Below, piece after piece: positions 1 to 61,175 of a stretch of DNA of 61,175 bases. Origin of the DNA: Clostridia bacterium (GTDB taxonomy: Bacteria > Bacillota > Clostridia > Oscillospirales > CAG-272); contig JAQXHN010000025.1 of assembly GCA_029007295.1 (NCBI GenBank), positions 1-61,175 on the forward strand, in the 5' to 3' direction. Under the pieces are notes generated by a model. The model saw only the letters and a program-made list of their open reading frames with translations, did not search any database and was not told the origin of the DNA. Each line of letters starts with the position of its first letter. The stretch's first letter is position 1. The position numbers were made by a program, and so were the translations under genes.

Positions 1-238
1 TTTTCCTTATCTCCAGACTTGAAAAATCCTTATCGGCGGGAATATCAATATCGTCGATGATAAGGATGCTCGTAACGTCCTCATCACAAAGAGCCGAAAT
101 AAGCTCTTCATAATTACACACCGACTGCGTCTTGCCTTGGCGGTTGCTTTCAATTTGTTCCGCCGAAATCATCCCCCCGGGAATGACGCCTATAAGCATC
201 ACAATGCATAGAATAAAGCTTGCTAATCTTTTTTTCAT
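1..238 (-). CDS. Secreted surface protein, N-terminal part only
   Basis: The gene runs off the left edge, so only about 79 residues are visible. The start is the ATG at 238, with a GGAGG ribosome binding site 7 nt upstream. The product begins MKKRLASFILCIVMLIG and continues to an Ala-Glu junction, a typical Sec signal peptide of about 26 residues. The mature part contains the phrase VCNYEELISALCDEDVTSI. Segments like this often start beta-helix or repeat-containing surface proteins of gut Clostridia, but that is inference. It diverges from the glycoside hydrolase gene at 417. The function is unknown because the body of the protein lies outside the window. Confidence 0.8.
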   Translation of the reverse strand, partial: MKKRLASFILCIVMLIGVIPGGMISAEQIESNRQGKTQSVCNYEELISALCDEDVTSILIIDDIDIPADKDFSSLEIRK

Positions 239-358
239 TTTTGACCTCCGTAATATGTTTAAAACTCCCACCATTATAATAACATACAGTACATGTAAAT
301 TCAATATTTTTCTTTAATTTTTATAGGAATTAACACCGAATGTTTGCGCCTTATTATA

Positions 359-387
359 TTGACATTAAAATGCCGTTGTGGTAAAAT
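359..387 (+). promoter_or_regulatory. Sigma-A-type promoter for the glycoside hydrolase operon
   Basis: TTGACA at 359-364 and TAAAAT at 382-387 are separated by 17 nt. This is a near-consensus promoter about 30 nt upstream of the start at 417. Confidence 0.7.
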
Positions 388-416
388 TTTGATATACTTA
401 TATTGCGAGGAACATT

Positions 417-3290
417 ATGTCAAACTTTTTAGATTATGTTAAAAAACATACAGACGAATATAAAAGCATTCCTTTCTGGAGCTGGAATGACAAGCTTGAG
501 CCTGCCGAACTTAAAAGACAGATTTCCGATATGAAGCGACTGAATATGGGAGGCTTTTTTATGCATGCGCGCTCCGGTCTTGAAACCGAATACCAAAGCA
601 GCGAGTGGTACAACTGTATAAACGAATGCATTAAAGAAGCAAAAAAACAGAATATGCAGGCTTGGGCATACGATGAAAACGGTTGGCCGAGCGGCTTTGC
701 CGGCGGCAGACTCTTGACGAGCGATGAAAATTATGCCCACTACCTTGAATATAAGGTTCTTGACGAATTCGATGAAAATGCTTTCGGTGTTTATTTACTG
801 AAAAACGGAAATATCTCGCGCATCATTGCCCCGGCAGACGGAGAAAACGAATATCATACCTTATATCGCTGTGCGGATGAATCGTATGTTGACACAATGA
901 ACCCCCGCATTACAAGAGAATTTATAAGGCTTACTCACGAAGAATATAAAGAGGCAACCGGGGAAGAATTCGGTAAAACAATGCCCGGCTTCTTTACGGA
1001 CGAGCCCCAGTATTATCGCTGGAAAACGGTTTGGTCCGACATGATGACAACCGAATTCAGGGCAAAGTACGGCTATGATGTTATGGAAAAGCTGCCTGCC
1101 CTCTTTATTGATTTCGACGGCGCAGACGAATTCAGATACGATTACTACTACCTTTGCAATGAGCTTTTTACGAATAATTTTATTAAAATAATTTTTGATT
1201 GGTGCAATGAAAACGGCGTTGAGATAACGGGGCACGCAATTGAAGAAAAAATTCTGTTCGGGCAGATGTGGTGCTGCGGCGGTATTATGCCGTTCTACGA
1301 GTATATGAGCATTCCCGGAGTCGACTTTTTAGGCAAGGGTCACGGAAACGACATCTCTTCAAAGCAGGTGGGATCGGTTGCGTCTCAGCTCGGCCGGAAA
1401 AAAGTCCTTTCCGAGATGTTTGCCTGCTGTGGATGGGACGTTACTCCCCTTGAATTAAAACGAATTGCAGAGCATCAGTATTACGGCGGTGTTAACCTTA
1501 TGTGTCAGCATCTCTATCCCTATTCCATAAGAGGTCAAAGAAAACGAGACTATCCTGCTTTTTATTCCGAGCATCAGTCATGGCAGGAGGCTCTGGGAGA
1601 CTTTAACTTATATTTTGCACGGCTGGGCGCCGCGCTTTCCTGCGGCACGGAAAAAGCGAATGTTTTGGTCATACACCCGATGCACTCGTGTTATCTGTCA
1701 TTTATTCGTGAAAACGACAGAGCAAGCATTGCAGAACTTGAGGACGGCTTTGCGCTTGTTACGGATACACTTTCTCAAAATCAAATTCCGTACCACTACG
1801 GCGACGAAACATTGATGAGAAAATACGGCTCCGTCGAAGGAAATACAATAAAAATCGGAAAATGCGCCTACGATACCGTTGTTTTACCGGAAATATATAC
1901 TCTTGATTCGTCAACTGTCGAATTATTAAAGCAGTTTACCGAAAACGGCGGTAAGATTTGCTCTATGGGAAAATTGCCTGACAGAATTGACGGAAGAAAG
2001 GCGGATTTATCCTTTATCATACCGAATACAACGCTTGACGACATGATAAATGCAAACAGCGTAAGCGTTACAACCGAATCCTCGAAAGCACAGCTTCGTA
2101 TAATGCAAAGAGAAACGGAATTCGGCAACCTTTATTATGTTTTAAATCAGTATAAAAATCCGATTACCGATTTAACCTTGGAATTTAAAAATGCAAAAAA
2201 CATTTCAAGAATTGATTTGCAAACCCTTGAAGAATTCGGTATCGGCAAAAATAGGGTAACCGTTGACTTAGGTCCTGTTGAATCAATGCTCTTTATAGAC
2301 GAAAAATGCGACAATAAACCTAAACCGAAAGCAACAACTATGAACCATACTCCGTTTGAGGTTGTTTCTGTCAGCGATAATTCATTTACACTCGATTATG
2401 CAAAACGCAGCTCCGACGGTGTTAATTTCAGCGATTTACAGCCCATTGTCAGAATTAAAGACAATTTACTTAAGGAAAAATACAAGGGAAAGCTATGGCT
2501 TAAATACGAGTTTAACTGCAATTCCGTGCCCGACAGGGTTGAGCTTGTATGTGAGAAGCTGAATTATGACGAAATAACCGTTAACGGAAAAACCGTTTTC
2601 CTCACCGAAAACTATATAATTGACAGGAGCTTTAAAACCGTTTCAATTACCGACTGCATAAAAAAAGGCGTAAATGAAATAGTATTGTCCCTTGACTATT
2701 TTCAGAACGATTATGTATATCATGTGCTCTATGATGACGGGGTTTCCGAATCGCTTCGAAACTGCCTGAATTTTGATACGGAAATCGAATCAGTTTATCT
2801 GTTCGGTAATTTTAAGGTTGCAACCGAAGCTGAAAAATTTGAGCTGAGAGAGCGAGATTACTATGAATATTTCGGCTCGTTTACCTTGGAAAAGAACAAC
2901 GGTATTATTGATATATCCGATATGACAAAGAACGGCTATCCCTTCTTTTGCGACAGTTTGGTTTTAAAAACAAAAAAGACAGACGGCGGAAACCTTCTTC
3001 AGGTTCCCGGAGTTTTCTCTGTTTGCGAGGTATCCGTAAACGGCGCTCACGTAAGCTATCTTCTCTTCAAAAACGAATGTGATTTGAGTGATTACATTAA
3101 AACGGGCGACGAAGAAATAACAGTTAAGGTATGGCAGTCAAGACGCAATCTGTTCGGTCCTCACCATTATATCGAATATGAAGTTATTGCGTCTCCCGAA
3201 AATTTCTCTTTTGAAAAGCAGTGGAACAAGGATAAATGCCCTATTTATACAGACAGGTACTCCTTTAAAAAGTTTGGAGTGGAAAAATAA
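417..3290 (+). CDS. Glycoside hydrolase, GH106-like (putative alpha-L-rhamnosidase)
   Basis: A 957-residue protein with no signal peptide, so it probably acts in the cytoplasm on imported oligosaccharides. The N-terminal half looks like a TIM-barrel hydrolase: IPFWSWND near residue 18, GGFFMHARSG near 45, and a TDEP segment near 194 and a SEMF segment near 331 that could carry the catalytic acids. The C-terminal third contains beta-sandwich, GH2-like sugar-binding sequence. The family call (glycosyl hydrolase related to GH106) comes from overall appearance; the substrate is not established. The start is supported by GAGGA 5 nt upstream. Its stop codon overlaps the start of the next gene in a TAATG junction, so it heads a three-gene operon with the Sel1 protein and a dehydrogenase. 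Confidence 0.75.
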   Translation: MSNFLDYVKKHTDEYKSIPFWSWNDKLEPAELKRQISDMKRLNMGGFFMHARSGLETEYQSSEWYNCINECIKEAKKQNMQAWAYDENGWPSGFAGGRLLTSDENYAHYLEYKVLDEFDENAFGVYLLKNGNISRIIAPADGENEYHTLYRCADESYVDTMNPRITREFIRLTHEEYKEATGEEFGKTMPGFFTDEPQYYRWKTVWSDMMTTEFRAKYGYDVMEKLPALFIDFDGADEFRYDYYYLCNELFTNNFIKIIFDWCNENGVEITGHAIEEKILFGQMWCCGGIMPFYEYMSIPGVDFLGKGHGNDISSKQVGSVASQLGRKKVLSEMFACCGWDVTPLELKRIAEHQYYGGVNLMCQHLYPYSIRGQRKRDYPAFYSEHQSWQEALGDFNLYFARLGAALSCGTEKANVLVIHPMHSCYLSFIRENDRASIAELEDGFALVTDTLSQNQIPYHYGDETLMRKYGSVEGNTIKIGKCAYDTVVLPEIYTLDSSTVELLKQFTENGGKICSMGKLPDRIDGRKADLSFIIPNTTLDDMINANSVSVTTESSKAQLRIMQRETEFGNLYYVLNQYKNPITDLTLEFKNAKNISRIDLQTLEEFGIGKNRVTVDLGPVESMLFIDEKCDNKPKPKATTMNHTPFEVVSVSDNSFTLDYAKRSSDGVNFSDLQPIVRIKDNLLKEKYKGKLWLKYEFNCNSVPDRVELVCEKLNYDEITVNGKTVFLTENYIIDRSFKTVSITDCIKKGVNEIVLSLDYFQNDYVYHVLYDDGVSESLRNCLNFDTEIESVYLFGNFKVATEAEKFELRERDYYEYFGSFTLEKNNGIIDISDMTKNGYPFFCDSLVLKTKKTDGGNLLQVPGVFSVCEVSVNGAHVSYLLFKNECDLSDYIKTGDEEITVKVWQSRRNLFGPHHYIEYEVIASPENFSFEKQWNKDKCPIYTDRYSFKKFGVEK

Positions 3291-4372
3291 TGGAAGACAT
3301 TTTTGCAAATACCGTTAACGAGGCGATAACGGAAATTAATAACGGCGATGCTCAAAAAGGCGCCGCTCTGTTGAAAAAGTGCGCCGACGGCGGCAATGCA
3401 GACGCCATGTATTATCTCGGTTATCTTTTTTATAAGGGGAACGGCGTTCCGAAGAATTATAAAAAGGCTCTGTCGCTTTTTGAAAAAGCAAGCGACAGAG
3501 GAAATACGAAGGCCTCGTTCATTTTGGGCAATATGCTGATTTCCGGAAACGGCTGTGACAAATCTCCTGAAAAAGCGGCTGAGGTTTGGGAGGAAGGTGC
3601 AAAACGGGGAAATGTGCAATGCGCATACAATCTTGCAATGCTCTGTGACCGAGGATTGGGGGTAAGGACCGATAAGGCAAAAGCTATTTCCCTTCTTCGC
3701 TTTTGCGCAGAAAACGGAATGGAAAAAGCAAAGGAAATCCTCGATAAAATTACGGTAAAACAGGATAACACCGAAAACATAAACGAGCTTATTTCACTTG
3801 CGGAAAAGGGAGACGCAAAAGCGTTGTACCGTTTGGGCGTTCATAAAATGAGGGGGACAAAGGTTGCAAAGAACAAAACTGAAGCAACAAATCTGTTCAT
3901 TCATTCCGCAAAGCAAAATTATTTTCTTGCTTGCGTTGCGCTCTTTAACCGCTATTATATCGACGAAGAGCTTGAAAAAATATGGTCGTGCGCCGAATAC
4001 TGGCTTGCAAGGTCGATAGAGCTTGATAAAGCAAGATTTAATATCGTTCACCCGAACATAGTAAAGGCGGTAGAAATATTCGGTAATGCGCAAAAGGAAA
4101 ACGATAAGGAAATAATTGCCAAAATGCTGGTTTCCTGCATCGAAAACGGTTTTCACGGCGCTTTTGTACCTTTGGGAGATTTGCAGAAAAACGAGAACGA
4201 CGCATACGGCTTTTACTTAAAAGGCGCAAATGCCGGCGACGCTACTGCTTATCTCAGGCTTTACGACATATACTCAAATAAAGAATCTCCGCTTTTCAAC
4301 GAAGCCAAAGCGTCAGTAATGCTTGAAAAGCATGAGCAAATTGCAAAAACGGTAAGACAATTCAGCGAATGA
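3290..4372 (+). CDS. Sel1-repeat (TPR-like) protein
   Basis: A 360-residue soluble protein made of Sel1-like helical repeats. Clear units lie at about residues 30-150, for example AMYYLGYLFYKGNGVPKN and ASFILGNMLISGNGC. More degenerate units follow after residue 165. Sel1 repeats usually scaffold protein-protein interactions. There is no signal peptide or membrane segment. Its ATG overlaps the hydrolase stop (TAATG) and only 9 nt separate its end from the dehydrogenase gene, so it is translationally coupled within the operon. The partner is unknown. Confidence 0.8.
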   Translation: MEDIFANTVNEAITEINNGDAQKGAALLKKCADGGNADAMYYLGYLFYKGNGVPKNYKKALSLFEKASDRGNTKASFILGNMLISGNGCDKSPEKAAEVWEEGAKRGNVQCAYNLAMLCDRGLGVRTDKAKAISLLRFCAENGMEKAKEILDKITVKQDNTENINELISLAEKGDAKALYRLGVHKMRGTKVAKNKTEATNLFIHSAKQNYFLACVALFNRYYIDEELEKIWSCAEYWLARSIELDKARFNIVHPNIVKAVEIFGNAQKENDKEIIAKMLVSCIENGFHGAFVPLGDLQKNENDAYGFYLKGANAGDATAYLRLYDIYSNKESPLFNEAKASVMLEKHEQIAKTVRQFSE

Positions 4373-4381
4373 GAGGCACTA

Positions 4382-5329
4382 ATGAAAATCGTAATTTTAG
4401 ACGCACTCACGGTTACAAACGGCGACATTAATCTTAATATGTTTTCCATATACGGAGAGGTTGTACAATACGGGATTTCTTCTCCCGAGGAGATCCCCGA
4501 AAGAGTTAGCGGCGCCGATATTATTCTTTGCAATAAAACAGTACTCGGCGAAAATGAATTAAAGAACGCCCAAAAGCTTAAAATGATTTGCCTTTTTGCA
4601 ACGGGTTACAACAATATTGATACCGTATACTGTGCAAAAAGGGGAATTTGCGTATGCAATGCCGGTACTTATTCCACAGAATCTGTGGCGCAGCATACCT
4701 TTGCCTTGATTTTGGAGCATTTCAGCCGAGTCGGCGACTATGACAAATTTGTGCAGGAGGGAAATTGGCTGAATTCACCGAAATTTTCCATGTTTGTTTA
4801 TGCCTCGGACGAGCTTTTCGGTAAAACGCTCGGTATTGTCGGTCTCGGCAGTATAGGGTTAAGAGTTGCAAAAATAGCCAAAGCATTCGGTATGAGGGTT
4901 ATTGCGTCAACGAGAACTCCGAAGAATATCGAAGGTATATGTGAAGTACCATACGATGAATTGCTTGAAAGCTCCGATATTATTTCCTTTCACTGCCCTT
5001 TAACCGATAAAACAAGAGGTATGTTCGGCGGTGACGAAATTGCTAAATGCAAAAACGGCGCTTTTATAGTCAATACCGCAAGAGGTGCCGTTATTGATGA
5101 ATTTGCTTTGGCGAAAGCCGTAAAATCGGGAAAACTATCCGGCGCCGGAATTGATGTTCTCGCAAAAGAGCCTATGACGAGCTCATGTCCTTTAATCGGT
5201 GTTGAAAACATAATTATTACACCTCATGTCGCGTGGACTCCGTATACAACAAGAGACAGGTTGTGCAGAATCGTTTCGGATAATATTGAAGCCTTTATAA
5301 AAGGTAATCCGAATAATAAAGTTAATTAG
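4382..5329 (+). CDS. D-2-hydroxyacid dehydrogenase (NAD-dependent, glycerate-dehydrogenase-like)
   Basis: A 315-residue protein with the complete D-isomer-specific 2-hydroxyacid dehydrogenase layout. The catalytic domain is split around a Rossmann domain whose GLGSIG motif begins near residue 153. The substrate-binding Arg sits in NTARGA (about 235) and the catalytic His in PHVAW (about 281). Members interconvert 2-keto acids and D-2-hydroxyacids; closest in appearance are hydroxypyruvate/glycerate reductases, but specificity cannot be read from sequence. It is the last gene of the hydrolase operon and is followed by a strong terminator. With the hydrolase it may serve sugar-acid catabolism (inference). 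Confidence 0.85.
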   Translation: MKIVILDALTVTNGDINLNMFSIYGEVVQYGISSPEEIPERVSGADIILCNKTVLGENELKNAQKLKMICLFATGYNNIDTVYCAKRGICVCNAGTYSTESVAQHTFALILEHFSRVGDYDKFVQEGNWLNSPKFSMFVYASDELFGKTLGIVGLGSIGLRVAKIAKAFGMRVIASTRTPKNIEGICEVPYDELLESSDIISFHCPLTDKTRGMFGGDEIAKCKNGAFIVNTARGAVIDEFALAKAVKSGKLSGAGIDVLAKEPMTSSCPLIGVENIIITPHVAWTPYTTRDRLCRIVSDNIEAFIKGNPNNKVN

Positions 5330-5330
5330 C

Positions 5331-5372
5331 AAAAGCTCCCATGACAGTCAAATAAGCTGTCATAGGAGCTTT
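5331..5372 (+). terminator. Bidirectional intrinsic terminator
   Basis: An inverted repeat (AAAAGCTCC plus ATGACAG, with CTGTCAT and GGAGCTTTT opposite) ends in a run of seven T. It lies between convergent genes, and the leading A tract lets it also terminate minus-strand transcripts. Confidence 0.9.
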
Positions 5373-5374
5373 TT

Positions 5375-6178
5375 TTACTTAGAATACATAGAGCCGATTA
5401 TTTTTCGGACAAGAGAGTTAGGTAACAGCTTGCAAAGAAATCCCAGAATTTTATTGCCGCCGCCGGGAATAAAATAAGGCTTGACTCGCTTTTTTATCGC
5501 AACCTCGGCAACGAATTTTCCGACCTTTTCTGCGCTCATACCGTGCTGTTCGTCATTTTCCATACGGGCAATGCTTCTGTTTGTTCTGTCTTTATAATCC
5601 CCGTTTTCAGCGCTTTTTTCTCTTGCCTTAGTAAAGCCGGTTTTTGTATCGCCCGGGCGAACGCAGCATATTGAAATTCCGTACGGCTTCACCTCGTTCG
5701 ACAAAGCGAACATATATGAATCAAGCGCCGATTTTGAAGCTGAATAAAAGGCTTGAAAGGGGATAGGAAAAATCGACGCTAACGAGCTTATACCGACAAT
5801 TCTTCCGTTGCGCTGCAGTCTCATTTGGGGTAAAACGGCAGAAACACATGAAACCGTGCCGAAAAAATTTACGTCAAACTGTTTTTTTGCAAGAGCAATA
5901 GAAGTGGTTTCGGACGCTCCGGAAATACCGAAGCCTGCGCTGCATATTAAAATGTCGATTCTTCCCTGCTCCGCCGTAACCTTGGTTACGGCGTTTTTTA
6001 CTTGTTCTTCATCGGTTATATCACATGAAATATGTATAACTCCGTTTTCACTTTTTCCGTGACGGCTGAACGAATAAACACTATAACCGTAACTTGCGAG
6101 TAGCTCCGCCGCACAGCGACCTATCCCGGATGAAGCGCCCGTAACAATTACTACTCTTTTTTCGTCAATTCTTTTCAT
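5375..6178 (-). CDS. SDR-family oxidoreductase, possible 3-ketosphinganine-reductase-like
   Basis: A 267-residue classical short-chain dehydrogenase. It has the TGASSGIG cofactor loop near residue 13, an NNAG-equivalent CSAGFG segment, the catalytic Ser in GISSLAS and the YSASK catalytic Tyr/Lys. The C-terminal stretch LGFLCKLLPNSLVRKIIG is amphipathic and may touch membrane, as in lipid-acting SDRs. It lies downstream, on the same strand, of a decayed serine-palmitoyltransferase-like gene. In sphingolipid producers these two activities are consecutive, so a 3-ketosphinganine reductase role is possible. That is inference; SDR specificity is hard to read. The coding sequence is intact. Confidence 0.8.
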   Translation of the reverse strand: MKRIDEKRVVIVTGASSGIGRCAAELLASYGYSVYSFSRHGKSENGVIHISCDITDEEQVKNAVTKVTAEQGRIDILICSAGFGISGASETTSIALAKKQFDVNFFGTVSCVSAVLPQMRLQRNGRIVGISSLASIFPIPFQAFYSASKSALDSYMFALSNEVKPYGISICCVRPGDTKTGFTKAREKSAENGDYKDRTNRSIARMENDEQHGMSAEKVGKFVAEVAIKKRVKPYFIPGGGNKILGFLCKLLPNSLVRKIIGSMYSK

Positions 6179-6234
6179 AATTTATATTTCCTTGAAAATT
6201 ATGATATTAAACTTATAATCATTATACTTCGGCA

Positions 6235-7435
6235 TTATACTTCGGGTATCAAATCGTACTTTTTAAGTACATTTGCAATAATCTCCACCGCTTCGTCAAT
6301 CAGCTCGTGCGTATGCGTAGCCATTAAGCTGGTGCGAAGCAGACATTCATGAGTTGCGCATGCCGGGGGAAGAGTTGAATTAACATATACTCCGTTGTCG
6401 TATAAATCCTTGGCAATAACAAGCGTCTTCTCTTCCTCGTATGTATAAATCGGAATTATGGGAACAATTTCACCGTTGGAAGGACGCATTTTTATATTGT
6501 TCTCCGCAAGCCTCTTTCTCATATATAAGCCGTTATCTTGAAGCTTATTTACTAACTCCGGATGCTTCTCCAACTGACAAAGAGCCTCTAACGCCGCCGC
6601 CGCATTTGCGGGCGGTATGGAAGCTGAAAAAATAAAAGGACGGGACGAGTGCCGAACAAAATCAATTACTCTCTCGGAGGCCGCCATAAATCCTCACAAA
6701 AAAGCCAAAGACTTTGAAAAAGTGCCCATTTGAATATCTACCTTGTCTTCTATTCCGTAATAACTTCCTGTTCCTCTTCCTCCGTCACCCAATACACCGA
6801 TTGAATGAGAATCGTCAACCATTACTCTTGCTCCGTATTTTTCAGCCAAACTGCAAATCTTAGTCAGATTTGCTATGTCTCCACCCATAGAAAACACGCC
6901 GTCCGTTACAATTAAACAGCCTTTGCTTTGGGGCACTTTGGAAAGAAGTCTCTCTAAATCCTCCATGTTGTTATGCTCATAGTGAACGCATTTTCCGAAA
7001 GAAAGCCTTGCGCCGTCGTAAAGACTCGCATGATTTTCCGAATCCATTATTATGTAGTCGCCCAGTCCCGCAATTGTGCTGATTATGCCTAAATTTGTTT
7101 GAAATCCCGTAGAAAAGGTTATAACATCGTCCTTGTGTAGAAATTCGGCAAGCTTTTTTCAAACTCTAAATGAAGCTTTAGGGTTCCGTTCAAGAACCGT
7201 GAGCCGAACATCCGGAGCCTAAGCTTTTATAAGCTGATACGCCGGCGTTGATTACTTTTTCATTAGTCGTCAATCCGAGATAATTGTTGGAACCGAGCAT
7301 GATTCGCCGTTTTCCTTCCATTATCACCTGCGTGTCTTGCTTTGATTCCAATGCGTGAAAATACGGGTATATTCCCATATCTTTAATATCATCGGCTCTT
7401 GAACGCGTAAAGCATTTAGCAAAAATATCCGTCAT
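6235..7435 (-). pseudogene. Decayed serine-palmitoyltransferase / KBL-family PLP acyltransferase
   Basis: Reading the minus strand in successive frames rebuilds a nearly full-length alpha-oxoamine synthase of about 400 residues: IYPYFHALESKQDT and LGSNNYLGL at the N-terminus, FLNGTLKLH, DDVITFSTGFQTNLG, MVDDSHSIGVLG, and the PLP-lysine motif FSKSLA followed by FIFSASIPPANAAA. Three lesions interrupt it. A 1-base loss in a G run near 7205 shifts the frame after SGCS. A 1-base loss in an A run near 7160 restores the frame of KKLAEF. An in-frame TGA at 6694-6696 stands where a Gly codon is expected just after SLA. The N-terminal look (YPYFHALES, NNYLGL) is closest to bacterial serine palmitoyltransferases, but glycine C-acetyltransferase relatives are possible. 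Confidence 0.85.
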
Positions 7436-7514
7436 ATTTTTAACCTTTCATTGAATATGTTAATCTAAAAAAGAATATTTCCGTTGAAGTAATTCTGCTA
7501 TATCTAATATAAGC

Positions 7515-7585
7515 AAAGAGCATATCAAGATTATGTATAGAATCAAATAATATCCTCTGTCATAATCAATAATGATATGCTCTTT
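7515..7585 (-). repeat. Long inverted repeat downstream of rpoC
   Basis: A 13-bp perfect arm (AAAGAGCATATCA at 7515-7527, complement at 7573-7585) encloses a second 7-bp pair (GATTATG/CATAATC). It lies between the rpoC stop and the pseudogene start. It may be a transcript end structure for rpoC, but no strong U tract follows it. A smaller hairpin (arms of 8 bp at 7603-7610 and 7623-7630) sits nearer the rpoC stop. Confidence 0.6.
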
Positions 7586-7651
7586 ATCTTCTTTATTCAA
7601 TCTGTAATTGTCGTAAAACAGGCAATTACACATGGAATTATACTGTATTGT

Positions 7652-10600
7652 TTAGTCCGACACCTTTTCGATTTGAATGTTATTATAACATTCCATACCG
7701 GTTCCTGCGGGAATGAGCTTACCGATTATAACATTCTCCTTCAAGCCGAGCAGGTTATCCGTTTTACCTCTGATAGCCGCTTCGGTAAGAACCTTTGTCG
7801 TCTCCTGGAAGGACGCCGCAGAGAGGAAGGATTCTGTTTGCAACGCCGCCTTTGTGATACCTAAAAGCATAGGAGTTGCCTGTGCGAGTGAAAGCGTTCT
7901 GTCTCCATCGTCAATAAGCTTCTGAATTCGCTCATTTTCACTCTCAAACTCGGTAACATCAACGACGGTACCAACGAGAAGGTTTGTACTGCCGGAATCG
8001 TCGACCTTGCATTTACGGGTCATCTGACGGGCAATTACCTCAATATGCTTATCGTTAATATCAACGGACTGCATACGGTAAACACGCTGAACCTCACGAA
8101 TGATGTAGTCATAGACCGCATCAAGTCCGTTAATTCTCGTAATATCGGCAGGACTCATAAAGCCCTCGGTCAGTGCCTGCCCTCTTGTAACCGTGTCACC
8201 GTCTGCAACAAGCATATGAATACCGAACTGGATGAGATATGTTCTCTCCTCTCCGTCTTCACCGGTAATTGTAACATTGTGACCTCGTTTAACATCGTTA
8301 ATCTTAACTGTACCGTCGATTTCACTGACAACGGCGGTCTTTTTCGGTCTTCGAGCCTCAAAAAGCTCTTCAACTCTCGGCAAACCGTTTGTAATGTTAG
8401 AGCCTGCAACGCCGCCCGTATGGAACGTTCTCATCGTAAGCTGTGTACCCGGCTCACCGATGGACTGCGCCGCAATAATACCGACGGCTTCGCCTACCGT
8501 AATAGGCTTACCGGACGCCAAATCGGCGCCGTAGCAATGAGCGCATACCCCATGCTTTGCTTTGCAGTGAAGAATCGAACGAACACATACTCTTTCGATA
8601 CCGGCGTCAACAATAGCCTTTGACTGTGCGTCGGAAATCATTGTATTCTTTTCAACGAGAACTTCGCCTGTTTCGGGATGAACTACCGTATCTACGGAAT
8701 ATCTTCCGACAAGGCGTTCCTGCAACGGCTCAATAATATCCTTGCCTTCTGCAATGGTTGATACCCAGATACCCTTTTCGGAATGACAGTCTTCCTCGCG
8801 GATGATAACCTCCTGCGATACGTCAACCAAAAGTCTTCTTAGATATCCGGAGTCGGCTGATCTGAGCGCCGTATCTGAAAGAGCCTGACGTGCACCTCGC
8901 GCTGCCATAACATATTCAAGTATATTTAATCCTTCACGGAAGTTTGACTTAATCGGAATCTCAAGCGTTCGTCCGTTCGCCGCAAACATAAGTCCGCGCA
9001 TACCTGCAAGCTGACGAAGCTGTGTTGTGTTACCGCGGGCTCCGGAGTCAATCATCATCTTGATTGAATTGTAGCGGTCAAAGCCGTCCTGCAAGGATTT
9101 AACGACCTCCTTGGTCGTGTTATCCCAAATGTCTATTACGCTCTTATATCTTTCATTCTCGGTCAGTCTGCCGCGCAAATAATGCTGACGGACCTGCTCA
9201 ACCTTCTTTTCGGCTTCAGCTATTAATTCATACTTCGCACCGGGTACGTCAATATCCGCAACCGAAATTGAAATAGCCGCTTTCGTGGAGTACTTATAAC
9301 CCATTGACTTAATTGCGTCAATTACGGGAGCAGTGCCTGCCGCACCGTGAATTCTGATACAGCGGTCTATAATCTGACCGAGCTGTTTCTTCTTACACTC
9401 AAAGCCAATTTCAAAGTTTAGTCTTGTTTCGGGATCTGTGCGGTCTACATACCCGAGATCCTGGGGAATTGACTGGTTAAAAATCAGTCTGCCGTATGTC
9501 GTTTCAACTAGTCCGGTTACTTCCTCTCCGTCGAAATTCTTTGTTACACGGATCTTAATAGGAGCATGAAGTCCTACGTCGCCGTTTTCATAAGCCATCG
9601 TAACTTCGTCAAAGTCACGGAACACATGACCTTCGCCCTTTTCACCGGCTTTATCAATGGTAAGGTAATATGAACCGAGCACCATATCCTGTGAAGGTAC
9701 GGTCACGGCTTTACCGTCTGCAGGCTTTAAGAGGTTATTTGCAGAGAGCATTAAGAATCTCGCCTCTGCCTGAGCCTCCGCTGAAAGCGGTACGTGAACA
9801 GGCATCTGGTCGCCGTCAAAGTCGGCGTTAAATGCAGTACATACCAAGGGATGGAGCTTTATTGCTCTGCCCTCTACGAGCACGGGCTCAAACGCCTGAA
9901 TCGACAGACGGTGAAGTGTAGGCGCACGGTTAAGAAGTACAGGATGTCCTTTAATTACATTTTCAAGTGCGTCCCAAACCTCGGGGCTGATTTTGTCAAC
10001 CTTTTTCTTTGCGTCCTTTATATTGGACGCCTTTTGCGTCTCAACAAGGCGCTTCATAACGAAGGGCTTGAAAAGTTCCAGCGCCATTTCCTTAGGAAGA
10101 CCACACTGATAAATCTTAAGCTCCGGTCCGACAACGATAACGGAACGGCCCGAATAGTCAACACGTTTTCCGAGAAGATTCTGACGGAACCTACCTTGCT
10201 TACCCCTGAGCATTTCGGAAAGCGATTTCAAGGGACGATTGTTGGGTCCCGTTACCGGCTTTCCTCTTCTGCCGTTATCGATAAGTGCGTCAACAGCCTC
10301 CTGAAGCATACGCTTTTCGTTGCGGATAATGATTTCGGGAGCACGTAATTCAATGAGCTTTGCAAGACGGTTGTTACGGTTAATAACCCTTCTGTATAAG
10401 TCGTTTAGATCTGATGAAGCGAAGCGACCGCCGTCAAGCTGAACCATAGGACGGATTTCCGGAGGAATAACCGGAATAACGTCAAGAATCATCCATTCGG
10501 GACGGTTATTGGACTTACGAAACGCCTCAACAACCTCTAATCTCTTTATTATACGAAGCTTTTTCTGACCGGAGGCTGTTTCAAGCTCCGCTTTTAACTG

Positions 10601-11167
10601 CTCCGAAAGGGCTTCTATGTCAATTTCACTTAATAATTCCTTAATTGCTTCCGCACCCATTCCGACGCGGAAATCATTTTCATAACGCTCATAATTTTCA
10701 CGGTATTCCTTTTCTGTTAAGAGCTGGTACTTCATAAGGGGGGTGTCGCCCGGATCAATTACGATATATTGAGCGAAATACAGAACCTTTTCAAGAAGTC
10801 TCGGTGAAATGTCAAGCAGCAGACCCATTCTCGAAGGAATAGCACGAAAATACCAGATATGGGATACAGGAGCTGCAAGCTCGATATGACCCATTCTCTC
10901 ACGGCGCACCTTTTTGGTGGTTACTTCTACCCCGCACTTTTCACAGATTTTTCCCTTGTAGCGAACTCTCTTATATTTGCCGCAAAGGCACTCCCAGTCT
11001 TTAGTGGGACCGAAGATTTTTTCGCAGAAAAGTCCGTCACGCTCCGCCTTTAAGGTACGGTAATTAATCGTCTCCGGCTTCTTAACTTCGCCGTAAGACC
11101 AGCTTCTTATCATCTCGGGAGATGCTAAACCGATTCTTATTGAATCAAAAGTATTGTTGTTTTCCAT
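7652..11167 (-). CDS. rpoC: DNA-directed RNA polymerase subunit beta'
   Basis: The catalytic beta' subunit, about 1171 residues. It has the zinc motif [20 protein letters not shown] near the N-terminus, the absolutely conserved NADFDGDQM catalytic Mg-binding loop, and the trigger-loop/bridge-helix segment [16 protein letters not shown]. The second zinc site is [20 protein letters not shown]. I place the start at the ATG at 11167 (MENNNTFDS) because AAAGGAG lies 7 nt upstream. The ATG at 11173 is only 1 nt from that site, and a TTG at 11188 would overlap the rpoB stop. It follows rpoB after 17 nt and is co-transcribed with it. Confidence 0.98.
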
Positions 11168-11184
11168 TTGCATTCTCCTTTCAA

Positions 11185-14100
11185 TCAAATATCGTAATCG
11201 TCGTCAGCGAAATCGTCTTCGATTACATCGGATTCAAATTCGCTTTCATCAAATAATGAGTCGTCTTCATCTGCTTCTCTAATTACGCTTCCTTCACCGA
11301 TTTCGTCGGTTTCAACGGTTGCGCCCAAATCAGAAGGAGCAATATACTGTGGCTCGTCGTATTCCTCTTCACCGAGCTTGGCAAGTTCGATTTCCTCTCC
11401 GTTCTTATCAAGCACTCGAACGTCCAAACAAAGCGACTGAAGCTCCTTAACAAGCACCTTAAAGGATTCCGGAACGCCCGGAGTCGGAATATTTTGACCC
11501 TTTACGATCGCTTCGTAGGTCTTCACACGTCCTGTGACGTCGTCGGACTTAACGGTCAGGATTTCCTGAAGAGTATACGCCGCGCCGTATGCCTCAAGCG
11601 CCCATACCTCCATTTCGCCGAATCTCTGACCGCCGAACTGAGCTTTACCGCCCAGAGGCTGTTGAGTTACGAGCGAGTACGGTCCCGTTGAACGGGCATG
11701 GATCTTATCATCAACAAGATGATGAAGCTTAAGATAATACATGATGCCGACCGTTACGGGGTTATCAAACTTTTCACCGGTTCTACCGTCATACAGGACG
11801 GTCTTACCGTTCTTGTTCATACCCGCCATTTCAAGACACTTTGTGATATCCTGCTCCGTTGCACCGTCAAATACGGGTGTCATTACCTTCCATCCGAGCT
11901 TCTTTGCAGCTATACCGAGGTGTACCTCAAGCACCTGTCCGATATTCATTCGGGAGGGCACGCCCAACGGATTAAGAACGATATCCAAAGGTGTGCCGTC
12001 AGGCAAGAACGGCATATCCTCGGGCGGTAATATTCTCGAAACAACGCCCTTGTTACCGTGACGGCCTGCCATCTTGTCGCCTACCGAAATTTTTCTCTTC
12101 TGTGCCACATATACGCTGACAACCTTGTTAACGCCGGGACTCAATTCGTCGCCGTTTTCACGGGAGAATACCTTAACATCAACAACTACGCCGGATTCGC
12201 CGTGAGGCAAACGAAGCGATGTATCACGAACCTCTCTTGCCTTCTCGCCGAAAATTGCACGCAGAAGTCTTTCCTCGGCTGTAAGCTCTGTCTCGCCCTT
12301 AGGCGTAACCTTACCGACAAGGATGTCGCCCGCACGAACTTCGGTACCTTTTCTTATAATACCCTCGCTTGTCAAATCCTTCAGGGCGTCATCACCTACA
12401 TTCGGGATTTCACGGGTGATTTCCTCGGGACCGAGCTTTGTATCGCGGGCCTCGTGCGAATACTCTGCAATATGAATGGACGTATAAACATCATTGCGAA
12501 CGAGGTTTTCGTTAAGCAATACCGCATCCTCATAGTTATAGCCTTCCCACGTCATAAATCCGATAAGCGCATTCTTGCCGAGGGAAACCTCGCCGTTACA
12601 GGTTGCGGGACCGTCTGCTATTACCTGTCCCTTAATAACTCTTTCGCCCTTATCAACAATAGGACGCTGATTTATGCAGGTGCCGTGGTTTGAACGGCGG
12701 AACTTTATCAGGTGGTATGCATTCTTTTGTCCGTTGTCGTTTAATATAACGATTTCATCTGCGGAAACCTTCTCAACAATACCGGATTCCTTAGCGCAAA
12801 CAACAACGCCGGAGTCTATTGCCGCCTTATGCTCCATACCGGTACCTACTATAGGATTGTCGGTAACCATAAGCGGTACCGCCTGCTTTTGCATGTTTGA
12901 ACCCATCAAAGCACGGGAGTTATCGTCGTTTTCAAGGAAAGGAATCATAGCCGTTGCAACGGATACAACCATTTTGGGAGACACATCCATGTAGTCGGCC
13001 TTCTCGGCTTCAACCTCGATAATCTCGGAACGGTGACGCGCCGTAACCTTGGCATTAACGAAGTGCTTGTTCTCGTCGAGCGGCTCGTTTGCCTGCGCTA
13101 CGATATAATTATCTTCCATATCGGCGGTCATATAGGTTATCTCATCGGTAACCTCGCCGGTTTCCTTATTGATTTTTCTGTACGGCGCCATAATAAATCC
13201 GTACTCTGAAATCTTTGCATAAGTTGCAAGATAGGAAATAAGTCCAATGTTAGGACCTTCGGGCGTTTCGATAGGACACATTCTGCCGTAGTGCGTATAG
13301 TGAACGTCTCTTACTTCAAATGAAGCTCGGTCTCTTGACAAGCCGCCCGGACCCAGTGCGGAGAGTCTTCTCTTGTGCGTCAGCTCCGCAAGAGGATTGT
13401 GCTGGTCCATAAACTGTGAAAGAGGCGACGAACCGAAGAATTCACGAATTGAGGTTGCAATAGGTCTTATGTTAATAAGTCCTTCGGGAGTAATATTTTC
13501 GGCGTCCTGAGTCGTCATTCTTTCACGGATGATTTTTTCCATTCTGGAGAATCCGATTCTGAACTGATTCTGTAAAAGCTCGCCTACTGAACGGAGTCTT
13601 CTGTTTCCGAGGTGATCAATATCGTCGGTAAAGCCTATATCATAGTACAGACCAAGAATGTAGTTAACGCTGACAAAAATATCGTCTCGTGTAATATGCT
13701 TGGGACAAAGCTCCGCTATGTGCTCCTTTGCGGCTTTGATTACCGCTTCTCTGTCCGTACCAACTTCATCAATGATTGCCTGAAGCGCAGATGAAATAAC
13801 CTTCTCGTTAATACCGGCTTCCTTGAGATCGTAACCGAGCACTGCCTCGGGGAATACCGAACCGTTTGAAAATACACGGAATTCCTCGGTATCGTCTTCA
13901 ACCCTGACCCATACCTCGTTAACTCCGGCGTCCTCAATAGCTTTTGCCGTATCAGCCGTAATTGTCTCGTCGGGTAACACGAGAATTTCGCCGGTAAAAG
14001 GATTTGCAACCGGTCTTGTTGCTACCCTATCGGTAATTCTTGCGGCGATACCGGTCTTTTTGTTAAACTTATACCGTCCCACGGGAGCGAGATCATATCT

Positions 14101-14913
14101 CTTTGGGTCAAAGAACATATTGCTGATTAATGTCTGTGCGCTCTCGACAAGCGGCGGCTCGCCCGGACGAAGCTTCTTATAAATTTCCTTAAGCGCTTCT
14201 TCCTCTGCGGTTGTACCGTTCTTTTCCGCCTCCTGAGGCATAGTATCCTTCTCGATAGTTGCTCTCATCATCGGGCTGTCGCCGAACACCTGACGCAGCT
14301 CTGCGTCGGTGCCTATACCCAACGCCCTGAGAAGAATCGTAACAGGCATCTTTCTGTTCTTATCTATACGAACGCTGAGAACATCATTGATGTCGGTTTC
14401 GTATTCGAGCCAAGCTCCTCTATACGGAATAATCTGAGCCGTAAAAAGCTTTTTACCGATTTTATCGATAACGGAATCGTAATACATTCCGGGTGAACGA
14501 ACAATCTGTGAAACAACAACACGCTCTGCACCGTTGATAACGAACGTACCGTTTTCGGTCATAAGCGGGAAGTTGCCCATAAAAATTTCTTTCTCCATAA
14601 CTTCGCCTGTCGCCTTATTGAAAAGGCGAACCGTAACACGAAGAGGAGCCTCATAGTTCACATCTCTGTCCTTACATTCTTCGACAGGATACTTAGGTGT
14701 AGGATCTACAGTGAAATCAAGGAATTCAATGTAAAGATTGCCGGAATAATCCACAATAGGAGAAACATCCTTCAATACTTCGCGAAGTCCTTCATCCAAA
14801 AACCACTGATAGGATTTGGTCTGCACCTCGATTAAGTTAGGCATCTCAAGAACTTCATCTATTTTGGCGAAGCTCATTCTGGTTACTTTACCGAGTTTCT
14901 GTTCTTTTACCAC
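11185..14913 (-). CDS. rpoB: DNA-directed RNA polymerase subunit beta
   Basis: The beta subunit, about 1242 residues. The rifampicin pocket reads [13 protein letters not shown] then [13 protein letters not shown], identical to sensitive enzymes at the classic resistance positions (Asp, His, Ser), so rifampicin sensitivity is expected. An acidic C-terminal tail follows the catalytic core. Two starts are possible: ATG at 14928 or GTG at 14913. I prefer the GTG because the GGAGG inside the upstream ATG codons lies 8 nt before it, whereas nothing resembling a ribosome binding site precedes the ATG. The gene is not preceded by rplJ-rplL as in many Firmicutes; a structured leader and its own promoter lie upstream. 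Confidence 0.97.
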
Positions 14914-14980
14914 TAAACCGTCCTCCATGTTAATAATAACTGAATAAGAAATTTACACACAATATACAGTCCGCTAAGGC

Positions 14981-15130
14981 AAAAAAATCATACCGGAATT
15001 TCTCGATGTCCGCAGTGACACCCGATGAAATTTTGCTCCATCCGTATGACATGCTGGTTACAGTCAAATTATAAACAGAGCAAAATTCGACGAGAATCAA
15101 CCCCGGAAATGTTTAAAAAACAGGTATGAC
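14981..15130 (-). promoter_or_regulatory. Structured rpoB leader, candidate attenuator
   Basis: Within the 415-bp gap between rpoB and rpsT, the minus-strand transcript can fold into one long arm. Three nested pairings are visible: TCATACC (15123-15129 complement) with GGTATGA (14988-14994), a CCGG...TTCTCG block with CGAGAA...CCGG, and GAGCAAAATT with its perfect complement at 15029-15038 and 15078-15087. The outer pair is followed by seven U (14981-14987). The shape is that of an intrinsic terminator between promoter and gene, suggesting attenuation. No known riboswitch class is recognised. Confidence 0.5.
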
Positions 15131-15167
15131 CTCATATATATTATGTTTTTGCGTAAATTCGAACAAA

Positions 15168-15197
15168 ATTATATCATATATATAATCGAATTGTCAA
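15168..15197 (-). promoter_or_regulatory. rpoBC promoter
   Basis: On the minus strand TTGACA (15197-15192) and TATAAT (15173-15168) are both perfect consensus hexamers, 18 nt apart. Transcription would start near 15161 and produce a leader of about 250 nt before rpoB. Confidence 0.8.
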
Positions 15198-15260
15198 GTA
15201 AAATAAAAAAATATTAAATTTATTTACAAAAAATTAATTTATTAAATATTTGTAAAACAC

Positions 15261-15289
15261 TTGCATTATTTGCTGATTTGTGGTATTAT
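15261..15289 (+). promoter_or_regulatory. rpsT promoter
   Basis: TTGCAT at 15261-15266 and TATTAT at 15284-15289 have 17-nt spacing, about 60 nt before the rpsT start. Confidence 0.65.
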
Positions 15290-15352
15290 CTTATGGTAAT
15301 ATGCGTTCTTGCATAAAATGTCTACGGACAACTTTTACAGGAGGTGAAAATC

Positions 15353-15619
15353 ATGCCGAATATTAAATCCGCAAAAAAGCGCGTGCTGGTAACTGAAAGC
15401 AAGACTCTTCAGAACAAAATGTTCAAGTCATCCTACAGAACAGCAATGAAAAAGTACGAGGCCGCCGTTGCTTCCGGTAACAAGTCGGATGCCGAGACTG
15501 CCTATGCTGATGCCGTTAAGAAAATCGATGTTGCAGTAGCTAAGAACATCATTCACAAGAATACGGCTGCGAGAAAGAAATCTCGTTACACAAAGATGCT
15601 CACGGCTATGCAGGCATAA
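15353..15619 (+). CDS. rpsT: 30S ribosomal protein S20
   Basis: Small basic protein of 88 residues starting MPNIKSAKKRV, with the family's helical Lys/Arg/Ala-rich body and the KNIIHKNTAARKKSR segment that binds 16S rRNA. The start is the ATG at 15353, preceded by a full-consensus AGGAGGTGA ribosome binding site. An upstream in-frame GTG lies inside that site and is rejected. The gene is monocistronic, with its own promoter and two tandem terminators downstream. Confidence 0.97.
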   Translation: MPNIKSAKKRVLVTESKTLQNKMFKSSYRTAMKKYEAAVASGNKSDAETAYADAVKKIDVAVAKNIIHKNTAARKKSRYTKMLTAMQA

Positions 15620-15639
15620 TCTGCCATCGTAAGTTTTCG

Positions 15640-15674
15640 CCGATTTGGAATTATTAATTTCAAATCGGTTTTTT
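15640..15674 (+). terminator. rpsT terminator 1
   Basis: Stem CCGATTTG/CAAATCGG followed by six T. Confidence 0.85.
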
Positions 15675-15695
15675 GTTTTCATATTAATAAATAAT

Positions 15696-15736
15696 ACCGT
15701 ATTTTGCTTTAACTGCTTAAAATACGGTGTTTTTTT
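15696..15736 (+). terminator. rpsT terminator 2 (tandem)
   Basis: A 10-bp perfect stem ACCGTATTTT/AAAATACGGT followed by a run of seven T. Confidence 0.8.
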
Positions 15737-15926
15737 ATCCCTCCTTATATTTTTTATATCAGGAAATAATATGTATATCCGATAATGTAAAATCAAAAGC
15801 ACTTTTTACGGCCGAGAAGGATATAATATATTGAAAAGGAATATATTGTCGGATTATTCTTTTTTATACTGTGACTAAAATTATCCGAATGTAGCGATAA
15901 TAAATGCATAAGGAGATGTAATTCAT

Positions 15927-16349
15927 ATGAACACAAAGGAAAAAGAAAATTTTTACACAAATACACAGCACAATAAGGTTGCGGTTCGCAGAGGCGACAT
16001 ATTTTACGCAGATTTAAGTCCGGTTATTGGCTCCGAACAAGGGGGCTTGCGTCCGGTACTGATAATACAGAACGATATTGGAAACAGATATTCTCCGACG
16101 GTCATTGCCGCCGCAATTACAAGCAAGCTTGACAAGACTCGCTTACCCACTCATATTGATGTTTCGAAATCGCTGGACGTTAACAAATGCTGCGGTCTTG
16201 CATGTGATTCCGTTATTCTTCTCGAACAGATACGGACGATAGATAAACGACGTTTGAGAGAAAAAACGGGACATTTGGACGATTCGCTGATGGAAAGGGT
16301 AAATATTGCAATAAACATCAGCTTCGGGCTTTGCCTGGCAAATGAATAA
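15927..16349 (+). CDS. MazF/PemK-family endoribonuclease toxin, without a visible antitoxin
   Basis: A 140-residue PemK/MazF-fold protein. The [20 protein letters not shown] start of the fold lies at about residues 21-40, followed by [16 protein letters not shown] and the conserved [13 protein letters not shown] segment. These resemble the NdoA/MazF group that cleaves mRNA at short sequence motifs. There is an N-terminal extension of about 18 polar residues. A GGAG lies 11 nt before the ATG. The usual antitoxin (MazE/NdoAI) is not encoded directly upstream: the 190-bp gap after the rpsT terminators has no suitable reading frame. It may be paired with a distant antitoxin. A strong terminator follows. 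Confidence 0.88.
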
Positions 16350-16352
16350 TAA

Positions 16353-16396
16353 ATCCGGGATATTTCACGGCAATGAAATATCCCGGATGCTTTTTT
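16353..16396 (+). terminator. Terminator of the mazF-like gene
   Basis: A 15-bp perfect stem (ATCCGGGATATTTCA and its complement) around a 6-nt loop, followed by CTTTTTT. It lies between convergent genes. Confidence 0.9.
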
Positions 16397-16404
16397 CGAA
16401 AAAA

Positions 16405-18129
16405 TCAATCAAAAAGTGCTTCCGTTTCTCTTCTTATCTGAGAACATATTCTCTTAGATTCTTCAATTGAGTCTGCATGTATCATATAGTAAAATTTAAT
16501 TTTGGGCTCTGTGCCGGAGGGTCTTACAACGGCAACATTTCCCTTTTCGGTTTCATAGTAAAGAACATTGGATTCGGGAAGTCCCGTAGAAAACGACTTA
16601 CCTGTTGCGATATCCGTTATTGTTCCTTTAAGATAATCCCGTACTGCGGCAATTTTTTCTCCGTTTAAAGCAGCAGGCGTTTTTTTGCGGAGCGTATCCA
16701 TCTTCTGCTCCATTATTTCGGCGCCGTCCATACCCTCGAAATATTTTTCGCAGGTTTTTTCCGTATAATAGCCGTACCGTTTGTATAAATCCGTCAGAGC
16801 GTCGTAAAGAGTCATATTTTTCTTCATATAGTACGCAGCCATTTCACATATAAGCAAGCTCGCTACCACGCCGTCCTTGTCTCTGGCATAGGTACCCTTG
16901 AGATAACCGTAGCTTTCCTCAAATCCGAGAATAAAAGAGCCCTTCCCTGTCTGCTCGCTCTTTTTGATTACCTCTCCTATATATTTAAAGCCGGTGAGCA
17001 CGTTATAAATTCGGACTCCGTTTTTCTCGCAGATTTTAGTCGCAAGCTCGCTTGTTACTATCGTTTTGACGACATAGGGGTCCGGGGGCATACAATCCCT
17101 CTCTCGATATGAAGCGATAATATAATCAATAAGCAAAGCTCCTACCTGATTTCCCGTTAGACATACATAATCGTTTATGCTGCGGTCAAACACCATAACG
17201 CCTACCCTATCGGCATCCGGATCGGTTGCGATGATCAGCTCCGCATTTTCTCTCTCGGCAAGAGGTATTCCCTCTTCAAATACCTGCTGATATTCGGGAT
17301 TCGGCTTCGGAGTGGTGGGGAATTCCCCGTCCGGCTTGCTTTGAGAATCTACAACGGTCAGTTTCTTTACACCGGCTCGCTTCAACACCTTCGGAACAAG
17401 ACGGTAACCTGCGCCGTTTAAAGGAGTATATACAACGCTCAGCTTTTCCGCCGTTTCGGGAATTATACTTGTATCAACCGTTTCCTTTAAAACCGCCTCG
17501 ATGTATTTCTCATCAAAATCGCTTTCGAGAATTGTAATTCTGCCGTCGTTTACCGCCGTTTCAAAATCGCACATTTCAACGGACAGCATATCCGTTTTTT
17601 CCATTTCCGCACTGACAACCTTTGCCTGCTCGGGCGAAATCTGTGCGCCGTCCTCCCAATATACCTTAATGCCGTTATACTGCTTAGGATTGTGAGACGC
17701 AGTAATATTTATTCCGGCAATACACTTAAGCTCCCTTACGGCAAACGATAAAACAGGAGTGGGTCTCAATTCATCGAAAATATATGTCTTGATATTATTG
17801 AAAGCAAGCACTCTTGCCATTGTTTTGGCAAAAAGCTGCGAATTGTTTCGGCTGTCATATCCTATTACAACTCCCTTTTCCCTTGCGTCACTGCGCTCTA
17901 TTAAGGCGCAAAGCGCTTTTGCGGTATGAGCTACCGTAATAACATTCATATACGCAGTGCCTGCCTGCATAACAGCGCGCAAGCCCGCCGTTCCGAAATT
18001 CATTTGGGCGGAAAAGCGTTCCTCTATAGCCCTATCGTCGCTTGCGATTGCATTAAGCTCCGACTTTAAATTCATCGGCACATATTCGCTTTTTTTCCAT
18101 TTCTCGTACTGTGAAATATACTCTTTCAT
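16405..18129 (-). CDS. pgcA: Phosphohexomutase (phosphoglucomutase/phosphomannomutase)
   Basis: A 574-residue alpha-D-phosphohexomutase. The phosphoserine loop TASHNP is near residue 145, the metal-binding DPDADR near 303, the sugar-binding GFEESYG near 390, and the C-terminal phosphate-binding RPSGTEPK near 540. It interconverts hexose 1- and 6-phosphates, feeding glycogen, cell-wall glycolipid and polysaccharide synthesis. Length and the N-terminal YEKWKKSEYV resemble Bacillus PgcA. It is followed by a terminator shared with the convergent mazF-like gene. It lies 35 nt after the preceding minus-strand gene, probably in the same transcript as htpG. Confidence 0.92.
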   Translation of the reverse strand: MKEYISQYEKWKKSEYVPMNLKSELNAIASDDRAIEERFSAQMNFGTAGLRAVMQAGTAYMNVITVAHTAKALCALIERSDAREKGVVIGYDSRNNSQLFAKTMARVLAFNNIKTYIFDELRPTPVLSFAVRELKCIAGINITASHNPKQYNGIKVYWEDGAQISPEQAKVVSAEMEKTDMLSVEMCDFETAVNDGRITILESDFDEKYIEAVLKETVDTSIIPETAEKLSVVYTPLNGAGYRLVPKVLKRAGVKKLTVVDSQSKPDGEFPTTPKPNPEYQQVFEEGIPLAERENAELIIATDPDADRVGVMVFDRSINDYVCLTGNQVGALLIDYIIASYRERDCMPPDPYVVKTIVTSELATKICEKNGVRIYNVLTGFKYIGEVIKKSEQTGKGSFILGFEESYGYLKGTYARDKDGVVASLLICEMAAYYMKKNMTLYDALTDLYKRYGYYTEKTCEKYFEGMDGAEIMEQKMDTLRKKTPAALNGEKIAAVRDYLKGTITDIATGKSFSTGLPESNVLYYETEKGNVAVVRPSGTEPKIKFYYMIHADSIEESKRICSQIRRETEALFD

Positions 18130-18164
18130 GTAATATTTCTCCTTGGATAATAAGTATAATACGG

Positions 18165-19046
18165 TTAATTTGCTCTGTAAATACCCCTTACCTCTATTCC
18201 CGGAATATTCAGCAACAGAGCTAACACAAGCGGACAGGGATTATCGTCACTTAATTCAAAAACGCACTGCGTCCTGTTTCTTTTGTCGCTAAGAGAAACC
18301 GAGTGAATCTGAAGCAGCTGTGCGCTGAAATACTCTCCGATTGCAAAAAGACGAGGAGTGTAATTTCTTTCCTGAGTCATTTTGACCGAAACCCGCATTT
18401 TTCCGCCGACATTAATAATCATCGGATTTTTAGCAAGTAATGCATAGCTTGTCGTACCGAAATCATTTTCATTTTCCAGCTTGACGGAGCCTACGGTATA
18501 CAGCTCATATTTGTCTATCAGATTAGAAAAGCCCTGCAAAATGCCGTCATCAGAGTTTTCATGAGGCATAACGGCAAAATCGCATACGGAATGATAAACA
18601 TTCTCACACACAGTTGAAAAGGTGTCGGCATACCGGATTCTTGCGTTGTCAAAGGCAACGGAAAAACGTCCGTACGCTTCATCGGACATTTTTCCGCGTA
18701 GGCAGGAAATTACGGTCTGTTCGGATACTTTCTCCTCAATCGGGGAAATCATTTTACAAAGCGCTTTGGCGCTCGGCATTGAGACGGTATCGGCGAGCGA
18801 CTTACAAAACAGTAACCTTAACAAAGTTTCCGGATAACCGAATTCACTGCTCATCCCTTTTATAGCCGTATTTAATTTTTCGATTGCGGAGTCTGTATCG
18901 GATATGATATCCTCAAAGCGCAAACCGTTCGCACCTATTCGGACAGCCTCCGAAACATGAACCTTTATACAGTGGCTGAGCTTTTCGTATTTACGATTTA
19001 GATATCCGATATTTTCAACACAGGCATGAAATCCCGTTACGTTCAT
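18165..19046 (-). CDS. Prephenate-dehydratase-like protein of unknown function
   Basis: A 293-residue protein. Residues 1-85 look like a chorismate-mutase-type helical region, without certainty. The centre reads AVMPHENSDDGILQGFSNLIDKYELYTVG, which strongly resembles the prephenate dehydratase phrase around its conserved P-ENS. The later DFGTTSYALLAKNP resembles the TTRF loop, where the key TRF is altered to TSY. The last 70 residues could be an ACT-like domain. The changed TRF motif suggests a divergent or non-catalytic member, perhaps a ligand sensor. Its ATG directly abuts the htpG stop (TGAATG), so it is translationally coupled to htpG. Confidence 0.6.
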   Translation of the reverse strand: MNVTGFHACVENIGYLNRKYEKLSHCIKVHVSEAVRIGANGLRFEDIISDTDSAIEKLNTAIKGMSSEFGYPETLLRLLFCKSLADTVSMPSAKALCKMISPIEEKVSEQTVISCLRGKMSDEAYGRFSVAFDNARIRYADTFSTVCENVYHSVCDFAVMPHENSDDGILQGFSNLIDKYELYTVGSVKLENENDFGTTSYALLAKNPMIINVGGKMRVSVKMTQERNYTPRLFAIGEYFSAQLLQIHSVSLSDKRNRTQCVFELSDDNPCPLVLALLLNIPGIEVRGIYRAN

Positions 19047-20882
19047 TCAGTCAAGCACCTTTTTGATTAAATCGTAGCTGTCGGAAAGAAAGCCTCCGAG
19101 CTCCTCCGATTTTAACGGTCTTAATGCCAAAAGCGCAAGCGAATAAATCATTCTTGCGACGCTTTCATCCGGCTTTTCGGCAAGTCGGCGGACAAGCGAG
19201 CAGGAGGAATTCAGTATAAGCGTACTGTCAACGGGAATATCCGCACCTGTATTTCCGGATAAGCTATACAGCTTCATCATATCGTTCATACGTCGGCTCT
19301 GTTCATCGGTTGTAATAATTGCGGGCGTGTTCTCATCGCGAAGCGATTCAAATTTGACCGTTGTATTTCCGAGCACAACTTTCTTGAACAGCTCCTCCAA
19401 ATCCTTGTTTTCATACATCTCCCCGTCTGCCTTTAACGCAGAGGCAACGTCGGCGTCGACTCTCTTGAATTTTACGTCCATATCGGTCTCTACAAGATTA
19501 ATAAACTGCGAATCCATGAATGAATCGAGTAATGCAACCTTTATACCGGCGTCCGTAAACATCTTAACATAGCTTGATTTTGTTTCCTGACTGTCGGTAT
19601 AGTAAACAGTCTTATCCTGCTTTTCCTTCGCTTCGTCGACAAGAGCCTTCAGCGTAATAAAGTCGCCGCTTGACAGCTGTGTTATTACAGAATCCTTCAC
19701 CCTGTCGTAGAATTTGCGTTCACGCATACATGCAAATTCAACAAAGAGCTTAATATCCTTCCACATCTTTTCATAATTTTCTCTGTCGGTGTTAAACAGG
19801 GAGTTGATCTTATCGGCAACTTTTTTGGAAATATGCTGCGCCATTCTCTTTGCGTAGGCGCTGTTCTGCATATAGCTCCTTGAAACGTTCAGCGGCAATT
19901 CGGGACAGTCTATTACTCCTCTCAGCAGCAACAGATAATCCGGTAAAAGCTCCTTAATGCTGTCGGACACAAAAACCTGATTATAGTAAAGCTTAATCTG
20001 TCCCTCGAGAGCGTCGGTATTTGTATTTATCTTCGGGAAATAAAGTATTCCCTTGAAATTAAGCGGATAATCGGCGTTGATATGAATATGGAAAAGAGGC
20101 TCGCGGAAATCGTTAAATACCTTTGTATAAAATTCCTTGTATTCATCGTCGGTGCAATCCGAAGGGTTCTTCTGCCATAAGGGCGATGTTTCATTTATCG
20201 GCTTAGGCGGAATTTCATTTCCGTCCTTATCCTTTTCGGCGTCTGTTCCCTCTAAGAAAATTTCAACGGGAACGAAGGCGCAATATTTATTGAGGATAGA
20301 GCGAAGCTTGTTTTCGTCGAGATATTCCTTTTCTTCGTCGGCAATATGCATTATTACATCGGTTCCGCGTTCCGATCTCTCCTCGCCGTCGGAAAATTCG
20401 TAGTCGCCGTCCTCCGTACACGACCAGTGTACGGTCTTTGAGCCGTCATATGATTTTGTAACAACGTCAACCCTTTCGCTTACCATAAATGCGGAATAAA
20501 AGCCGAGTCCGAAGTGACCGATAATTCCGTTGCTCTCATTGGAATCGCCCTCGTATTTTTCAATAAAGTCAAGGGCGCCCGACAGTGCTATTTGACATAT
20601 ATAACGACGCATTTCGTCCTCATTCATACCGATTCCGTTGTCGGATACGGTAAGCGTAGACTCATCCTTATCAAATTTTACGGTAACCTTAAAGGCGTCC
20701 TCAATCGGCTCGGTCTCGCCGAGCGAAGCAAGTCTTTTAAGCTTTGTTACGGCGTCGCATGCATTTGATACTATTTCACGAAGAAAAATTTCTTTTTCCG
20801 AATAGAGCCATTTTTTAATAATAGGGAAAAGATGCTCTGTATCAACGCTGATACCGCCCTTATTCATGCTATTGTCACTCAT
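19047..20882 (-). CDS. htpG: Molecular chaperone HtpG (Hsp90)
   Basis: An Hsp90-family ATP-dependent chaperone of about 611 residues. The GHKL ATPase N-terminus shows LREIVSNACDA, SDNGIGM and GHFGLGFYSAF. The middle domain contains the conserved catalytic loop Arg in LNVSRSYMQ. The C-terminal dimerisation domain is present. I place the start at the ATG at 20882 (MSDNSMNKGG), which has GGGAG 9 nt upstream. A longer reading frame upstream begins with hydrophobic sequence unlike the family. It is followed without a gap by the prephenate-dehydratase-like gene. Confidence 0.96.
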   Translation of the reverse strand: MSDNSMNKGGISVDTEHLFPIIKKWLYSEKEIFLREIVSNACDAVTKLKRLASLGETEPIEDAFKVTVKFDKDESTLTVSDNGIGMNEDEMRRYICQIALSGALDFIEKYEGDSNESNGIIGHFGLGFYSAFMVSERVDVVTKSYDGSKTVHWSCTEDGDYEFSDGEERSERGTDVIMHIADEEKEYLDENKLRSILNKYCAFVPVEIFLEGTDAEKDKDGNEIPPKPINETSPLWQKNPSDCTDDEYKEFYTKVFNDFREPLFHIHINADYPLNFKGILYFPKINTNTDALEGQIKLYYNQVFVSDSIKELLPDYLLLLRGVIDCPELPLNVSRSYMQNSAYAKRMAQHISKKVADKINSLFNTDRENYEKMWKDIKLFVEFACMRERKFYDRVKDSVITQLSSGDFITLKALVDEAKEKQDKTVYYTDSQETKSSYVKMFTDAGIKVALLDSFMDSQFINLVETDMDVKFKRVDADVASALKADGEMYENKDLEELFKKVVLGNTTVKFESLRDENTPAIITTDEQSRRMNDMMKLYSLSGNTGADIPVDSTLILNSSCSLVRRLAEKPDESVARMIYSLALLALRPLKSEELGGFLSDSYDLIKKVLD

Positions 20883-20927
20883 TATTATGTACTCCCTTTT
20901 TTTATTTATGATTTTAAGCAAAACAAT

Positions 20928-20956
20928 ATTGTAATACATACATTATTATTTTTCAA
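20928..20956 (-). promoter_or_regulatory. Candidate htpG promoter
   Basis: On the minus strand TTGAAA (20956-20951) and TACAAT (20933-20928) are 17 nt apart. No CIRCE-type repeat is visible. Confidence 0.5.
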
Positions 20957-20991
20957 CATGAATTTTGTAAATAATGAATTACATAAAAAAC

Positions 20992-21020
20992 TTGACTTAA
21001 ATTTGAAACTGTGATATCAT
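20992..21020 (+). promoter_or_regulatory. Promoter of the 21056 lipoprotein operon
   Basis: TTGACT at 20992-20997 and TATCAT at 21015-21020, spacing 17 nt. Confidence 0.65.
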
Positions 21021-21055
21021 TTATGTACTGTTTATATACATTTAGGAGCAAAATT

Positions 21056-21691
21056 ATGAAAAAATCGACAGTTATTCTTATGTTGGCGCTGCTTTGCACA
21101 GCGGTATTACTTTCATCCTGTTCTAAGGACTCGGGAAAAGGCGACGCTTCCGGCGACCCCATAACCGATAGCACAGCCGAGAGCCGAGCCGAGGACACAA
21201 CCGATAAAAAGCCCGAAGATACAGCCTACAGCGATAATGATAATATTTCGGCTGATACCGACGAAAACGGCTATTTGACATTGAAGATAAACAGTGAGAG
21301 CGATATTCCCGACATAAATCAGATGCTTGATTATAACATCGACCACGTTGATTTAAGCGAATACAAGCCGGGAGCCGGAGGCGATATTACCGGTATTTGG
21401 TTTTCTTCCGTTTTAAAGGTTCAAATGGAGCTTGACAATAATCCGGAAACGGTTGAATATATGAGCTACCGTGCCGCATTCTCCTTCCGCTCTGACGGAA
21501 CCGCAAAGCTGTACATCTCCATGGGAGGGAATTTCATCGACGCAAAATATACCGTTTCGGACAACGGCCGAATAGACATCAGCGGCGAAGGTATATCACT
21601 GCCTAATGCGAAATATACCGTTTCCGATGACGGACAATACCTTTTATTCGAATCCGATACTCTTACTGCAAACTTTATGAAGGTTAACTGA
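21056..21691 (+). CDS. Putative lipoprotein of unknown function
   Basis: A 211-residue protein. It starts MKKSTVILMLALLCTAVLLSSC, a lipoprotein signal with lipobox LSSC, so it should be anchored to the outer face of the membrane. A low-complexity acidic linker (Asp/Ser/Thr-rich, about residues 25-70) precedes a small globular domain. The C-terminal part holds an internal duplication: KYTVSDNGRIDIS and KYTVSDDGQYLLF. The ATG at 21056 is chosen because AGGAG lies 7 nt upstream. It is followed after 1 nt by the C_GCAxxG_C_C gene. I do not recognise the domain. Confidence 0.8.
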   Translation: MKKSTVILMLALLCTAVLLSSCSKDSGKGDASGDPITDSTAESRAEDTTDKKPEDTAYSDNDNISADTDENGYLTLKINSESDIPDINQMLDYNIDHVDLSEYKPGAGGDITGIWFSSVLKVQMELDNNPETVEYMSYRAAFSFRSDGTAKLYISMGGNFIDAKYTVSDNGRIDISGEGISLPNAKYTVSDDGQYLLFESDTLTANFMKVN

Positions 21692-21692
21692 A

Positions 21693-22157
21693 ATGACACG
21701 AACGGAAAAAGCTAAGCACTTATTTGAAGATTTAGGATTTAACTGTGCACAAGCGGTTGCGGGAGCGTTTGCCGACGAGCTGTCTCTTTCCGAAGACATG
21801 TTGCTGCGCTTGTCCAGCGCTTTCGGCGGAGGCTTCGGCAGAATGCGCGAAATGTGCGGCGCAGTTTCGGGAATGACTATTGTTTTCGGAGCTCTTTACG
21901 GATTCGGAACCGAACAGGGTTCCTTTGACAAAGCAACTCTTTATGAGATTGAAAGAGAGCTTATTTCCGAATTTTCCAAGGAAATCGGCTCGTTCCTTTG
22001 CCGCGATATTTTAGGCGAAGATAAGGCGACGGTCGGCGGCACGCCGAGCGAAAGAACTCAAAAATTCTATAACGAGCGTCCCTGCACAAAATGTGTTATG
22101 ACGGCTGTTTCCATTTTGGATGATTTTATTTCCTCGCAAAAGAACGGTACAAAATGA
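21693..22157 (+). CDS. C_GCAxxG_C_C family redox protein
   Basis: A 154-residue protein matching the Cys-containing C-GCAxxG-C-C family. The scattered cysteines are in FNCAQAV (about residue 19), REMCGAVSG (about 50), SFLCRDIL (about 104) and RPCTKCV (about 129). Such proteins are common in anaerobes and are presumed metal- or redox-binding; no reaction is established. Its end overlaps the nrdG start by 4 nt (ATGA), so the two are translationally coupled. That places a presumptive redox protein directly beside the radical enzyme activase. Confidence 0.85.
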   Translation: MTRTEKAKHLFEDLGFNCAQAVAGAFADELSLSEDMLLRLSSAFGGGFGRMREMCGAVSGMTIVFGALYGFGTEQGSFDKATLYEIERELISEFSKEIGSFLCRDILGEDKATVGGTPSERTQKFYNERPCTKCVMTAVSILDDFISSQKNGTK

Positions 22158-22846
22158 TTATTTCGGGATTGGCTAATCTGACTCTGCTTGATTATCCCGG
22201 TAAAACAGCCTGCACGGTTTTTACGGGAGGATGCAATCTTCGCTGTCCCTTCTGTCATAACGCAACGCTTGTTACCGAGGATTTCAGAAGCCTTGAAATC
22301 GGTGAGGAAAGTGTTTTTTCCCTCCTCGAAAAGCGAAAAGGTATTCTTGACGGAGTATGTATTACCGGAGGAGAGCCTCTTATCCAGAAGGATATAGATA
22401 AATTCATTTCAAAAATAAAGGATATGGGCTTTTCGGTAAAGCTTGACACTAACGGCAGCTTTCCGTCTGTATTAAAGGATTTGCTGTCGAAGAAGCTTGT
22501 CGACTATGTAGCGATGGATATAAAGAATTCAAAAGCCCGTTACGGCGAAACGGTAGGTATTGATAATTTTGACACAAAAGAAATCGAGCGTTCCGTAGAT
22601 ATTTTGAAATCAACGGATACCGATTACGAATTTCGCACAACCGTGTGCCGCGAATTTCATTCCGTAGAGGAGATCGAGGAAATTGCAAGGTGGATATCCG
22701 GCTGTAATAAATATTTCCTGCAAGCCTTTAAGGACTCGGGAAACTTGATAGGACAGGGTCTTCATTCGCTTGAAAAAAACGAAATTTCGGAAATGGCGGC
22801 CGTTGCCGGACAGTATGTTTCTGCTGTCGGTATTCGCGGAATTTGA
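22154..22846 (+). CDS. nrdG: Anaerobic ribonucleotide reductase activating protein (radical SAM)
   Basis: A 230-residue radical SAM enzyme. The 4Fe-4S/SAM motif is CNLRCPFC, near residue 27, with the GGEPL motif near 74. The N-terminal LTLLDYPGKTACTVFTGGCNLRC is characteristic of the NrdG2-type activase subgroup. It abstracts hydrogen from the glycine of NrdD to make the glycyl radical. Its target nrdD lies 180 nt downstream behind its own promoter and NrdR boxes. It overlaps the upstream redox protein gene by 4 nt. Confidence 0.9.
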   Translation: MIISGLANLTLLDYPGKTACTVFTGGCNLRCPFCHNATLVTEDFRSLEIGEESVFSLLEKRKGILDGVCITGGEPLIQKDIDKFISKIKDMGFSVKLDTNGSFPSVLKDLLSKKLVDYVAMDIKNSKARYGETVGIDNFDTKEIERSVDILKSTDTDYEFRTTVCREFHSVEEIEEIARWISGCNKYFLQAFKDSGNLIGQGLHSLEKNEISEMAAVAGQYVSAVGIRGI

Positions 22847-22853
22847 ACGTTTT

Positions 22854-22901
22854 CACCTATATATTGTGGTTGAATACAAAATAAGCAACAATATATTGAT
22901 T
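22854..22901 (+). promoter_or_regulatory. Tandem NrdR boxes
   Basis: Two copies of the NrdR operator core lie upstream of nrdD: CTATATATTG at 22857-22866 (box 22854-22869) and CAATATATTG at 22889-22898 (box 22886-22901). They are 32 nt apart, about three helical turns, as expected for cooperative NrdR binding. They sit just before the -35 element, so NrdR should repress nrdD-trxB. The match is to the known consensus; the nrdR gene is not in the window. Confidence 0.8.
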
Positions 22902-22908
22902 TTTGCTA

Positions 22909-22937
22909 TTGACATATTCTACATGCTGTGATATAAT
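22909..22937 (+). promoter_or_regulatory. nrdD promoter
   Basis: Perfect TTGACA (22909-22914) and TATAAT (22932-22937), spacing 17 nt. A short stem (TGCGTTACC/GGTAGCGCA, one G-U pair) lies in the 5' UTR. Confidence 0.85.
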
Positions 22938-23025
22938 TAGTGCGTTACCGTTAGGTAGCGCATTATTTTATGTCACCTCATAATCAATATATCGGATTAT
23001 TTATAAAGAAAGGAAAGAAACAACC

Positions 23026-25389
23026 GTGTATCAGGTAATTAAAAGAGACGGCAAAATTGCCGAATTTGACATTACTAAGATTAACGAAGCCATCACCAAG
23101 GCCTTCGTTGCTCAAAACAAACAGTATCATCCGGGTGTAATTGACTTCCTCGCATTAAAAGTTACGGCTGATTTTGAGCCGAAAATAAAGGACGGCAAGA
23201 TTGCCGTTGAGGACATCCAGGACAGCGTTGAATCCGTGCTTGTTCAGGCGGGATATGCCGATGTTGCAAAAGCGTATATTCTCTACCGACGCCAGAGAGA
23301 AAAAATACGCAATATGAAGTCAACGATACTCGACTATAAGGAAATCGTCGACAGCTATGTAAAGAGCATTGACTGGAGAGTTAAGGAAAACTCTACGGTT
23401 ACATATTCGGTAGGCGGTCTTATTCTTTCAAACTCCGGTGCTATAACGGCGAATTATTGGCTTTCCGAAATTTATGACGACGAAATTTCCAACGCTCACA
23501 GAAACGCCGATATTCATTTGCATGACCTTTCTATGCTCACAGGATACTGCGCAGGCTGGTCTCTGAAGCAGCTCATTCAGGAGGGCTTGGGAGGTGTTTC
23601 CGGCAAGATTACCTCCTCTCCCGCAAGCCACCTTGCGACGCTGTGTAACCAGATGGTAAACTTCCTTGGCATTATGCAAAACGAGTGGGCGGGTGCTCAG
23701 GCCTTCTCTTCCTTTGACACATACCTTGCGCCCTTTGTAAAGATTGACAATCTTTCATACAGAGAAGTTAAAAAATGCATTGAAAGCTTTATTTTCGGTG
23801 TTAACACTCCCTCCCGCTGGGGCACTCAGGCTCCGTTCTCGAATATTACTCTTGACTGGACCGTGCCAAACGATCTGGCAGAGCTTAACTGTATCGTAGG
23901 CGGCAAAGAGGTCGACTTCAAATATAAAGACTGTAAAAAGGAAATGGATATGGTAAACAAGGCGTTTATCGAAACCATGATTGAAGGCGACGCAAACGGC
24001 AGAGGCTTCCAGTATCCTATTCCCACATACTCTATTACAAGGGATTTCGACTGGTCGGATACCGAAAATAACAGGCTGCTGTTCGAAATGACGGCAAAAT
24101 ACGGCACGCCCTATTTCTCGAATTACATTAACAGCGACATGGAGCCCAGCGATGTTCGTTCGATGTGCTGCCGTCTGCGCCTTGATTTGAGAGAGCTTCG
24201 CAAGAAATCCGGAGGCTTTTTCGGCTCGGGCGAATCGACAGGCTCCGTAGGCGTTGTTACAATCAATATGCCGCGCCTTGCATATCTTTCAAAGACTCCC
24301 GAAGAATTCTACGAGCGTCTTGATAAATTAATGGACATATCGGCACGTTCCCTCAAGATAAAGAGAACTATTATTTCTAAGCTCCTTGACGAAGGTCTTT
24401 ACCCCTATACAAAGAGATATCTCGGCTCATTTGACAATCACTTCTCGACTATCGGCCTTATCGGTATGAACGAGGTAGGCTTAAATGCCGCATGGCTCGG
24501 CAAGGACATGACGGACAAAGCAACCCAGCAGTTCACAAAGGACGTCCTCAATCACATGCGAGACAGACTTTCCGATTATCAGGAAAAATACGGCGATCTT
24601 TACAATCTCGAGGCTACTCCCGCAGAGTCTACCACCTACCGTCTCGCAAAGAAGGATGTTGAGCGTTATCCCGATATAAAGACCGCAAATCAGAACGGTA
24701 CTCCCTACTATACAAACTCATCTCATTTACCCGTCGGATTTACCTCGGATATATTTGACGCACTTGACATTCAAGACGATTTGCAGACGCTTTATACCTC
24801 CGGTACGGTATTCCATGCATTCCTCGGAGAAAAGCTGCCCGACTGGAAGGCGGCGGCTTCTCTTGTTCGCAAGATTGCGGAAAACTACAAGCTCCCTTAC
24901 TACACGATGTCTCCGACATACTCGGTATGTCCCGACCACGGATATATCGTCGGTGAAATTTACGAGTGTCCCGAATGCGGAAGAGCAACCGAGGTTTACA
25001 GCCGTATTACAGGCTACTACCGTCCCGTACAGAATTTCAACGACGGTAAGGCTCAAGAATTCAAAGACCGCAAGGTATATGACATATCCAACTCCGTCTT
25101 AAAGCATAAAAACATAACGGAAGAGGTTTTAACGGCAGAAAAGAAAGCCCTTGAAAACGGAGAGCTTCTGCTGTTTGCCACAAAAACCTGTCCCAATTGC
25201 AAAATAGCCGCAGCCTTGCTTGATAAGGCGGGAATTTCTTATACTAAGATTGACGCAGAGCTCGACGTGGATATGACAAATGAATACGGAATCCGTCAGG
25301 CACCGACCTTAGTTATCACAAACGGTAACGAAGCTGTTAAGGTAACGAATGTTTCTAACATCAAGAAATATATCGAGGAACACAGATAA
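23026..25389 (+). CDS. nrdD: Anaerobic (class III) ribonucleotide reductase fused to a glutaredoxin-like domain
   Basis: A 787-residue class III reductase, making dNTPs under anaerobiosis. An ATP-cone regulatory domain (residues 1-95) is followed by the ten-stranded barrel, with the MCCRLRLD cysteines near 380. The zinc site is made of CPDHG near 635 and CPECG near 647. The glycyl radical site is in RITGYYRP, near 662. Residues about 710-787 form an extra thioredoxin/glutaredoxin-like domain with CPNC near 721 and the cis-Pro in QAPTL. Start is GTG at 23026 behind GAAAGGAAAG. The stop overlaps the trxB start (TAATG). The fusion and the adjoining trxB suggest protein-thiol, not formate, as reductant. 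Confidence 0.95.
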   Translation: MYQVIKRDGKIAEFDITKINEAITKAFVAQNKQYHPGVIDFLALKVTADFEPKIKDGKIAVEDIQDSVESVLVQAGYADVAKAYILYRRQREKIRNMKSTILDYKEIVDSYVKSIDWRVKENSTVTYSVGGLILSNSGAITANYWLSEIYDDEISNAHRNADIHLHDLSMLTGYCAGWSLKQLIQEGLGGVSGKITSSPASHLATLCNQMVNFLGIMQNEWAGAQAFSSFDTYLAPFVKIDNLSYREVKKCIESFIFGVNTPSRWGTQAPFSNITLDWTVPNDLAELNCIVGGKEVDFKYKDCKKEMDMVNKAFIETMIEGDANGRGFQYPIPTYSITRDFDWSDTENNRLLFEMTAKYGTPYFSNYINSDMEPSDVRSMCCRLRLDLRELRKKSGGFFGSGESTGSVGVVTINMPRLAYLSKTPEEFYERLDKLMDISARSLKIKRTIISKLLDEGLYPYTKRYLGSFDNHFSTIGLIGMNEVGLNAAWLGKDMTDKATQQFTKDVLNHMRDRLSDYQEKYGDLYNLEATPAESTTYRLAKKDVERYPDIKTANQNGTPYYTNSSHLPVGFTSDIFDALDIQDDLQTLYTSGTVFHAFLGEKLPDWKAAASLVRKIAENYKLPYYTMSPTYSVCPDHGYIVGEIYECPECGRATEVYSRITGYYRPVQNFNDGKAQEFKDRKVYDISNSVLKHKNITEEVLTAEKKALENGELLLFATKTCPNCKIAAALLDKAGISYTKIDAELDVDMTNEYGIRQAPTLVITNGNEAVKVTNVSNIKKYIEEHR

Positions 25390-26294
25390 TGTACGATATT
25401 TTAATCATCGGAGCCGGTCCTGCCGGTTTGACCTCAGCTATTTACGCTAAAAGAGCGGAAAAGTCTGTTGTGGTTTTAGAGCAGGGTGGCTTCGGCGGTC
25501 AAATAACTCACTCTCCTAAAATTGAGAATTATCCGGGATTCGAATCCGTTTCCGGGAACGAGCTTGCAGATAAAATGGTTGAGCAGGCGATTTCTCAGGG
25601 CGTCGATTTTGAAATGACAAAGGCTATCGGCATTGATAAAAACGGAAAACACTTTACCGTACACACCGAGGACGGAGATTTTGAATCAAAGGCCGTTATT
25701 ATCGCAACCGGCGCAAAGCACAGACAGCTCAAGCTTGACAAAGAAGACTCACTTGAAGGCATTTCTTACTGCGCTGTTTGCGACGGAGCGTTCTACAAGG
25801 GTAAGGATGTTTGCGTTATCGGCGGGGGCAATTCCGCATTGCAGGAAGCTCTTTTATTGAGCGACCTATGCGCAAGCGTTACAGTAATTCAAAATCTGTC
25901 GTTTTTGACCGGTGAAGCAAGCTTGCAAAACAGAATCCGATCAAAAAGCAATGTCAGGGTGATTTTTTCAACCGTAGTAACCGCATTAAAGAGCAAAGAC
26001 GATTCGCTTAGCGCAATTACCGTAAAGAATACCGACAGCGGGGCTGAATCCGATATAGAAACGGACGGTATGTTTGTTTGCATTGGACTTGCCCCTGAAA
26101 ACTCGTATTTTGCCTCCCTTTCCGCACTTGACGAGGTCGGTTATATTATTTCGGATGAAAAATGCACGACATCTACATACGGACTTTTCTGTGCGGGCGA
26201 TTGCCGTACCAAAGCGGTAAGACAAATCGCTACCGCTGTTTCGGACGGTGCGATTGCCGCTCTCGGAGCTATTCGTTACTGCGACGGAAACTGA
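25389..26294 (+). CDS. trxB: Thioredoxin reductase
   Basis: A 301-residue FAD/NAD(P)H disulfide reductase. The FAD motif GAGPAGL is at residue 8, the redox-active CAVC near 128, the nucleotide motif GGGNSA near 143, and the FAD-binding GDC motif near 270. It reduces thioredoxin or glutaredoxin-like proteins. It begins inside the nrdD stop codon, so its immediate client is likely the CxxC domain fused to NrdD. An intrinsic terminator follows. As a low-molecular-weight type it has no extra N- or C-terminal domains. Confidence 0.93.
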   Translation: MYDILIIGAGPAGLTSAIYAKRAEKSVVVLEQGGFGGQITHSPKIENYPGFESVSGNELADKMVEQAISQGVDFEMTKAIGIDKNGKHFTVHTEDGDFESKAVIIATGAKHRQLKLDKEDSLEGISYCAVCDGAFYKGKDVCVIGGGNSALQEALLLSDLCASVTVIQNLSFLTGEASLQNRIRSKSNVRVIFSTVVTALKSKDDSLSAITVKNTDSGAESDIETDGMFVCIGLAPENSYFASLSALDEVGYIISDEKCTTSTYGLFCAGDCRTKAVRQIATAVSDGAIAALGAIRYCDGN

Positions 26295-26304
26295 ATAAAA
26301 ATTT

Positions 26305-26347
26305 ACAAGCTGTTATGAAATTCACTTCATTTCAGCTTGTTTTTTAT
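26305..26347 (+). terminator. Terminator after trxB
   Basis: Stem ACAAGCTG/CAGCTTGT with an inner ATGAA/TTCAT pair, followed by a run of T. Confidence 0.8.
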
Positions 26348-26468
26348 TTATAATTTATCTATTTATAAGTGAAAAAACGGAAAAAATAATAAAAAATAAT
26401 ATTCATAATTTGTGCATTATGCATAATCAATGATAAAAACAGCAGATAAATTACTTTTAGAAATAACA

Positions 26469-26497
26469 TTGTATTTGATACTTTTTTCATGTATTAT
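26469..26497 (+). promoter_or_regulatory. Promoter of the 26539 lipoprotein
   Basis: TTGTAT at 26469-26474 and TATTAT at 26492-26497, spacing 17 nt. Confidence 0.55.
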
Positions 26498-26538
26498 ATT
26501 GTTGTATATTAATACCCATTTCAAAGGAATTAACCTGT

Positions 26539-27519
26539 ATGTTTAAACCGAAACTTCAAAAAGCGGCTTCGGCGATTATTTCGCTGCTGATTTGCTTTTC
26601 GCTTTTTTCCTGCTCTTCCGACAAAAACAAGGAAGGGTCGTTCGCAGATAACTGGGAAACGGATTCCGTACGTTATTTAAAATCAGGCAGTCTTAAAGAA
26701 GACTCCCACGGCGATAATATTACATTTTCAGAAGAAAGTGACGGAAGTATAAAAGTTAAGGCAGGCAAAGGCTCGGGTTATATGCCGCTTTCCCTGCTGA
26801 CAAGTAAAAACACTACGCCTCTTGACGGACTGTCAGTTACCATTATGCCCGATGAAATGGATTTCTCTTTAGATGAGATGATAAGAAGTCAGGTAATATC
26901 AATTATGTGGACGCAGGATCCGATACAGACAATAGACGAATCCCTGGCTCATTTTGACTTCACGGCAACAAACGGCATCCGTAATTCGGCAGAACCGACA
27001 AAGGGTCTATGTATTACGCTTAATAATTCATATTCGGTAAACGACGGTACAAAAACCGCTTCAAACCTGATGATTACTCTGATAAACGGAGATTTTCACG
27101 ACGCTATCGACCACAGACTCGGTTATCGTTGGTCCTTTACCGCACGGAATTTTTTGAGTCAGTCTCCAAACGGCGACGACACAAAGATTGTATCTAAATA
27201 TGCAAATATTGATATTTCAGAAGGTCTAACCGTTTCCGTTAAGAAGGATGATATGCACGGTTATATAGTTAATATAAACGGAATAGATTATTACAGCTCC
27301 AATTCCATTGCGTATTATCCGAACAATACAAGCGATATGTATGACTTAAACTCCATGACGTCTAAAAAAGAGGATATCAATCTTAATCCGTTGCTTTCAT
27401 GTGAGAAGGGCTATTTGAGTATAGGAGTTTGCGGTTCGCTTAACGACCCGGGGCTTACATATACATACAGAGTTACCGATATTAACGGCACGCCGGCGGC
27501 GTATTGGAACGGAAAATAA
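26539..27519 (+). CDS. Putative lipoprotein, possibly a beta-sandwich domain
   Basis: A 326-residue protein with the lipoprotein signal MFKPKLQKAASAIISLLICF and lipobox LFSC at about residues 22-25. A polar linker then leads into a domain of alternating hydrophobic and polar residues rich in Asn, Asp, Ser and Thr. The pattern suggests an extracellular beta-sandwich (concanavalin-like), but I recognise no family signature. It is monocistronic, with its own promoter and a terminator that also serves the convergent gene. AAAGGAA lies 7-8 nt upstream of the start. Confidence 0.75.
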   Translation: MFKPKLQKAASAIISLLICFSLFSCSSDKNKEGSFADNWETDSVRYLKSGSLKEDSHGDNITFSEESDGSIKVKAGKGSGYMPLSLLTSKNTTPLDGLSVTIMPDEMDFSLDEMIRSQVISIMWTQDPIQTIDESLAHFDFTATNGIRNSAEPTKGLCITLNNSYSVNDGTKTASNLMITLINGDFHDAIDHRLGYRWSFTARNFLSQSPNGDDTKIVSKYANIDISEGLTVSVKKDDMHGYIVNINGIDYYSSNSIAYYPNNTSDMYDLNSMTSKKEDINLNPLLSCEKGYLSIGVCGSLNDPGLTYTYRVTDINGTPAAYWNGK

Positions 27520-27544
27520 TACCGGTAACATAATATAGTAATTT

Positions 27545-27571
27545 AACGGCTGTCGGTTGACAGCCGTTTTT
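27545..27571 (+). terminator. Terminator between convergent genes
   Basis: A 10-bp stem AACGGCTGTC/GACAGCCGTT with a GGTT loop and trailing T. Confidence 0.8.
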
Positions 27572-28109
27572 ACACATAGTATTTTGCAAGCATATGTACC
27601 GCATCGCCTTCGATAATCGGTACAAGATGCTCTTTATATTTGTACGCAAATTGCTTGTTTGAATATTTGTCGGCAAATTCACCTACTACGTCGGAAAGCT
27701 GTCCGTTAAATACCAAATAGCAATTACCGTTTGTCGCACAGGAGTAAACGCTGCTTTCTCCCGAGTAACCTATTTTGCTCATTAAATAACAGCATTTTAT
27801 CAGCTCCTTCATTGTAGCAAAGGAATATATTTTGTAGCTATCGTTTTCATGCAAAGACTTTTCACTGTTAATTGCGGATACAAAAATTTCACATCCTCCG
27901 TCCCTCGAAGGAAAAATTTTAATCAGCATTTTGTTACCGACGCTTTCAAAACCGCATATTTTTTTTGCTTTTTCAAGTATTTTACCGATTGACGTGCGAG
28001 TATTAATATCATCATACGACATTTTATCTATATCAAGCTCATATTTTTCCATATCATGCGATGTCATCATTACTTTCAGCTTATCACGGCTTATCTTAAT
28101 CATTTCCAT
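27570..28109 (-). CDS. mecA: MecA-like adaptor protein
   Basis: A protein of about 179 residues with the two-part layout of MecA. The N-terminal substrate-binding part is MEMIKISRDKLKVMMTSHDMEKY. An acidic linker around residue 90 leads to a C-terminal domain of about 85 residues, YKIYSFATMKELIKCC through the end, which in MecA binds ClpC. In Bacillus MecA targets ComK and other proteins to ClpCP; in a clostridium the substrate is unknown. I start at the ATG at 28109, since upstream sequence in frame (about 20 residues) is not MecA-like. GGGCGG lies 8 nt upstream. It diverges from a ComEC-like gene. Confidence 0.7.
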   Translation of the reverse strand: MEMIKISRDKLKVMMTSHDMEKYELDIDKMSYDDINTRTSIGKILEKAKKICGFESVGNKMLIKIFPSRDGGCEIFVSAINSEKSLHENDSYKIYSFATMKELIKCCYLMSKIGYSGESSVYSCATNGNCYLVFNGQLSDVVGEFADKYSNKQFAYKYKEHLVPIIEGDAVHMLAKYYV

Positions 28110-28232
28110 TTGCCATACCGCCCTTCCCCTATCATTATAATCCAAACAGCGAAAAAATGTAACACTCAAATTATGGATATTGCATTATGATTTGATTTGT
28201 GATAAAATAATATAGGTATCGGAGGAATGATA

Positions 28233-29117
28233 ATGAAGAATAAAGGAAAAGGAATAAAGTTTTTAATTGTTACGGTTTGCCTTCTTATTTCGGCAATTAT
28301 GACAAATTCCTGCGTTATAAGCACCGAAGCGTCGAAGGACGGCAAATCAAACGCCGAATACTTCAAGCTCCATATGATTGACGTCGGTCAGGGCGACGCC
28401 TTTCTGCTTGAAACCGATAACAGCTTTATGCTCGTAGACGCAGGTCCCAACAAATGTGAAAAATCTTTGATTTCTTACCTGAAAAAACGCCGTGTCAAGA
28501 AGCTGAAATACGCCTTATTTACGCATCCTCACGAGGACCATATCGGCTCAGGAGACGCCGTGCTCGATAATTTCAGAGTTGAAAAGGTTCTATTACCCGA
28601 CGCACAAAGTTCCACAAAGACCTTCGAAAAGCTGCTTGACGCCATTGACAGCGAGAATTGCGAGACGATTATTCCGGAGCAGGGCGATACTTTTATGCTG
28701 GATAACGCAAAAATAACCGTTCTCTCTCTTACCGGAATGGAATACGATAATCTGAATAAATACAGCTTAGTTATCCGTGTGGATTTCGGCAATAATTCGT
28801 TTCTTCTGACAGGCGACGCAGAATCCGAAAACGAAAAAGACATTTTGAAATCCGAATACTCATCTCTTATTGACTGCGATTTATTAAAGATAGGTCATCA
28901 CGGCTCAGTCTCCTCTACCGACGAGGCTTTTTTGGATAAGGCTTCCCCGGAATACGCATTTATTTCCTGCGGTGCCGGTAATGATTACGGACATCCTCAT
29001 TATGAAACACTTGAAAAATTATCAGATAGAAATATAAAAATCTACAGAACAGATTATTGCGGTACAACCGTATGCACGAGCGACGGAAACACAATAACAG
29101 TTAAAACGGAGTTTTAG
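28233..29117 (+). CDS. ComEC-like metallo-beta-lactamase-fold lipoprotein
   Basis: A 294-residue protein. An N-terminal hydrophobic segment ends in TNSC, a lipoprotein-type signal. A metallo-beta-lactamase domain like the ComEC/Rec2 C-terminus follows: MIDVGQGDAFLLE, LVDAGPN, the metal motif THPHEDHIG near residue 95, LTGDAE near 195 and GHHGS near 220. These domains are presumed nucleases or phosphodiesterases acting outside the cell. The start at 28233 is chosen because GGAGG lies 7 nt upstream; an ATG at 28227 is only 1 nt from it. The gene is followed after 1 nt by peptidase E, forming a small operon. Confidence 0.85.
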   Translation: MKNKGKGIKFLIVTVCLLISAIMTNSCVISTEASKDGKSNAEYFKLHMIDVGQGDAFLLETDNSFMLVDAGPNKCEKSLISYLKKRRVKKLKYALFTHPHEDHIGSGDAVLDNFRVEKVLLPDAQSSTKTFEKLLDAIDSENCETIIPEQGDTFMLDNAKITVLSLTGMEYDNLNKYSLVIRVDFGNNSFLLTGDAESENEKDILKSEYSSLIDCDLLKIGHHGSVSSTDEAFLDKASPEYAFISCGAGNDYGHPHYETLEKLSDRNIKIYRTDYCGTTVCTSDGNTITVKTEF

Positions 29118-29118
29118 T

Positions 29119-29844
29119 ATGCCGACAATAATAGCCATAGGCGGCGGAAATTACGAAAAAGGCGAAACAGAAAAAATCGACCTTGAACTATTCAGACTTG
29201 CTAAAGCCAAGCGACAAAGCGAGGCTCCTAAAATGCTTTATTTTTCTACTGCGGGAGACAATGAGCCCGTCGGCGGCGAAAATGCAAAGAAATATTTTAA
29301 TTCGCTGGGTTTTGACGTTTCGGTAATGCATTTAATTCGGGATATGCCCTCGCAAAACAAAATTGAAGAGGCAGTATTTTCTGCAGACTGCATATACATA
29401 GGAGGCGGCGACACCATTCGTTTGGTACACACCATGCGTTCGCTCGGCGTCGATAAAATGATGTGGGAATCCGCAAAAAAAGGCACCGTACTGAGCGGAA
29501 TAAGCGCCGGCTGCGCATGCTGGTTCGATTATACGCACACCGACGCCATAGGATATTACGGCATTGAAAACACCTACGTTAAATTTAAATGCTTCGGGTT
29601 TATTCCGGCAATGTGTTCGGTGCATTACGGAACAAAAAGAAAAGCCGATTTGCGCAAAAGAATCGCAAACGACGAATCATACCCCATTGTGGGTCTTGAA
29701 AACGGCACGGCTATTTTATGGCAGGACGGTGTTTGCCGAACCTTGATTCAAAAAACAGACCGTCGAGTTCATGTATACTATCCGAGCGCTTCGGGCTACA
29801 AAATTGTCCGTCCAAAGGAAAGCGAGGAGTTTGAATTGATGTAA
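29119..29844 (+). CDS. Peptidase E (S51 family serine peptidase)
   Basis: A 241-residue cytoplasmic protein of the S51 peptidase/cyanophycinase superfamily. IAIGGGNY is at the N-terminus, and YIGGGDT near residue 96 precedes the nucleophile motif GISAGC near 132. A His in CSVHYG may complete the catalytic set. E. coli PepE cleaves N-terminal Asp dipeptides, but clostridial members are uncharacterised. It starts 1 nt after the ComEC-like gene and ends in a bidirectional terminator shared with the convergent mrp gene. Confidence 0.87.
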   Translation: MPTIIAIGGGNYEKGETEKIDLELFRLAKAKRQSEAPKMLYFSTAGDNEPVGGENAKKYFNSLGFDVSVMHLIRDMPSQNKIEEAVFSADCIYIGGGDTIRLVHTMRSLGVDKMMWESAKKGTVLSGISAGCACWFDYTHTDAIGYYGIENTYVKFKCFGFIPAMCSVHYGTKRKADLRKRIANDESYPIVGLENGTAILWQDGVCRTLIQKTDRRVHVYYPSASGYKIVRPKESEEFELM

Positions 29845-29872
29845 AAAAAGCCGTTTTTAAACGGCTTTTTAC
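29845..29872 (+). terminator. Bidirectional terminator
   Basis: AAAAAGCCGTTT pairs with AAACGGCTTTTT, with A and T tracts on each side. It overlaps the last codons of the mrp-like gene. Confidence 0.85.
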
Positions 29873-30720
29873 TTTGATTCCTTTGTTCTGTTAATGATGA
29901 TTTGGCAGGCGGTATCCATCGAATCGTTCTCCATAAGCTCAATTGCGCCCTTATCGCAAGCGGCTGATAGCTTAGCGTCAATAGGAACTCTTGCAAGAAC
30001 GTCAATATTGTACTCCTTTGCGACCTCGTCGAGCTTACTTTCACCGAATACGCTGATTTTTCTGCCGCAGTCGGGACACTCAAGATAACTCATATTCTCA
30101 ACAATTCCCATTATCGGAATATTCATCATCTTTGCCATATTTACCGCTTTACCGACAATCATGGATACCAAATCCTGCGGCGTAGTTACGATTACAATTC
30201 CGTCAATGGGCAGCGACTGGAAAACCGTAAGCGGAACGTCGCCTGTTCCGGGAGGCATATCCACAAACATATAATCTACATCATCCCATATTACATCGGT
30301 CCAAAACTGCTTAACAGTACCGGCAATAACGGGTCCTCTCCACACAACGGGAGCCTCCTCGTACGGCAAAAGCAGATTCGTTGACATAATCTTGATGCCT
30401 GTAGTTGTTTCAATGGGAAACATACCGTTATCATCGCCGCGGACAAGCTGTCCGTGAAGACCGAATATCTTTGGGATAGAGGGTCCCGTTATATCTGCGT
30501 CGAGTATTGCGGTATTAAATTCCATTCTGCTGAACAAAACGGCAAGCATTGATGTGGTAAGAGACTTTCCTACTCCTCCCTTACCGCTTACAACGGCAAT
30601 AACCTTTTTTACATTGCTCATTTTATTCTGCGGAGCCAAAAGACTTTCCTTTCCCTGTTTAGAGGGACAGTTTTCACCGCAGCTCGAACAGTCGTGAGTA
30701 CATTTTTCTTCGTTAGCCAT
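29869..30720 (-). CDS. Mrp/NBP35-type Fe-S cluster carrier ATPase
   Basis: A 283-residue deviant Walker-A P-loop ATPase of the Mrp/ApbC/NBP35 family that holds and delivers 4Fe-4S clusters. The N-terminal cysteines CTHDCSSCGENC form an NBP35-like cluster site. The P-loop GKGGVGKS is near residue 46, DADITGPS near 80, and the bridging CxxC (ECPDCG) near 215. It could serve maturation of the many Fe-S proteins nearby, including the hydrogenase operon that diverges from it; that link is inference. Confidence 0.92.
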   Translation of the reverse strand: MANEEKCTHDCSSCGENCPSKQGKESLLAPQNKMSNVKKVIAVVSGKGGVGKSLTTSMLAVLFSRMEFNTAILDADITGPSIPKIFGLHGQLVRGDDNGMFPIETTTGIKIMSTNLLLPYEEAPVVWRGPVIAGTVKQFWTDVIWDDVDYMFVDMPPGTGDVPLTVFQSLPIDGIVIVTTPQDLVSMIVGKAVNMAKMMNIPIMGIVENMSYLECPDCGRKISVFGESKLDEVAKEYNIDVLARVPIDAKLSAACDKGAIELMENDSMDTACQIIINRTKESK

Positions 30721-30753
30721 ATTGCACCTCTTATTTGTATTTTCAATAAATAT

Positions 30754-30781
30754 ATTATAACCCGATTACAAAAAATTTCAA
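30754..30781 (-). promoter_or_regulatory. Candidate promoter of the mrp-like gene
   Basis: On the minus strand TTGAAA (30781-30776) and TATAAT (30759-30754) are 16 nt apart. For the divergent hydrogenase operon only a TATAAT at 30873-30878 is clear; no good -35 element accompanies it. Confidence 0.5.
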
Positions 30782-30918
30782 CCCATAAACCGCATTTCAC
30801 TTAAAAATATGAAGATTATTTAAATTTCGTTAATTTTTCTAAAAAACTCTTTTATTTTATTGAATAATGTAGTATAATGATAAATAAGTATGGAAACTGA
30901 ATGAAAGGATCACTTACA

Positions 30919-31269
30919 ATGAAGATTGGTTCTATTGCAGAGCTTCTCGGCGCAAATGTAATTTACGGCAATAATATGCTTGATTGCGAAGTAAACAGTG
31001 CCTGCGGGTGCGATATGATGAGCGATGTTCTCGCCTTTGTCAAGGATCAAGCTGTTTTGCTGACCGGATTATGTAATCCTCAGGTCGTTCGCACTGCCGA
31101 CATGATGGACATGCGATGCATTGTGTTTGTAAGGGGTAAAAAGCCCTCAGAAGACATTGTCTCTTTGGCAGAGGAAGCCGGTATTGCAGTACTTACCACC
31201 GATTTGCGTATGTATACAGCCTGCGGACTTCTTTATTCCAACGGTCTTGCCGGCGGCAATCTTGCATAG
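30919..31269 (+). CDS. DRTGG-domain protein, first gene of the hydrogenase operon
   Basis: A 116-residue protein that looks like a stand-alone DRTGG domain. The body reads NSACGCDMMSDVLAFVKDQAVLLTGLCNPQVVRTADMMDMRCIVFVRGK and a C-terminal AGIAVLTTD. DRTGG domains occur beside CBS domains and in phosphotransacetylases and are thought to bind small ligands, but no ligand is proven. The start at 30919 is preceded by AAAGGA at 9 nt. It opens a ten-gene run with short gaps that ends with hydA. The position at the head of a hydrogenase operon suggests a sensing or signalling role. Confidence 0.75.
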   Translation: MKIGSIAELLGANVIYGNNMLDCEVNSACGCDMMSDVLAFVKDQAVLLTGLCNPQVVRTADMMDMRCIVFVRGKKPSEDIVSLAEEAGIAVLTTDLRMYTACGLLYSNGLAGGNLA

Positions 31270-31281
31270 GAAGTAAGACAG

Positions 31282-31710
31282 ATGAGTGATGTTATTAAAT
31301 TTCATTTTGATGTCGACGGTGAGAATTTTACATCGGCAGGAGAGGCGTCCGTTCAGGTAAAAAAATTACTGCGTCAGATAGGAATCTCCCCCGACTGCAT
31401 CCGCCGTGTGTCTGTGGCGATGTATGAGGGCGAAATAAACATGGTCATTCACGCAAATGGCGGCGTCGCAGACGTTCTCGTTGACGATGAAAAAATCACC
31501 GTTATTCTGGCTGACAAGGGTCCCGGAATTAAAGATATTCATCTTGCAATGCAGGAGGGATATTCTACAGCGCCCGATAACGTGCGTTCTCTCGGCTTCG
31601 GGGCGGGCATGGGACTTCCCAACATGAAAAGATACACCGATACTATGGATATTGAGTCAGAACTCGGCGTAGGAACAACGGTTACTATGACCGTTAACAT
31701 CAACAAATAA
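31282..31710 (+). CDS. RsbW-like ATP-binding (anti-sigma / histidine-kinase-type) protein
   Basis: A 142-residue GHKL-fold ATPase. The region around residues 45-65 (SVAMYEGEINMVIHANGG) is the N box, with DKGPGI near 78 and GFGAGMGLPNMKRY near 108 as the G boxes. Small proteins of this kind are anti-sigma serine kinases such as RsbW or SpoIIAB. No anti-anti-sigma partner is visible nearby. It lies 12 nt after the DRTGG gene and 43 nt before the sensory hydrogenase gene. A role transmitting the state of the adjacent sensor is an inference. Confidence 0.82.
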   Translation: MSDVIKFHFDVDGENFTSAGEASVQVKKLLRQIGISPDCIRRVSVAMYEGEINMVIHANGGVADVLVDDEKITVILADKGPGIKDIHLAMQEGYSTAPDNVRSLGFGAGMGLPNMKRYTDTMDIESELGVGTTVTMTVNINK

Positions 31711-31753
31711 TCGCCGATCTGCTTATCAATGCAAAGAAAGGCATAATTTCACG

Positions 31754-33046
31754 ATGGATACAAAAAAACATTCAGTGACACTTATGCTTGACAAATGCAA
31801 GGGCTGCACAAACTGCGTCAAGCGATGTCCGACGGAAGCCATCAGAATAAAGGACGGTCATTCTGTTATTGACGGTGACCGTTGCATAGACTGCGGCGAA
31901 TGCATAAGGCTGTGTCCTTATAAAGCAAAAACCGCCTCATACGATTCATTGGATACTTTCAATAATTACAAGTGGAAAATTGCCTTGCCGGCGCCTGCAC
32001 TTTACGGACAGTTTGACAATCTGTCCGATATAGATTATGTTGTCAGCGGACTTAAAAACTGCGGATTTGACGATGTATTTGAGGTTGCAAGAGCCGCCGA
32101 GATAGTATCGGAGTACACAAGAAATTATCTTAAAGGTGACAATATCGTAAAGCCGGTTATTTCTTCGGCATGCCCCGTTATTACAAGGCTGATAAGCATT
32201 AGATTTCCTTATCTGTGCGACCATCTCCTGCCTATACTTCAGCCTATTGAGATAGCGGCGAGGATGGCGAAGGAGGAGGCACTCAAGGCTCATCCGGATT
32301 TAAAAGAGGAGGATATTTGCTGTCTTTTCATCTCACCGTGCCCTGCAAAGGTAAGCTATGTGAGAATGCCGATTGAAACGGATAAAAGCGCAGTTGACGG
32401 CGTTTTGTCTATATCGGACATATATTTTAAGTTGCTTCCGGCAATGCAAAAAATAGTTAATCCCGAAACATCTGCGCAAACAGGAATAATCGGGTTAAGC
32501 TGGGCGAGCACCGGTGGCGAAGCGTCCGCACTGTTTAACGATAAATACTTATCCGCAGACGGCATTGAAAATGTCATAAAGGTTCTTGACCAAATCGAAA
32601 ACGAGAACTTCGCCGACCTTGAGTTCATTGAACTTAATGCGTGCTCCGGAGGCTGTGTGGGTGGCTCTCTCACGGTTGAAAACCCCTTTATCGCAAAGGC
32701 GCGATTGCAAAATCTCAGAAGATATTTACCGGTTTCTCTGAATCATATACCGATTGAAGAAACTCACCGTGTCCCGCCTAATGTGCTATGGGACAGTATG
32801 GTTGAATATAAACCCGTTTCTCAGCTCGATCCGAACAGAGATGTTGCGATTAAAATGATGTCGGATATTCAACAGATATTTGAAAAATTCCCTCATATTG
32901 ACTGCGGTGCCTGCGGCGCCCCGAATTGCCGGGCGTTTGCGGAAGACATTGTCCGCTTCGGCGGAAATCCCGAGGACTGTATATTCCTTATGAGGGAAAA
33001 ATTACACGATCTCGAAAAGGAGAACGGCGACAATGACGGTAAATGA
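31754..33046 (+). CDS. Sensory-type [FeFe] hydrogenase homologue with ferredoxin domains
   Basis: A 430-residue protein. Two 4Fe-4S motifs at the N-terminus (CKGCTNCVKRCP and CIDCGECIRLCP, residues about 15-55) precede an H-cluster domain. The motifs are SSACP (L1, canonical TSCCP), SPCPAK (L2, canonical MPCxxK) and ACSGGCVGG (L3). A C-terminal Fe-S motif, IDCGACGAPNCRAF with a further Cys in PEDC, resembles the four-Cys domain of RnfB. This matches the putative group D or HydS/HfsB sensory hydrogenases rather than catalytic HydA. The first L1 Cys replaced by Ala argues for low activity and a sensor role. It overlaps the next gene by 14 nt. Confidence 0.85.
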   Translation: MDTKKHSVTLMLDKCKGCTNCVKRCPTEAIRIKDGHSVIDGDRCIDCGECIRLCPYKAKTASYDSLDTFNNYKWKIALPAPALYGQFDNLSDIDYVVSGLKNCGFDDVFEVARAAEIVSEYTRNYLKGDNIVKPVISSACPVITRLISIRFPYLCDHLLPILQPIEIAARMAKEEALKAHPDLKEEDICCLFISPCPAKVSYVRMPIETDKSAVDGVLSISDIYFKLLPAMQKIVNPETSAQTGIIGLSWASTGGEASALFNDKYLSADGIENVIKVLDQIENENFADLEFIELNACSGGCVGGSLTVENPFIAKARLQNLRRYLPVSLNHIPIEETHRVPPNVLWDSMVEYKPVSQLDPNRDVAIKMMSDIQQIFEKFPHIDCGACGAPNCRAFAEDIVRFGGNPEDCIFLMREKLHDLEKENGDNDGK

Positions 33047-33365
33047 TATTGTATCCCACCTTGATTTAGAGGTTTTAAATATGGCATGTTCGGACCGTGA
33101 AATCGAAGGCGGATATACCGGAGATTTACTGAGCTGGGTAATGTCAAAAGCAAAATACGGCGATGCATGGATAACCATTATGACAAATGTTAATATTGTT
33201 GCCGTCGCATCCCTTGTTGATACGGCTTGCGTAATAGTTGCCGAAAATGCCGAGCTTGCCGATGATGTTATTGAAAAAGCAAAGCAACAGGGAGTTAATC
33301 TTTTCAGAAGTGAAAAATCTTCCTTTACGCTTTGCCTTGAAATAGCAAAAATGTTAAAGATATGA
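33033..33365 (+). CDS. Second small DRTGG-like protein of the hydrogenase operon
   Basis: A 110-residue protein resembling the operon's first gene in size and in layout: a Cys at ACSDREIEGGYTGDLLSW, then MTNVNIVAVASLVDTACVIVAEN and a C-terminal alpha/beta ending. I read it as a second DRTGG-type ligand-binding domain; detailed similarity to the first is weak. It starts 14 nt inside the sensory hydrogenase gene and overlaps the PHP gene by 4 nt (ATGA), so translation is tightly coupled on both sides. Its ligand is not known. Confidence 0.7.
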   Translation: MTVNDIVSHLDLEVLNMACSDREIEGGYTGDLLSWVMSKAKYGDAWITIMTNVNIVAVASLVDTACVIVAENAELADDVIEKAKQQGVNLFRSEKSSFTLCLEIAKMLKI

Positions 33366-34096
33366 GTCGTTATTTTTACGATTTACATATTCATTCCTGT
33401 CTCTCCCCATGCGGCGACGACGATATGACCCCTGAAAACATTGCGGGCATGGGCGCCCTGAAGGGCTTACAGATAATGGCGTTAACGGATCACAATTCTT
33501 CTAAAAACTGCCCTGCTTTTTTTAAAGCCTGTAAAAGAAACGGAATAATTCCGATTGCCGGAATGGAGTTAACCACCGCCGAGGATGTGCATATGCTCTG
33601 CCTTTTTCCTACCCTGGAGTCGGCGATGGATTTTGACAGCTTTGTATATCCTTTAATAATGCCTGTTAAAAACAACCCCCAAATTTTCGGAAATCAGATC
33701 ATCTATAATGAAAACGACGAGGTAGCGTCAACGCTTGATACTCTTTTAATTTCCGCAACATCTCTCGATATTTCAAATGCGATTATCGAGGTTGAAAAGC
33801 GTTTAGGAGTGTGCTATCCCGCCCATATTGACAGACCGTCGAACGGAATTATCACAGCGCTAGGAGATATTCCGGAATTTTACCGCTTTAAATGCTGTGA
33901 ATTTAACGACCCGTCCAATATTGCAGCTTACCGCATGCAATACCCCATCACCGAAACCATGAATATTGTCTGCTCATCGGACGCTCACTGCCTTTGGAAT
34001 ATTTCCGAGGCGGAAAACAGCTTTGAAATTGATGATGAGCCGTACTCCGGTTCCCTGGTGAGACAAAATTTGATATTTAATTTATTAAATAATTAA
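33362..34096 (+). CDS. PHP-domain phosphoesterase
   Basis: A 244-residue protein with the PHP metal-binding signatures. DLHIHSCLSPCGDDDM starts near residue 8, followed by ALTDHNSSKN near 39, GMELTTAEDVHML near 64, PAHIDRP near 156 and SSDAHCL near 203. PHP proteins hydrolyse phosphoesters, for example nucleotides or sugar phosphates. The match to the DHNSS loop and C-rich first motif is like PHP proteins found beside [FeFe] hydrogenase operons. It could degrade a signal made or sensed by the upstream genes; that is inference. It overlaps its neighbour by 4 nt and lies 30 nt before hydC. Confidence 0.87.
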   Translation: MSRYFYDLHIHSCLSPCGDDDMTPENIAGMGALKGLQIMALTDHNSSKNCPAFFKACKRNGIIPIAGMELTTAEDVHMLCLFPTLESAMDFDSFVYPLIMPVKNNPQIFGNQIIYNENDEVASTLDTLLISATSLDISNAIIEVEKRLGVCYPAHIDRPSNGIITALGDIPEFYRFKCCEFNDPSNIAAYRMQYPITETMNIVCSSDAHCLWNISEAENSFEIDDEPYSGSLVRQNLIFNLLNN

Positions 34097-34126
34097 ATAA
34101 TATAAATAAAATCGGAGGAAAACAAA

Positions 34127-34621
34127 ATGAAGAAAAACCTGACTACCGTCATGTTTCGCGGTACCAAGTCTCAGGAAGAAGCACTTTGTGCTGTGATTGA
34201 GAAGAACCGTGATACTAAGGGTGCGCTTATGCCGATCCTTCAGCAGGCTCAGGAAATCTACGGCTATCTGCCGATAGAGGTTCTTAAAATTATTGCTGAA
34301 AAAACCGACATTTCCGTTGAAGAAGTTTACGGCGTTGCGTCCTTCTATTCACAGTTCTCATTCAATCCCAAGGGCGAAGTTGCAATCGCAGTATGTTTGG
34401 GTACTGCATGCTATGTAAAGGGCTCGCAGGGTGTGCTTGACCGTATCACCCAAAAGCTCGGTCTTGTTCCCGGAGCAACTACACCCGACGGAAAATATTC
34501 TCTCGAAGCTACACGTTGCATCGGCGCATGCGGACTTGCTCCCGTTATGACCATCAATAACGATGTTTACGGCAGACTTAAGAAGGAAGACGTTGACGAC
34601 ATTCTCGCAAAGTATGAGTAA
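34127..34621 (+). CDS. hydC: NuoE-like 2Fe-2S subunit of bifurcating hydrogenase
   Basis: A 164-residue thioredoxin-like 2Fe-2S protein of the NuoE/HydC family. Cluster cysteines are in CLGTACYVKG near residue 88 and TRCIGACGLAP near 128. In the electron-bifurcating hydrogenase it bridges the flavin subunit HydB with the electron path. A GGAGG ribosome binding site lies 8 nt upstream. The following genes match the A. woodii hydCEDBA order, which supports this symbol. Confidence 0.9.
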   Translation: MKKNLTTVMFRGTKSQEEALCAVIEKNRDTKGALMPILQQAQEIYGYLPIEVLKIIAEKTDISVEEVYGVASFYSQFSFNPKGEVAIAVCLGTACYVKGSQGVLDRITQKLGLVPGATTPDGKYSLEATRCIGACGLAPVMTINNDVYGRLKKEDVDDILAKYE

Positions 34622-34633
34622 TTCATTAAGACA

Positions 34634-35176
34634 ATGAAAGAGCTTTCCCTAAATATACTTGATATTACCGAAAATTCGGTAAAAGCCAAGGCTTCGCTTA
34701 TTTCAATTTCCTTGTCGGAAGACGAAAACGGTATTCTTACGCTTATCATAGCCGATAACGGCTGCGGTATGGATGAAGAAACCAAAAACAAGGTGACAGA
34801 TCCATTTTATACAACAAGAACGACAAGAAAGGTCGGACTCGGACTTCCCTTGCTGAAGCTTGCATCAGAGCAAGCCTTAGGCGAAATGAAGGTTGAATCC
34901 GAAAAAAATGTCGGCACAACGGTAACGGCTACTTTTGATACAAAGAGTATTGATTTTACTCCCATCGGAGATATGACTTCGACAATAGTGACGCTGATAC
35001 TCGGTTCTCCCGAAATTGATTTTGAATTTACGCACACTTCACCTATTCTTAATGTTAAGCTGTTTACAAAAGAATTGCGCGAACAGCTGGGTGATGTTCC
35101 CCTTGACAATCCCGAGGTAATAACATGGATTAGGGAGTACCTTGATGAACAATATAATAATACGGAGGATAAATAA
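34634..35176 (+). CDS. hydE: HATPase-domain protein of the hydrogenase operon
   Basis: A 180-residue protein with a GHKL ATPase fold: ENSVKAKA (N box) near residue 13, ADNGCGMDEETK (G1) near 40, DPFYTT near 56, and GLGLPLL (G2) near 70. No His-phosphotransfer domain is present, so this is not a full sensor kinase. The same position in A. woodii is held by HydE of hydCEDBA, also a histidine-kinase-like ATPase of unknown role. It abuts the next gene directly (stop at 35174-35176, start at 35177). This symbol must not be confused with the radical SAM maturase HydE. Confidence 0.85.
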   Translation: MKELSLNILDITENSVKAKASLISISLSEDENGILTLIIADNGCGMDEETKNKVTDPFYTTRTTRKVGLGLPLLKLASEQALGEMKVESEKNVGTTVTATFDTKSIDFTPIGDMTSTIVTLILGSPEIDFEFTHTSPILNVKLFTKELREQLGDVPLDNPEVITWIREYLDEQYNNTEDK

Positions 35177-35542
35177 ATGAAATCCATAGCAGAGCTTAAT
35201 GCTATCAGAGAAAAAATGAAGAATAAAGTCGTCATTCGTGAAGGCGAAGGCGCAATAAGAGTTGTTGTAGGTATGGCTACCTGCGGAATCGCTGCAGGCG
35301 CACGTCCGGTACTTAACGAATTTGTTAAGGATGTAACCGACGCAGGACTTTCCGATAAGGTTACCGTAACGCAGACCGGATGCATCGGCATTTGTCAGTA
35401 TGAGCCGGTTGTAGAAGTTTTCGAGGACGGCAAAGAAAAGGTTACATATGTTAATATGACCGCCGAAAAGGCTAAGGAAGTTGTTGAAAAGCACTTAAAA
35501 GGCGGTAATGTTATAGCTGAATACACAATCAGTAATAAATAA
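35177..35542 (+). CDS. hydD: 2Fe-2S thioredoxin-like ferredoxin subunit
   Basis: A 121-residue thioredoxin-like 2Fe-2S ferredoxin with cysteines in MATCGIAAGAR (about residue 35) and QTGCIGICQYEP (about 72). It matches HydD of the A. woodii hydCEDBA operon and resembles the N-terminal domain of HydB encoded next. There is no gap from the ATPase gene and 20 nt to hydB. Only three Cys are evident (about residues 35, 73 and 77), so cluster binding should be checked; ligands in this family may be spaced differently. Confidence 0.82.
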   Translation: MKSIAELNAIREKMKNKVVIREGEGAIRVVVGMATCGIAAGARPVLNEFVKDVTDAGLSDKVTVTQTGCIGICQYEPVVEVFEDGKEKVTYVNMTAEKAKEVVEKHLKGGNVIAEYTISNK

Positions 35543-35562
35543 GGCAGGAGGAAAAAACACAA

Positions 35563-37359
35563 ATGATTCGTTCACAAGTATTGGTTTGCGGCGGTACCGG
35601 TTGTACCTCCTCCGGAAGCCAGAAGATCAAAGAAGCCTTTGAAAACGAAATCAAGGCTAAAGGTCTTGAAGAAGAAGTTAAGGTTGTCGGAACCGGATGC
35701 TTCGGTCTTTGCGCCGTCGGTCCTATCGTTATTGTATATCCCGACGGTACCTTTTACTCAATGATTTCCGCCGAGAATGTTCCCGAAATCGTAGAAGAGC
35801 ATCTTCTCAAGGGACGTCCGGTTGAAAAGTATATGCATCACGAGCACGATGAAGCAATTGCAGAAAAGCTTCCTACATCGCTCGCAGATACTACGTTTTA
35901 TAAAAAGCAAAAGAGAGTTGCCCTTCGTAACTGCGGTGTTATAAACCCCGAAGAAATAGACGAATACATAGCTCTCGACGGTTATCAGGCTCTCGCTAAG
36001 GTTCTCACCGAGATGAAGCCCGAGGATGTTATTCAGACAATTCTCGATTCAGGTCTTCGCGGCAGAGGCGGCGGCGGCTTCCCCACAGGCAGAAAATGGA
36101 GCTTTGCGGCAGCTCAGCCTGCAGGCAAGAAATATGTAGTATGTAACGCAGACGAAGGCGACCCGGGCGCATTCATGGACCGTTCAATCCTCGAAGGCGA
36201 CCCCCATGCGGTTCTCGAAGCAATGGCTATCGCAGGCTATGCAATCGGCGCTGACGAAGGTTACATTTATGTTCGCGCAGAGTATCCTATCGCTATTCAC
36301 CGTCTTGAAATTGCTATCGGACAGGCTCGCGAATACGGCTTGCTCGGCAACGATATTTTCGGAACAGGCTTTAATTTCGACATTAAGCTCCGTTTCGGTG
36401 CCGGTGCGTTCGTATGCGGAGAAGAAACAGCTCTTCTTACCTCTATCGAAGGTAATCGAGGAGAGCCCCGTCCCCGTCCTCCGTTTCCGGCAGTTAAGGG
36501 TCTGTTCGGCAAGCCTACAATTATCAATAATGTTGAAACCTATGCAAACATTTGCCAGATTATCTTAAAAGGCGCTGACTGGTTTGCTTCTATGGGAACA
36601 GAAAAATCTAAGGGCACTAAGGTATTCGCGCTCGGCGGTAAGATTACAAATACCGGTCTTGTTGAGATTCCTATGGGTACAACGCTTCGTGAGGTTGTTG
36701 AAGAAATCGGCGGCGGCATCCCGAACGGTAAGAAGTTCAAGGCTGCTCAGACAGGCGGTCCCTCGGGCGGATGCATCCCTGCTTCCCTTTTCGACACTCC
36801 TATCGATTACGATTCGCTTATCGCCATCGGCTCAATGATGGGCTCCGGCGGACTTATCGTTATGGACGAAGACACCTGTATGGTTGACATCGCTAAGTTC
36901 TTCCTCGACTTTACGGTTGATGAAAGCTGCGGTAAGTGTGCTCCCTGCCGTCTCGGAACAAGAAGACTTCTCGAAATTCTCGACAAGATTACTTCCGGAA
37001 ACGGTGAGCTTGAAGATATTGATAAACTCGAAGAGCTTTGTAATTATATCAAATCCGCTTCACTTTGCGGCCTCGGACAGACTGCTCCCAACCCTGTACT
37101 TTCTACGCTTCGTTATTTCCGTGACGAGTATGTCGCTCACGTTGTTGATAAGAAGTGTCCCGCAGGCGTATGTAAGGGACTTCTCAGTTATGAGATTATC
37201 GCCGACAAGTGTAAGGGATGTACCGCATGTTCCAGAAAGTGTCCTGTATCAGCTATCAGCGGCACCGTTAAGAACCCTCACGTTATCGATACCACAAAGT
37301 GTGTTAAGTGCGGTGTTTGTATGGAAACCTGTAAGTTTGGTGCTATCGTTAAGCACTAA
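35563..37359 (+). CDS. hydB: NuoF-like flavin/Fe-S subunit of bifurcating hydrogenase
   Basis: A 598-residue NADH-binding FMN/Fe-S subunit. A thioredoxin-like 2Fe-2S domain (GGTGCTSSGSQ near residue 10, GTGCFGLCAVGP near 45) is followed by the NuoF core with the FMN/NADH glycine loop GRGGGGFPTGRKW near 168 and CGEETALL near 288. Next comes the 4Fe-4S site ESCGKCAPCRLGTRR near 455. Two C-terminal ferredoxin motifs are CKGCTACSRKCP and CVKCGVCMETCK. It couples NAD+ reduction with ferredoxin reduction and H2 oxidation, or the reverse. It precedes hydA by 21 nt. Confidence 0.95.
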   Translation: MIRSQVLVCGGTGCTSSGSQKIKEAFENEIKAKGLEEEVKVVGTGCFGLCAVGPIVIVYPDGTFYSMISAENVPEIVEEHLLKGRPVEKYMHHEHDEAIAEKLPTSLADTTFYKKQKRVALRNCGVINPEEIDEYIALDGYQALAKVLTEMKPEDVIQTILDSGLRGRGGGGFPTGRKWSFAAAQPAGKKYVVCNADEGDPGAFMDRSILEGDPHAVLEAMAIAGYAIGADEGYIYVRAEYPIAIHRLEIAIGQAREYGLLGNDIFGTGFNFDIKLRFGAGAFVCGEETALLTSIEGNRGEPRPRPPFPAVKGLFGKPTIINNVETYANICQIILKGADWFASMGTEKSKGTKVFALGGKITNTGLVEIPMGTTLREVVEEIGGGIPNGKKFKAAQTGGPSGGCIPASLFDTPIDYDSLIAIGSMMGSGGLIVMDEDTCMVDIAKFFLDFTVDESCGKCAPCRLGTRRLLEILDKITSGNGELEDIDKLEELCNYIKSASLCGLGQTAPNPVLSTLRYFRDEYVAHVVDKKCPAGVCKGLLSYEIIADKCKGCTACSRKCPVSAISGTVKNPHVIDTTKCVKCGVCMETCKFGAIVKH

Positions 37360-37380
37360 TGAAGGGAGTTATTAAATAAT

Positions 37381-39117
37381 ATGGAAACAGTTAATGTAAA
37401 AATTAACGGCAGAGAATATGCCGTTCCTTCAAATTCTACCGTTCTTGAAGCGGCACGCTATGCGAAGATTGATATTCCTACCCTTTGCTATTTAAAGGAC
37501 ATCAACGAAATCGGCGCATGCCGGCTTTGCCTTGTTGAGGTTAAGGGAGCAAGAGGTCTTGTAACCGCTTGCGTTTATCCCGTTAACGAGGGTATGGAAA
37601 TTTTCACAAACACTCCTAAGGTATTAGCTGCAAGAAAGATGAACCTTCAGCTTCTCCTTTCCAACCACAATAAGGAGTGTCTGTCCTGTGTTCGTTCGAC
37701 AACTTGTGAATTGCAGAAGCTCTGCAACGATTACGGTGTTGACGAAAATTACTTTAGCGGTAAGGTTAACCATTATGAGGTTGACGACTCTTCCCCCGCT
37801 ATTATCCGTAACAATGAGAAATGTATCCTGTGCCGCCGTTGTGTTGCCGCTTGCGGCAATATGCAGGGCATCGGCGTCATCGGCGCAAACGACCGTGGCT
37901 TCGATACATCCATCGGCTCGGTATTTGAGCACAAGCTCGGTGATACCTCCTGCGTAAACTGCGGTCAGTGTATTGTTGCTTGTCCTACGGGTGCGCTCTA
38001 CGAAAAGGACGATACTCAAAAGGTTCTTGACGCTATTGCGGATCCTACAAAGCATGTTGCAATATGTCTTGCTCCCTCTGTTCGCGCAACAATCGGCGAA
38101 TGCTTCGGCTATGAGCCCGGCACCGATACGGAAGGCAAGATGGTTGCCGCTACCAAGGCGCTCGGCTTTGACGGTGTTTACAATATGAATTTAAGCGCAG
38201 ACCTTACCATTATGGAGGAAGCGCATGAGTTCCTCGACAGATTTACAAAAGGCGAAAATCTCCCGCTTATCACATCCTGTTCTCCCGGATGGATAAAGTA
38301 TTGCGAGCATTACTTCCCTGAATTTACCGACAATCTTTCTACCTGCAAATCTCCTCAGCAGATGTTCGGCGCTATGTATAAAACCTACTATGCGCAAAAG
38401 CACAATCTTGATCCTAAGGATATTCTGTTTGTGTCCTGCATTCCCTGCACCGCAAAGAAGTTTGAGGTTGGCAGACCAGATCAATCCGCGGCAGGAGTTC
38501 CGGATGTTGATGTTGCAATCACCACCCGTGAGCTTGCAAGAATGATTGAAAAAGCAGGCATTGACTTCAGAAACCTTCAGGACGAGGACTTTGACGATCC
38601 GTTCCAGATCGGTTCGGGTGCGGGCGTTATCTTCGGTGCTACCGGCGGCGTTATGGAAGCGGCTCTTCGTACAGCTGCTGAGGTTGTGCTCGGTAAGCCC
38701 CTGGAGAAGATTGACTTTGAAGAAGTTCGCGGTACGGATCCTATTAAGACAGCTACCTACAAGCTCGGCGATGTAACCGTTAGAGTTGCTGTCGCAAGCG
38801 GTACTAAGAATGCAAAAGAGCTGCTTAACAGAGTTAAGAGCGGCGAGCTCAAGGTTGACTTCATTGAAATTATGGGTTGTCCCGGCGGTTGTGTTAACGG
38901 CGGCGGTCAGCCTTATCAGCCTGCGGTTGTTCGCAATAATGTTGACCTGCGTGCTAAGAGAGCCGCAGTTCTCTACCAGGCAGATAGAGAGCTTGACGTC
39001 AGAAAATCTCATGAAAACAGCGCAATTAAAACTCTCTACAGCGAATTCTTTGAAAAGCCCAACAGCCACAAGGCTCATGAAATTCTCCACACCTCTTATA
39101 TTAAGAGAGGCCTTTAA
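37381..39117 (+). CDS. hydA: Electron-bifurcating [FeFe] hydrogenase catalytic subunit
   Basis: A 578-residue group A hydrogenase. N-terminal 2Fe-2S domain (cysteines at about 38-64), His-Cys 4Fe-4S (HNKECLSCVRSTTC near 98), two 4Fe-4S motifs (CILCRRCVAAC near 143 and CVNCGQCIVACP near 191), then the H-cluster domain. Its motifs are TSCSPGW (L1), IPCTAKK (L2) and MGCPGGCVNGGGQP (L3). The canonical forms are TSCCPxW and MPCxxK, so the second L1 Cys is Ser and the L2 Met is Ile. Multi-subunit bifurcating enzymes vary here, so activity is still likely. It closes the operon before a strong terminator. Maturases are not in this window. Confidence 0.95.
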   Translation: METVNVKINGREYAVPSNSTVLEAARYAKIDIPTLCYLKDINEIGACRLCLVEVKGARGLVTACVYPVNEGMEIFTNTPKVLAARKMNLQLLLSNHNKECLSCVRSTTCELQKLCNDYGVDENYFSGKVNHYEVDDSSPAIIRNNEKCILCRRCVAACGNMQGIGVIGANDRGFDTSIGSVFEHKLGDTSCVNCGQCIVACPTGALYEKDDTQKVLDAIADPTKHVAICLAPSVRATIGECFGYEPGTDTEGKMVAATKALGFDGVYNMNLSADLTIMEEAHEFLDRFTKGENLPLITSCSPGWIKYCEHYFPEFTDNLSTCKSPQQMFGAMYKTYYAQKHNLDPKDILFVSCIPCTAKKFEVGRPDQSAAGVPDVDVAITTRELARMIEKAGIDFRNLQDEDFDDPFQIGSGAGVIFGATGGVMEAALRTAAEVVLGKPLEKIDFEEVRGTDPIKTATYKLGDVTVRVAVASGTKNAKELLNRVKSGELKVDFIEIMGCPGGCVNGGGQPYQPAVVRNNVDLRAKRAAVLYQADRELDVRKSHENSAIKTLYSEFFEKPNSHKAHEILHTSYIKRGL

Positions 39118-39144
39118 ATCCGATATAGATTTATAATATAATCA

Positions 39145-39186
39145 GGAGCAGTACAAATCAAGCTTTGTTTGTACTGCTCCCTTTTA
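39145..39186 (+). terminator. Terminator of the hydrogenase operon
   Basis: A 13-bp perfect stem (GGAGCAGTACAAA with its complement at 39168-39180), followed by CTTTT. Confidence 0.85.
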
Positions 39187-39307
39187 CCTGTAAGACCTAT
39201 TTACTTTTATTATTTTTCATTATTTACATGGAAATTTCTGTCCGATGAACCTTATTAATCAAAACATCATAAGAACGCAGATTAAGGCATAAGAAATTCT
39301 CCGAAAG

Positions 39308-39904
39308 CTAAATATACGTTTTCAGCTCGGTATCCTGATACAATGCTAAGCTGTTTAATGCTCTACAGTTAATGGCAAAAAGCAGGTTGCAAACAGTATT
39401 TTCATCAGTTGAATAAGATGAGCGTATCCACTGTACTATAACTCCGGTGCTTCCGTTTAATACATAAGAAAAAATGTACGGCTCTGTTTCTTTAGGAAAT
39501 ACCATGTCGAAATTCCGAATAAACTGAATAATTGAACGTTTCATAAATTTTGAGCGAAATTCCGGGTCTGCGGAATCAATCAGCAGGGTTCTGAAGGGTT
39601 TATCGTTAGCTCTGATATACTTAAGAAAAGAAAGAATATACTTATGCGCTCCGATATCTTTTTCATTGCCGATTTTCTTTAGATGCTCTCCGGCTGAATT
39701 TAAAAGCTCGTCCTCCAGCTCCAAAAGCAGATCTTTCGGCTCGTTGTAATGTGCGTAAAATGTGGAACGGTTAAGCTCGGCTCTTTCGCAAAGCTCTCTT
39801 ACGGAAACCTTGCCGATCGACCCCTTTTCGCTGAGCAAATCCATTAAAGAGTTTCTTAAAAGCATTTTTGAAAGACGAGTTCTTTGATTATTTTTAATAT
39901 TCAT
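39308..39904 (-). CDS. TetR-family transcriptional regulator
   Basis: A 198-residue regulator. A helix-turn-helix lies at about residues 30-55 (SVRELCERAELNRSTFYAHY, the TetR DNA-recognition helix). An all-helical C-terminal domain of unknown ligand follows. It diverges from fucO. A 23-bp palindrome covering its own -35 element is the likely autoregulatory operator (see 40011-40033). Control of fucO, and lactaldehyde or another fucose/rhamnose product as the ligand, would fit but are inference. Confidence 0.88.
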   Translation of the reverse strand: MNIKNNQRTRLSKMLLRNSLMDLLSEKGSIGKVSVRELCERAELNRSTFYAHYNEPKDLLLELEDELLNSAGEHLKKIGNEKDIGAHKYILSFLKYIRANDKPFRTLLIDSADPEFRSKFMKRSIIQFIRNFDMVFPKETEPYIFSYVLNGSTGVIVQWIRSSYSTDENTVCNLLFAINCRALNSLALYQDTELKTYI

Positions 39905-39999
39905 CTATTTTTCCGTCACTTTCGCAAAATATGTCGATTTTACAGCATTTTTTATACAAATTGATGATTGCAAATCCAACATTGTGTTGTTATAATATT

Positions 40000-40028
40000 A
40001 TTATAATACAACCGATAATCATTGTCAA
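40000..40028 (-). promoter_or_regulatory. tetR promoter
   Basis: On the minus strand a perfect TTGACA (40028-40023) and TATAAT (40005-40000) are 17 nt apart. Confidence 0.8.
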
Positions 40029-40033
40029 TCGGT
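40011..40033 (+). promoter_or_regulatory. Palindromic operator for the TetR regulator
   Basis: ACCGAT and ATCGGT arms with CA/TG matches inside form a 23-bp dyad that covers the -35 element of the tetR promoter. In the rest of the 390-bp intergenic region (39905-40294) I see an AT-rich 5' region and the fucO ribosome binding site, but no clear fucO promoter. Confidence 0.6.
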
Positions 40034-40294
40034 ATGCGTATTACTGTAACTCAAAGCATTTCTTCAGCTTTTTCCAAAAAAACTTTAATTTTGAGTAGGC
40101 GAACTTAAAACCGTTTTGAGCCGCACGCCTCTGTTTTTGTTCGTTAATCATAAAAAAGACAGTAAAGTAAATAATAATACTGACGTTTCTAAAAGAACAT
40201 ATACCTTTTTACTCTTTGGCAAAAATGTACAAATTCATAAAAAACGGGGACATTCTCCTCGCAAAAATATAATTAAATTAAGGAGGGACTTTTT

Positions 40295-41437
40295 ATGGTC
40301 AATCGTTTTGTTTCAAACGCTGTTTCTTATCACGGTAACGGGGCAATCAAGGAAATTCCCGGTATTGTTGCCGCAAAAGGCTTTAAAAAAGCATTTATAG
40401 CTACCGATCCCGATTTATTAAAATTCGGCGTCACAAAGAAAGTAACGGATATTTTGGATAACTCGGGAATGGCATACGTCATTTATTCCGACATCAAGCC
40501 CAACCCCACAATAGAAAATGTTCAGTCGGGCGTTGAGGCGTATAAAAACAGCGGGGCAGATTATATGATAGCCATAGGCGGCGGATCTTCAATGGATACC
40601 GGTAAAGCAATAGGTATTATAATAAACAATCCCGAATTTGCCGATGTTCGCAGCTTGGAGGGCGTAGCTCCGACAAAGAATCGCACTGTCTTTACAATAG
40701 CGGTCCCCACCACTGCAGGTACAGCCGCAGAGGCAACCATTAACTATGTTATTACCGATACAGAGCGCAAACGCAAATTTGTTTGCGTGGACACAAATGA
40801 TATTCCCGACGTCGCCGTAGTTGACCCCGATATGATGTCAACCATGCCTAAGGGCTTAACCGCCGCTACCGGTATGGACGCTTTGACGCACGCAATAGAG
40901 GGTTATACCACAAAAGCCGCTTGGGCTCTTCCCGATTGCCTTAATCTTGAGGCTATTCGCCTTATATCTAAATCGCTGCGCGGCGCTGTTAACAACGAAA
41001 CCGAGGGACGTGAAGGAATGGCACTCGGACAGTTTGTTACAGGTATGGCATTCTCAAACGTCGGACTCGGAATTGCACACTCCGTAGCGCACACTCTCGG
41101 CGCGGTATACGATACTCCTCACGGAGTGGCTTGCGCTATGATGCTGCCGATTGTCATGGAATATAATGCCGACGTTACAGGTGATAAATATAAATTCATA
41201 GCAAACGCAATGGGCGTTGACACAACCGGTATGGATCAGAACGAATACCGCAAGGCGGCAGTAGACGCCGTTCGCAAGCTTAGCCGGGACGTTGGAATTC
41301 CTTCAAAATTAGAAGCAATTAAAGAGGAGGATTTGGATTTTCTCGCACAGTCCGCCCATGACGACGCTTGCGCTCCCGGAAATCCGAAAGAGGCCTCGGT
41401 AGACGATATTAAGTCTCTTATTCGTAAGCTTATTTAA
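40295..41437 (+). CDS. fucO: Iron-containing alcohol dehydrogenase, lactaldehyde reductase (FucO-like)
   Basis: A 380-residue group III metal-dependent alcohol dehydrogenase. The NAD motif GGGSSMDTGKA lies near residue 97. Metal-ligand histidines are in DALTHAIEGY (about 198), AHSVAHTLGA (about 265) and DTPHGVA (about 278). Long identical runs with E. coli FucO include ADVRSLEG, TAAEATINYVITD and KFVCVD, so it is likely lactaldehyde/1,2-propanediol oxidoreductase, handling the product of fucose or rhamnose breakdown. GGAGG lies 8 nt upstream of the ATG. It is a candidate target of the divergent TetR regulator. Two tandem terminators follow. Confidence 0.92.
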   Translation: MVNRFVSNAVSYHGNGAIKEIPGIVAAKGFKKAFIATDPDLLKFGVTKKVTDILDNSGMAYVIYSDIKPNPTIENVQSGVEAYKNSGADYMIAIGGGSSMDTGKAIGIIINNPEFADVRSLEGVAPTKNRTVFTIAVPTTAGTAAEATINYVITDTERKRKFVCVDTNDIPDVAVVDPDMMSTMPKGLTAATGMDALTHAIEGYTTKAAWALPDCLNLEAIRLISKSLRGAVNNETEGREGMALGQFVTGMAFSNVGLGIAHSVAHTLGAVYDTPHGVACAMMLPIVMEYNADVTGDKYKFIANAMGVDTTGMDQNEYRKAAVDAVRKLSRDVGIPSKLEAIKEEDLDFLAQSAHDDACAPGNPKEASVDDIKSLIRKLI

Positions 41438-41457
41438 GTATATCCTATTGGCTGATA

Positions 41458-41490
41458 CTGAAAAAATCTGCAAAAAGCAGATTTTTTCAG
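41458..41490 (+). terminator. fucO terminator 1
   Basis: A 14-bp perfect stem (CTGAAAAAATCTGC and its complement) with an AAAAA loop and U-rich descending arm. Confidence 0.8.
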
Positions 41491-41501
41491 TCAAACTTTA
41501 G

Positions 41502-41527
41502 ACAAAGCCCGAAAGGGCTTTGTTTTT
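41502..41527 (+). terminator. fucO terminator 2
   Basis: Stem AAAGCCC/GGGCTTT with a GAAA tetraloop, followed by GTTTTTT. Confidence 0.85.
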
Positions 41528-41556
41528 TCAAAAACAGATGAAAAATAGGAAACGTA

Positions 41557-41660
41557 TGGTATAATTAATGTATAAGCTCCTAAAATAATGTTTTGGTAAG
41601 CCCGACATTTTTTAGGAGCAAAATAAATGTCGGTAGAGATTGTATTAACTCTACCGAACC
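41557..41660 (+). ncRNA. Candidate small RNA with pseudoknot topology
   Basis: An extended -10 promoter (TGGTATAAT at 41557-41565) is followed at once by three perfect helices. A: 41576-41585 with 41610-41619 (10 bp). B: 41603-41610 with 41625-41632 (8 bp). C: 41631-41638 with 41649-41656 (8 bp). A and B interleave as an H-type pseudoknot. There is no reading frame longer than 13 codons. The remaining sequence up to the tRNA terminator holds nothing else I can support. Confidence 0.4.
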
Positions 41661-41830
41661 ATGTATGACGTGTGTTCAAAAAACTGATATCAAATCTACT
41701 CATTAAGGCACAAAACACATTAATTTTCTTACAAATATATTTTTCTGTATTATACACCTTTTCACTGTTACTTATTGCTTCCAAAGCACCAAAGGCAAGT
41801 TAGGTTAAGAGTAAAAAGCGGAATGTAAAA

Positions 41831-41866
41831 AAGTAAATCCCCAAAGACCTGCGCCTTTGGGGATTT
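41831..41866 (-). terminator. Terminator of tRNA-Arg
   Basis: AAATCCCCAAAG pairs with CTTTGGGGATTT, and the minus-strand transcript then runs into ACTTTTTT. Confidence 0.85.
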
Positions 41867-41941
41867 GGCGCGCCCGGGGGGATTCGAACCCTCGACCTAC
41901 CGGTTCGTAGCCGGGCACTCTATCCGCTGAGCTACGGGCGC
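41866..41941 (-). tRNA. tRNA-Arg (anticodon ACG)
   Basis: Cloverleaf on the minus strand: acceptor GCGCCCG/CGGGCGC, D arm with AGCTCAGCGGAT, anticodon loop CTACGAA (anticodon ACG, read as ICG), T arm GGTTCGAATCC. The 3' CCA is encoded (41866-41868). A terminator follows directly. Confidence 0.97.
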
Positions 41942-42136
41942 ATGTGCACTCCGAAGGTATTCCTCCGAAACGCAAGAAAAATTATACTACAAGTATACCT
42001 TTTTGTCAACCCCTTTTTTATATTTAATCATTATTTTAGATAACATTTTTGCTTTTAAAGCTTTTTTGATAAGACGTAAGTACTGAAAAAAATCTGAATA
42101 GCGTCGCTTTGAATAATACGGCTTTTACAGCTTTTT

Positions 42137-42185
42137 TTCGAATTTGCTCTCGGTTTAAAGACGGTGCTCCGAGAGCAAATTCGAA
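42137..42185. repeat. Perfect 17-bp inverted repeat
   Basis: TTCGAATTTGCTCTCGG at 42137-42153 is perfectly complementary to 42169-42185, with a 15-nt loop. The T tract precedes the stem on the plus strand, so it does not make an intrinsic terminator in either direction. It lies in the 334-bp gap between the tRNA and the Cys-rich gene. A second hairpin (10-bp arms at 42241-42250 and 42257-42266) lies just beyond the 3' end of that gene. Confidence 0.7.
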
Positions 42186-42275
42186 CAGCCTAGCGGTGCT
42201 TTTTCCGCATAAAAACAGCAGACTCTGTCTGATATTTGGAGAATATGCAAATAGAATTGCATATTCATTTTATAC

Positions 42276-43061
42276 TCAATTATTTAATTCCGAAGCCGAC
42301 AACGGACAAAATTCGTTTACCGGAAAGCTCATGTTCTCAAATGCACTGCGCGGATCGTCGCTTGATATATCACAGCAAACCTTATCCGGTACGCAGTATT
42401 CTCCTGCGCTCACAATAAACTGACCGGGACGTTCAAGTCTTATAACCGAGAAAAATCCAAGAGTTACATATAAGCGTCTCGTAACACAGCCCTCGTCTGC
42501 AAGCTTTCCGTCCAGATAACCGAGGATATTGTCCGGTATTTCGTAGGATTTGCATTCGCAAGCCCGGTCTCTTATATCCATTGAAAGAGCTATAGGGTCG
42601 ACCACCTCGCACACAACGCTCGGTTCATTTGTTTCCCGGGAGTCGAATGAAGGCAATCCGGGACAAAAGCAATCGCATCCGGGTTCGGATTTGAATATTC
42701 TTACATTGCCCTCGCTGCCAAACAGTATTACTCTTTTTTCACAAACGCAGATACCGTCAAATTCTTGTGTTCTGCCTGCAGCAATACAGGTTTCTAAAGT
42801 AATTTTTGTGAAAAATCTGATATCTGCCTGATAAAATCCCCTGTTAAACTGTACCGGCTCTAAACCGAGATATGTCCATAATACTTCAGTATCCTTTATT
42901 CTGACATTGACATTTGAATTAATAATGTCCTGTCCTCTTTCGGTGAGAAAAACTCTCGTATCCGAAAAGCAATCTTTATCACGGCAACTGTCAAGTATCT
43001 GATTGCAGTCAATACAAACATTTGTATTTTGGTTGCGTGAATTGCATCTGTTTTCTGCCAT
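42276..43061 (-). CDS. Cysteine-rich protein of unknown function
   Basis: A 261-residue protein with about 19 cysteines, many in pairs or clusters: CIDCNQ near residue 16, CRDKDC near 26, ICVCEK, CDCFCPG, ACECKS and VCCDIS. There is no signal peptide or membrane helix. A repeated beta-rich core is suggested by YQADIRFFTKITLETC and RRLYVTLGFFSVIRLERPG. The cysteine pattern recalls spore-coat or metal-binding proteins of Clostridia, which would fit a spore former, but I do not recognise the family. AAAGGAG lies upstream of the ATG. It is divergent from the DUF5685 gene. Confidence 0.75.
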   Translation of the reverse strand: MAENRCNSRNQNTNVCIDCNQILDSCRDKDCFSDTRVFLTERGQDIINSNVNVRIKDTEVLWTYLGLEPVQFNRGFYQADIRFFTKITLETCIAAGRTQEFDGICVCEKRVILFGSEGNVRIFKSEPGCDCFCPGLPSFDSRETNEPSVVCEVVDPIALSMDIRDRACECKSYEIPDNILGYLDGKLADEGCVTRRLYVTLGFFSVIRLERPGQFIVSAGEYCVPDKVCCDISSDDPRSAFENMSFPVNEFCPLSASELNN

Positions 43062-43231
43062 TCGTTTATTCTCCTTTGTGTTATCGGTATTATTACCTTC
43101 GATATATGATATGCACGACAGTGTTAATCGGTAACAAACGGAGTAATAAAGAAATAATTAACAGAAAATTTATTACCTTGTTAATATGAATATATGAAAA
43201 AATATTATAATAGATTAAATGGGGTGATAAT

Positions 43232-44074
43232 ATGTTCGGATATATTAAACCTTTCCGTCCTGAATTAAAGGTTGTCGAAGACGAGCTTTATAGGAGCATT
43301 TATTGCGGTTTATGCCGTAATATGGGCAAATCTATTTCGCAAACCTACCGTTTCACTTTAAATTACGACGCTGTTTTTCTTGCGCTCGTCCGTATTGCCG
43401 CTTCAGGCGAAACCGTAATTACAAAGAGGGGCAGATGCGTTGTCCACCCCATTAAGAAAAGGAATTATATTATTGCTCCTTTATCCTTAACATATTGCTC
43501 AAGAGCATTCGCAATTCTTGCAAAATGCAAAAGCGACGATGATATTTCCGATTCAAAAGGAGTAACAAAGCTTTGCGCTGTGACAAAGTCGATTCCGATA
43601 AGACGCTACGGAAAAAAATCGGATTTTGCCTCCCTGTCGGCTGAAATAGACGTTCATTTGGCGAATTTGAGAAATTTGGAAAACACCCACTCTAACATGC
43701 TCAGCGCTTTGGCGGATGAGTTCGGATACGCTCTCGGGCTTGTTTTTTCTCACGAAACCGAAGGCAGTATTAACAGAATTCTATATGATATCGGCTATCA
43801 TACAGGAAAATGGATTTACATAACGGACGCCGTCGACGATTATTTTGACGACAAAAAAGCAGGGCGCTTTAACCCGTTTTTATCGGTTGACGGTATTCCT
43901 GTTGAAGACATCGAGCAAAGCCTTAATCTTGAGCTGTTGGCGCTGTCACATTCTATAGATTTACTTCCGGAATGTCAGAAAGGCATTCGAAATATAATAG
44001 ATAATATTGTTTATCTCGGCATGCCTCAAACGGCAAAAACAGTACTGAATAAAGCCAAAGAAAGGAATAAGTGA
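43232..44074 (+). CDS. DUF5685 family protein
   Basis: A 280-residue protein beginning [33 protein letters not shown], the typical opening of the DUF5685 family, with a CGLC motif near residue 25. The body is predicted helical and contains acidic clusters such as [18 protein letters not shown] near 195, which look like metal-binding or isoprenoid-synthase-like Asp-rich segments (inference). No function is established. It is followed after 1 nt by a DnaJ-domain gene, a conserved pairing in Clostridia as far as I know. Confidence 0.8.
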
Positions 44075-44075
44075 T

Positions 44076-44708
44076 ATGCAGGATCCGTATAAGGTTCTCG
44101 GTATTGACAGAAACGCTACCGATGAAGAAATAAAATCAGCATACCGTGCTTTAGCAAAAAAATATCATCCGGATAACTTTGTAAATTCTCCCATTGCAGA
44201 TGTTGCGGAAGAAAAAATGAAAGAGGTAAACGAAGCTTATCAGCAAATTCAGGATGAGCGTCAGGAAAAATCCGGCGGCGGAAACAGTTACGGAAGAACA
44301 CAATACAGCACAAATACCGGTGACCGTTCCGCACATGCTTCGAAATATATTCATGTCCGCGAGCTGATAAATGCAGGCAAAACAAATGAAGCAAACGAAA
44401 TCCTCGACAGCATACCCGTTTATGACAGAAACGCCGAGTGGAATTTCCTTAAGGGATGTATTCAAACGCAAAAGGGCTGGTATTATGAAGCACAGCAGTC
44501 CTTTGACGCCGCCTGCGCTATGGACCCGAACAATACCGAATATCAGGACGCACAGTTCAGAATGAAAAACGCTTCTCAAAACTTCGGCAGAAGCTACAGA
44601 ACCACTACTACAACGGGCGGCGCCTCAGCGTGCGATATCTGCCAGGGACTGATATGCGCCGATTGCCTTTGTGAATGCTGCGGCGGAGATTTAGTTCCCT
44701 GCTGCTGA
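44076..44708 (+). CDS. J-domain protein with a Cys-rich tail
   Basis: A 210-residue protein. The N-terminal J domain (residues 1-65) carries the DnaK-stimulating motif HPD within KKYHPDNF. A Gly/Ser/Thr-rich linker follows to about residue 90, then a TPR-like helical segment ([36 protein letters not shown]). The last 25 residues hold nine cysteines (CDIC, then CADCLCECC, ending PCC), possibly a metal-binding tail. It is not full-length DnaJ: the central zinc-finger and C-terminal substrate domains are missing. It is coupled to DUF5685 upstream and a membrane protein downstream. Confidence 0.9.
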
Positions 44709-44714
44709 CAAAAT

Positions 44715-45236
44715 ATGAAAAGCACGAAAAAAATTGCGCTCTCCGCAGTTTTCTGTTCCTTGAGCGTTGTATTGATGTTTTTTGGTTCGGCAACCAATGT
44801 ATTGGATATTACCTGCGCAGGGTTTGCTTCACTGATTATTCTGCTTGCAAATATTGAAATAGGAACATCTTATTCCCTTTTGATTTATTTTGTTGTCGGC
44901 ACATTGTCGTTTATTCTTTTACCGGACAAATTCTGCGCCGTATGCTATATCGGCTTTATCGGTTGGTATCCGATTGCAAAAAATTATATTGAAAGAATAA
45001 AGTCAAATATCGCAGCTTGGACCGTAAAAATCATACTGTTTAATATTTCGCTTGCATTGATAATATCGGCGTCTGTTTTTATCCTCTCGGATAATGAATT
45101 TAAAACGCCGTGGATAATTATTGCCGGCGTTGTAATTTCAAATGTTGCTTTTGTACTTTTTGATATCGCTTTAACAAGATTGATTTCTCTTTATTATTTC
45201 AAGTACCGGAACAGATTTAAAAAATTTTTCGGATAA
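44715..45236 (+). CDS. Small integral membrane protein, ECF S-component-like
   Basis: A 173-residue protein with about five hydrophobic segments: ALSAVFCSLSVVLMFFG, ITCAGFASLIILLA, SLLIYFVVGTLSFILL, WTVKIILFNISLALIIS and WIIIAGVVISNVAFVLF. The start resembles ECF transporter S components and related small membrane proteins (MKSTKKIALSAVF). The substrate, if any, is unknown. It is 6 nt downstream of the J-domain gene and ends before a weak shared terminator. Confidence 0.75.
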   Translation: MKSTKKIALSAVFCSLSVVLMFFGSATNVLDITCAGFASLIILLANIEIGTSYSLLIYFVVGTLSFILLPDKFCAVCYIGFIGWYPIAKNYIERIKSNIAAWTVKIILFNISLALIISASVFILSDNEFKTPWIIIAGVVISNVAFVLFDIALTRLISLYYFKYRNRFKKFFG

Positions 45237-45240
45237 ATAA

Positions 45241-45264
45241 AGGACACGGTTTTTGCCGTGTCCT
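45241..45264 (+). terminator. Weak convergent terminator
   Basis: A 9-bp stem AGGACACGG/CCGTGTCCT with only short T runs on either side. Confidence 0.5.
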
Positions 45265-46796
45265 TAACTGTTTGTTGTTTCGGTTGAGTCGTCATCTGAA
45301 GTATACGAGGTTATACCGGAAACAAGATTAATATTATTCTCGTTCAGCGATACGCTGTATTTGTCAATATATTCATTGTAAATATCCTTGATGGCATTTT
45401 CTCTTATTGCTTCATACGCCTCGCTCTTCCACTGAATTTCACCCGAACCGCGATAATAAACAATATAATATCCGTAGCTTGACGGAATAAGCTCCGAATC
45501 TCCGGCTTTTCTTTCCGTATCGGTACACCATGAGGAAAGCTGAGTCTCCATATCCGAAGTTTTTAATCCGTCATATTCAATATTATCTTCGCTGTTATAT
45601 TCTTTTGCAAGCTTATTAAAAGCGTCGAGGCTCTTGTCTGTATTTTCCCATTTTTCCCAAAGCTCCTTCGCTTTTTCGTACGCTTTATCCTGATTATTGT
45701 CAAAATCCTCAATATCTACAAGTATTCTTGAAATATTTGCCGTTTTGTTGTTGTGACGTGTCGGAGCAGTATAAATATAATAAACGGTATATGTGCCCTG
45801 CCCGTTATCGAGCATAGTCATGTCCCCGACCTTTCTGCCCTCTTCGAACGCCCATTTTCCGAAAGCGGTTTTATCGGTATAATTATACTCAACCGTTATT
45901 TTTTTTGAATAATACTGCATTTCTTGTTCTGTAAGAGGTGTTTCGAGAGTATCGTTTATTTCTTTTTCATAATTGTATATCCAAGAAATAAAGGCTTGCT
46001 CGTTACCTGTCGCAAGAAGCTCCTTGGCTTTCTTTTCCGCTTTTTCATAGGCGGCTAATGTTTCCGCTTCGCTTGCGCCGTCCTTGACGTTTGCTTTTAT
46101 TGAATAGCTTCTGAAATCGCAATAGACAAATTCCGACTTGTTTTCCTCATAATATTTATCCATATCCTCGTCGGAAACCTTAATAGAAGCAAGGTCCAGG
46201 TCATACTGATATGTTCCTGTGTAATATAGCTCGAGCGCTCTCCTGACATCCTCTTCGGTAACTGTTGCGCCGAATCGAGATTTGATGAACTCCTCCTTTG
46301 AAATTTCGTAATATTCCGCCGCAGACTTAATTGCTTCTAAATCTTTTTCTACATTTTCCGTAATTTCGGGAGCAGTATTGTTTCCTACATCATAAGCACG
46401 CTCGGCAAAATAAAGGAAATTGACGATATTGGAGGTTGTCATAGCGATAAAGTAGTCAAACCACGTCTTGTTTTCCTCGTACAATTTACACTGTTGCTGC
46501 TTTAAATCCTTTTTCGGATTAAGATTGTAATATTGAAAATATGAATCGTAATACTTTTCTATCGCCTCATAATAGTCAAAACGGTAAAAGTAATTCAGCA
46601 TGTTGTTATCCACTTTATAATGCTCGCTCTCAAACGAAATAACATCGCCGGGAGCATCATTGGCTGAGCCGTCCGGAATACTGCTTTTCTGTGTTTCAGA
46701 TGTATTTGCTTTACCGTCTTCGTTTTTCTTTTCACACGAACAAAAAACACTCAAAAGCATTAACAAACAAAGTATAAGTGCAATTATTCTTTTCAT
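45264..46796 (-). CDS. Extracellular lipoprotein foldase of the PrsA/SurA type
   Basis: A 510-residue lipoprotein. The signal MKRIIALILCLLMLLSVFC leads to a Cys at about 19-21. A helical SurA-N-like region with many Tyr and Glu follows to about residue 300. A parvulin-type (rotamase) region at about 340-460 includes ISRILVDIEDFDNN, FNKLAKEYNSEDN and SSYGYYIVYYRG. It probably assists folding of secreted proteins on the outer face of the membrane. Parvulin catalytic His residues are not clearly conserved, so isomerase activity is uncertain. Single gene with a convergent terminator. Confidence 0.82.
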   Translation of the reverse strand: MKRIIALILCLLMLLSVFCSCEKKNEDGKANTSETQKSSIPDGSANDAPGDVISFESEHYKVDNNMLNYFYRFDYYEAIEKYYDSYFQYYNLNPKKDLKQQQCKLYEENKTWFDYFIAMTTSNIVNFLYFAERAYDVGNNTAPEITENVEKDLEAIKSAAEYYEISKEEFIKSRFGATVTEEDVRRALELYYTGTYQYDLDLASIKVSDEDMDKYYEENKSEFVYCDFRSYSIKANVKDGASEAETLAAYEKAEKKAKELLATGNEQAFISWIYNYEKEINDTLETPLTEQEMQYYSKKITVEYNYTDKTAFGKWAFEEGRKVGDMTMLDNGQGTYTVYYIYTAPTRHNNKTANISRILVDIEDFDNNQDKAYEKAKELWEKWENTDKSLDAFNKLAKEYNSEDNIEYDGLKTSDMETQLSSWCTDTERKAGDSELIPSSYGYYIVYYRGSGEIQWKSEAYEAIRENAIKDIYNEYIDKYSVSLNENNINLVSGITSYTSDDDSTETTNS

Positions 46797-46890
46797 AATA
46801 TCAGCCTTTCTTTCCGGGGATCATCATAAATATTATAATTGCATACGCTCTAAATGTCAAGTGAATGTTACCTTTTAATAATTATTTCTC

Positions 46891-46919
46891 TTGATTTTCG
46901 GATACCGTTATGGTATATT
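46891..46919 (+). promoter_or_regulatory. fumC promoter
   Basis: TTGATT at 46891-46896 and TATATT at 46914-46919, spacing 17 nt. Confidence 0.6.
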
Positions 46920-46948
46920 ATTACTATCAAACCAAAGGATAATGTTTT

Positions 46949-48304
46949 ATGAAAGCTATAAAAAGAACCGAACGTGATTCACACGGCGAAATAGAGGTAG
47001 ACGCAAACCGTCTCTGGGGCGCGCAAACCGAGCGTTCAAGGCGGAATTTTAAAATTTCCTATATGAAAATGCCAAGCGAAATTATATCCGCGCTGACTTA
47101 TATAAAAAAGGCATGCGCAATAGCAAACTGTAAGCTCGGCAAGTTGTCAAAAGAAAAAGCGGAGGCTGTCATCAGCGCATGCGAAGATATTATCCAAGAT
47201 AAATATCCTGATGAATTTCCCCTATCTGTATGGCAAACAGGCTCAGGAACTCAGACTAATATGAATGTGAATGAAGTTATCGCACATATCGGCGCCAAAG
47301 AAAAGCTCCATCCGAACGACGACGTAAACATGTCGCAAAGCTCCAACGATACCTTTCCCAGCGCTATATGTATTTCGGGCGTTATTGCCGTAAAAAAAGT
47401 AATGGAAGCATGCAATGCGCTTGAAGCTTCGCTTAATAAATTAGCCGAAAAATCAAAGGGGATTATCAAGATAGGCAGAACGCATTATCAGGATGCAGTT
47501 CCTCTTTATTTTTCCGATGAAATCAGCGCCTGGAGATATGATATCTTAAAGCCGGTATCAATGCTTGAGGATGCAATTTCTCATCTTTCGTATTTGGCAA
47601 TAGGCGGCACTGCCGTCGGAAGCGGTCTGAATGCGCCTCATAATTTTGATAAAGAGGTCTGCCGAGTGCTTTCCGAAGAATTAGGCCATTCGTTTTTACC
47701 GGATGAAAATAAATTTCACGCTCTTTCAAGTAAGGACGCAGTTGTTTTTGCACACGGCGCACTAAAGGCTCTTGCCGCAAATCTGTTTAAGATAGCAACC
47801 GATATACGTTTTCTTTCTTCGGGTCCCCGCTGCGGAATAGGCGAGCTGTCAATTCCCGAAAACGAACCCGGAAGCTCGATAATGCCGGGAAAGGTTAATC
47901 CGACTCAGTGCGAGGCGCTTTCAATGATTTGCGTTCAGGTAATGGGAAACGATACGGCAATAGGAATCGCCGCTTCTCAGGGACATCTTGAATTGAATGT
48001 CTTTATGCCTTTAATTGCATATAATTTTCTTCAATCCTGTAATTTACTTTGTGATTCGATAAAATCCTTTACGGAAAAATGCGTCGACGGCATTCGTATA
48101 AACCGTGAAAGGGTTCAGTCAAATCTTGATAACAGCTTAATGCTTGTTACTGCATTGAAGGAGGTTATCGGATACGAAAAAGCTGCCGAAATCGCACACC
48201 ACGCTCATAGGAACGGAATAACGCTGCGGGAATCAGCCCTACAACTCGGTCTTTGCGACGCCCAAACCTTTGATAAGTACGTTCGTGCAGATAAAATGGT
48301 ATAA
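46949..48304 (+). CDS. fumC: Class II fumarate hydratase
   Basis: A 451-residue fumarase/aspartase superfamily enzyme. SGTQTNMNVNEV is near residue 97, SQSSNDTFPSA near 130, KIGRTHYQDAVP near 175, and the catalytic-loop signature GSSIMPGKVNPTQ near 308. These fit class II fumarase (fumarate to malate), with no Fe-S cluster; aspartase is less likely from the GTQTNMN and signature forms, but not excluded. Class II enzymes tolerate oxygen, unusual but not rare in anaerobes that also have a class I enzyme. It is a single gene with its own promoter and terminator; no other cycle enzymes adjoin it. Confidence 0.92.
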   Translation: MKAIKRTERDSHGEIEVDANRLWGAQTERSRRNFKISYMKMPSEIISALTYIKKACAIANCKLGKLSKEKAEAVISACEDIIQDKYPDEFPLSVWQTGSGTQTNMNVNEVIAHIGAKEKLHPNDDVNMSQSSNDTFPSAICISGVIAVKKVMEACNALEASLNKLAEKSKGIIKIGRTHYQDAVPLYFSDEISAWRYDILKPVSMLEDAISHLSYLAIGGTAVGSGLNAPHNFDKEVCRVLSEELGHSFLPDENKFHALSSKDAVVFAHGALKALAANLFKIATDIRFLSSGPRCGIGELSIPENEPGSSIMPGKVNPTQCEALSMICVQVMGNDTAIGIAASQGHLELNVFMPLIAYNFLQSCNLLCDSIKSFTEKCVDGIRINRERVQSNLDNSLMLVTALKEVIGYEKAAEIAHHAHRNGITLRESALQLGLCDAQTFDKYVRADKMV

Positions 48305-48311
48305 ATAATAT

Positions 48312-48348
48312 CGGCTGTTTACATAACGGTAAACAGCCGAGTCTTTTT
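48312..48348 (+). terminator. fumC terminator
   Basis: Stem CGGCTGTTTAC/GTAAACAGCCG followed by GTCTTTTT. Confidence 0.85.
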
Positions 48349-48349
48349 A

Positions 48350-48991
48350 TCATTTTTCAACTATCAGCAGCTTTTCAATATTTTTTCTTCTTAACGCCGA
48401 AGATATTAACGGAAAAAGCTTTTCATATGCCTTATTATTGTACGCCAGCGAACCGAAAGTGAAGTGCTTTGCGGAACCGAACAAAATTAAATATCTGTCC
48501 TCATCGGTTAGCTTTCCGAGCAGATCCTGAATAAGATAACAATCGTTTTCGGATATCTTAAGCGTTCCGTAATCCTTTTTAAGATAGTCGCAGAAGAGTG
48601 CGTTTAAATAAACAAACGTAAAGAAATTAAATACTGTTCTCTCTTCGTCATAATTTTTATTTTTACATGCCGCAGTATACAGTTTCAAGATGTCTTCCCT
48701 GTCAAATTCAGAGCAAAAAACATTTTCATAAAGAAGATTCAGCATATAGGCCTTCAGTCCCATTACGCCGTGTACCATTGACGATTCACAAAGGGGATAA
48801 TCCATAGCTGCAACAAGGCTTTCGTTGTTTTCACATTTCTTAATCGACGCCATTAAGGTCTGGTCTAAGGTCGTATTATATGCAATATTTGAAATGGGTA
48901 ATCTTGTACGCTTTAACTTAACAAGCATACTCGTCAGCTCTAACAGGTGCATTTTTAACGTCTTATTTTTCGGAATATTTGCGTCCGCCAT
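48350..48991 (-). CDS. Helical protein of unknown function
   Basis: A 213-residue protein with no signal peptide. It is predicted mostly helical (LLELTSMLVKLKRTRLPIS, FNFFTFVYLNALFCDYLKK, DCYLIQDLLGKLTDEDRYLILFG) and ends in a basic EKLFPLISSALRRKNIEKLL segment. I recognise no motif. It is transcribed away from the thrS leader and ends at a terminator shared with fumC. Normal codon use and length support a real gene. Confidence 0.65.
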   Translation of the reverse strand: MADANIPKNKTLKMHLLELTSMLVKLKRTRLPISNIAYNTTLDQTLMASIKKCENNESLVAAMDYPLCESSMVHGVMGLKAYMLNLLYENVFCSEFDREDILKLYTAACKNKNYDEERTVFNFFTFVYLNALFCDYLKKDYGTLKISENDCYLIQDLLGKLTDEDRYLILFGSAKHFTFGSLAYNNKAYEKLFPLISSALRRKNIEKLLIVEK

Positions 48992-49024
48992 TGTGTGTGT
49001 TTTCTCCGTTAATAAAATTCACTA

Positions 49025-49053
49025 TTGACAATATGGAAACTTTGTGATATAAT
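49025..49053 (+). promoter_or_regulatory. thrS leader promoter
   Basis: Perfect TTGACA (49025-49030) and TATAAT (49048-49053), spacing 17 nt. It implies a leader of about 370 nt. Confidence 0.85.
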
Positions 49054-49164
49054 GCGACACAGTTAGATATTGTCGGAATTATTACAAAAAATATTCCTTG
49101 CAGTCATACAATTAATTATATCATAAAACGGATTTGTTGTCAACCACAATAGATTCAATTATTC

Positions 49165-49400
49165 AGTTATTTGATATTATTCGGCGAGAACAGCTCTGTT
49201 TCGATAAAACAATTAAGAGAACGGTGCCGGCTGTGCCGTGCTGTAAGCACCCGTTGTTTTAGAAATAAGATACCGCCTCGCTTTTAAATAAAATTTAAAT
49301 AGAAATGAGTTAAAGCTCGGGTGGAACCGTGCGGAAAATAGTTTATTCCTCACCCCGAACAAGCATTTTTGCTTTTTCGGACGGTGAGTTTTTTTATTAA
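49165..49400 (+). promoter_or_regulatory. T-box riboswitch (threonine) before thrS
   Basis: Stem I begins at GCGAG near 49177 and closes with CTCGC near 49277. In its 3' internal loop lies ACC (49272-49274), a Thr codon followed by G, the expected specifier. The T-box core CGGGTGGAACCGTGCGG lies at 49318-49334. A terminator follows: CTCACC (49349-49354) pairs with GGTGAG (49383-49388) ahead of seven T. Uncharged tRNA-Thr should bind and favour readthrough into thrS. Confidence 0.92.
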
Positions 49401-49428
49401 AAATAAATATTACATATAGGAGATTTTT

Positions 49429-51303
49429 ATGAAATCAGTTTATGAAATCTTAAAGGAACGTGAGCAAATATCGAGAGATACTCTCGCCGCTGTTATTGAC
49501 AAAGAGACTTATGAGCTTTCATGCGAGGTTGATGAGAATTCCGAAATTACCCCCCTTACCTTTGACGACGCCGAAGGAAAAAAGGTATTTTGGCATACCT
49601 CGTCGCACATATTGGCGCAGGCCGTCAAGCGTTTGTACCCGGACGCACATCTTTCGATAGGACCTGCTATTGACAACGGCTTCTATTATGATATTGACTG
49701 CTCTACCGCTTTTACTCCCGAAATTCTCGATTCTCTCGAGAAAGAGATGAAAAAAATCGTAAAGGAAAATATCAAGCTTGAAAGATATACTCTGCCGAGA
49801 AACGAAGCAATTGCCTTTATGAAAGAAAAAAATGAGCCGTACAAGGTTGAGCTTATCGAAGATTTACCGGAAGACGCCGAGATATCCTTCTATCGTCAAG
49901 GTGAATTTACCGACCTTTGCGCCGGTCCTCATCTTTATTCAACATCCTCAGTTAAGGCGTTCAAATTAACCGCCATAGCAGGTGCTTACTGGAGAGGCGA
50001 CGAAAAAAACAAGATGCTTCAGAGAATTTACGGTATCTCGTTTCCCAAAAAAGAGCAGCTTGAAGAATATTTAGAGAGAATGGAGGAGGCAAAGAAAAGA
50101 GATCACAGAAAGCTCGGCAAAGAGTTGGGATTATTCACCATTATGGACGAGGGTCCGGGATTTCCGTTCTTTTTGCCTGCAGGAATGACGTTAAAGAACA
50201 CGCTTATCGACTATTGGCGTGAAATTCACCGCAAGGCAGGTTACGTCGAAATTTCAACTCCGATAATGTTAAACCGCACCCTTTGGGAAACCTCCGGACA
50301 CTGGGATCACTACAAGGATAATATGTACACGACGGTTATAGACGAGGAGGATTTTGCAATTAAGCCGATGAACTGCCCGGGCGGATTGCTCGTTTATAAG
50401 TCACAGCCCCATTCCTACCGCGACCTTCCCATTAGAATGGGCGAGCTCGGCCTTGTTCACCGCCACGAGAAATCAGGCGCCTTACACGGTCTTATGCGTG
50501 TTCGCTGTTTTACACAGGACGACGCACACATTTTTATGACTCCCGAACAGATTACAGAAGAAATCAAGGGCGTTGTTAAGCTTATTGACTCCACCTATTC
50601 CCTTTTCGGATTTAAATATTTCGTCGAGCTTTCAACCCGTCCGGAAAATTCCATGGGCTCCGATGAAGATTGGGAAAATGCCACAAACGGTCTTCGTGCG
50701 GCACTGGAGGAGCTTGGACTTAACTACATCGTAAATGAAGGCGACGGCGCATTCTACGGTCCGAAAATTGACTTCCACCTCGAAGATTCTATCGGCAGAA
50801 CATGGCAGTGCGGTACTATCCAGCTCGACTTCCAGTTGCCTTCACGCTTCGAGGCCGAGTATGTCGGAGCTGACGACAAGCGTCACCGTCCTATCATGAT
50901 TCACCGTGTTGTATTCGGCTCAATAGAAAGATTTATAGGTATTCTTATTGAGCATTTTGCCGGCAAATTCCCGACATGGCTTGCTCCTACGCAGGTTATT
51001 TTACTGCCTATCGCAGACAGACATAACGACTACTGCAAGAATTTAGTCGATAAATTTGAAAATGCCGGTATCCGTTGTGAAATGGATACGAGAACCGAAA
51101 AAACAGGATATAAGATCCGTGAGGCGCAGCTCCGCAAAATTCCATACATGCTTGTTATAGGCGATAACGAGCTTGAATCGGGAACAATTTCCGTTCGCTC
51201 AAGAGACGATGGAGATTTGGGTACAAAGAATACAGATGAATTCGTTTCCTATGTCACAAACGAAATTAAAGAAAGAAAGACAACAGTTCCCGAAAAAGCT
51301 TAA
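49429..51303 (+). CDS. thrS: Threonyl-tRNA synthetase
   Basis: A 624-residue class II synthetase. The N-terminal TGS-like part is short and reduced. The editing domain carries HTSSHILAQAV near residue 56 and the CAGPHL segment near 163. The catalytic core carries motif 1 (GYVEISTPIML near 284), the zinc-binding NCPGG near 316, motif 2 (RMGELGLVHRHEKSGALHGLMRVR near 340) and motif 3 (PIMIHRVVFGSIERF near 490). A C-terminal anticodon-binding domain follows. Expression is controlled by the Thr T-box upstream. Ribosome binding site AGGAG lies 8 nt upstream. Confidence 0.97.
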   Translation: MKSVYEILKEREQISRDTLAAVIDKETYELSCEVDENSEITPLTFDDAEGKKVFWHTSSHILAQAVKRLYPDAHLSIGPAIDNGFYYDIDCSTAFTPEILDSLEKEMKKIVKENIKLERYTLPRNEAIAFMKEKNEPYKVELIEDLPEDAEISFYRQGEFTDLCAGPHLYSTSSVKAFKLTAIAGAYWRGDEKNKMLQRIYGISFPKKEQLEEYLERMEEAKKRDHRKLGKELGLFTIMDEGPGFPFFLPAGMTLKNTLIDYWREIHRKAGYVEISTPIMLNRTLWETSGHWDHYKDNMYTTVIDEEDFAIKPMNCPGGLLVYKSQPHSYRDLPIRMGELGLVHRHEKSGALHGLMRVRCFTQDDAHIFMTPEQITEEIKGVVKLIDSTYSLFGFKYFVELSTRPENSMGSDEDWENATNGLRAALEELGLNYIVNEGDGAFYGPKIDFHLEDSIGRTWQCGTIQLDFQLPSRFEAEYVGADDKRHRPIMIHRVVFGSIERFIGILIEHFAGKFPTWLAPTQVILLPIADRHNDYCKNLVDKFENAGIRCEMDTRTEKTGYKIREAQLRKIPYMLVIGDNELESGTISVRSRDDGDLGTKNTDEFVSYVTNEIKERKTTVPEKA

Positions 51304-51336
51304 TTTATTACAATGTACGGTAAACAGGAGATTATC

Positions 51337-52779
51337 ATGATTAGATTTAACAAAGATGAATTAAGAGACAAAATTTACGCTTGCTGGGTTGGTAAAAATA
51401 TCGGCGGAACAATGGGCGGTCCTTACGAATGGTCAAAGGATATTCTTGATATCAAGGGCTTTTCCACCCCGGAGGGCGAAGCGCTTCCAAACGATGACCT
51501 TGATCTTCAGATTATTTGGCTGAAGATTTTGGAGGAGCGAGGTCCCCGTGCAGTAACAGGTCAAATTTTAGGTGAATATTGGCTCAACTTTATTCCCCCT
51601 ACGTGGAATGAATACGGAATAGGCAAATCCAATCTTATGATGGGACTTTTGCCTCCGCTTTCCGGAGAATATAAAAACTATTGGAAGAATTCAAACGGCG
51701 CATGGATCCGCTCCGAAATTTGGGCATGCTGTGCTCCGGGTTGTCCTGACATTGCGCTAAAATACGCAGTTGAAGACGCAATGGTAGACCACGGTATGTC
51801 CGAAGGTACATATGCCGAAATGTTCACCGCGTCTATTCAGTCGGCAGCGTTTGTTTGCAATGACATTCAAAAGCTTATTAAAATCGGGCTTTCAAAAATT
51901 CCGGAAAATTGCCGAGTTGCAAAGAGCGTTAATACCGTTATCGATTGCCATGCAAAGGGCGTTGACTGGAAGGAATGCAGACAAATCCTCGTTAAGGAAA
52001 ATGAAGATCTCGGAATGTTCCAAGCTCCTCAGAATATTGCATTTACCGTTCTCGGTCTCCTTTACGGAAACTGCGACTTTAAAAAATCAATGATTTTAGC
52101 CATAAACTGCGGCGACGATACAGACTGTACCGGAGCCACCTGCGGTGCGCTGCTGGGAATTATGGGCGGTATGAAGGCAATTCCCGAAGACTGGAGAAAA
52201 TACATCGGAGATAAAATTATAACAGTTGCAATCAATCGAGGCGATATTTGGGGCTGTCCTCAAACCTGTACGGAGTTAACCGACCGCATTCTTGCCGTTG
52301 CGCCTCAGGTGCTTTATGCAAATAATGCAAACGCCTTCATTTGCGATAATCAGCCTTCCGATATTTCCGAAGCCTGCTTTGACACAATGTGCAGCAGAGA
52401 TGCGGCAAAGCGTCTATACAGCCGTCCGGCATGGTCTTACGAAACGGACTTTATCCTCGGTAAAGCGACCGTAATATTTGACGGCGAACCTGTAATTAAG
52501 GCAAACGGACAGCTAAATTTTAAGCTCTCTGTTATCAGCACAATGCCGGATCCCAGAAATATGACCTTTAAATGGCATTTGCCCGATGGCTGGAGCGTTG
52601 AAGGTCCCGGTTCCGTATATCTTCGCCACTGGTATAATCAGCCTCAAGACCTGCCTACCGTTGCTGAATTTACAATTACTGCAAACGAAAAGGTAGAGCC
52701 TTTTAACCGAGTTTTAGTTGAAATTGCCGCACCCGGAAGACCTACCGTCGGATTTGTTCCGGTAACTATTATCGGTTAA
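51337..52779 (+). CDS. ADP-ribosylglycohydrolase family protein
   Basis: A protein of about 480 residues. The ADP-ribosylglycohydrolase fold is shown by the N-terminal metal motif PNDDLDLQ near residue 50 and the C-terminal metal motif NCGDDTDCTGATCGALLG near 255-272, matching the paired Asp clusters that bind two Mg. The first 340 residues are the enzyme; the last 130 residues are beta-rich and may bind substrate. It may remove ADP-ribose from proteins or small molecules. The start at 51337 follows CAGGAG; the reading frame could extend to 51313 but lacks a ribosome binding site there. It is 33 nt after thrS and probably in its transcript. Confidence 0.87.
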   Translation: MIRFNKDELRDKIYACWVGKNIGGTMGGPYEWSKDILDIKGFSTPEGEALPNDDLDLQIIWLKILEERGPRAVTGQILGEYWLNFIPPTWNEYGIGKSNLMMGLLPPLSGEYKNYWKNSNGAWIRSEIWACCAPGCPDIALKYAVEDAMVDHGMSEGTYAEMFTASIQSAAFVCNDIQKLIKIGLSKIPENCRVAKSVNTVIDCHAKGVDWKECRQILVKENEDLGMFQAPQNIAFTVLGLLYGNCDFKKSMILAINCGDDTDCTGATCGALLGIMGGMKAIPEDWRKYIGDKIITVAINRGDIWGCPQTCTELTDRILAVAPQVLYANNANAFICDNQPSDISEACFDTMCSRDAAKRLYSRPAWSYETDFILGKATVIFDGEPVIKANGQLNFKLSVISTMPDPRNMTFKWHLPDGWSVEGPGSVYLRHWYNQPQDLPTVAEFTITANEKVEPFNRVLVEIAAPGRPTVGFVPVTIIG

Positions 52780-52799
52780 TACTTTTTATAAATTGAAAC

Positions 52800-52825
52800 G
52801 GCTGTCGCATTATTCTGCGACAGCC
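52800..52825 (+). terminator. Terminator after the ADP-ribosylglycohydrolase gene
   Basis: A 10-bp perfect stem GGCTGTCGCA/TGCGACAGCC; T-rich sequence follows after a few bases. Confidence 0.7.
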
Positions 52826-52897
52826 ATTTGATTTTTACCGACTATTCTTAAAATATCCGAAGAATTATTTGCGCATTTGGTATGTCTGATTATGATT

Positions 52898-53626
52898 TTA
52901 AATAACCATACCGCCGTTAACCGAAATAACCTCGCCTGTTATAAACGACGCTTTTTCGCCGGCAAGAAAATAAACTGCATTTGCGATATCCTGCGCCGTA
53001 CCTATTCTTGACAGAGGCGTTTCATTACAAATTTCCTTAATCGCCGATTCGTCAAGCGTCGCATTCATATCTGTATTAACCGCACCCGGCGCAACGCAGT
53101 TAACACGTATACCCGATAGACCGACTTCCTTTGCAAGAGCCTTGGTCAGCCCTATTATTCCCGCCTTGGAAGCACTGTAGTGAACCTCGCACGACGCTCC
53201 GGTTTGTCCCCACATAGAGGAAATATTAATAATTGAGCCGCTCTTTTGACTAATCATTGAAGGCAATACTTCTCTCGTAACATAAAATGTACCGCCGAGA
53301 TTTGTATTTATTATTCTCTGCCAATCGTCGTTTGTAATTTCGGTGAAAAGTGAAAATTGAGCGACGCCGGCATTATTGACAAGAATATCAAAGCCGCCGA
53401 GGTGTTCCTTTGCTTCTTTTACGCCGAAGTAAACGCTTTCCGGGTCTGATATATCGCATTTTACGGCATGGGCTCCTGTTTCGGAGCAAACCCTATTCGC
53501 CATGTCGGTATTTTCACGATAAAAAAAGACGACGTCACAGTTTTTTTTCGTAAAAAGGGAGACACACGCTCTTCCTATACCACGTGAGCCTCCCGTTATA
53601 AGTACTTTTTTTCTTTTTACGTTCAT
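52898..53626 (-). CDS. ymfI: SDR reductase, likely EF-P 5-aminopentanone reductase (YmfI-like)
   Basis: A 242-residue classical SDR. TGGSRGIG is near residue 11, NNAG near 86, and SSMWGQTGASCEVHYSASKAG near 137 carries catalytic Ser, Tyr and Lys. The W-G-Q-x-G-A-S-C-E-V-x-Y-S-A pattern matches Bacillus YmfI, which reduces 5-aminopentanone to 5-aminopentanol on translation factor EF-P. A FabG-type 3-ketoacyl reductase is the alternative. The gene follows divIC after 1 nt and is the last member of the yabP-yabQ-divIC block. Confidence 0.8.
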   Translation of the reverse strand: MNVKRKKVLITGGSRGIGRACVSLFTKKNCDVVFFYRENTDMANRVCSETGAHAVKCDISDPESVYFGVKEAKEHLGGFDILVNNAGVAQFSLFTEITNDDWQRIINTNLGGTFYVTREVLPSMISQKSGSIINISSMWGQTGASCEVHYSASKAGIIGLTKALAKEVGLSGIRVNCVAPGAVNTDMNATLDESAIKEICNETPLSRIGTAQDIANAVYFLAGEKASFITGEVISVNGGMVI

Positions 53627-53627
53627 A

Positions 53628-53900
53628 CTAATTTAAATCGTTATAATAAATAATTTCATCCGGAAGGTGATAGCCGAGCTTTTCCCTGGCCAATTTGATA
53701 ACATATTCATCATCAAACGGTTCGTCAATTTTCGATTTCAGCTCTTCTATTTCGTTTTTGTAATTTAAAACCGAGCTTTCGAGTTCTTTTCTCGTTTCGT
53801 TCAAATTGTTGAACTGAATTTGAAGCTTGATTATCGTAAACAGAGAAACGAGGATTATTATTATAAGAGCTATGCGGACAAATAGGTTTGTTCTTGTCAA
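53628..53900 (-). CDS. divIC: Septum formation initiator DivIC/FtsL-like
   Basis: A 90-residue bitopic membrane protein. A transmembrane helix (LFVRIALIIIILVSLFTII, residues about 6-24) is followed by a coiled coil (about 28-60) and the conserved C-terminal YVIKLAREKLGYHLPDEIIYYN. It acts in the divisome through FtsL and FtsB-like partners. Its start is TTG at 53900, with AAGGAAG about 6 nt upstream. The upstream yabQ reading frame overlaps it by 176 nt out of phase, which is unusual (see findings). Order with yabQ is as in Bacillus. Confidence 0.88.
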   Translation of the reverse strand: MTRTNLFVRIALIIIILVSLFTIIKLQIQFNNLNETRKELESSVLNYKNEIEELKSKIDEPFDDEYVIKLAREKLGYHLPDEIIYYNDLN

Positions 53901-54414
53901 TATAGCACTTCCTTCCGTTTTTTCTTTCTTTTTTCTTATCCGTAATGTGTAATTTTATCTTGGATATTATCGGTAAAAACAGCTTTCTCCTGATTAGCAG
54001 ACACAGTTTTTTTATCAATCTAATAACAGGCAGGACGGTAAATGAAAATATCGTATAAAAAATACGGTATATAATGTCTATTATTTTTTCAGACAGCTTA
54101 ATTATCAGCTTTCCAACCGTCAAACGGTATGCAAAAAATCCGGCAGCAGCTCCTATAAGAGAAATAATCCGGAATCTGCCGTCATTAGCCCAATAAGAAA
54201 AAATGCAATACGAAACCGAAAATACCGAAAAATATACTATATCCGTTATAAAACAGATAATAAAATCGGCCTTTCTTGCTATTTTTCCCTTCATTGTTTT
54301 TGTTTTCAGCGCTATTCTTAATATTCGAAAGCAGTCAAAGAAAGCCGAGAGAATTGCACCGAAAATTACAGACTGTGAAAAAAATAATAATATATCAGCC
54401 GAGGACTGCCACAA
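53725..54414 (-). CDS. yabQ: Spore cortex protein YabQ (extended reading frame)
   Basis: A 229-residue reading frame. Residues 1-140 are a polytopic membrane part typical of YabQ (SADILLFFSQSVIFGAILSAFFDCFRILRI, then FIICFITDIVYFSVFSVSYCIF). A basic segment follows, KKKERKNGRK near residue 165. The last 60 residues lie out of phase inside divIC and look non-native. A 1-base insertion in the A run near 53915-53925 would end the protein at about 172 residues, with its stop overlapping the divIC TTG. YabQ is needed for cortex formation. The start is TTG at 54414, just behind the yabP stop. Confidence 0.75.
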   Translation of the reverse strand: MWQSSADILLFFSQSVIFGAILSAFFDCFRILRIALKTKTMKGKIARKADFIICFITDIVYFSVFSVSYCIFSYWANDGRFRIISLIGAAAGFFAYRLTVGKLIIKLSEKIIDIIYRIFYTIFSFTVLPVIRLIKKLCLLIRRKLFLPIISKIKLHITDKKKERKNGRKCYIDKNKPICPHSSYNNNPRFSVYDNQASNSVQQFERNEKRTRKLGFKLQKRNRRAEIEN

Positions 54415-54415
54415 T

Positions 54416-54676
54416 TTACCTTGCGTCCTTTCGGCGTTTTTTACTCTTTCCGTTTTCTAAATAGAAAATACCGTTAATATCGCCGGAAACACTTGCCTGA
54501 CCCGTTTCAAGGTCAAGACGCTTCACCGCAAGGGAATTACCGTCTATATGCAATGTTCCCAGAGCCGTGTCAAGTACAACGCTTCGGTCGTCGAACGATA
54601 ATATTTCGCCTACCCCGGAAACACTCATATGCTTTCTGTCCGATAATTTAATTTCACTGACTTTGTTTTCTTGCAT
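54416..54676 (-). CDS. yabP: Sporulation protein YabP
   Basis: An 86-residue protein of the YabP family. HMSVSGVGEILSFDDRSVVLDTALGTLHIDGNSLAVKRLDLETGQASVSGDI is the family core, a beta-rich domain of two repeats. It is expressed in the mother cell in Bacillus and localises to the spore coat. It lies 51 nt after rqcP and touches yabQ, whose TTG is 1 nt past its stop. Confidence 0.93.
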   Translation of the reverse strand: MQENKVSEIKLSDRKHMSVSGVGEILSFDDRSVVLDTALGTLHIDGNSLAVKRLDLETGQASVSGDINGIFYLENGKSKKRRKDAR

Positions 54677-54727
54677 AGCTAATCACCTCGAAATAATTAT
54701 ATTCCGATTTGTGATAGGATATTACTG

Positions 54728-54970
54728 TCAGTTAATTATTTCATAAAGAGTTGAGGCGTCGGCCTTTCCGACATGCTCGCGAACATCGGTTACACGAAAT
54801 TTGAGAGTGCGTTCCCCGAACATAACCTCGCAAACATCGCCTACCTTAACGTCGTAAGACGCTTTTGCACGCTTTCCGTTAACCCATACGTGCTCTGCGT
54901 CACAGGCGTCGTTTGCAACGGTGCGTCTTTTTATTATTCTTGAAATTTTAAGAAATTTATCTAATCTCAT
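54728..54970 (-). CDS. rqcP: S4-domain RNA-binding protein RqcP
   Basis: An 80-residue S4 RNA-binding domain: MRLDKFLKISRIIKRRTVANDACDAEHVWVNGKRAKASYDVKVGD. It is the orthologue of Bacillus YabO/RqcP, which assists RqcH in tailing stalled nascent chains during ribosome quality control. Its ATG lies 3 nt after the T run of a strong hairpin (54981-55018) that ends the HU gene, and no ribosome binding site is visible. Gene order (mazG, HU, rqcP, yabP, yabQ, divIC) supports the call. Confidence 0.93.
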   Translation of the reverse strand: MRLDKFLKISRIIKRRTVANDACDAEHVWVNGKRAKASYDVKVGDVCEVMFGERTLKFRVTDVREHVGKADASTLYEIIN

Positions 54971-54971
54971 A

Positions 54972-55018
54972 CAAAAAACAGTAACCGGGAACCAGTAAAG
55001 ACAACGGTTCCCGGTAAC
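54972..55018 (-). terminator. Terminator of the HU gene, abutting rqcP
   Basis: A stem of 10 bp (GGTTCCCGGT with ACCGGGAACC) plus flanking pairs is followed on the minus strand by TGTTTTTT. The rqcP ATG begins 3 nt later. Confidence 0.85.
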
Positions 55019-55032
55019 ATAACAAATCGATA

Positions 55033-55308
55033 TTACTTGTTAACAGCGTCCTTAAGAGCCTTGCCCTGAGCAAAATGAACTCCCTTTGATGCAGGAATTT
55101 TAATTTCAGCACCTGTCTGGGGGTTTCTGCCTGTACGAGCCGAACGCTCCTTAACATCGAATGTTCCGAAACCGATAAGCTGAACCTTCTCACCTGCTAC
55201 AAGCGCATCGGTAAGAGCTGCGAATACTGCGCTGACAGCAGCATCGGCGTCCTTCTTTGTAAGACCTGTTTTTGCAACAACGGTATCAACAAGATTTGTC
55301 TTTGTCAT
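55033..55308 (-). CDS. hup: HU-family DNA-binding protein
   Basis: A 91-residue nucleoid protein. A Lys-rich N-terminal helix pair ([34 protein letters not shown]) is followed by the HU signature [24 protein letters not shown] and the minor-groove RNPQTG loop. It forms dimers that bend DNA. It has its own promoter (55345-55373) and terminator. In Bacillus the hbs gene is elsewhere, but an HU gene between mazG and rqcP is common in Clostridia. The symbol is generic. Confidence 0.95.
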
Positions 55309-55344
55309 TTTTAAATCCCTTTCAATTATTTAGAATTCTAACCT

Positions 55345-55373
55345 ATTATAACACCTATTTTATGTAAAATCAA
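55345..55373 (-). promoter_or_regulatory. HU promoter
   Basis: On the minus strand TTGATT (55373-55368) and TATAAT (55350-55345) are 17 nt apart. Confidence 0.7.
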
Positions 55374-55413
55374 TAGTTTTTTTATTATTTTTATCATAAA
55401 TAGTAAAAATAAT

Positions 55414-56097
55414 TCAAAAATTTTCTATAAAATCATTGTTTTTTCGATTTAGTGCTTCCTCTGCATTAATATCGAGTAACTTTGCCGCAGAGCATATATT
55501 AAAAAGCTGAATTCCTATCATTTCCTCCGCCTGCTCTTTTGTAAGCTCGGAATACATGTCGGAATATTCAAATTTACCGTCCTTGTGCGCTCTTGACTGA
55601 AGCTTTTGACATCTTAATAGACTCGGCAGAGCCTTTGGTACATCATCCAGCTTTTTTCGAGTGTTTTTTTGAGCTTTTTCGACCGCCTTAATTTTGTCCC
55701 AATTGTCAAGCACCTCATCGGTGTTTTTAACCTTTATGTCGCCGAAAATGTGAGGATGTCTTAAAACAAGCTTACGGCATATACCGTTAATAACATCGTC
55801 CATGGAAAACTCGCCGCACTCCTTGGAAATTTGCGCATGGAAAACAACCTGTAACAAGACGTCGCCAAGCTCCTCGCACAGATTTTCATTATCGCCTGAA
55901 TCAATAGCGTCTACGGTTTCGTAAGCTTCCTCTAAAAAATTCATACGAACACTTTGATGAGTCTGCTCTTTATCCCACGGACACCGCTTTCGCAGTATGA
56001 GCATTAAATCAAGTAAATCGTTATATGAGAAATTATCCTGCTTTGCAAAGCTTTGTATTTTTTCTTCTTCATACTGAGTATAATTAATTTCCGTCAT
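55414..56097 (-). CDS. mazG: Nucleoside triphosphate pyrophosphohydrolase MazG
   Basis: A 227-residue MazG-type pyrophosphatase. The metal-binding helix motif CPWDKEQTHQS near residue 40 is followed by FLEEAYETVDAID and the EELGDVLLQVVFHA helix with its Glu/Asp pairs near 80. It hydrolyses NTPs, housecleaning damaged nucleotides. Bacillus YabN carries an additional N-terminal methylase domain that is absent here. It follows the spoVB-like gene after 19 nt. The symbol refers to the family, not to the MazF toxin. Confidence 0.93.
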   Translation of the reverse strand: MTEINYTQYEEEKIQSFAKQDNFSYNDLLDLMLILRKRCPWDKEQTHQSVRMNFLEEAYETVDAIDSGDNENLCEELGDVLLQVVFHAQISKECGEFSMDDVINGICRKLVLRHPHIFGDIKVKNTDEVLDNWDKIKAVEKAQKNTRKKLDDVPKALPSLLRCQKLQSRAHKDGKFEYSDMYSELTKEQAEEMIGIQLFNICSAAKLLDINAEEALNRKNNDFIENF

Positions 56098-56116
56098 TTT
56101 ATCTGTTTACCTCAAC

Positions 56117-57865
56117 TTATCTTATCAGACGTAGCTTTTTAAGAATACGGATAAGCTTGTCGCCTTTAGGAATTATTTTAAGATCCTCTTCTGTGATTGC
56201 ACGGAACAGGAATATTGCGGCAATATAAAATAATCCTCCGACTCCGATTGCAACAAGAACGGTCAAGCTTGATTTAATATAGGCAGATATCAGCTTATAC
56301 GAACCGAGAGCGGCAGCCGCACATACAATCGCCGCCATGAGCGGTCTTAAAAATGTGTCAACGATGCTTGGAATAAAGCCTATCTTCTTTGCAACAAAGA
56401 AGAAATTCATTATCACAATAGTAGCGTAGCACAGCAAAGTACCGATAGGCGCTCCGAGAATTTGAATATTCTCCTGCCCGATTAAAAACAGGCTCGAAAG
56501 CATTTTAACAACACAGCCGGCTATAATACTGTAAATAGGATACCACTGATATTTATATGACTGTAAAAATGAATTTGTAATTGCAAGCATAGCAACAAAA
56601 AACACCGCTATTGACTGAACCGATAACAAAATATCGGTATCGAAGGTCATTTCTACAGGATTATTACTCATTGAGAACAATAATTGAATAATCGGTTTTG
56701 AGAGAACGCTCATACCGAGCGCACAGGGTAAAGCAATAAGCGAAGTTACCTTTACCGATGAGTTCATTATCTTGTGAAGCTGTTCCTTTGTACCTGTTGT
56801 TCGTACCGTTGAAATATACGGAACAAGAGACCCTGAAATCGGATATATCAGCGCAGGAGGCAGATTAAAGAACGTCACAACCTGAGTCTTGAACGCCCCT
56901 ATAATACCGGAAATAACCCTCTCTCCGTAGCCGAAGGAGGCAAGTCGGTTTCCGATAATCATACCGTCAAGCATATTGGCAAAGCTCATCATTGATGCGC
57001 TGATTGTGACGGGGATTGCGATAATCAAAAGCGTTTTAAGCAAACGCTTGGTGCTTCTGACAGGCAATTTATCGGCGTCGGCAATTTCAAATTCGCGGTT
57101 AAAGACCTCCTCCTTGAAAACAAGCTTCTTTACAATAAGGTAGCACATGCTGATAAAAACACCTATCGTAAGTCCGAGAATGGTGAAAGCCGCAGCCTTA
57201 GCATACATTATGTCGGCACCGATCTGCCAATCCTTTGTCTCATTTATAAGAGAAGCGATCGACCAGCCGTCGTCAAATTTAAAGCTTAAATTTCCGACCG
57301 CAAAATGATTAATAGACCAAATCGCCAATAATATACCGATAATAAGCTTACCGAGCGACTCGATAACCTCCGATATCGCTGTCGGCGTCATATGCTGATA
57401 TCCCTGAAAATATCCTCTTATAGCGCACGATACACACACAAAAAGCAGTGTGGGAGCTATAGTCAGTATCGACCAATAGAGATGGGGCATTTCGTAAAGT
57501 GACGAAAACCATTTGCACGCCCCCATCATTGCTCCCGTTCCTATTGTTCCTATTACTATAAAAGAGACAAGCGCTATGCGGAAAATCTTTTTTGCTTCCC
57601 GCAAATTGCCCTTTGAACGGCTTTCGCTTATCATGATTGAAATGGCAACCGGTATTCCCGCGGTTGACACCATGTACAGCCAAACATAAATATCGTAAGC
57701 CGAGGAGTAATAGCCCATACCGTTTGTTCCGATAATTCCGGATAACGGTACCTTAAGAAATACTCCGATTATTTTTACAAGAATGTTCGCAACCGTTAGC
57801 ATCAATACTCCGGAATAGAACAAATTTACTGTCTTTTTTGTTGTCTGCTTTATGCCTTTTTTCAA
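56117..57865 (-). CDS. MOP-superfamily flippase, stage V sporulation protein B-like
   Basis: A 582-residue polytopic membrane protein with about 14 hydrophobic segments. It opens with VNLFYSGVLMLTVANILVKIIGVFLKVPLSGIIGTNGMGYYSSAY, typical of the SpoVB/YabM/MurJ-like polysaccharide exporter family. It probably flips lipid-linked cell-wall or cortex precursors. Position next to mazG matches Bacillus yabM-yabN. Whether it is a sporulation-specific flippase or a vegetative one cannot be told from sequence. It follows hemZ after 23 nt. Confidence 0.9.
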   Translation of the reverse strand: MKKGIKQTTKKTVNLFYSGVLMLTVANILVKIIGVFLKVPLSGIIGTNGMGYYSSAYDIYVWLYMVSTAGIPVAISIMISESRSKGNLREAKKIFRIALVSFIVIGTIGTGAMMGACKWFSSLYEMPHLYWSILTIAPTLLFVCVSCAIRGYFQGYQHMTPTAISEVIESLGKLIIGILLAIWSINHFAVGNLSFKFDDGWSIASLINETKDWQIGADIMYAKAAAFTILGLTIGVFISMCYLIVKKLVFKEEVFNREFEIADADKLPVRSTKRLLKTLLIIAIPVTISASMMSFANMLDGMIIGNRLASFGYGERVISGIIGAFKTQVVTFFNLPPALIYPISGSLVPYISTVRTTGTKEQLHKIMNSSVKVTSLIALPCALGMSVLSKPIIQLLFSMSNNPVEMTFDTDILLSVQSIAVFFVAMLAITNSFLQSYKYQWYPIYSIIAGCVVKMLSSLFLIGQENIQILGAPIGTLLCYATIVIMNFFFVAKKIGFIPSIVDTFLRPLMAAIVCAAAALGSYKLISAYIKSSLTVLVAIGVGGLFYIAAIFLFRAITEEDLKIIPKGDKLIRILKKLRLIR

Positions 57866-57888
57866 TGTAAATAACTCCTTTTACAGAC

Positions 57889-59370
57889 TTATCTGTATTC
57901 CGAACAGAATTTTCTGATTTTTTCAAAGCTGTCGTCAAGACGCTCCCCGGCGCCTTCCGCCAGATACTCATAAGGATATTTGGGCGACGCTATTCTTCTG
58001 ATTTCGGTATGGTCGGGCGAAACCATTTTCGTAACCGCTCCTGCGCCGATTGCGAAAATGCTGTGGACCTCTTCCATCATATATATATTATATAAGCCTT
58101 CTTTTCCCTCGACAGAAAATCCGACGTTTTCATAATTTCCTACCGTATTTTTCTGCCTGTACATGTAATAAGGAATGTATCCCGCATTCTTAGCTTCAAG
58201 CTGTGCAAAATCAACGCATTTTCCGACGGTGCCTCCCGTTCTTGAGAAAATATCCTTGTCGTTCCTTACAATATCGGCGGCTCTTTTTACACAGAAGGTA
58301 TGTACAGTAACATTATCCGGATGAAGCTTCATTATTCCGTCGATAGTGGAAACCCAGCTTGCAAAGCTTTCTCCGGAAAGACCGGCGATAAGGTCGGTAT
58401 TGATACATCCTATTCCCGAATTTTTCGCTATATCAAAAGCGCGGTAAAAATCCTTTGCCGTATGCCGACGTCCGATATTTTCAAGCACGGAATCGTTTAA
58501 GGTCTGAGGATTGATACATACTCTTGTAACTCCGCCCTCGTATGCGGCCTTCAGCTTTTCTTTATTTACGGTATCCGGTCTTCCCGCTTCAAAGGTAAAT
58601 TCATCAAGCGAGGCAATATCACAAACGCCGCTTATGACTTCAAGAAGATGGGAAATTTGATATTCGTTTAATATTGACGGCGTTCCGCCTCCTATATAAA
58701 CCGTGGAAACCTTAAATCCCAATTCCTTTATCAGTGAAAAGGTCCTTTTGATATCGCTGTCAAGACGTTTTAAATACGGCTCTATCAGAGACAATAATCT
58801 CGGCGTCGAATAGGAAACAAAAGAACAGTAATTACATCTTGACGGACAGAATGGAATTGAAATATATACCGAACACGTGTTATCGGAAAGCATTTTTATC
58901 TTTTTATGCTCCGTCTGCGCTATATTCAATACCAATGAAGCTTTTTTCGGTATTACAAAATACTGCTTTGTCAGTATTGAACGAATTTCGGTTGTGCTTG
59001 CTCCCTTTTCAATAAGATCACGTACTATCTTTGTGGGTCTGACGCCGGTTAATATACCCCAGGAAGGAGAATATTTAAAGAATTTTTCTCCGGCCTTCAG
59101 AAAAGCCGCACCGAGCGCAACCTTCTCCGTTTTTATTTTTGCTTTGGTTTTTATTTTCTGCTCGGAATGCTCCGCCGTGACGCTTATTTCACCTATAGCT
59201 ATTGTAACCTTCGCTTTAATAAAATCTCCCGCATCCTCGCTTGACACCGTAACTCTCGGAGTTTCCGGAGTAATTTCCTCGTCTTCTGAAAATTTTGCTC
59301 CGGGGAAAAATACCATACAAAGAGTCTGAACATAATACCTGTTAATATTATCGCCGACATGAAGTATCAT
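57889..59370 (-). CDS. hemZ: Coproporphyrinogen dehydrogenase HemZ (radical SAM)
   Basis: A 493-residue radical SAM enzyme. The first 165 residues form an N-terminal domain seen in HemZ. The SAM motif CPSRCNYCSF is near residue 173, GGGTPSIL near 228 and the HemN-like GLPGE-equivalent AGLSGESF near 335. It would decarboxylate coproporphyrinogen III without oxygen, though many HemN-like proteins have other roles such as heme binding. Its ATG overlaps the dtd stop by 4 nt (ATGA). The presence of heme enzymes elsewhere cannot be judged from this window. Confidence 0.88.
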   Translation of the reverse strand: MILHVGDNINRYYVQTLCMVFFPGAKFSEDEEITPETPRVTVSSEDAGDFIKAKVTIAIGEISVTAEHSEQKIKTKAKIKTEKVALGAAFLKAGEKFFKYSPSWGILTGVRPTKIVRDLIEKGASTTEIRSILTKQYFVIPKKASLVLNIAQTEHKKIKMLSDNTCSVYISIPFCPSRCNYCSFVSYSTPRLLSLIEPYLKRLDSDIKRTFSLIKELGFKVSTVYIGGGTPSILNEYQISHLLEVISGVCDIASLDEFTFEAGRPDTVNKEKLKAAYEGGVTRVCINPQTLNDSVLENIGRRHTAKDFYRAFDIAKNSGIGCINTDLIAGLSGESFASWVSTIDGIMKLHPDNVTVHTFCVKRAADIVRNDKDIFSRTGGTVGKCVDFAQLEAKNAGYIPYYMYRQKNTVGNYENVGFSVEGKEGLYNIYMMEEVHSIFAIGAGAVTKMVSPDHTEIRRIASPKYPYEYLAEGAGERLDDSFEKIRKFCSEYR

Positions 59371-59831
59371 CCCTTTTTCCCCCTTTTAAGCTCGTTTGAG
59401 TCAAGAACAATTGTAATCGGACCGTTTAATTCATTTTCAATTATCATATGTTCGCCGAAAACGCCGGTTTCAACCTTTTCTACGCTCTTTCTAAGAAGAG
59501 AAACAAAATATTCATACAGTTGATTTGCCTGTTCGGGCTTTTTTGCGGCAAAGAAATCGGGTCTGTTGCCGTGCGAACAATTTGCGGCTAATGTGAAATT
59601 CGAAATGGCAAGTATGCCTCCGTTTACATCGTTAAGGGCTAAATTCATTTTATCATTTTCATCGCAAAATATTCTCATTTTCGATATTTTAGCGGCCAAA
59701 AGCTCAGCGTCGCTCTTTTCATCCTCCTGCATTACTCCGAGCATAACCAAAAGTCCCTTGTCAATCGCTCCCGTCGTCTTACCGTCAACACGGCATATTG
59801 CTCTGTTTACTCTCTGAATTACCGCCTTCAT
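59367..59831 (-). CDS. dtd: D-aminoacyl-tRNA deacylase
   Basis: A 154-residue proofreading enzyme that removes D-amino acids from tRNA. It opens MKAVIQRVNRA, with SNFTLAANCSHGNRPDF near residue 77 (the GNRP/DF active-site segment, Dtd typical SQFTL) and LNGPITIVLDS at the C-terminus containing the Gly-cis-Pro hinge (GPI). It overlaps rel upstream and hemZ downstream by 4 nt each, so all three are translationally coupled. Confidence 0.95.
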   Translation of the reverse strand: MKAVIQRVNRAICRVDGKTTGAIDKGLLVMLGVMQEDEKSDAELLAAKISKMRIFCDENDKMNLALNDVNGGILAISNFTLAANCSHGNRPDFFAAKKPEQANQLYEYFVSLLRKSVEKVETGVFGEHMIIENELNGPITIVLDSNELKRGKKG

Positions 59832-61174
59832 CCCGCAAAGCCTCTCTTTACACTTTCTATATTTTCTATACTATTTAACCTCGAAACAATGGAATTGACA
59901 TGGTCGAGATTTTTACAGCTTACCGTTAAATTGATTATTATGCAATCGTCCGGAGCCTTCTGCGTATTTATTTGAAGTAAGGTTACCCGCATTTCGGCAA
60001 GGGCGGCTGTAATTGAAGCCAGCAGCGAAAACGAATTTCGGGCGTATACGACAAGCAACGCCTCAAACATAGATGAGTTTTTGCCCAATTCCTCATTCTC
60101 CCATTTAGCCGAAACAAATCTGTCCTTGTATTCGGGCTTACCGTAATTGTTACAAACATTCGGACAGTCCTTTTTGTGAACGGAAACACCGTAGCCTTTT
60201 GTAATAAATCCGATAAGCTCATCACCCGGCAACGGATTGCAGCATTTTGCAAACTTCACGGCGCAGCCTTCTATACCGTCAATTATTACACCGCCGTTTT
60301 TATGCTTATGAGTAATCGTACCCGTTTTAATACTGTCTACCGTAATGGGCTTTTCCTCTTCGGGTATCTTAACTACTCTGTCAAACTCATCCTTCAATCT
60401 GCCGGAAATCTTGCTGATACTGAGTCCGCCGTATCCTATAGTATTATAGAGACTGTCAACGGATACTATACCTATTCTCGGAATGATGTTGGACAGTATT
60501 TCCTCCATCTGCTCTTCGGTAAAAGGACGGTTGTATTTTCTCAGCTCTTTTTCAATCTCGTATTTTCCGACCTGAATATTTTCTTCCTGCTTTTCCTTTT
60601 TAAACCACTGTCTGATTTTGGTTCGAGCTTCACCCGTCTTTACAATCTTAAGCCAATCCCTGCTCGGACCCTTTGAAGACGAAGAAGTCAGTATCTCAAC
60701 TATCTCACCGTTGTGGGGCACGCGGTCGATAGGCACTATCATACCGTTAATTTTTGCTCCGACCATACGGTTTCCGACTTGTGAGTGAATCGCATAAGCA
60801 AAATCTATAACGGTTGAACCGTACGGCAATGTTATGACATCTCCCTTAGGAGTGAATACAAAGGTTTCATCATGAAAAATATCAATTTTGAGCGCCTGCA
60901 TAAACTCGTCGGGGTCTCTCGTATCGTCCTCGGTGTCGATAAGCTTGGCAATCCATTCAAGCTTACGGTCGATTTCTTCCTTACTCTGAGTTCCCGCCTT
61001 ATATTTCCAATGAGCGCATATACCGTATTCAGCTATACGGTGCATTTCCTCAGTCCTTATCTGTATCTCAAAAGGCTTACCTTTAGGTCCGATAAGTGTT
61101 GTATGAAGGGACTGATAACCGTTAGGCTTTGGCATGGCTATATAGTCCTTAAATCTTCCGGGTATAGGCTTATA
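59828..61174 (-). CDS. rel: Bifunctional (p)ppGpp synthetase/hydrolase, C-terminal part
   Basis: The gene enters from the right edge, so about 449 C-terminal residues are visible and the HD hydrolase domain is missing. The first visible codons read YKPIPGRFKDYIAMPKPNGY, the synthetase core. QIRTEEMHRIAEYGICAHWKYK closes the synthetase domain. A TGS domain follows (DIFHDETFVFTPKGDVITLPYGSTVIDFAY), then a zinc-finger-like segment (FAKCCNPLPGDEL) and a C-terminal ACT domain. It controls the stringent response on stalled ribosomes. The continuation should lie beyond the window. Stop at 59828 overlaps the dtd ATG by 4 nt. Confidence 0.95.
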   Translation of the reverse strand, partial: YKPIPGRFKDYIAMPKPNGYQSLHTTLIGPKGKPFEIQIRTEEMHRIAEYGICAHWKYKAGTQSKEEIDRKLEWIAKLIDTEDDTRDPDEFMQALKIDIFHDETFVFTPKGDVITLPYGSTVIDFAYAIHSQVGNRMVGAKINGMIVPIDRVPHNGEIVEILTSSSSKGPSRDWLKIVKTGEARTKIRQWFKKEKQEENIQVGKYEIEKELRKYNRPFTEEQMEEILSNIIPRIGIVSVDSLYNTIGYGGLSISKISGRLKDEFDRVVKIPEEEKPITVDSIKTGTITHKHKNGGVIIDGIEGCAVKFAKCCNPLPGDELIGFITKGYGVSVHKKDCPNVCNNYGKPEYKDRFVSAKWENEELGKNSSMFEALLVVYARNSFSLLASITAALAEMRVTLLQINTQKAPDDCIIINLTVSCKNLDHVNSIVSRLNSIENIESVKRGFAG

Positions 61175-61175
61175 C

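Follow-up and report, generated by a model that had tools for sequence, protein, structure and literature searches.

A conserved structured leader RNA upstream of rpoB in a family of Clostridia, with a candidate site for transcriptional pausing or attenuation

The control of core RNA polymerase amount is, to our knowledge, poorly understood outside E. coli, in which rpoBC belongs to the rplJL operon and the attenuator sits between rplL and rpoB. The window analysed here, a 61,175-nt stretch of DNA from a Clostridia bacterium (GCA_029007295.1), raises the question of whether rpoBC can instead be controlled by a structured RNA in a leader of its own. In this locus, rpoB (11185-14913, minus strand; assigned from the list of open reading frames and by N-terminal comparison with relatives) and rpoC (7652-11188, minus strand; an open reading frame whose identity was recognised from its sequence) are divergent from rpsT on the plus strand, and the leader lies between them on the minus strand. 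A previous sequence-only reading had pointed out that the usual rplJ-rplL context is absent. This observation holds, because rpsT adjoins rpoB and rplJ-rplL are located on another contig with an L10 leader of their own. The source genome contains a single L10 match, on contig C1, where an rplL-like open reading frame comes after the L10 gene and the Rfam L10_leader precedes rplJ (46.8 bits, cut-off 44); rpoBC is found on contig C25, and no rpoB was detected in the 3.3 kb of contig C1 examined at the L10 gene.

The consensus promoter that had been proposed ahead of the leader was recovered on the minus strand (15168-15197). It is a sigma-70-type promoter with a 12/12 match (TTGACA-18-TATAAT), in which the -35 box spans 15197-15192, the -10 box spans 15173-15168 and a TG precedes the latter. 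A consensus scan of positions 13500-16200 returned 13 promoter-like sites with at least 9/12 matches, compared with 6.8 expected, and this site was the sole one to reach 12/12. A second promoter downstream of the U tract, which could have given rise to most of the rpoB mRNA, is not apparent, since the same scan gave no promoter-like site on the minus strand from the U7 run to rpoB in the window. The longest rpoB open reading frame begins at ATG 14928, which overlaps the position of the Shine-Dalgarno sequence of relatives in a by-eye comparison. Translation probably starts instead at GTG 14913, which we prefer because relatives begin at the matching codon, and AUGGAGGA is therefore taken to represent the Shine-Dalgarno region, with the probable Shine-Dalgarno sequence GGAGGA (14921-14926, minus strand) corresponding by eye to GGAGGA in relatives. 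With its ends placed about 7 nt after the -10 box and at the probable GTG, the leader RNA would extend over 14914-15161 on the minus strand and thus measure about 250 nt.

This leader is predicted to be highly structured. The minus strand from 15164 to 14926 folds with -69.1 kcal/mol, compared with -47.8 kcal/mol in shuffled sequences (z -5.14; 0 of 200 shuffles as stable), and the plus strand of the interval 14929-15197 is unremarkable (z -1.45). Three parts recur in homologous leaders: the outer helix, termed P1 (AGGUCAUACC/GGUAUGGUCU), a rod that varies, and a core in which an asymmetric internal loop is combined with a hairpin whose loop reads UAACCAG. In the window, where all parts lie on the minus strand, P1 is formed by the 5' arm AGGUCAUACC (15123-15132) and the 3' arm GGUAUGAUUU (14985-14994), corresponding to helix 1 of alignment A2. 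The lower helix of the core comprises GCUCUGUUU (15073-15081; columns 12-20 of alignment A1) on its 5' side and GGAUGGAGC (15035-15043) on its 3' side, both assigned from covariation in A1. Between them lie the conserved internal-loop strand AUAAUU (15067-15072; alignment A1) and the apical hairpin UGACUG-UAACCAG-CA(U)GUCA (15047-15066), with its UAACCAG loop at 15060-15054 and a bulged U at 15051. The U7 run (14981-14987) overlaps the 3' arm at the base of P1 and then runs past this helix. Thus, the structured leader ending in seven U that the sequence-only reading had described is borne out for the window, both in its fold and in its U7 run, whereas the run itself is not a feature of the relatives. 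The sequence GUCAUAC is duplicated in the window's core; the duplication is confined to near relatives, and we did not interpret it as an alternative arm.

To place the element in a comparative framework, we kept the best 80 of 374 rpoB-like stretches from a scan of titled genome records, 30 of which carry GTAACCAGC within 450 nt before rpoB. A larger collection of 147 leaders was reduced to 111 by removal of 36 duplicates, with 59 of them containing GTAACCAGC and three containing UUAACCAGA. Alignment A1 contains 30 core rows, including that of the window (L007, L008, L051 and one core of L064 are omitted). In these rows, 81.1% of the core cells are paired, compared with 63.9% after shuffling, and the covariation score reaches 0.508, compared with 0.215 for shuffled alignments and 0.204 for the best slid control; as the structure was read from the same sequences, this comparison favours it over slid versions, and the shuffles ignore relatedness. 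Pairing is strongest in the apical hairpin (98.9% of cells in A1 and 100% in A2), in which four of the six pairs have changed on both sides, and the loop-closing G-C is replaced by U-A in three leaders (L091, L117 and L136). By an automatic rule, the loop-closing pair is present in the minimum-energy fold of 50 of the 59 leaders. The lower helix of the core reaches 72.2% paired cells, and its columns 16 and 54 are unpaired in 19 of the 30 rows. In six leaders (L029, L061, L064, L084, L089 and L125), rpoB is preceded by two cores in tandem, spaced by about 49-50 nt, and the outer helix has diverged.

The outer helix was evaluated in alignment A2, whose 28 full-length rows, drawn from the 30 first listed, were selected for recognisable P1 arms and are in part shared with A1. 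P1 is paired in 95.7% of the cells of these rows and shows two-sided changes in five of its ten pairs, with an invariant CAU/AUG middle and covarying flanks. For P1 and core together, 91.1% of the cells are paired (82.1% after shuffling), and the score amounts to 0.369, compared with 0.206 for shuffled alignments and 0.157 for the best slide. Compensatory changes in homologous leaders, whose absence had been named in advance as evidence against a functional structure, are thus found in both P1 and the core at levels above the controls. When applied to A2 unprompted, RNAalifold returned P1, extended to 13 pairs, together with the apical hairpin and a two-pair helix, but neither the core lower helix nor the middle of the rod, which are supported by A1 and single-sequence folds. 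Single-sequence folds show the rod that connects P1 with the core, and the covariation covers P1 and core. A first test of P1, in which arms were located by consensus alone and several of them were misregistered, gave no clear signal (270 of 360 cells paired; shuffled mean 260.7, maximum 275). In the minimum-energy folds, an automatic rule detected P1 pairing in 37 of the 59 leaders, with at least two (L019 and L092) assigned on the wrong segment. By eye, a stretch near TTGTAAATTATTTGTGAA appears conserved in the 3' half of the rod in L037, L046, L066, L092, L140 and others, and it resembles sequences upstream of promoters in related loci.

The stability of the fold extends to the motif-bearing leaders as a group, whose 180 nt before the open reading frame have a mean z of -2.70 (n=62), compared with -0.27 for rpoB coding controls (n=109). 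Leaders of the sister clade, which lack the motif, reach a mean z of -1.59 (n=48 of 49) and thus also fold better than chance, so that this clade may have another structured rpoB leader. When compared by eye, sister-clade leaders without the motif (L016, L021, L022, L024-L026, L028, L032 and others) often have in common a sequence directly following the -10 box (near ACTGCATTATAATTGC), which might be a different rpoB leader element or a pause close to the promoter.

The element is closely tied to a single gene and a single family. A search of the order with the core model R1 yielded matches in 11 of 394 genomes, the source genome included, and all 11 belong to the window's family, which is composed mostly of gut-derived bacteria. 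Within this family, 63 of 295 genomes contain matches at 65 places, and rpoB lies downstream at 62 of them; of the other three, two lie at contig ends and the third is a weak match elsewhere, to the hairpin only. A tblastn search with the N-terminus of RpoB placed rpoB downstream at 67 of the 70 loci examined, some of which repeat a place. At the phylum level, only the window and L185 gave matches (2 of 299 genomes). L185, which stems from outside the family, is a false positive located inside an open reading frame with no rpoB nearby, and a weak second match in genome G548 (L149) does not precede rpoB; a score near 28 bits that stems from the hairpin alone is of little value unless the position supports it. 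These large searches of order, family and phylum were run with stricter filters, which can lose weak matches. One pattern searched in viral contigs had no exact matches. On a tree of 110 RpoB N-termini, representing 110 of the 111 leaders, the distribution of the motif (61 rows with it, 49 without it on one side of the branch) requires one change, on a branch with a support of 98/91; the choice of root decides whether this change was a gain or a loss. Moreover, a promoter with at least 10/12 matches lies upstream in 59 of the 62 distinct motif-bearing leaders, compared with 7.2 expected from mononucleotide shuffles. The covariation, the position before rpoB at 62 of 65 places and the promoters upstream in relatives together give good support to a conserved, cis-acting RNA that is linked to rpoB.

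The U7 run of the window is not conserved, and relatives typically carry UAUUU(A/U)UUU after P1, the commonest letters being GUCUAUUU(U/A)UUU after GGUAUG. A recognisable arm, chosen blind to the tail, was present in 54 of the 62 leaders, and these yielded 43 distinct tails for analysis. Their T fraction is 0.589, compared with 0.308 in the leaders, and TTNTTT occurs in 27 of them, compared with 3.6 (maximum 9) in random windows and 10.4 (maximum 19) in shuffled tails; it is absent from the other 16. The tail of the window carries TTTTTT, which matches TTNTTT. Where the arms are clear, the tail keeps its place beside P1 but lies at varying distances from the open reading frame, from 12-13 nt (L003 and L005) through 58 nt in the window and 86 nt (L098) to 140 nt (L117) and 214 nt (L111), and we therefore consider it part of the RNA element rather than of the ribosome-binding site. 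With TTNTTT taken as positions -11 to -6 and P1 as ten pairs, the predicted end of a NusG-dependent pause falls 12-13 nt past the base of P1 in 28 of the 34 TTNTTT-bearing leaders and 8 nt past it in the window. Hairpin pauses have a published spacing of 11-12 nt (PMC12288461), and for termination the published value is 7-9 nt (PMC8060035). By these values, the spacing in most TTNTTT-bearing relatives better fits a hairpin-stabilised, NusG-type pause, whereas the U7 run of the window is spaced like a terminator.

NusG-dependent terminators have A-U and G-U pairs at the base of the hairpin and interrupted U tracts (PMC8060035). The rpoB leaders resemble the NusG-dependent pauses and terminators of B. 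subtilis (trp, ribD and vmlR leaders) in these two features as well as in the order of a hairpin followed by TTNTTT within a 5' leader. They differ in that the hairpin takes the form of a long closed rod bearing a sensor-like core, that pausing is here predicted from sequence, and that the contact residues of NusG are only partly kept. Mapped by the motif W-[HY]-x-x-x-N, the residues corresponding to Y77/N81/T82 of B. subtilis are H/N/I in all seven motif-bearing genomes read, so that only N81 is retained, and several genomes without the motif share the same letters, which hence do not track it. Recognition of the tail by NusG is therefore uncertain, and we put forward its participation as a hypothesis.

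Taken as a whole, these features are best explained by a cis-acting structured leader that tunes transcription into rpoBC by pausing or attenuation in the window's family, a proposal to which we would give an even chance. The rod would form as RNA polymerase leaves the promoter. With the U-rich tail still in the hybrid or bubble, P1 would close at the exit channel and cause the enzyme to pause in most relatives or, at the U7 run of the window, to terminate in part. A factor bound to the core, most plausibly one that signals how much RNA polymerase or transcription machinery is available, could then stabilise or destabilise the rod and in this way set the read-through of polymerase into its own genes. 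It is tempting to speculate, although we think it rather unlikely, that the UAACCAG core is a binding site for RNA polymerase or for a free subassembly of beta and beta', such that the nascent leader would act as a sensor of the enzyme's own amount and trigger pausing or termination before rpoBC. If true, binding of the core by polymerase would constitute an RNA-only autoregulatory loop for RNA polymerase. The sequence-only reading had envisaged an RNA switch or attenuator regulating the amount of RNA polymerase. This interpretation is partly supported: a conserved cis-acting RNA does lie at rpoB, and attenuation is plausible for the window, in which U7 follows P1 at terminator spacing. No conserved antiterminator fold was found, and a switch responding to a specific ligand would be conjectural.

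Instead of affecting transcription, the leader may also be bound by a ribosomal protein or a polymerase subunit that keeps ribosomes away from rpoB, a mechanism known from ribosomal protein leaders. The element ends 12-30 nt before the open reading frame in many leaders, and the invariant loop and conserved asymmetric internal loop may resemble a protein site. However, the tail is up to 140-214 nt away from the open reading frame in leaders with clear arms, and pairing of the Shine-Dalgarno sequence is inconsistent, with a median unpaired probability of 0.44 and values of at least 0.5 in 22 of 59 leaders. In addition, UAACCAG is absent from E. coli 16S and 23S rRNA, so that rRNA mimicry is not obvious, although many ribosomal protein leaders do not mimic rRNA; a search for 23S rRNA in six genomes, the source genome included, found none. 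We regard translational control as a fairly unlikely alternative. Complementarity of UAACCAG to the tRNA D-loop was also considered and dropped, since an invariant loop gives no covariation test.

It is improbable that the core represents a new class of metabolite riboswitch, binding a small-molecule signal of growth state, for example a nucleotide. Its single compact core with an invariant loop would suit such a function, as would the tandem cores of L029, L061 and L064, given that some riboswitches occur in tandem. However, metabolite riboswitches usually precede several genes of a pathway, whereas this RNA is associated with only one gene, and Rfam offers no riboswitch match in the window or in 20 loci. 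No Rfam family of any kind matched the window or these loci at the gathering score, and a search of positions 14700-15700 with E values up to 5 gave nothing beyond a group II intron match below threshold (15.8 bits vs 32). The conserved rpoB leader RNA is thus absent from Rfam 15. Just as doubtful, or marginally more so, is the notion that the RNA merely stabilises the 5' end of the rpoBC mRNA or sets a processing site, with no regulation involved: a long 5' rod, together with a tail rich in U and A, could favour or hinder the action of RNases, but the invariant loop, the conserved internal loop and the conserved P1 would exceed the needs of such a role. An ordinary chance fold or DNA-level palindrome, as might arise in an intergenic region that is rich in A+T and contains numerous weak promoter-like sites, is scarcely credible in view of the z of -5.1, the covariation in both A1 and A2 and the model matches before rpoB at 62 of 65 places.

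The nearest known kind of RNA, and the only catalogued rpoB leader RNA that we encountered, is the Lacto-rpoB motif (RF01709), which is listed in PMC2864571 and named in PMC6064168 and PMC7724050. It is likewise a conserved structured RNA upstream of rpoB, in another Firmicutes lineage, but its 58-position model has a different hairpin, loop and sequence. This model (40-bit cut-off) did not match the window or the source genome, nor did it match positions 14700-15700 with E values up to 5, and it exceeded its cut-off in one of 299 genomes of the phylum. Locus L155, which scores above this cut-off, contains by eye a terminator-like hairpin and a run of T between the Lacto-rpoB motif and rpoB. 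This is a further point of resemblance and suggests that Lacto-rpoB may also act by attenuation at L155. Our literature search retrieved no description of a Clostridia rpoB leader RNA, although an unnamed entry in supplementary lists is possible; a word search found no rpoB in the main texts of PMC8040213, PMC7247131 and PMC6429828. The existence of a second rpoB leader RNA that is structurally unlike Lacto-rpoB suggests that such leaders arose more than once.

Two further systems invite comparison. The L10_leader (RF00557) also precedes an operon for gene-expression machinery, but its covariance model has no match at rpoB, and the L10_leader of this genome lies before rplJ on contig C1. In E. 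coli, attenuation and autogenous control limit rpoBC expression, and the leader described here is proposed to impose a similar limit; unlike the E. coli genes, however, rpoB is here not downstream of rplL and has its own promoter together with a lineage-specific RNA. Found almost only before rpoB, and combining a sensor-like hairpin with a candidate pause or terminator site, this RNA provides a testable handle on polymerase amount.

Two other loci in the window deserve mention, both identified by eye from the open reading frames. Beside rpsT, positions 15927-16349 encode a MazF/PemK-like protein of 140 aa with no obvious adjacent antitoxin gene. Positions 23026-25389 encode an anaerobic ribonucleotide reductase-like protein with an apparent C-terminal thioredoxin/glutaredoxin-like domain, and a thioredoxin-reductase-like gene comes after it.
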